Program-made: the position numbers and the translations under genes | Source of the DNA: Actinomycetota bacterium | Lineage (GTDB): Bacteria > Actinomycetota > Acidimicrobiia > Acidimicrobiales > Ilumatobacteraceae | Length of the DNA stretch: 22,040 nt | Assembly: GCA_009704065.1 (NCBI GenBank) | Contig: WLEX01000003.1 | Span: 1 to 22,040, forward strand | Reading direction: 5' to 3' | In this document: in pieces, positions 1 through 22,040 of the stretch | Layout: each line of letters starts with the position of its first letter | Numbering within the stretch: position 1 is the first letter of the stretch | Notes under the pieces: model-generated | Told to the model about the DNA's origin: nothing | The model's input: the letters and a program-made list of their open reading frames with translations, nothing else | Databases searched by the model: none

Positions 1-321
1 CACTGGCTTGCCATTGGCAATTGCTGTTGCGATTAGTTCACGAGCTGGTTCGATGCCACCAATAACTTCGACAATGAGGTCGACAGTGGGATCTTTCACC
101 ACAGACTCGGCATCGCGAGTAACCACGCCGTCGGGCAGTTGCACTTCGCGGTCACGGCTCACATTACGCACAGCAACTCGGGCTATTTGCAGGCGCACAC
201 CTGTGCGCGCCTCGATCACATCGGCCTGGCGTTCGACGAGCTGAATAAATGCAGCGCCGACATTGCCGCACCCGAGGACTCCGATGCGCACGATTGATGA
301 GGACTGAGGGGCGGAAGCCAT
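1..321 (-). CDS. hom: Homoserine dehydrogenase, N-terminal 107 residues (cut by window edge)
   Basis: Homoserine dehydrogenase reduces aspartate-4-semialdehyde to homoserine with NAD(P)H, the branch point towards threonine and methionine. The visible part starts MASAPQSSS, followed by the Rossmann dinucleotide motif GVLGCGNVGAAF (about residues 14-25) and then DLIVEVIGGIEPA, the conserved strand-turn of this family in which the cofactor domain ends. The reading frame is open to the window edge, so the catalytic domain and any ACT domain lie outside. The ATG at 321 has no clear Shine-Dalgarno; a TAGGCT hexamer lies 9 nt upstream. It is downstream of lysA and a small zinc-ribbon gene on the same strand, matching the argS-lysA-hom order known from actinobacteria such as Mycobacterium. 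Confidence 0.93.
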   Translation of the reverse strand, partial: MASAPQSSSIVRIGVLGCGNVGAAFIQLVERQADVIEARTGVRLQIARVAVRNVSRDREVQLPDGVVTRDAESVVKDPTVDLIVEVIGGIEPARELIATAIANGKPV

Positions 322-384
322 AGGGGTATCAGCCTATTGGGCTAGCCGTGGCGCGCGGGGCTGTATTACCGATATGGCGCGTAA

Positions 385-585
385 TTACCAGCTATCAGAA
401 TCGCCATTTTCGCCGTAGTCACCGTCGGAATCGATGAGGTCGTCGCCATTGAGGCCATCGAAGACATCGTCACCAGCCGCATCGCGCATCTCATTAAAAG
501 TGATTCCACACTCGGTACACCGCTGGTCGGCGCCAAAACCTACGACTGGTCCTTCGCACTCGGGGCACAATTCAAAATCACTCAT
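385..585 (-). CDS. Small zinc-ribbon protein with acidic tail, function unknown
   Basis: A 66-residue protein. Residues 7-26 form a zinc ribbon with two CxxC knuckles (C7/C10 in LCPECEG and C23/C26 in RCTECGI). The rest, from about residue 39, is a low-complexity Asp/Gly/Asn tail ending DSDSW. I chose the ATG at 585 because an AAAGAGG Shine-Dalgarno sits just upstream; an in-frame upstream start would add seven residues (MRRKEVV) and place this Shine-Dalgarno inside the gene. It lies 53 nt after lysA and 63 nt before hom on the same strand, so it is probably co-transcribed. Zinc ribbons with acidic tails can bind nucleic acids or proteins, but nothing here fixes a role, and I do not recognise a named family. 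Confidence 0.75.
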   Translation of the reverse strand: MSDFELCPECEGPVVGFGADQRCTECGITFNEMRDAAGDDVFDGLNGDDLIDSDGDYGENGDSDSW

Positions 586-638
586 CACTACCTCTTTCCT
601 TCTCACTCACCGTAGAAGAGAGGTGTAGCGACGTATGC

Positions 639-1910
639 CTAGACGTCGAGACGTACGAGATCGTCGAAAGTCTCGCGACGACTGACCAACCGGGCATTCC
701 CGTTGCGAACAAACACCACTGATGGTCTTGGAACCTTGTTGTAATTACTGGCCATGGAATATCCATATGCGCCAGTCACAGGGACAACAAGCAAGTCACC
801 CACAGTGATGTTTTCCGGAACTGCAGCGTCGAAAATCAGAATGTCGCCACTTTCGCAGTGCTTCCCCACGATACGTGCACGCCCGGAACGAGGAGCGTTT
901 GCCCGTTGTGGGTCGAAAGCTTCATACTCACTGCCGTACATCATGGGTCGTGGGTTATCACTCATGCCGCCGTCGACAGAAATGTAGGTACGGATACCGT
1001 CGATTGGTTTTACGGTGCCTACTTCGTACACCGTGATACCTGCAGCAGCCACAATGCTGCGACCTGGTTCTACAAACACTTCAGTAGTGGCAGGAAGCTG
1101 TGAAGTTGCGCGATGCAAAACACTCGCCCACTGTTCCATTGTTGGTGCAACTTCATTTGCCGTGTATGCAACACCCAGACCGCCGCCCAAAGTAATTGCT
1201 GGCAAATTGAGCGGAAGAAAGAATTCGACCATCACACGCCACGCATCTTCGAAATTGTCGACGGACAACACATTTGATCCGATATGGCAATGAATACCCG
1301 TTAAGTGAACAGCCGGAGACGAACGCGCATATTCAATGGCTCGCATCGCATCGCCATTGTTGAGATTAAAACCGAACTTTGAATCATCTTGTCCGGTTGC
1401 TACATATTCGTGGGTGTCAACATGTAAACCAGGAGTAATACGAAGTTGCACTTTCGGTGCAGGAAGCCCTTCGCTATGAAGTACTTCAATGCGTTGTAGT
1501 TCGTCGAAGCTGTCAACCACGATGTGGTGCAGGCCCTCACGCATTGCGGATTGCAACTCTTCAAGTGATTTGTTATTCCCGTGCATGACACAGCGATTGG
1601 CAGGAACCCCGGCATTGCGCACGACAAAAAGTTCGCCACCTGTTGCTACATCGAGCAACAAGCCTTCCTCGTGCGCAAGTTGGGCCATTGCTGTATTGAT
1701 AAAGGCCTTGGTGGCGTAAATCACTCGATCAGGACCAAATGCACGGACTGCAGACTGGCAACTCGTACGAATGTGTTCTTCGTCGTAAACAAATGTTGGC
1801 GTTCCAAATTGTTCAGCGATTGCAGCGACCGATACTCCACCGATCGAAAGATTTCCGGCAGAGCTGATGTCAGCAGTCTGCGGTAACAAGTGAGTATTGA
1901 TGGCGCTCAC
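639..1910 (-). CDS. lysA: Diaminopimelate decarboxylase
   Basis: LysA removes CO2 from meso-diaminopimelate to give L-lysine, the last step of the DAP pathway. It is a PLP fold-type III enzyme of 423 residues, the normal length. The PLP lysine is K68 in VIYATKAF. Further family motifs are HCHIGSN (207-213), the phosphate-binding GGGLG (242-246), EPGRS (281-285), the active-site Cys352 in CESGD, and AYGYSMASNYN (381-391), which supplies the tyrosine contacting PLP. The start is GTG at 1910, overlapping the argS stop as GTGA, so translation is probably coupled to argS. This argS-lysA pairing is the standard actinobacterial arrangement, with hom downstream. Confidence 0.97.
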   Translation of the reverse strand: MSAINTHLLPQTADISSAGNLSIGGVSVAAIAEQFGTPTFVYDEEHIRTSCQSAVRAFGPDRVIYATKAFINTAMAQLAHEEGLLLDVATGGELFVVRNAGVPANRCVMHGNNKSLEELQSAMREGLHHIVVDSFDELQRIEVLHSEGLPAPKVQLRITPGLHVDTHEYVATGQDDSKFGFNLNNGDAMRAIEYARSSPAVHLTGIHCHIGSNVLSVDNFEDAWRVMVEFFLPLNLPAITLGGGLGVAYTANEVAPTMEQWASVLHRATSQLPATTEVFVEPGRSIVAAAGITVYEVGTVKPIDGIRTYISVDGGMSDNPRPMMYGSEYEAFDPQRANAPRSGRARIVGKHCESGDILIFDAAVPENITVGDLLVVPVTGAYGYSMASNYNKVPRPSVVFVRNGNARLVSRRETFDDLVRLDV

Positions 1911-3640
1911 ATTTGCTCCGGTGCGCGAATGCCGAGCAATTGCAGGCCTTGTTCCATGACACGAGCAGTGGCATCAGCTAGTGCAAGACGTGAATCGCGA
2001 ATGGTGTCGGACTCTGCTTTCAGCACGGGGCAATGCTCGTAAAACGATGTGAAGTCGCTGGCCAAATCGAAGAGATAGGTGCAGAGCTTGTGTGGGCTCA
2101 AGGTGTCGATCATTTCCCAGACTGCAGCATCGAACCGCAAAATTCGAAGCGCAAGATTTCGTTCTTGTTGCTCCACTAACTGTGGCGTCACACCACGTAC
2201 CGATACACGGTCGACACTGGCACGACGGAAAATACTGCAGATACGCGCATGTGCATATTGCAGATACGGCGCTGTGTTGCCTTCGAACGACAACATACGA
2301 TCCCAATCGAACAAGTAGTCCTTCACGCGATCGGAACTGAGGTCGGAATACTTCACTGCGCCAATACCAATCATGTTGGCTACTGCAGTGCGCTCTTCCG
2401 TAGACATTGACGGGTTCTTCTCCGCTACTGCAGCCTCTGCACGTTCGATTGATTCGTCTAACAAAGCAGTGAGTTTCACAGTTTCCCCTGCGCGACTCTT
2501 GAGAATCTTGCGATCCGCACCAAGCACACTGCCAAAGGCAACATGATTCATGATGTAGCCCTCGGGCAACCAGCCCGCTTGACGTGCAACTGCTTCGACC
2601 ATTTGTAAGTGCTGTGCTTGAGGTGCACCCACCACGTACAACAACGACCGAGCACCAAGACGTTCAACACGATCGATAACGCACGCCAAGTCTGAGGTGG
2701 CGTAGTTGTACCCACCATCACCTTTACGAATAATGAGAGGCAGTGGTTCGTTATCGCGGTTGGTAAAGCCATCGGCGAACACCACCTCGGCACCATCGCT
2801 CTCTACCAAAATGCCAGCGGCGTCTAGTCGATCGACAACGGGCGCAAGCAGATCGTTGTACGCACTCTCTCCCATGAGATCATCGTCAGTCAACAACACA
2901 TCGAGTTGCGAATACACCTTGTTGAAATAGCGAGTGCTTTCTTGCACCAATGTGCGCCACATTCGCAAAGTGTCGGCGTCGCCGCCTTGCAGTAGAACAA
3001 CACGTTGGCGTGCACGTGTTTTGAACTCGTCAGATGCTTCGAACTTGGCGCGTGCCTGCTTGTAAAACCCATCGAGGTCACCCACACCCAATTCGTGTGC
3101 AGCATTTTCTTCACCGAGATCGATGAGGTGCTCGATCAGCATGCCGAACGGAGTGCCCCAATCGCCAATGTGATTTTCTTTAATTACGGTGTGACCAACA
3201 AAAGACAAGACCCGTACAAGCGCATCGCCAATAACGGTGGAACGCAAATGCCCAACATGCATTTCTTTGGCAACGTTCGGAGCGGAATAGTCGATCACCA
3301 CTGTGTGTGGGTCGGTCGATGCTCGCACACCAAGACGCTCATCCGCCATAGCAATTGCTACTTGTGTAGCCAGATATTCATTCGTGAACACCAAGTTGAT
3401 AAACCCGGGGCCAGCAATTTCGGTAGATGCCAATACATCGGAAACGTCTCCAGCAGCATCGAGCACTCGCTGGGCAACGTCGCGAGGAGTGGAACCGAGT
3501 GCTTTGGCAAGGGCCAATGCCCCATTTGCCTGTGCATCGGCACGGTCACTTGGTCGCACCACAGGGTCACAGGCATTGCCGGCTACGGCTGCGAAGGCTG
3601 GAGCAAGACGCGCAGCAATGGAAACAAATGGATCAGCCAT
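1907..3640 (-). CDS. argS: Arginyl-tRNA synthetase
   Basis: Class Ia aminoacyl-tRNA synthetase that charges tRNA-Arg; 577 residues, typical. The N-terminal tRNA-contacting domain (about 1-105) is followed by the HIGH signature as HVGHLR (128-133) within APNVAKEMHVGHLR. The KMSKS loop is degenerate, KILKSRAGETVKL around 378-390, as is common in ArgRS. The C-terminal DALR anticodon-binding domain fills roughly the last 120 residues and ends RAPEQM. The start is ATG at 3640, with no strong Shine-Dalgarno. It is the first gene of argS-lysA-zinc ribbon-hom and overlaps lysA by 4 nt. A tRNA-Arg gene lies 89 nt upstream, pointing the other way. Confidence 0.97.
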   Translation of the reverse strand: MADPFVSIAARLAPAFAAVAGNACDPVVRPSDRADAQANGALALAKALGSTPRDVAQRVLDAAGDVSDVLASTEIAGPGFINLVFTNEYLATQVAIAMADERLGVRASTDPHTVVIDYSAPNVAKEMHVGHLRSTVIGDALVRVLSFVGHTVIKENHIGDWGTPFGMLIEHLIDLGEENAAHELGVGDLDGFYKQARAKFEASDEFKTRARQRVVLLQGGDADTLRMWRTLVQESTRYFNKVYSQLDVLLTDDDLMGESAYNDLLAPVVDRLDAAGILVESDGAEVVFADGFTNRDNEPLPLIIRKGDGGYNYATSDLACVIDRVERLGARSLLYVVGAPQAQHLQMVEAVARQAGWLPEGYIMNHVAFGSVLGADRKILKSRAGETVKLTALLDESIERAEAAVAEKNPSMSTEERTAVANMIGIGAVKYSDLSSDRVKDYLFDWDRMLSFEGNTAPYLQYAHARICSIFRRASVDRVSVRGVTPQLVEQQERNLALRILRFDAAVWEMIDTLSPHKLCTYLFDLASDFTSFYEHCPVLKAESDTIRDSRLALADATARVMEQGLQLLGIRAPEQM

Positions 3641-3729
3641 GGTCTATCTATTCTGCCGTGCCCAATGCCTCGGACATGGTTCCATTATGAAGTGCCATAG
3701 ACTGACGCCAGCGTGATTCATCGCGTCAC

Positions 3730-3805
3730 GCTCACGTAGCTCAGCGGATAGAGCACTTGCCTCCGGAGCAAGGGGTCGCAGGTTCAATTCCTGCCGTGGG
3801 CGCCA
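3730..3805 (+). tRNA. tRNA-Arg (anticodon CCG)
   Basis: A 76-nt cloverleaf that can be folded by eye. Acceptor arm GCTCACG pairs with CGTGGGC (one G-T pair), followed by discriminator G and an encoded CCA. The D arm starts at GCTCAGCGGATAGAGC. The anticodon stem CTTGC/GCAAG encloses loop CTCCGGA, giving anticodon CCG (reads CGG, Arg). The T arm is GCAGG-TTCAATT-CCTGC. It is divergent from argS, whose product would charge it. Its 3' end is only 5 nt from the stop codon of the convergent DinB-like gene, and no terminator is visible between them. Confidence 0.97.
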
Positions 3806-3810
3806 CTTGG

Positions 3811-4380
3811 CTACGAAGTCATGCCTTCTAGCCCCACGAATGCGCGAGACAGTTCAATTTCGCCCATGTGCCGCATGCCGTGTTGATACAACCAGCACTC
3901 CACCCCGTCGAGAACCGTGATGCCCTCTGGGCCTGCTACTCGCGCCGAGAAAGTATTGGCGACTTGTGGGCCAAATGGACGAGTTACCACAACACGATCG
4001 AGGTCTTCCACCTTCAAGGTTGCGAGCCATGTTTCGATGCGCGCAAAAACTTTGTTCATGTAATCAATGAACGCCTCGTAGTTACCAATTTGCTGGATAT
4101 CCATTTCATCGACTGTTCTGTGCTTGCCATGGTCGCGCACCGCTGGTGCTATGGCATCGAGAATTTCGTCGTTGCACAAAAACATCTCGCCGGTGAGCAT
4201 CATCATGGAGGCATCAATCATGTTGACGTAATGGAAAAGAGAAAAAGCGATGGGCATTACTTTGGGCTTTTCGCGGTGATTGACCTGTTCCAATGTCATC
4301 GACGCGGTGGCATCTTCATACAACGAGAACAACGCACGAAAACGACGGCGTAATGAATCGAGAATGAGTTCGTTAGACAT
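3811..4380 (-). CDS. DinB/DUF664-like four-helix-bundle protein
   Basis: A 189-residue, largely helical protein that fits the DinB/YfiT-like putative metalloenzyme superfamily. Superfamily members include bacillithiol- or mycothiol-dependent transferases as well as many uncharacterised proteins. Candidate metal ligands sit in the usual pattern: H50 in SLFHYV at the end of the first helix, and H167/H171 in YQHGMRHMGE near the C-terminus. I chose the ATG at 4380 because AAAGGAG lies 5 nt upstream; a TTG start at 4398 would put that Shine-Dalgarno inside the gene. It is the last gene of YqeY -> thioesterase -> DinB-like, 47 nt after the thioesterase. The substrate is unknown; a thiol-transferase role would be a guess from the superfamily. 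Confidence 0.7.
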   Translation of the reverse strand: MSNELILDSLRRRFRALFSLYEDATASMTLEQVNHREKPKVMPIAFSLFHYVNMIDASMMMLTGEMFLCNDEILDAIAPAVRDHGKHRTVDEMDIQQIGNYEAFIDYMNKVFARIETWLATLKVEDLDRVVVTRPFGPQVANTFSARVAGPEGITVLDGVECWLYQHGMRHMGEIELSRAFVGLEGMTS

Positions 4381-4427
4381 GGAGTCTCCTTTGACCAACC
4401 CGGATGGGCTACTTGAATATTGTTGCC

Positions 4428-5057
4428 CTATTTTGAGGCTTGACGTGCATCAGAAACGAGTGCATTGAATTTTTTATCGTCTAAGAAAACAAAGACAGCC
4501 TTTGCCGATGCAGTGACTTGCCCTTCATGCAGGATTTCACCCGTCACTAAGAACTTGCGTTCAAGAATTTCATCAATACGTGCCTCGACCACCAGATCAG
4601 CATTTAGCGGAGTGGGGCGTTTATATGAGATATCAAGTGAACCCGTCACACAGTTGCGCCCTGTGAGATGGCGCGTCCGTCCCAATGCATCGTCGAGTAG
4701 AGCCGCCACAATTCCCCCGTGCACACAGGCTGGTGGACCTTGATACCCCTCATGAAATCGCACTGTTGCCGTAATGGAGTTTTCACCGTATGAATAGGTG
4801 ACAGGTGGTGCAATGGGGTTCATCGCACCACTCAATGGATTACGCGTATGACGCTCTGGCGATGGTTGACCAAGTCCCATCGTTCCTGCATCAATCATCA
4901 AGGAATTCAACTGTTCGGCCACCGCAGCCAACTGTTCATCATCCCGATTGGGTTCTACGTGGTAGACCGCTTTCAATGCGCTCCGCAATGCATCAACTGC
5001 ACGTTGCATGGTGTTGGAAAGCGGCGCAATGTCAGGCCCCAGATGTTTATCGGGCAT
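4428..5057 (-). CDS. PaaI-type hotdog thioesterase
   Basis: A 209-residue protein with a C-terminal hotdog domain (about 85-195) of the 4HBT/PaaI acyl-CoA thioesterase group, which hydrolyses acyl- or aryl-CoA esters in the cytoplasm. The signature helix GPPACVHGGIVAALLDDALG contains HGG (113-115) and the following Asp (122/123) expected at the active site. The strand SLDISYKRPTPLNADLVVEA is also typical. The N-terminal 80 residues are a helical extension not seen in minimal PaaI. The ATG at 5057 overlaps the YqeY stop by one base (TGATG), so it is translationally coupled. The acyl-CoA substrate cannot be told from sequence. Confidence 0.85.
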   Translation of the reverse strand: MPDKHLGPDIAPLSNTMQRAVDALRSALKAVYHVEPNRDDEQLAAVAEQLNSLMIDAGTMGLGQPSPERHTRNPLSGAMNPIAPPVTYSYGENSITATVRFHEGYQGPPACVHGGIVAALLDDALGRTRHLTGRNCVTGSLDISYKRPTPLNADLVVEARIDEILERKFLVTGEILHEGQVTASAKAVFVFLDDKKFNALVSDARQASK

Positions 5058-5518
5058 CAGCCAAGTGCTGCTTTCACCAGTGCAGCAATTTGTGAACCAT
5101 CAGCAGACGAACCAACACGTTCACGCACTGCCTTTACTACTAAGCCCATTGCCTTGCCACCTTCGTTGCCTGCAGCAGCAGCCTTTGCAACTTCTTCAGC
5201 CACAACTGCAGCAAGTTCATCGCTACTCATTGCTGCGGGTAAATACACACTAAGGATTTCGGCTTCAGCTTTTTCTTGCGCCGCAGCCTCGGTACGACCT
5301 GCTTCGGTATAAATCTCGGCAGACTCTAAACGCTTCTTGGTTTCTGCTTGCAATACCTTCATGACTTGATCGTCATCTAATGTCACTGCTTCATTACCGG
5401 CCACTTCGGCATTCATGATTGCCGACAACGCCATGCGCAACGTGGACTTAGCAAGATCATTGCCAGCTTTCATTGCAACAGTGAGATCGGCTTTGAGGGT
5501 GTCTTTAAGAGAAGTCAT
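5057..5518 (-). CDS. GatB/YqeY domain protein
   Basis: A 153-residue YqeY-family protein: two helical parts resembling the tRNA-binding tail domain of GatB, here stand-alone. The N-terminal TSLKDTLKADLTVAMKAGNDLAKSTLRMALSAI and the later EAEILSVYLPAAMSSDELAAVV and GKAMGLVVKAV are family hallmarks. The biochemical role of stand-alone YqeY proteins is not established; a link to tRNA-dependent amidation is only suggested by homology. The ATG at 5518 fits the usual N-terminus; a TTG nine bases upstream is less likely. No strong Shine-Dalgarno is seen. It is the first gene of the three-gene minus-strand operon. Confidence 0.88.
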   Translation of the reverse strand: MTSLKDTLKADLTVAMKAGNDLAKSTLRMALSAIMNAEVAGNEAVTLDDDQVMKVLQAETKKRLESAEIYTEAGRTEAAAQEKAEAEILSVYLPAAMSSDELAAVVAEEVAKAAAAGNEGGKAMGLVVKAVRERVGSSADGSQIAALVKAALG

Positions 5519-5568
5519 TGCCTGCAAGTCTGCCTGACCGATGCGCTTTTCCCCGACACCCTCGAAAC

Positions 5569-5600
5569 GAAAAAGGCCCGAGGCGTGAACCCCGGGCCTT
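5569..5600 (-). terminator. Rho-independent terminator after the copper oxidase gene
   Basis: On the minus strand, AAGGCCCGGGG and CCTCGGGCCTT flank the loop TTCACG. They form a GC-rich stem with one mismatch, followed by TTTTT. It starts 18 nt after the stop codon of the minus-strand copper protein gene (5619) and should separate that gene from the downstream YqeY operon. Confidence 0.85.
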
Positions 5601-5618
5601 CTCTCGCAAAGAGGGGAA

Positions 5619-6992
5619 CTACTTCACGATGACAGCAGTCACCATGTACTTCATACCTGTTGGTGTTTCTGCGTGGGTAAGGATGTGGCAATGCCACGCC
5701 CACACGCCTGGGTCGGTGGCGGTGTAGGCAACAGTCCATCGCTCACCAGGGGCAACTGCAATGGTGTCCGACATGTAAGGACTATCGAGCATCTTTCCGT
5801 CCTTTGCCACTACAACACCTGTTGGTTGATGCAAGTGCATTGGGTGAGTCATGAGACCTTCGTTGTAATAGTGAACAACGATAGTTTCACCAATTGCCAT
5901 CGTGTACGGAGCCGTTGCTGGGAATGACTTACCGTTCAATGACAGACCAATTGTTCCCGCGTCGTTCAGAACCATCACAATTTCTTGTTCTGCTTTTCCG
6001 TCTTTATCAGGAAGTTTGCTCCCAGCGGCCTTCATTGCAGCCGTCTTGTAATCACCGATAATGAATGCTCCAGCAAGCCCGTTTGGAATTTGCACTTGAG
6101 CATTGTGATGTGAGTGATACATACCGACAGCTGGTTCTTTGGCAGTCCATTCGTAGGTGAAAGTATCTCCTGGAAGAATGGGCTTTTGGGTATAGGGGTC
6201 TACGCCGTCCATTGCATTAGGCACGCGAATTCCGTGCAAGTGCAAAGAAGTTGACTCAGACAATTCGTTCTTCAAGATGAGGCGAATCTTGTCACCAACA
6301 TTTGCATGCATAGTTGGTCCGGGAATTTGGCCGTTATATGCCCATCCCTTCACAATCTTGCCGGGCTCTACTTCCCAGTCGATCACCTTCGCAACGATCG
6401 AGAACTCTTTGGCGCCATCAGCTGCAATCGTTGGCTTGAGTTCTTGCGCACCTAGACCTGCCGTCTTTGCAGGAAACTTCATGGCAACTTCTTCCATCAC
6501 CTTGTCCATTTCTGCATTGGTCATCACGGGCATCGTGGTCTCGGTAACCCCGGGAGTCGCATCAGTGCTTACTTTGAGAACTGCTTTCATTCCAGAATCT
6601 TGATGTCCAGGAATTTCACAAATGACGTTCACATCATCTGACACATTTCCCATGTCGAGTAATACATGCGCACCCGACGGAATGTCAGCAGTGCGCTTCG
6701 ACAAATCGGTTGCTGCAAAGTTATGCACAGCAGTTCCTGCATTGTGAATACTGAATACAACATTGCCTGGCGGCACTACTGATGGACTCATTGAGATAGT
6801 AAATTCGGTGAGTGTCACTTCAACAGTGGTAGCTGAAGCAGCACTGCCTGTTCCAGTGGTTGAGTCCTTTGCAACAGCCACTACACCGACTGCACCAATT
6901 GAAATAACCATTACGACGATCACCAACATCATGAGTGAGAAAAGAAAATTCCCGCTCTCAAAGAATTGGTTTCCAAGCCTTTTTTCAGACAT
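5619..6992 (-). CDS. Membrane-anchored cupredoxin-multicopper oxidase fusion (two-domain laccase-like)
   Basis: A 457-residue extracytoplasmic copper protein. One N-terminal membrane anchor (about 17-41) is followed by three parts. First is a cupredoxin domain (55-142) with a full type-1 copper site: H90, C125, H130, M135. Next is a linker (145-195), then a two-domain multicopper oxidase. The oxidase has HLH (251/253) and HSH (293/295) in its first domain, and HPMHLH (383/386/388) plus HCHILTH...M (434-447) in its second. All eight trinuclear-cluster histidines and a second type-1 site (H383, C435, H440, M447) are therefore present. This fits an O2-reducing laccase-type enzyme better than a nitrite reductase, which lacks the trinuclear cluster. 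The extra cupredoxin may relay electrons. GAAGGAG lies 9-10 nt before the ATG. It is monocistronic, with its own terminator. The substrate is unknown. Confidence 0.9.
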   Translation of the reverse strand: MSEKRLGNQFFESGNFLFSLMMLVIVVMVISIGAVGVVAVAKDSTTGTGSAASATTVEVTLTEFTISMSPSVVPPGNVVFSIHNAGTAVHNFAATDLSKRTADIPSGAHVLLDMGNVSDDVNVICEIPGHQDSGMKAVLKVSTDATPGVTETTMPVMTNAEMDKVMEEVAMKFPAKTAGLGAQELKPTIAADGAKEFSIVAKVIDWEVEPGKIVKGWAYNGQIPGPTMHANVGDKIRLILKNELSESTSLHLHGIRVPNAMDGVDPYTQKPILPGDTFTYEWTAKEPAVGMYHSHHNAQVQIPNGLAGAFIIGDYKTAAMKAAGSKLPDKDGKAEQEIVMVLNDAGTIGLSLNGKSFPATAPYTMAIGETIVVHYYNEGLMTHPMHLHQPTGVVVAKDGKMLDSPYMSDTIAVAPGERWTVAYTATDPGVWAWHCHILTHAETPTGMKYMVTAVIVK

Positions 6993-7175
6993 TCTTGTTC
7001 TTCTCCTTCGACACCTTTTTCGATGTCTGACTTCAAGGTATGCCCCGCACCTCTGTTAGGCATTCCAAAAGTGCCATGAAAAGTACAATTATTCCGTCAC
7101 ACGATTAGTTCTATTTACATAGTGGCAATAAGCACATTTGCTCTGAGTCGTGCAAAATAAGCATCATCTGCAAAC

Positions 7176-7844
7176 ATGTTCGGCGTGCCTAATGAAGATT
7201 TCTTTCCTGCCCCTCCTGTCGGAGGCGAACTTATTCACACTCGTCGCTACGAAATTCGTACCTACAAATTGAATGAAGACAAGTTTTTGTTGCGTGGAGT
7301 CATCTTCGATGAGAAGCCAGCCGGCTTGTATGTGAAGAGCGACCCCGAACCATTGTGGGTGCACCACATGGTTGTTGATCTAGAAGTTGCATTTCCGTCA
7401 TTAGAAATCGTGGGCGCCAATGTCGAATTCCACGAACGGCCACATACTCATTGCACCGACATCGTTCCGGCATACGACAAATTGGTTGGTCTTTCTATTG
7501 CCCGTGGTTTCAACGCAAAAGTGAAAGAACTATTTGGTGGCCCGCGAGGCTGCACACATATTGGTGCCATGTTGGCAGCCATGGCACCCGTTGCAATTCA
7601 GAGCACATGGTCAATGCGTATCGGCTCCCCTGCAGTCACCGAAGAAAACCGTCAGTCGATGACCAAAGAACAGCGTCGGCGCAGCTATGCCATGAACCTC
7701 AACACGTGCCACATGTGGGATGAAAATGGCCAGATGGTGTCTGAAATCGAACAAGGAATTCCTATTGAAGTTCCATTGTGGATTACCAAGCGATTCAAGA
7801 AACTCGGACTCGATGATTCCGAGTGGGAAAAGATGCGCGGCTAA
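7176..7844 (+). CDS. DUF2889 family protein
   Basis: A 222-residue soluble protein. The central RGFNAKVKELFGGPRGCTHIGAML (about 110-133), with the strictly patterned RGCTH (124-128), identifies the DUF2889 family. The family has no established activity; members often occur in aromatic or acyl-CoA catabolic neighbourhoods. Potential ligands include H63/H64, D68, C93, C126 and H128, but no catalytic claim is justified. It starts at ATG 7176; no Shine-Dalgarno is obvious in the AT-rich 183-nt gap that also serves the divergent copper protein gene. It is convergent with the DoxX-like gene, with 5 nt between stops. The acyl-CoA dehydrogenase 1 kb away is weak support for a catabolic context. Confidence 0.85.
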   Translation: MFGVPNEDFFPAPPVGGELIHTRRYEIRTYKLNEDKFLLRGVIFDEKPAGLYVKSDPEPLWVHHMVVDLEVAFPSLEIVGANVEFHERPHTHCTDIVPAYDKLVGLSIARGFNAKVKELFGGPRGCTHIGAMLAAMAPVAIQSTWSMRIGSPAVTEENRQSMTKEQRRRSYAMNLNTCHMWDENGQMVSEIEQGIPIEVPLWITKRFKKLGLDDSEWEKMRG

Positions 7845-7849
7845 TTCAG

Positions 7850-8200
7850 TTATTTAGCAACTGTTGTAAGTACATACAACAGCGACATCACGCACAACAT
7901 GAATGCGGGAAGTGTGTCTTTTACAGAATCTTTCACACGTGTGTGAGTGACAACAGCAATTGCGAAATACAAAGCCAGGCATATGCCAGCAAGTTCACCA
8001 AGGCGAACCTTCTGGAACCCGATTGCTAACCCAATTGCACCAGCAATTTTGATTGCACCAAGCAACGGCAATCGATCTGCAGGAACCTTTAATTTCTTCA
8101 TCTGCTCTACAAGCTGTTCAGGCTTACGGAAATCCATGATCGCCGAGGCAACACACACCACGATAAGGAGAATGGCAAGGACCGTGGAAACGAAGTTCAT
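7850..8200 (-). CDS. DoxX-like small membrane protein
   Basis: A 116-residue protein with four hydrophobic segments (about 3-20, 45-62, 68-86, 97-113). The pattern RKPEQLVEQMKKLKVPADRLPLLGAIKIAGAIGLAIG is typical of the DoxX-like (DoxX_2) group. Function is unknown; related DoxX proteins have been linked to quinone/thiosulfate oxidation or redox stress, which need not hold here. I favour the ATG at 8200: TAGATT lies 6 nt upstream with no Shine-Dalgarno, suggesting a leaderless mRNA. A GTG at 8206 would add two residues. Confidence 0.82.
   Translation of the reverse strand: MNFVSTVLAILLIVVCVASAIMDFRKPEQLVEQMKKLKVPADRLPLLGAIKIAGAIGLAIGFQKVRLGELAGICLALYFAIAVVTHTRVKDSVKDTLPAFMLCVMSLLYVLTTVAK
7861..7882. 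repeat. Perfect 8-bp inverted repeat at a convergent gene junction
   Basis: CTGTTGTA and TACAACAG flank AGTACA, starting 17 nt after the DUF2889 stop and lying in the last codons of the DoxX-like gene. It could act as a hairpin at the 3' end of the DUF2889 transcript. There is no T-run after it on the plus strand, so it is not a canonical terminator. Confidence 0.4.
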
Positions 8201-8206
8201 GCCCAC

Positions 8207-8212
8207 AATCTA
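8207..8212 (-). promoter_or_regulatory. Putative -10 of a leaderless promoter for the DoxX-like gene
   Basis: TAGATT on the minus strand, 6 nt before the ATG at 8200. There is no Shine-Dalgarno. It matches the TANNNT -10 of actinobacterial housekeeping promoters at the spacing expected if transcription begins at the start codon. Confidence 0.45.
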
Positions 8213-8222
8213 ATAGTGGGCC

Positions 8223-8705
8223 CTACTTCGCGCCGGCTATCACACGCTGTTCGTGCTCTAGCAGCCATTTCTTTATAGGAATACCCCCGCCAAAACCTGT
8301 GAGAGATCCGTCAGCACCCACTATGCGGTGACATGGCAACACAATCACTATCGGGTTGCGGCCATTTGCTCCACCAATGGCACGCACCGCCTTCGGGCGT
8401 CCGATTGATGTGGCTTGTTGCTTATACGAAGCAGTCTTCCCAAAAGAAACTTGTGCAAGCGACTTCCACGCCTGCACTTGAAATTCTGTTCCGTGTAAAT
8501 CGAGAGGTAAATCAAAGTCGGTGCGCACGCCTTCAAAATATTCACGTAACTGCTCAATTGCAGAATCGAGAATGGGATGCGATTCTCCGGTCACTATGTT
8601 CATGCCGGCGAATGATTTTGGATGCGCATCATCGGCGAACATTACAAAGCGAACACCGAGGTCAGAAACAACAATGGTGACCACGCCAAAGGGCGCAGTC
8701 ACCAT
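8223..8705 (-). CDS. ogt: Methylated-DNA--protein-cysteine methyltransferase (Ogt type)
   Basis: A suicide DNA-repair protein that transfers alkyl groups from O6-alkylguanine to its own cysteine. From ATG 8705 it is 160 residues. The signature IVIVLPCHRIVGADGSLTGF holds the acceptor Cys125 in PCHR, preceded by RAIGGANGRNP, which includes the asparagine hinge and arginine finger region. The N-terminal ribonuclease-H-like half (to about residue 75) is short, as in Ogt. A GTG at 8738 would add 11 residues; I prefer 8705 because MVTAPFGVVTIVV matches the usual Ogt start and TATTTT lies 6 nt upstream (leaderless). It follows the acyl-CoA dehydrogenase gene on the same strand but need not share its promoter. 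Confidence 0.93.
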   Translation of the reverse strand: MVTAPFGVVTIVVSDLGVRFVMFADDAHPKSFAGMNIVTGESHPILDSAIEQLREYFEGVRTDFDLPLDLHGTEFQVQAWKSLAQVSFGKTASYKQQATSIGRPKAVRAIGGANGRNPIVIVLPCHRIVGADGSLTGFGGGIPIKKWLLEHEQRVIAGAK

Positions 8706-8711
8706 TGATTG

Positions 8712-8717
8712 AAAATA
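8712..8717 (-). promoter_or_regulatory. Putative -10 of a leaderless promoter for ogt
   Basis: TATTTT on the minus strand, 6 nt before the ATG at 8705, with no Shine-Dalgarno in between. It would give ogt its own promoter downstream of the acyl-CoA dehydrogenase gene. Confidence 0.4.
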
Positions 8718-8747
8718 TTGCACTGCGTGAGTGGTCACGCAGAAAAA

Positions 8748-9983
8748 CTACTTGTTGCTTGGTTCTTTCGGTAATCCAAGAACGCGCTCACCCACGATGT
8801 TGCGCTGAATCTGGCTTGTTCCACCCCAAATGGTTTCGGAACGCGAGAAAAAGAACGCTGACATCATGCCGCTGACGGGGTAACCCTCGCGACGCTTTTC
8901 GCGGGCAGTTCCTGGCCAGTTGCCGTCGCCCATTGCATAATCGACAAGCATGGCGTTTGGTCCGGAGATATCGAGAGCCAATTCCATTGCAGCTTTGTGC
9001 ATTTCGGTCCAGAACATTTTGTTGGTTGCACCAAGTGCAGCCATGCTCGGGTCTTTCTTGCCCATGAGTGTGGTGGAAAGCGAACGAAGACCATTGATCT
9101 TGAGAATCTGAATCTTGGTGTAGTACTCCATGAGACGCTGACGAATTTCAGGATCTTCGATCTTGCCGTTCTCTTTTGCACCGCGAACCATTGCCTTGTA
9201 TTCCGATTCGAAACGGCGGTAACCAGTGGTTGCACTCATGCCGCGTTCGAAAGCAAGTGTTGAGTTGGTAACGATCCAGCCGTTATTGACTCCGCCTACA
9301 ACGTTGTCCTTCGGGCAACGTGCGTTATCGAAGAACACTTCGCAGAATTCTGCAGTTCCGTCTGGCTGCACAATGCCGCGCACTTCGACTCCTGGCTGCT
9401 TCATTGGCACAAGGAGATACGAAATACCTTTGTGCTTTGGCGCATCGGGATCAGTACGTGTGAGCAAGAAGCAATAGTCGGCGTGGTGGCCTTGAGTGGT
9501 CCACACCTTTTGGCCATTGATAATCCATTCGTCGCCATCGAGAACAGCAGTTGTCTTCAAACTTGCAAGGTCTGAACCAGAGTTTGGCTCAGAGAAACCT
9601 TGGCACCAGCGCATGCTGCCATTGAGAATTTGTGGAAGGAATTCTTTCTTCTGCTCTTCGGTTCCCCACTGCAACAGTGTTGGACCTACGAGAGTGTCAC
9701 CAAAGAAGTCGGCACGCATAGGGGCTTTTGCATTTGCGAACTCTTCAGCCAACACAACACCTTGCATTGTGGACAGGCCTTTGCCGCCGTACTCCTTTGG
9801 CCAGGTTGCACAAATCCAGCCACCTTCAAACAATTTGGCTGGCCAGCCATCGTTAAAAGCTTTACGAGCATCGTTGCTCATTTCAAAACCTTTATCGAAC
9901 CAACCTTTCGGCAAGTTCTCTGTGAGCCAGGCGCGGATCTCCGCGCGGAACAGTTCGTCTTCGGGGGCATAGGTAAGTTCCAT
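8748..9983 (-). CDS. Acyl-CoA dehydrogenase (FadE type)
   Basis: A 411-residue flavoprotein that introduces a 2,3-double bond into acyl-CoA esters, passing electrons to ETF. Order: N-terminal helical domain, then the beta domain with GFSEPNSGSDLASLKT and KVWTTQGHHADYCFLLTRTD, then the C-terminal helical domain ending IWGGTSQIQRNIVGERVLGL. The glutamate that is the base in medium-chain enzymes (xEGT) is Gly387 here. An alternative base is likely Glu246 in LAFERG, at the position used by isovaleryl-CoA and some FadE enzymes; that is inference by motif alignment. The ATG at 9983 fits the family N-terminus; a GTG at 10019 would add 12 atypical residues. It is divergent from the winged-helix gene. 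The substrate (fatty, steroid side-chain or branched acyl-CoA) is unknown. Confidence 0.93.
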   Translation of the reverse strand: MELTYAPEDELFRAEIRAWLTENLPKGWFDKGFEMSNDARKAFNDGWPAKLFEGGWICATWPKEYGGKGLSTMQGVVLAEEFANAKAPMRADFFGDTLVGPTLLQWGTEEQKKEFLPQILNGSMRWCQGFSEPNSGSDLASLKTTAVLDGDEWIINGQKVWTTQGHHADYCFLLTRTDPDAPKHKGISYLLVPMKQPGVEVRGIVQPDGTAEFCEVFFDNARCPKDNVVGGVNNGWIVTNSTLAFERGMSATTGYRRFESEYKAMVRGAKENGKIEDPEIRQRLMEYYTKIQILKINGLRSLSTTLMGKKDPSMAALGATNKMFWTEMHKAAMELALDISGPNAMLVDYAMGDGNWPGTAREKRREGYPVSGMMSAFFFSRSETIWGGTSQIQRNIVGERVLGLPKEPSNK

Positions 9984-10039
9984 AATTTCCAATTCTGTCG
10001 GAAATGGAACCAATTCCACACATCGAACACATGTGTCCG

Positions 10040-10093
10040 TTCACACACCGTTCACAGAGGGCTGACATACCCGAAAAATGGGACCCGTACGGT
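10040..10093 (+). promoter_or_regulatory. 11-bp-period operator array and -10 box of the winged-helix/antiporter promoter
   Basis: Four five-base half-sites start exactly 11 bp apart: TTCAC (10040), TTCAC (10051), CTGAC (10062), GAAAA (10073). The last ends 10 nt before a TANNNT hexamer, TACGGT (10088-10093), which is 7 nt before the GTG start at 10101. The period and the xTnAC/GAAAn content resemble actinobacterial GlnR boxes. The GTTCAC pairs (10039-10044, 10050-10055) also resemble Streptomyces PhoP boxes. The same arrangement occurs before glnK1 and amt2. The array could also influence the divergent acyl-CoA dehydrogenase gene. Confidence 0.6.
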
Positions 10094-10100
10094 TCTAGGG

Positions 10101-10385
10101 GTGGATGCAGCAGCCGAACTTCATGGAGCAGTGCCTTCCCTGTCGGCGACGGACCGCCTTGTTTTACAAGTCCTTGCTGAATCGGTCGGTCGCATTGTGG
10201 GCCGAGACACCATTATTAGAAGAGCAGGGCTCGATCACGCGTCAACTCGTCGCGCAGACGCATCCATCGTGGCCATACGCAAACATTTGGGAGCTACCGC
10301 AATTACTACTGTTCGCCGCAGAGGGTGGATGCTTCTCGAAGAATCTTTGCCCACGGTCATTGCCCTCCTTCAAAGTCAGATATAA
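10101..10385 (+). CDS. Stand-alone winged-helix (OmpR/PhoB-type) DNA-binding protein
   Basis: A 94-residue protein that is almost only a Trans_reg_C-like winged helix. LSATDRLVLQVLAESVGRIVGRDTIIRRAG (14-43) matches the first helices. RRADASIVAIRKHLGATAITTVRRRGWMLLE (50-80) matches the recognition helix and wing, as in the R-x-VDVHIxRLRxKLG...TVRGxGYxL pattern. No receiver domain is encoded upstream: the frame has no sensible start earlier and runs into the acyl-CoA dehydrogenase region. I chose GTG 10101 because TACGGT lies 7 nt before it; GTG 10131 is possible. The stop lies 5 nt before the antiporter ATG, so the two are probably coupled. I infer a local regulator, but have no direct evidence for its target. 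Confidence 0.65.
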   Translation: MDAAAELHGAVPSLSATDRLVLQVLAESVGRIVGRDTIIRRAGLDHASTRRADASIVAIRKHLGATAITTVRRRGWMLLEESLPTVIALLQSQI

Positions 10386-10390
10386 ATCAT

Positions 10391-13057
10391 ATGGTGAATT
10401 CAGTACTCGTGGCCTCCAGCGGAGCGCTTGATTTTGGGTCTATATTCACCGACCTTGCGATCATCCTCTTAATAGCCAAGCTTGCAGCCGAGTTATTTGA
10501 ACGTCTCCGTATCCCAGCCGTCTTGGGAGAAATTATTGCGGGCATCGTTATTGGCCCATCAATGCTTGGTCTCATTAGCCCGAGTGACGCCATGCGAGTT
10601 CTTGCAGAGATCGGCGTCATCATCCTTCTTGCAGAGGTAGGTCTTGAAATGGACCTCACCGAATTGCGACGAGTGGGGAAAGCCTCGATGCTCGTGGCAA
10701 TCATTGGTGTTGTTGTGCCGATGTCCTCAGGAATCCTCGCCGGAACAGTTCTGGGTGAGACATTTAACGCTTCGCTGTTCTTAGGTGCCGCCCTTGCAGC
10801 AACAAGTGTTGGAATCACTGCTCGAGTATTTGGCGACCTGCGAGCATTGTCGTCGACTGAAGCTCGAATCGTTCTGGGGGCCGCGGTTGCCGATGATGTT
10901 TTAGGCCTTGTGATCCTCACAGTCGTTACGCGTGTGGTGGAGCAGGGCTCCATCGATCTCGCAGGATTGGCTTCAACAATTGGATTGGCTGTGGGATTCA
11001 TTGCTATTGCTGGCGCATTTGGCATATTCGTAGTTCCAAAAATATTTGCTGCAATCGGCACACGCGCTCTCTCGCCCTCAACAATTGGTGTCTTGGCTGC
11101 CGGTGTTACGTTCGGATTCTCCGCAGTTGCGAGCGGTGCACAACTTGCACCAATTATCGGTGCGTTTATCGCAGGTACCGCGTTGTCTCGCACCCCACAA
11201 CACGACCGAATCGCACGAGATTTCAAAGCATTGGGAAGCATCTTTATTCCCGTGTTCTTCATGCAAATTGGCATCGACACTGATGTCACAAAGTTCTTCT
11301 CTGGCCATGTGCTCTTTGTCGCGGCCATCTTGACCGTGATTGCAATTGTTGGAAAAGTGGTTGCAGCCGTGGGTGCTCGCGGAACAAATACCGACAAACT
11401 CCTCATCGGCCTCGGCATGATCCCACGCGGCGAAGTGGGATTAATTTTTGCATCGATTGGCGTCAGCGTCGGGGTGTTTCATGAAGACCTTTATGCAGTC
11501 GTGCTACTTGTCGTACTTCTGACAACAGTGGTGACTCCACCATTACTGCGTTGGAGAATCCAATCGGTCGCTGAAAACACTGAGTCTCCGAGTGCCCCGG
11601 TTACTGAACATGAACCTGCGGGTGGTTGGATAATCGGAAACGAAACCGATATTCAACTGCAAGGTAACCCTCCTGCCTCACTCGTACTAGAAATTGGTCT
11701 CACTACTGCACTGCTTGCCACACAAGCCCAACCAAGCGACGGACTCCTTGACTGGATGCATGCGCATCGCACATCAGAACTTTTGTGGTCACAAGAGACC
11801 ACTGAACAACTCTTGAATGTCCTTGTTCGCGGTAACGCACGTTCATGGAGATTTCTTGAGTTGACAAACATTGTTGATCGAGCACTTCCCGAAATTTCAC
11901 AAGCACTTCAGTCGCGCCGTGGAGATGCCTCCGAACTTGATCCAACCCACCTCGTTCAAATGCCCACGGTGGAAGCTCTTCGTTCACGCATTTCAAAAGT
12001 GAAGCTAGAAGATTCCGCGCTCATATTTGCTGCTTTTGTTTTAGATTTCTCCGTTGACGTTTCAGCGATAGGACTCATTGAGCGTCTCACTCTCCCAGCA
12101 GAGGTTTCTCGTCAGGTACGAGCACTTGTCGCCGCAAGTTCGCTCTTGCATTCAGCTGCTTCCGCTGAGCCATACGAAAACAATCCACGAGTCATGGCTC
12201 AGTTGGCAGATTTCCTTGGGTCTCCCATCATGGTGGAACGATGCAGAATGCTGACCGAAGCACGTGGAAACTTAGAGGACTGGCAATACTCAGTGCTGCT
12301 CGACATCACTACCGGTGTGCAAGAACTTCTTGCGCATCCCGAACTGATTGAAGGCCTGAAGGATTCGCTTGAGGCAGTGCGCCGACAAGATGCAATTGCG
12401 CTCACTACTGATGCTGCTGTGATTGATCGAATCAATTTTGCAGCAGCTGTGTATGTGTTGGCACACGATCCACAGTTGCTGGTGCGTCACGCCACTCTTG
12501 TAGAACCAGCACCTCGTTCTCGAACAGCACGTGTGAGCGTGCATGAAACAGATCGTCCTTTTGAATGGGAAGTCGACATAGCGACCCGAGACATGCGGGG
12601 CCTTCTTGCTCGTATCTGCGCAGTTCTGGCGGAGCGAGGATTAGAAATCGTAAGTGCCGATCTTGCCACTTGGCCTGACGGAGCGGTTCTCGACTCGTTC
12701 ATTGTTCGATCGCAACAAAAACCGAATGCTGTGCAAATTGCATTTGAGTTAGAGCGTCGCCTCAAGAAAAGACTCGATGCTCCGCGTCGGCTTATGAAGG
12801 GCGATAACGCTCGATTAACCATTTCTCTCGACAACAATGCACACCCGTGGCACAGTGTCGTCACTGTTGCCGGCGCAGATCAATCCGGTCTTGTACAAAC
12901 CGTTGCCACAGCTTTTGCAAAAGCAAAAGTCAACGTGCACCATGCACGAATTACTACCAATGGTTCCGATATTGCGGACCGATTTGAAGTATCGACACGA
13001 CATGGCCGCAAAATCGGGCAACAGTCTCTGAAACACATCACCGAACTTCTGTCCTAG
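10391..13057 (+). CDS. CPA2 cation/H+ antiporter fused to a GlnD-like module (degenerate HD plus two ACT domains)
   Basis: An 888-residue membrane protein. Residues 15-388 form a CPA2/KefB-type Na+(K+)/H+ exchanger domain. It includes PAVLGEIIAGIVIGPSMLGL, the paired aspartates in AVADDVLGL (D168/D169) and a last helix bundle with GLGMIPRGEVGLIFASIG. No RCK/TrkA-N domain follows. Residues about 448-668 align by eye with the HD region of GlnD: SALIFAAFVLDF against GlnD LIYIAALFHDI, then LPAEVSRQVRALVAASSLL, then NPRVMAQLADFLG...CRMLTEAR. The HD histidine and later metal ligands are replaced, so phosphohydrolase activity is probably lost. Residues 726-793 and 821-886 are two ACT domains (RDMRGLLARICAVLAERGLEIVSA; GADQSGLVQTVATAFAKAKV), as at the GlnD C-terminus. 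There is no nucleotidyltransferase domain. It sits 5 nt after the winged-helix gene and just before glnK1. The start at ATG 10391 has no Shine-Dalgarno. Confidence 0.85.
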   Translation: MVNSVLVASSGALDFGSIFTDLAIILLIAKLAAELFERLRIPAVLGEIIAGIVIGPSMLGLISPSDAMRVLAEIGVIILLAEVGLEMDLTELRRVGKASMLVAIIGVVVPMSSGILAGTVLGETFNASLFLGAALAATSVGITARVFGDLRALSSTEARIVLGAAVADDVLGLVILTVVTRVVEQGSIDLAGLASTIGLAVGFIAIAGAFGIFVVPKIFAAIGTRALSPSTIGVLAAGVTFGFSAVASGAQLAPIIGAFIAGTALSRTPQHDRIARDFKALGSIFIPVFFMQIGIDTDVTKFFSGHVLFVAAILTVIAIVGKVVAAVGARGTNTDKLLIGLGMIPRGEVGLIFASIGVSVGVFHEDLYAVVLLVVLLTTVVTPPLLRWRIQSVAENTESPSAPVTEHEPAGGWIIGNETDIQLQGNPPASLVLEIGLTTALLATQAQPSDGLLDWMHAHRTSELLWSQETTEQLLNVLVRGNARSWRFLELTNIVDRALPEISQALQSRRGDASELDPTHLVQMPTVEALRSRISKVKLEDSALIFAAFVLDFSVDVSAIGLIERLTLPAEVSRQVRALVAASSLLHSAASAEPYENNPRVMAQLADFLGSPIMVERCRMLTEARGNLEDWQYSVLLDITTGVQELLAHPELIEGLKDSLEAVRRQDAIALTTDAAVIDRINFAAAVYVLAHDPQLLVRHATLVEPAPRSRTARVSVHETDRPFEWEVDIATRDMRGLLARICAVLAERGLEIVSADLATWPDGAVLDSFIVRSQQKPNAVQIAFELERRLKKRLDAPRRLMKGDNARLTISLDNNAHPWHSVVTVAGADQSGLVQTVATAFAKAKVNVHHARITTNGSDIADRFEVSTRHGRKIGQQSLKHITELLS

Positions 13058-13061
13058 GGCT

Positions 13062-13078
13062 GTTTACACACTGTTCAC
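13062..13078 (+). repeat. GTTTAC/GTTCAC direct repeat (PhoP-box-like)
   Basis: GTTTAC at 13062-13067 and GTTCAC at 13073-13078 are spaced 11 bp apart, directly after the antiporter stop. They resemble the GTTCAC pair at 10039-10055 but are out of phase with the repeat array that follows at 13093. They may be a second operator, for example for a PhoP-type regulator. Confidence 0.4.
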
Positions 13079-13092
13079 ATACTGACCAATTC

Positions 13093-13146
13093 GCCACACT
13101 CCCGAAACACTTGGGCGACAGTTGCGAAATATGTGCCTTCTATGGT
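13093..13146 (+). promoter_or_regulatory. GlnR-box-like four-half-site operator and -10 box of glnK1-amt1
   Basis: GCCAC (13093), GAAAC (13104), GCGAC (13115) and GAAAT (13126) follow one another at exactly 11 bp. This is GnnAC-n6-GAAAC-n6-GnnAC-n6-GAAAn, close to the published actinobacterial GlnR box, in which GTnAC alternates with GAAAC. A further CTGAC at 13082 extends the phase. The last half-site ends 10 nt before TATGGT (13141-13146), a TANNNT -10. An activator bound here would cover the -35 region. Confidence 0.68.
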
Positions 13147-13153
13147 GATTTCA

Positions 13154-14887
<1,734 letters not shown>

Positions 14888-14905
14888 GCAATTTCCCTTA
14901 CGGCT

Positions 14906-14943
14906 ACGGCCCATGTTGCATCATCTGCAACATGGGCCGTTTT
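14906..14943 (+). terminator. Rho-independent terminator after amt1
   Basis: A perfect 15-bp stem: ACGGCCCATGTTGCA (14906-14920) and its complement at 14926-14940, with loop TCATC, followed by TTTT. It starts 18 nt after the amt1 stop and separates glnK1-amt1 from amt2-glnK2. Confidence 0.95.
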
Positions 14944-14956
14944 CGTTGTCTAGTCA

Positions 14957-14999
14957 TTCACTGATACGAAACATTCCCGAAACAGTTGGTTTCTAGTGT
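14957..14999 (+). promoter_or_regulatory. GlnR-box-like operator and -10 box of amt2-glnK2
   Basis: TTCAC (14957), GAAAC (14968) and GAAAC (14979) are exactly 11 bp apart. The last ends 10 nt before TAGTGT (14994-14999), a TANNNT -10 located 30 nt before the amt2 ATG. The string TCCCGAAACAGTTGG (14975-14989) differs by one base from 13100-13114 in the glnK1 promoter. Same period and same -10 distance as the other two arrays. Confidence 0.65.
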
Positions 15000-15029
15000 T
15001 TCCTTACCGTAAGTGAGAAGAGGAAATTC

Positions 15030-16657
<1,628 letters not shown>

Positions 16658-16661
16658 CCCC

Positions 16662-16667
16662 TAGTCT
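16662..16667 (+). promoter_or_regulatory. Putative -10 of a leaderless promoter for the FrhB-family gene
   Basis: TAGTCT lies 6 nt before the ATG at 16674, in the 16-nt gap after glnK2. There is no Shine-Dalgarno, so the FrhB gene may be transcribed separately from glnK2 as a leaderless mRNA. Confidence 0.4.
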
Positions 16668-16673
16668 GCTTTC

Positions 16674-17873
16674 ATGACAATGACGGCAGATACACCCGCC
16701 AAAGCGCCTCGATGGACAGCGCAATGGAAAGAACTCTACGAAGAGGTTATCGACACTGGCCTGTGCACGGGATGTGCCGGATGTGTTGTTACATGCCCAC
16801 ACGACGTGATCGGGTACGAGCACGAAGAGGGCAAGTACAAGCCGTTCCATATTGAAGAAGAACTCGGTCTAGATAATTGCATCCACGGCGAGAAGGGTTG
16901 CACTACTTGCACACGTGCATGTCCACGCTTTCGCATGTGGGAATCCTCTGCCAACAATCACCTCTTTGGCCGCGACCGCGAACCCGATGAAATGTCTGGA
17001 ATTTGGCGCCAACTTCTTCTTACGCGTGCAGCCGATACAGAAGAACACGAAAAGGGCCAAGACGGCGGTTTCGTTTCGGCCATGCTTATCTGGCTGTTGA
17101 AGAACGACTACATCGATGGTGCATTGGTAAGTGGCGTAGAAGAAGACGACAAGTGGAAAGCAAAACCTGCTGTTGTTACCAACCGCGAAGAAGTTCTTGC
17201 CACTGCAGGCAGCCGTTACACCTATTGCGCAAACCCATTGGCTCTTCCTGAAGCAAAAGAAAAAGGCTTGTCACGCCTTGCACTTGTAGGTATGGGATGC
17301 CAGACCTCTTCACCTCCCGTTATGTGGGATCGCAAAGCCGGCAAAGTGTCGAAGCCATTCCTTTTCAACATTGGTCTTCTCTGTTCAAAAACTTTTGACG
17401 ATGCAATCTTTCCTGAGCTCTTTGAAGCCAAGTACGGCCTCAAAAAAGAAGACATGGTGAAGATGAACATTAAGGGCGCCTTCCAAATCTGGATGAAAGA
17501 TGGCTCTTTCCACGAAATCGATCTGAAGGAATGCCACGGCTGGACTCGCACAGGTTGCAAAACATGTCCCGACTTTGCAGCAGAGCACTCCGATATCGCT
17601 ACAGGTGGAATTGGCAAAGACAACGACTGGACACTCACCATCGTGCGTACCGCATTGGGCGAAGAAGTCATCAATCGCATGATTGCCGACAAAGTCATCG
17701 TTGCGCGTCCTGCACAAGAAGACGAAGTTGCTATGAAGCTCTTGCGCACACTCTCCATTGTGAGTCGTCGTCGCTGGCCAGAGTGGGCAGAAGGCACTGT
17801 TTCCGTTGGTACACCAGCAGTGAAAAAGAAGGCAGCGCCTGTTGCCGATGCTGAGCCAAAACCAGCAGAGTAA
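16674..17873 (+). CDS. FrhB-family iron-sulfur flavoprotein (coenzyme F420 hydrogenase/dehydrogenase beta-like)
   Basis: A 399-residue oxidoreductase subunit. The N-terminal ferredoxin-like part has two [4Fe-4S] motifs: C31/C34/C37/C41 (CTGCAGCVVTCP) and C69/C76/C79/C83. Then comes the FrhB N-domain (GQDGGFVSAMLIWLL, about 128-142; GMGCQ with C209) and the FrhB C-domain, with NIGLLCSKTFD and CHGWTRTGCKTCPDFAAEHSDIATGGIG (C287, C295, C298). Family members bind FAD and move electrons between F420 and iron-sulfur partners such as hydrogenase, formate dehydrogenase, sulfite reductase or glutamate synthase. The tail after residue 380 is Ala/Pro/Lys-rich. No partner subunit is encoded nearby. Its place after amt-glnK suggests a link with nitrogen assimilation, which is inference only. 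Confidence 0.88.
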   Translation: MTMTADTPAKAPRWTAQWKELYEEVIDTGLCTGCAGCVVTCPHDVIGYEHEEGKYKPFHIEEELGLDNCIHGEKGCTTCTRACPRFRMWESSANNHLFGRDREPDEMSGIWRQLLLTRAADTEEHEKGQDGGFVSAMLIWLLKNDYIDGALVSGVEEDDKWKAKPAVVTNREEVLATAGSRYTYCANPLALPEAKEKGLSRLALVGMGCQTSSPPVMWDRKAGKVSKPFLFNIGLLCSKTFDDAIFPELFEAKYGLKKEDMVKMNIKGAFQIWMKDGSFHEIDLKECHGWTRTGCKTCPDFAAEHSDIATGGIGKDNDWTLTIVRTALGEEVINRMIADKVIVARPAQEDEVAMKLLRTLSIVSRRRWPEWAEGTVSVGTPAVKKKAAPVADAEPKPAE

Positions 17874-17876
17874 ATA

Positions 17877-18797
17877 ATGACTTTGCATCCGCAAGCAGCG
17901 CGCTTGATTGCTGTAATGGAATCGCGTCAGCAAAAAGGTTTCTCCGAAGTCACTCCGCAAGAAGCCCGTGCAGCGCGCGCCGCCACTGACTACAAGTCAA
18001 ATGAACATGTGCATGAAATGCGTGATGTCAATGCACTCGGAGTGCGTTGTCGCCTGTACAAACCAAGCGCCGACAACAATCTTGGTCTGATGGTGTTTTT
18101 TCATGGTGGTGGTTGGGTGCTCGGAAGCATCGAATCACACGACGGACTCTGTCGAACATTGGCGAATCAATCGGGACAAGCAATTTTGTCTGTTGATTAC
18201 CGACTTGCTCCTGAGGATCCGTTTCCCAATGGATTAGAAGATTGCATTCGTGCAACTTTATGGGCACACCAGAACGCAGACGAATTAGGGATCGACCCCA
18301 CTCGCATTTCTGTTGGTGGTGACAGCGCCGGAGGAAACTTCGCTGCAGTAGTAGCCCAATTGCAACCGGTGCCCTTGGTGTTTCAAGTACTTATTTATCC
18401 TGTTACCGATTGCACTATGAAGACACCCTCATACGTAGAAAATGCAGAAGGTCCCTTTTTGCGCGCGAACGATATGGCTGCTTTTATCGACGCGTACATT
18501 GGCGATATAACAAGCCCCCAAGATCCTCGCGTCTCGCCCATCTCGGCATCACCGAGCACTCTTGCCTCGTGCCCACCTGCTCTTATCATTACTGCGCACC
18601 ATGATCCACTGCGTGACGAAGGCGAAGAGTATGGGGCTGCATTGTTGGCAAATGGTGTCGAAGCGAGCATCGTGCGTTATTTCGGAATGTTCCACGGATT
18701 TGTCTCACTCTTCCCCTGGCTCGACGATGGGAAGACTGCGGTCTCCTTGATCGCCTCAGCGATGCGCACTGCGCTCGCACCACCGCGCAATAAATAA
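17877..18797 (+). CDS. HSL-type alpha/beta hydrolase (first of tandem pair)
   Basis: A 306-residue esterase/lipase of the hormone-sensitive-lipase group (carboxylesterase family IV). The oxyanion motif HGGGW (76-80) precedes the nucleophile elbow GGDSAGG with Ser150; Asp243 (HHDPLRDE) and His273 (MFHGF) complete the triad. There is no signal peptide, so it should be cytoplasmic. The ATG at 17877 follows the FrhB stop by 3 nt, indicating one operon. The protein starts MTLHPQAARLIAVM, closely like its downstream neighbour. The natural ester substrate is unknown; family members act on short-chain esters or acyl groups. Confidence 0.93.
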   Translation: MTLHPQAARLIAVMESRQQKGFSEVTPQEARAARAATDYKSNEHVHEMRDVNALGVRCRLYKPSADNNLGLMVFFHGGGWVLGSIESHDGLCRTLANQSGQAILSVDYRLAPEDPFPNGLEDCIRATLWAHQNADELGIDPTRISVGGDSAGGNFAAVVAQLQPVPLVFQVLIYPVTDCTMKTPSYVENAEGPFLRANDMAAFIDAYIGDITSPQDPRVSPISASPSTLASCPPALIITAHHDPLRDEGEEYGAALLANGVEASIVRYFGMFHGFVSLFPWLDDGKTAVSLIASAMRTALAPPRNK

Positions 18798-18847
18798 CCC
18801 AGGCTCCCCTCGCGGTACTGTTGGTACATCAACGACCGGGGGGCTCT

Positions 18848-19756
18848 ATGGCACTACATCCACAAGCAACTGCAATTCTCACCGTGATGGCCGCGATGGG
18901 CGGACCAGTTATCGAAGAATCAACACCCACAGAATTTCGGGAGTACTACGCATCGCGTCAAGTGCCTCCTACTGAAACAATGTTTGAAATCCGCGACATC
19001 AGTGCAGGTGGTGTTCCATCACGTTTGTATCGTCCGAACGACAACAAAGACCTTGGGTTACTCGTGTACTACCACGGTGGTGGATGGGTGATCGGAAACG
19101 TTGATTCCCACGATTCAATTTGTCGTTCGCTTGCCAACAAGATGGGTCATGCAGTGTTATCGGTTGATTACCGCCTTGCTCCCGAGCACCCATGGCCTGC
19201 GGCTGCTGAAGATGCTTTGTGCTCATTGCGATGGGCATACGACAACGCAACCGAACTAGGAATCAACCCCGACCGCATAGCGGTAGGTGGCGACAGCGCC
19301 GGTGGGAACCTGGCCGCAATTGTGAGCCAACAGCGCCCTGTGCCACTGGTATTTCAGATGCTCATCTATCCCGCCACCGATATGTCGCAGTCGTTCCCGT
19401 CGCACACCGAGAACGCAGCCGGGCCGGTACTCACGAAAGGCGCAATGAGCTGGTTTATTGGTCATTACATGCCACAAGGTGCTGACATGAAAGATCCGTT
19501 GGCATCTCCTGGCTTCAGTCCCGACAATTTGTTGAAGGGTGCACCACCCGCGCTGATCATTACTGCTGAACACGATCCGTTGCGCGACGAAGGCGAAGCA
19601 TACGGACGTCGACTCATTGAAAATGGCGTCACCACCAGCATCATTCGCTACAACGGAATGTTCCACAGTTTCTTTGGCATGGTTGGCTTGCTCGATGATG
19701 CCAATACTGCACATCTTGTTGCAGCAAACATGACTGCAAAAGCGCTCAGCGAGTAG
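18848..19756 (+). CDS. HSL-type alpha/beta hydrolase (second of tandem pair)
   Basis: A 302-residue paralogue of the preceding gene. It has the same HGGGW motif and the same triad numbering (Ser150, Asp243, His273), and a matching N-terminus (MALHPQATAILTVM). A TTG start at 18821 would add nine residues; I chose ATG 18848 because a GGGGGG Shine-Dalgarno precedes it and the shared N-terminus begins there. The gap to the first copy is 50 nt. The pair looks like an old tandem duplication, since synonymous and many amino-acid positions differ. Its 3' end overlaps the convergent glycosylase gene by 11 nt. Confidence 0.93.
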   Translation: MALHPQATAILTVMAAMGGPVIEESTPTEFREYYASRQVPPTETMFEIRDISAGGVPSRLYRPNDNKDLGLLVYYHGGGWVIGNVDSHDSICRSLANKMGHAVLSVDYRLAPEHPWPAAAEDALCSLRWAYDNATELGINPDRIAVGGDSAGGNLAAIVSQQRPVPLVFQMLIYPATDMSQSFPSHTENAAGPVLTKGAMSWFIGHYMPQGADMKDPLASPGFSPDNLLKGAPPALIITAEHDPLRDEGEAYGRRLIENGVTTSIIRYNGMFHSFFGMVGLLDDANTAHLVAANMTAKALSE

Positions 19757-20414
19757 AAGCGATTTCTGTGGCGCGGGAAAACACCGCATCAATCATTGGC
19801 TCAGTGAGTTTGCCCGTAAACGTATTTTGTTGACTCGGGTGAAACGAACAAATGATGGTGGTGCCATCTGTTGCCACTGCTTCCACGCCATGTCCGAATT
19901 TGGGTCGCGGCTTTACTCCCCATTCTTTGCACACTGCTTCATACGCAAAACTTCCTAAGCACACCACCACTCGAATCTGCGTGAGTAATTCACGTTCGCG
20001 TACCAAATACGTGCGACACGCATCTCGTTCATCGATAGTTGGTTTGTTATCGGGTGGCGCACAACGCACAGCACTCGATACCCACGCGCCGGTTAATTGC
20101 AAACCATCGTCTCGACCCACGGAAAGTTCTTGCGTCGCTAGTCCTGCTTTATGCATTGCGCGATACAACCAATCACCACTGCGATCACCGGTGAACATGC
20201 GACCTGTTCTGTTAGCACCATGAGCAGCCGGTGCTAAACCCATTACCCACACCGTGGCGTTCGGGTCACCAAAACCAGGAACACCTTTGCCCCAATACTC
20301 ATCGTTGCGAAACGACGCACGCTTTTCGATGGCCACTGATTCGCGCCATTGCACCAAACGCGGACATGTGCCACAAGCCGAGATATCGGCACACACTTTG
20401 TCTAGGGAATCCAC
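19746..20414 (-). CDS. Uracil-DNA glycosylase, family 5 (UdgB-like)
   Basis: A DNA-repair glycosylase that removes uracil and other deaminated bases. From the GTG at 20414 it has 222 residues. Four cysteines fit the [4Fe-4S] cluster of family 4/5 enzymes: C14 and C17 (CGTCPRL), C118 (AVRCAPP) and C133 (DACRTYL). Motif 1 is GLAPAAHGANRTGRMFTGD (59-77), with Ala where other families have an acidic catalytic residue, as in UdgB. Motif 2 is HPSQQNTFTG (192-201). I prefer GTG 20414 because TACTGT lies 7 nt upstream, in keeping with a leaderless transcript. An ATG at 20477 would run into the divergent phosphomutase gene and add 21 residues. Confidence 0.92.
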   Translation of the reverse strand: MDSLDKVCADISACGTCPRLVQWRESVAIEKRASFRNDEYWGKGVPGFGDPNATVWVMGLAPAAHGANRTGRMFTGDRSGDWLYRAMHKAGLATQELSVGRDDGLQLTGAWVSSAVRCAPPDNKPTIDERDACRTYLVRERELLTQIRVVVCLGSFAYEAVCKEWGVKPRPKFGHGVEAVATDGTTIICSFHPSQQNTFTGKLTEPMIDAVFSRATEIASTR

Positions 20415-20421
20415 ACCTCCC

Positions 20422-20431
20422 ACAGTAGGTT
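20422..20431. promoter_or_regulatory. Overlapping divergent -10 boxes between the glycosylase and phosphomutase genes
   Basis: Only 26 nt separate the two start codons. The minus strand has TACTGT (20422-20427), 7 nt before the GTG at 20414. The plus strand has TAGGTT (20426-20431), 9 nt before the ATG at 20441. The two hexamers share two base pairs, so the promoters could not be occupied at the same time. Confidence 0.45.
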
Positions 20432-20440
20432 GAGTACACC

Positions 20441-21100
20441 ATGGCAACAGCAAAAAAGACTCCGTCCGCACCCCCATCTTCCACGCTCATCCTGATGGTG
20501 CGCCATGGGCAGACCCCCACCACGGGCAAAATTCTCCCTGGTCGTGCCGCAGGTCTTCATTTGGCCGAAGCCGGCGTGCAACAAGCACACGCAGTCGCCG
20601 AACGCATCGCTGAACTCCCACGAGTCGACGCCATTTATGCATCACCACTAGAACGCGCACGCGAGACTGCAGCACCCATTGCAAAAGCTCTGAAGCAGCG
20701 AGTGAAGATCAACAAAGGTTTGCTTGAATGCGACTTTGGCGATTGGACCGGTGAACAACTCAGTGTGCTTATGAAAAAACCAGAGTGGTCCACCGTGCAA
20801 CGTGCTCCGAGCTCATTTCGATTCCCGAACGGCGAATCGTTTACTGAAATGCAAACTCGCATGGTGAGTGCTCTCGACGAGATCCGCAAAGCCCATCCAG
20901 GTGGTGTCGTGGTGTGCGTGTCTCACGCAGACCCCATCAAGGCTGCTGTTGCCCATGCCATGGGCACACACATCGATCTGTTCCAGCGCATCGTCATCAG
21001 CACCTGCTCGGTCAGTGCTGTCGCCTATTCCAGCCACGGACCCGTAGTGCTTACCGTCAATTCCACGGGCGGCTCGTTAGCCGACCTACGCCCATCCTGA
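20441..21100 (+). CDS. Histidine-phosphatase-superfamily phosphomutase, MSMEG_4193 type
   Basis: A 219-residue member of the phosphoglycerate-mutase-like histidine phosphatase superfamily. The phosphorylated His22 sits in VRHGQT, with R21, R72 (SPLERARETA), E96 (LLECDFGDW) and H162 (VSHADP) completing the pocket. The motif GRAAGLHLAEAG and the gene order with DUF3090 and the SCO1664 family identify the actinobacterial MSMEG_4193 group. The substrate is not established. The ATG at 20441 leaves a 15-residue Ala/Pro/Lys leader before the core; starts nearer RHG are possible. First gene of a three-gene cluster, divergent from the glycosylase. Confidence 0.92.
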   Translation: MATAKKTPSAPPSSTLILMVRHGQTPTTGKILPGRAAGLHLAEAGVQQAHAVAERIAELPRVDAIYASPLERARETAAPIAKALKQRVKINKGLLECDFGDWTGEQLSVLMKKPEWSTVQRAPSSFRFPNGESFTEMQTRMVSALDEIRKAHPGGVVVCVSHADPIKAAVAHAMGTHIDLFQRIVISTCSVSAVAYSSHGPVVLTVNSTGGSLADLRPS

Positions 21101-21124
21101 CCCCTCTGCAAGACTGGTAGATAC

Positions 21125-21658
21125 ATGGGTTTCTATTACGACTTCGAAGATGCTGACGGTTTTGCAACTGGTGCAATTGGCCGTCCTGGCGAACGCACTT
21201 TTTATGTGCAAATTCGCGGCGAGGGTCGCACCATTTCCGTGAAATGTGAAAAGCAACAAGTTGCTGCACTCTCTGAATACCTTCGCAATATGTTGGCCGA
21301 TATGCCCGATGTGTCGGGCAGTACCGATTCAAGCACCGCAACACTGCAAAGCCCTGTCGAACAAGACTTCGTATTGGGCTCTGTTGGCCTTGGGGTCGAT
21401 CGTTCCAACATGCGCATGGTGGTGCAGCTTGAAGAGATGATCCTTGTCGACGAGGACGATGACGACGTATTCGATCTTCTCGACGAATCAGACGAAGACG
21501 ATGACACAACAACTGTTGTGCGGGTACTTCTCACTCCATCTCAAGCTCGTGCTTTTTGTGACACCGCAGATTTATTCATGACTGCTGGTCGCGAAGAATG
21601 CAAATGGTGTGGATCACCGAAAGATCCCACCGGACACGCCTGCCCACGCTTTAACTAA
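21125..21658 (+). CDS. DUF3090 family protein with C-terminal zinc ribbon
   Basis: A 177-residue protein of the actinobacterial DUF3090 family. It begins GFYYDFEDADGFATGAIGRPGERTFYVQ, typical of the family. It has an internal acidic stretch (about 105-125) and ends in a zinc-binding motif: C159, C162, H171, C173 (CKWCG...DPTGHACPRFN). No activity is known. It follows the phosphomutase by 24 nt and precedes the SCO1664-family gene by 1 nt. In mycobacteria the same three genes lie close to cysQ and mshC (mycothiol synthesis), so a role near thiol metabolism is plausible but not demonstrated. Confidence 0.93.
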   Translation: MGFYYDFEDADGFATGAIGRPGERTFYVQIRGEGRTISVKCEKQQVAALSEYLRNMLADMPDVSGSTDSSTATLQSPVEQDFVLGSVGLGVDRSNMRMVVQLEEMILVDEDDDDVFDLLDESDEDDDTTTVVRVLLTPSQARAFCDTADLFMTAGREECKWCGSPKDPTGHACPRFN

Positions 21659-21659
21659 T

Positions 21660-22040
21660 ATGCCAATCGACCCGTTGATGGTGGAAAAGCTTTCCACGCA
21701 ATCGTTTGAGATTGAAGGGCGAATGCCCAACAGCTCAAACGGCACATATTTGGTCACCGTCGGTGATCCAGCCGACAATGTGCGAGCGATCTATAAGCCC
21801 CTACAAGGCGAACGACCGTTGTGGGATTTTGAACCTGGCCTTTACAAACGCGAAATTGCGGCATACCGCTTAAGCGAGGCGCTTGGGTATCACCTTGTTC
21901 CTCCCACGGTCTTATGTGAAGGACCGCTCGGCGTTGGTTCGTTGCAACTCTTTGTGAACTACAACCCCGAAGAGCACTACTTCTATTTATATGAGCAGCA
22001 TCTCGAAGTACATGAACGCCTTAAAGCAATGGCCGTATTC
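21660..22040 (+). CDS. SCO1664 family protein, N-terminal part (cut by window edge)
   Basis: The 127 visible residues start MPIDPLMVEKLSTQ. They contain SSNGTYLVTVGDPADNVRAIYKPLQGERPLWDF, then LYKREIAAYRLSEALGYHLVPPTV and LGVGSLQLFV. This is the start of the SCO1664 family, which shows remote similarity to PI3/PI4-kinase-like folds: a Lys in AIYKP resembles an ATP-contacting lysine. The frame is open to the window end. The ATG comes 1 nt after the DUF3090 stop, so translation is probably coupled. Downstream genes, perhaps mshC, lie outside the window. Confidence 0.9.
   Translation, partial: MPIDPLMVEKLSTQSFEIEGRMPNSSNGTYLVTVGDPADNVRAIYKPLQGERPLWDFEPGLYKREIAAYRLSEALGYHLVPPTVLCEGPLGVGSLQLFVNYNPEEHYFYLYEQHLEVHERLKAMAVF

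Follow-up and report, generated by a model that had tools for sequence, protein, structure and literature searches.

GlnD, the uridylyl-/adenylyltransferase of PII proteins, carries a HD-fold region followed by tandem ACT domains, and is known as a glutamine sensor that works through PII. Among the CPA2 antiporters, those of the KefC type are gated by a cytoplasmic ligand-sensing tail, which in KefC is RCK, while the crystallised chain of Thermus thermophilus NapA (PDB 4bwz; 394 residues) is without such a tail as is described below. The joining of a regulatory module to a transporter has been noted for LacS with a fused EIIA-like domain and for MetNI with a methionine-binding C2 domain (in the accessible text of PMC10710835), but modules, transporter families and signals are all different from those considered here. 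The plant ACR proteins, including the plastidial ACR11, are regulators with ACT repeats that have been called structurally similar to GlnD, and the accessible part of the source states no fusion to a transporter (PMC12702975). In the open-access PMC literature we found, among the matches listed, no description of an antiporter-GlnD fusion, in agreement with an earlier note on this DNA that knew of no such system; by term count, GlnD is unmentioned in the accessible text of PMC10433425, and neither GlnD nor ACT domains are mentioned in that of PMC10710835.

The stretch of DNA analysed in this study (22,040 nucleotides, hereafter the window) carries a gene in which a CPA2 antiporter is joined to the part of GlnD that follows the transferase, and this observation is confirmed at the level of sequence comparison. 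The features of the locus are as follows.

10391..13057, + strand, fusion gene of 888 aa: NapA-like CPA2 antiporter, GlnD-derived pseudo-HD and tandem ACT (Pfam, NCBIfam, profile-profile comparison)
10460..11548, + strand, antiporter domain, residues 24-386, with A137-T138-S139-V140, D168-D169, K322, R346 and E348 (PF00999, NapA 4bwz, conservation over 58 rows)
11600..12535, + strand, GlnD-like helical region and pseudo-HD, about residues 404-715, metal ligands lost (hhalign to GlnD, ligand table)
12554..12790, + strand, ACT domain 1, about residues 722-800, D734 and G737 of the loop kept (Pfam, residue table)
12833..13054, + strand, ACT domain 2, about residues 815-888, D830 and G833 of the loop kept (Pfam, residue table)
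13093..13130, + strand, GlnR-like array GCCAC-n6-GAAAC-n6-GCGAC-n6-GAAAT before the first PII gene
13210..13548, + strand, PII protein GlnK1 (PF00543, E 2.5e-32)
13538..14887, + strand, ammonium transporter Amt1 (PF00909, E 2.3e-103)
14957..14983, + strand, GlnR-like array TTCAC-n6-GAAAC-n6-GAAAC before Amt2
15030..16280, + strand, ammonium transporter Amt2 (PF00909, E 2.8e-123)
16319..16657, + strand, PII protein GlnK2 (PF00543, E 4.3e-32)

The fusion is encoded by one intact open reading frame, with ATG at 10391, the stop at 13057, and GTG at 10325 as an alternative possible start. A total of 331 homologues of its C-terminal half were found, and PF00999 is also present on 118 of the best 120 examined (the protein of the window included). 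Since, in addition, the same architecture of about 890 aa is seen again in many assemblies, an assembly chimera, a frame artefact or a chance fusion was ruled out.

The tail matches the NCBIfam model TIGR01693 of [protein-PII] uridylyltransferase (residues 559-886, model 493-844, E 3.7e-24) and the uridylyltransferase model PRK03381 (residues 466-876, E 4.3e-16), with both scores far under the curated cut-offs for whole GlnD. By profile-profile comparison (hhalign) of 10 fusion C-terminal halves with 8 true GlnDs, the relationship proposed in the earlier note for the HD and tandem ACT parts was obtained with a probability of 100% (E 6.6e-41) over 489 columns, and the possibility that the tail is unrelated to GlnD was thereby set aside. 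The region matched is 314-847 of the 855 positions of GlnD, that is, the part after the nucleotidyltransferase, which supports the proposed capture of the sensory half by an antiporter; the nucleotidyltransferase domain itself is absent, as had been claimed, and the antiporter stands in its place. Against the PDB, the tail gave weak ACT matches, plus matches that we take for chance.

The metal ligands of the HD site are missing from the fusion of the window exactly as the earlier note had read them, HD being replaced by L551-D552 and LTEAD by LTEAR (R625), and the loss extends to the whole family. The His of HD is found in 1 of 39 fusions, and the His of TVD.H and the second His of HH in none of 39, whereas each is present in 11 of 11 true GlnDs. 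When all seven ligand positions besides the HD Asp are considered (each conserved in 10 or 11 of 11 GlnDs), the residue survives in 0, 0, 0, 1, 0, 0 and no more than 2 of the 39 fusions; 32 of 39 still carry the Asp of HD. In contrast to the HD site, the effector loops of the ACT domains, located by Pfam at about residues 722-760 and 823-867, are kept as in GlnD (D734 in 38, G737 in 33, D830 in 38 and G833 in 38 of 39 fusions). W761 of ACT 1 and P819, H850 and K874 of ACT 2 are invariant in 39/39, and W761, P819 and W820 are specific to the fusions, unlike GlnD at these positions.

The N-terminal exchanger domain, recognised as Na_H_Exchanger (PF00999) at residues 24-386 with E 1.8e-62, is followed, as previously noted, by no RCK (no RCK/TrkA match at E<=1 in Pfam). 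Residues 21-388 align with NapA 4bwz over the whole transport domain (E 1.7e-67), the DD pair and the TM4 motif being identical, whereas the match to KefC is much weaker (E 1.8e-10), and the fusion is thus set apart from KefC in the transport domain as well as in its GlnD-like tail. According to the rules given in the accessible text of PMC6181914, electrogenic Na+ antiporters carry Asp at motif positions 6 and 7, Lys at 8 and a non-polar residue at 4, and the Kef-like K+ antiporters the motif L-S-S-T. The fusion has D168, D169, K322 and V140 at these four positions, and its selectivity motif ATSV, DD pair and lysine are those of the electrogenic Na+-selective NapA-type antiporters. The antiporter is therefore predicted to be of NapA type and to exchange cations for protons electrogenically, with residues matching the Na+-selective kind; of the three cations considered in the earlier note, Na+ fits the motif, and K+ and NH4+ become less likely on account of the same residues.

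The fusion recurs in other genomes. Of 395 genomes sampled across the class, 30, spread over 11 families, contain the full or a shortened form, and two genomes beyond the class also carry the fusion family. In a tree with 10 GlnDs, 39 fusion tails form one clade (SH-aLRT 100), separate from GlnD, and the family is old and probably of single origin.

Downstream of the fusion, the order of PII, Amt, Amt and PII genes read earlier was confirmed by Pfam. The arrays at 13093..13130 and 14957..14983 are named GlnR-like on the basis of what we take to be the GlnR consensus; since no such array stands out upstream of the fusion gene, co-regulation of the fusion with glnK/amt was dropped. An Amt gene, most commonly of the Amt1 subtype, lies within 2.5 kb of the fusion in 41 of 58 loci (raw locus count), no Amt is nearby in 11 of 58 with adequate flanks, and 6 more end at contig ends. 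The Amt gene may be downstream, upstream or divergent, in several gene orders, and the linkage is seen in 8 of 12 families and also outside the class, indicating that the link to ammonium transport survives gene rearrangement. Since synteny extends from LysA to PGM among the Ilumatobacteraceae-like loci, this conserved neighbourhood was rejected as independent evidence and the nitrogen link was judged from distant families. The Amt association is common, not universal: the f35, f30, f19 and f8 loci and one f28 locus have no Amt near the fusion. Most of these loci instead have genes nearby that resemble, as judged from their sequence, those of leucine biosynthesis or hydantoinase genes.

The permanent joining of the antiporter to the sensing half of GlnD, together with the frequent Amt adjacency, suggests an ion pump that reads nitrogen status directly. 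Our preferred reading, held with somewhat better than even confidence, is that the fusion is a Na+/H+ antiporter gated by an amino acid, probably glutamine, and that it is linked to Amt and does not depend on PII. The sensory half of GlnD would then serve as the cytoplasmic tail of a NapA-type antiporter, with the HD hydrolase reduced to a scaffold and the two conserved ACT domains retained. The putative ligand of the ACT pair would be an amino acid of nitrogen status, with glutamine, the ligand of GlnD, as the likeliest candidate, and the signal may pass from ACT via the pseudo-HD to the transport domain, the gating being direct inside one chain with no PII involved. Ammonium uptake via Amt and assimilation would lead to an adjustment of Na+/H+ exchange, and through it of cytoplasmic pH and the membrane potential. 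Activation at high glutamine is the favoured sign, because ammonia influx brings base into the cytoplasm, which the antiporter would counter by importing protons. More tentatively, and with less than even confidence, the antiporter might couple ion and pH balance to Amt uptake under control by glutamine and, where PII and GlnD are lost, act as the remaining nitrogen sensor of GlnD type, working on a transporter instead of an enzyme cascade.

The tail might alternatively be a GlnD remnant that still binds GlnK, which would switch the antiporter as it does with AmtB. PII is the sole known substrate of GlnD (in the accessible text of PMC4285133), two PII genes lie downstream of the fusion in the window, PII lies near the fusion in many f1 loci, and the presence of glnD itself close to the fusion at four loci (L062, L064, L071 and L112) would be consistent with a connection to the PII system as well. 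Both catalytic sites by which GlnD handles PII are, however, absent or without ligands, and, while 42 of 49 antiporter genomes have PII, both PII (searched with Pfam) and GlnD were undetected in the other 7, six of which carry a fusion with full-length tail. A second search again gave no PF00543 at E<=1e-3 in all 7 (control positive in 13 of 14 genomes); these genomes are 68-98% complete, so that single absences can be gaps. Likewise, the sequence retrieved for the f10, f17, f27, f39, f49 and f70 loci showed no PII, despite Amt beside the fusion. From these absences PII seems dispensable, such hosts need no mechanism that depends on GlnK, and docking of PII is quite unlikely; the fusion gene is associated more with Amt than with PII. 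The fusion was also rejected as a stand-in for a missing GlnD in the genome of the window, since the genome-wide search proposed in the earlier note located a true glnD on contig C167, in a copy truncated at the contig end. NH4+ is a substrate of some CPA2 proteins, and the fusion adjoins Amt; the antiporter could then be a valve for NH4+ (or K+), opened by high glutamine and relieving excess uptake by Amt. We regard this as unlikely in view of the Na+-selective electrogenic motif (V140, D168-D169, K322), which differs from the Kef-like L-S-S-T.

The differences from GlnD at W761, P819 and W820 imply that the ligand may not be glutamine. If the ACT tail responds to a different amino acid or metabolite, the Amt linkage would be a chromosomal habit and the protein a pH/Na+ antiporter gated by an amino acid and not specifically involved in ammonium uptake; the loci with mostly leucine-biosynthesis-like or hydantoinase-like genes in place of Amt agree with this, but this reading is improbable against a linkage kept across families and varied gene orders. 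That the GlnD half is a functionless fossil in the course of degeneration is hardly credible. Repeated, independent losses speak for it, the whole tail being gone with the antiporter kept at 5 loci (L016-L019, L099) and the ACT pair at 8 further loci (L078, L080, L093-L098), and the tail thus appears dispensable in some hosts. L101, with masked bases followed by the tail, and L067, with an internal TGA after the antiporter and tail sequence downstream, both of which look tail-less in a tree, were not counted as losses. On the other hand, the tail is retained across two classes with residues invariant in all 39, and in the 12 of 55 close-relative pairs that were unsaturated and used (the gene of the window being in none of the 12), dN is much lower than dS in each of the four modules, ACT2 having the lowest dN in 11 of 12; this analysis of substitutions shows purifying selection on all modules in close relatives.

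In many uncultured actinobacteria, the sensor half of GlnD has been split off, with its catalytic parts deleted or inactivated, and placed directly on an ion antiporter, and some of these hosts seem to be without both PII and GlnD. If the gating is true, a single protein would connect nitrogen status to the balance of protons and sodium, and the fusion would offer a membrane system for studying how the ACT domains of GlnD read their ligand. Nature already supplies controls for this, in homologues at the same locus that lack the whole tail or its ACT domains. One of the tail deletions left a scar.

The fusion gene at 10391-13057 of the window is a single unbroken open frame of 888 residues, in which Pfam places a Na_H_Exchanger family domain at residues 24-386 (E 1.8e-62) and two ACT domains, one near 722-760 and the other near 823-867. 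At E<=1 Pfam gave no RCK hit in the protein, so that the exchanger domain without a following RCK, proposed in an earlier note from the sequence alone, is borne out. Among the NCBIfam models of [protein-PII] uridylyltransferase, the best match to the C-terminal half was TIGR01693 (residues 559-886, E 3.7e-24) and the longest was PRK03381 (residues 466-876, E 4.3e-16), both with scores far under the cut-offs set for complete GlnD. Profile-profile comparison of ten fusion tails with eight true GlnDs aligned 489 columns (probability 100%, E 6.6e-41). Since the tail profile aligns to residues 314-847 of the 855 in GlnD, the tail is, by profile, GlnD minus its nucleotidyltransferase, in agreement with the earlier note. 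Both the ACT fold of the tail and its docking on the membrane domain are predicted from sequence. A literature search, with most subscription journals outside its reach, gave no description of an antiporter-GlnD fusion.

The metal ligands of the HD domain were compared in an alignment that set 39 full tails, of which the window and ten close relatives (L006-L015) supply 11, against 11 true GlnDs; the GlnD of the window's own genome is among these and is truncated ahead of the ACT domains. The histidine of the HD pair occurs in 11/11 GlnDs and in one of the 39 fusions (L065); the histidine preceding TVD, the TVD aspartate, the TVDxH histidine and the second histidine of HH each in 11/11 GlnDs and 0/39 fusions; and the GDH histidine in 10/11 and 0/39, with a gap in all 39. 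The register around TVD is uncertain, the MAFFT placement having differed between two alignments, and the histidines are absent in both. The LTxAD aspartate, found in 11/11 GlnDs, remains in at most 2/39 fusions (the 37 residues listed are others), and the HD aspartate is mostly retained (32/39). Judged from these residues, the metal site of the fusions is lost; the changes of HD to LD and of LTEAD to LTEAR noticed earlier in the window were read again as L551-D552 and LTEAR.

The effector-loop residues of the ACT domains are retained as in GlnD (D734 in 38/39, G737 in 33/39, D830 and G833 each in 38/39 fusions). W761 (39/39), P819 (39/39) and W820 (38/39) are fixed in the fusions and not in GlnD, while H850 and K874, present in 39/39 fusions, are partly shared among the 10 GlnDs long enough to cover them. 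From this pattern, the ACT domains of the fusion look functional. Of the 55 pairs that the window and its ten close relatives form, 12 were unsaturated overall (none includes the window), and all modules of these 12 had a dN far lower than dS; for the pair L007/L011, the values of dN and dS were 0.021/0.84 for the antiporter, 0.049/1.08 for the pseudo-HD (the HD domain without metal ligands), 0.041/1.23 for ACT1 and 0.006/0.32 for ACT2. ACT2 was the module of lowest dN in 11 of the 12 pairs. The ratios are rough, because many dS values approach saturation; the lowest was that of ACT2 in 7/12 pairs and of the antiporter in the other 5, and the highest, about 0.17, was that of the pseudo-HD in L009/L010.

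The transport domain (residues 21-388) matched 4bwz, which we take to be NapA of Thermus thermophilus, with E 1.7e-67, and KefC far more poorly (1.8e-10). PMC6181914 gives TtNapA structures (5BZ2/5BZ3) that agree with this identity. The antiporter carries ATSV (A137-V140) in the unwound helix, a D168-D169 pair and K322; across 58 aligned fusions K322, R346 and E348 are invariant, and A137-V140 and D168-D169 are conserved to at least 90%. Masrati et al. (PMC6181914) give rules under which electrogenic transporters are recognised by Asp at position 6 together with Lys at position 8, and Na+-selective CPA2 clades by a non-polar residue 4; on these rules the fusion antiporter is predicted to be electrogenic and Na+-selective.

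In the class Acidimicrobiia, the tail profile at E<=1e-40 matched 34 of 395 sampled genomes. Four of these (G004, G010, G016, G021) were rejected as carriers, the match starting from the transferase as in true GlnDs, which leaves 30/395 genomes from 11 families; two of the 30 (G088, G177) are missing the ACT pair, and in G103 and G122 a contig end removes most of the antiporter. A sample of 346 genomes from the phylum added two carriers outside the class (G432 and G418, both of family f70), and G434 has the tail with no antiporter in its frame; the other matches listed there, at <=190 bits, were taken for GlnDs. In the window's own family, the antiporter was detected at E<=1e-80 in 49/121 genomes, in 39 of the 49 within frames of at least 766 codons, several of the short frames being cut or masked. 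A search with the f70 tail (E<=1e-20, 8000 candidates scored) gave 117 proteins, 110 with PF00999, five GlnDs and two short pieces of the tail; where a taxon name was given, which was so for a part of them, it was actinobacterial.

A single origin of the fusion tails fits the tree, in which the 39 tails group together in one clade, apart from 10 GlnDs (SH-aLRT 100). Actinobacterial glnD is described in PMC4285133 as part of an amtB-glnK-glnD operon; if a glnD copy was captured from an operon of this kind, the Amt neighbourhood would be accounted for. A true glnD stands beside the fusion or a few kb off in L062, L064, L071 and L112, which agrees with an origin from an amt-glnK-glnD cluster. At L104 (8533-10137), in a genome outside the class, a 535-codon tail-like protein with pseudo-HD, ACT and the fusion-specific Trp motifs has no antiporter in frame, and is possibly a free-standing sensor.

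Because the whole region is syntenic among Ilumatobacteraceae-like loci, the neighbourhood counts little as evidence there. In distant families, Amt lies directly downstream of the fusion in f10, f39 and f49, directly upstream in f17, f27 and f70, and divergent to it in one of the two loci of f28. Among 58 loci (the window and 57 others, known duplicate records excluded and near relatives retained), Amt lies within 2.5 kb in 41, is absent in 11 with adequate flanks, and 6 are truncated at contig ends; at least one Amt-linked locus was found in 8/12 families, and none in f8, f19, f30 and f35. Adjacency by chance is roughly estimated to be on the order of one percent, given genomes of 2-4 Mb with a few Amt genes each. 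When 13 antiporter genomes without adjacent Amt were searched, together with G000 and G434, an Amt-type match elsewhere was found in 12/13, that of G088 and G135 being only distant (36% identical). Another Amt subtype, 43-46% identical to Amt1, takes the Amt1 place in L013, L014, L019, L075, L097, L098 and L101.

Upstream of the PII and Amt genes, two arrays of half-sites were found, of a spacing that we take to resemble the GlnR boxes of the GlnR consensus:

13093-13130, GlnR-like array with 11-bp half-site spacing, before the first PII gene (PII1-Amt1 unit)
14957-14983, GlnR-like array with 11-bp half-site spacing, before Amt2 (Amt2-PII2 unit)

With shuffles that preserved base composition alone, the best half-site pair was equalled in 2% and 3.5%, respectively. 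The arrays occupy matching places in relatives, a conservation that could be mere descent: the first-PII site was equalled in <=6% of shuffles in 8 of 12 relatives and in 21-43% in the other 4 (L007, L013, L016, L072), which have a single base changed in the pair, and the Amt2 site in <=5% in 8/8. Before the fusion gene no half-site pair stands out (shuffles as good in 62% for the window and 37-100% for 12 relatives), so the fusion gene looks like a separate expression unit from the PII/Amt genes.

PII and GlnD were surveyed in the 49 genomes whose antiporter loci had been retrieved, in nine of which the tail is shortened or absent (G153, G275, G281, G749, G771, G782, G793, G088, G177). GlnD was detected in 40/49 (E<=1e-45) and PII in 42/49 (E<=1e-15); G726 and G782 gave PII and no GlnD. 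Neither was found in seven, of completeness 97% (G051), 98% (G039), 88% (G752), 91% (G721), 96% (G196), 90% (G100) and 68% (G182). Pfam at E<=1e-3 detected PII in 0/7 of these, the control being positive in 13/14 known genomes, and the sole GlnD-domain matches at E<=1e-3 were two stretches of one 1478-codon frame of G196, read as GlnE. The tail is full-length in six of the seven, that of G752 being truncated at a contig end, and Amt still adjoins the fusion in G051 and G196. These genomes are the strongest argument for direct sensing, their draft state being its weak point.

In L016, L017, L018, L019 and L099 the antiporter is retained and the protein stops near residue 400; L016, L017+L018 and L019 stand in separate places of the tree (L099 is outside it). 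The last tail codons of L016 persist out of frame, and its sequence matches the antiporter end and, after a gap, the fusion-gene end and spacer of L013 (92.7% identity over 193 bases); by this match L016 arose from a fused ancestor through a clean deletion. The ACT pair is absent from genus g8 (L093-L098), L078 and L080, with the pseudo-HD clear in L078 (profile E 3.9e-94) and L080 (4.7e-58; database of one). The g8 tail of about 190 residues gives a weak match to the first part of the tail profile (21-25 bits, E 3e-10 to 7e-9 with a database of one, L096 left out; hhalign probability 64%), and is probably a much altered remnant of a GlnD-like tail. Because relatives lost the tail or the ACT pair and kept the antiporter, the tail is useful but some hosts can do without it, which is what a regulatory module would lead one to expect. 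The weak g8 match, the glnD genes near four of the fusions and the mixed shuffle results go against the reading proposed here, though they change its main argument little. In L098 (6156-9419) the antiporter frame meets no stop before the Amt gene and continues into it (1088 codons); this may be read-through by chance, a frameshift or a genuine fusion of antiporter and Amt.

Other neighbours, named by sequence reading, were also recorded. Genes like leuC/leuD lie a few kb from the Amt-less fusions of L022, L023, L066, L067, L068, L078, L081, L082 and L083, with leuA- or cimA-like genes also near several of them, and hydantoinase/oxoprolinase-like genes then follow in L060, L078, L081 and L082. 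After the second PII gene, window 16674-17873 encodes a ferredoxin-like and FrhB/FdhB-type (coenzyme F420) protein, kept with the cluster at many loci of the window's family and placed directly after the fusion in L074 and L109, from genomes without detectable PII and GlnD. A multicopper oxidase resembling NirK-type proteins (window 5619-6992) is also present in L006, and is unmatched in L008, L009, L010, L011, L013 and L015, though its neighbours are present. Two tandem paralogous alpha/beta-hydrolase (esterase-like) genes occupy window 17877-19756, one of which is missing in L009, L013, L014 and L015.
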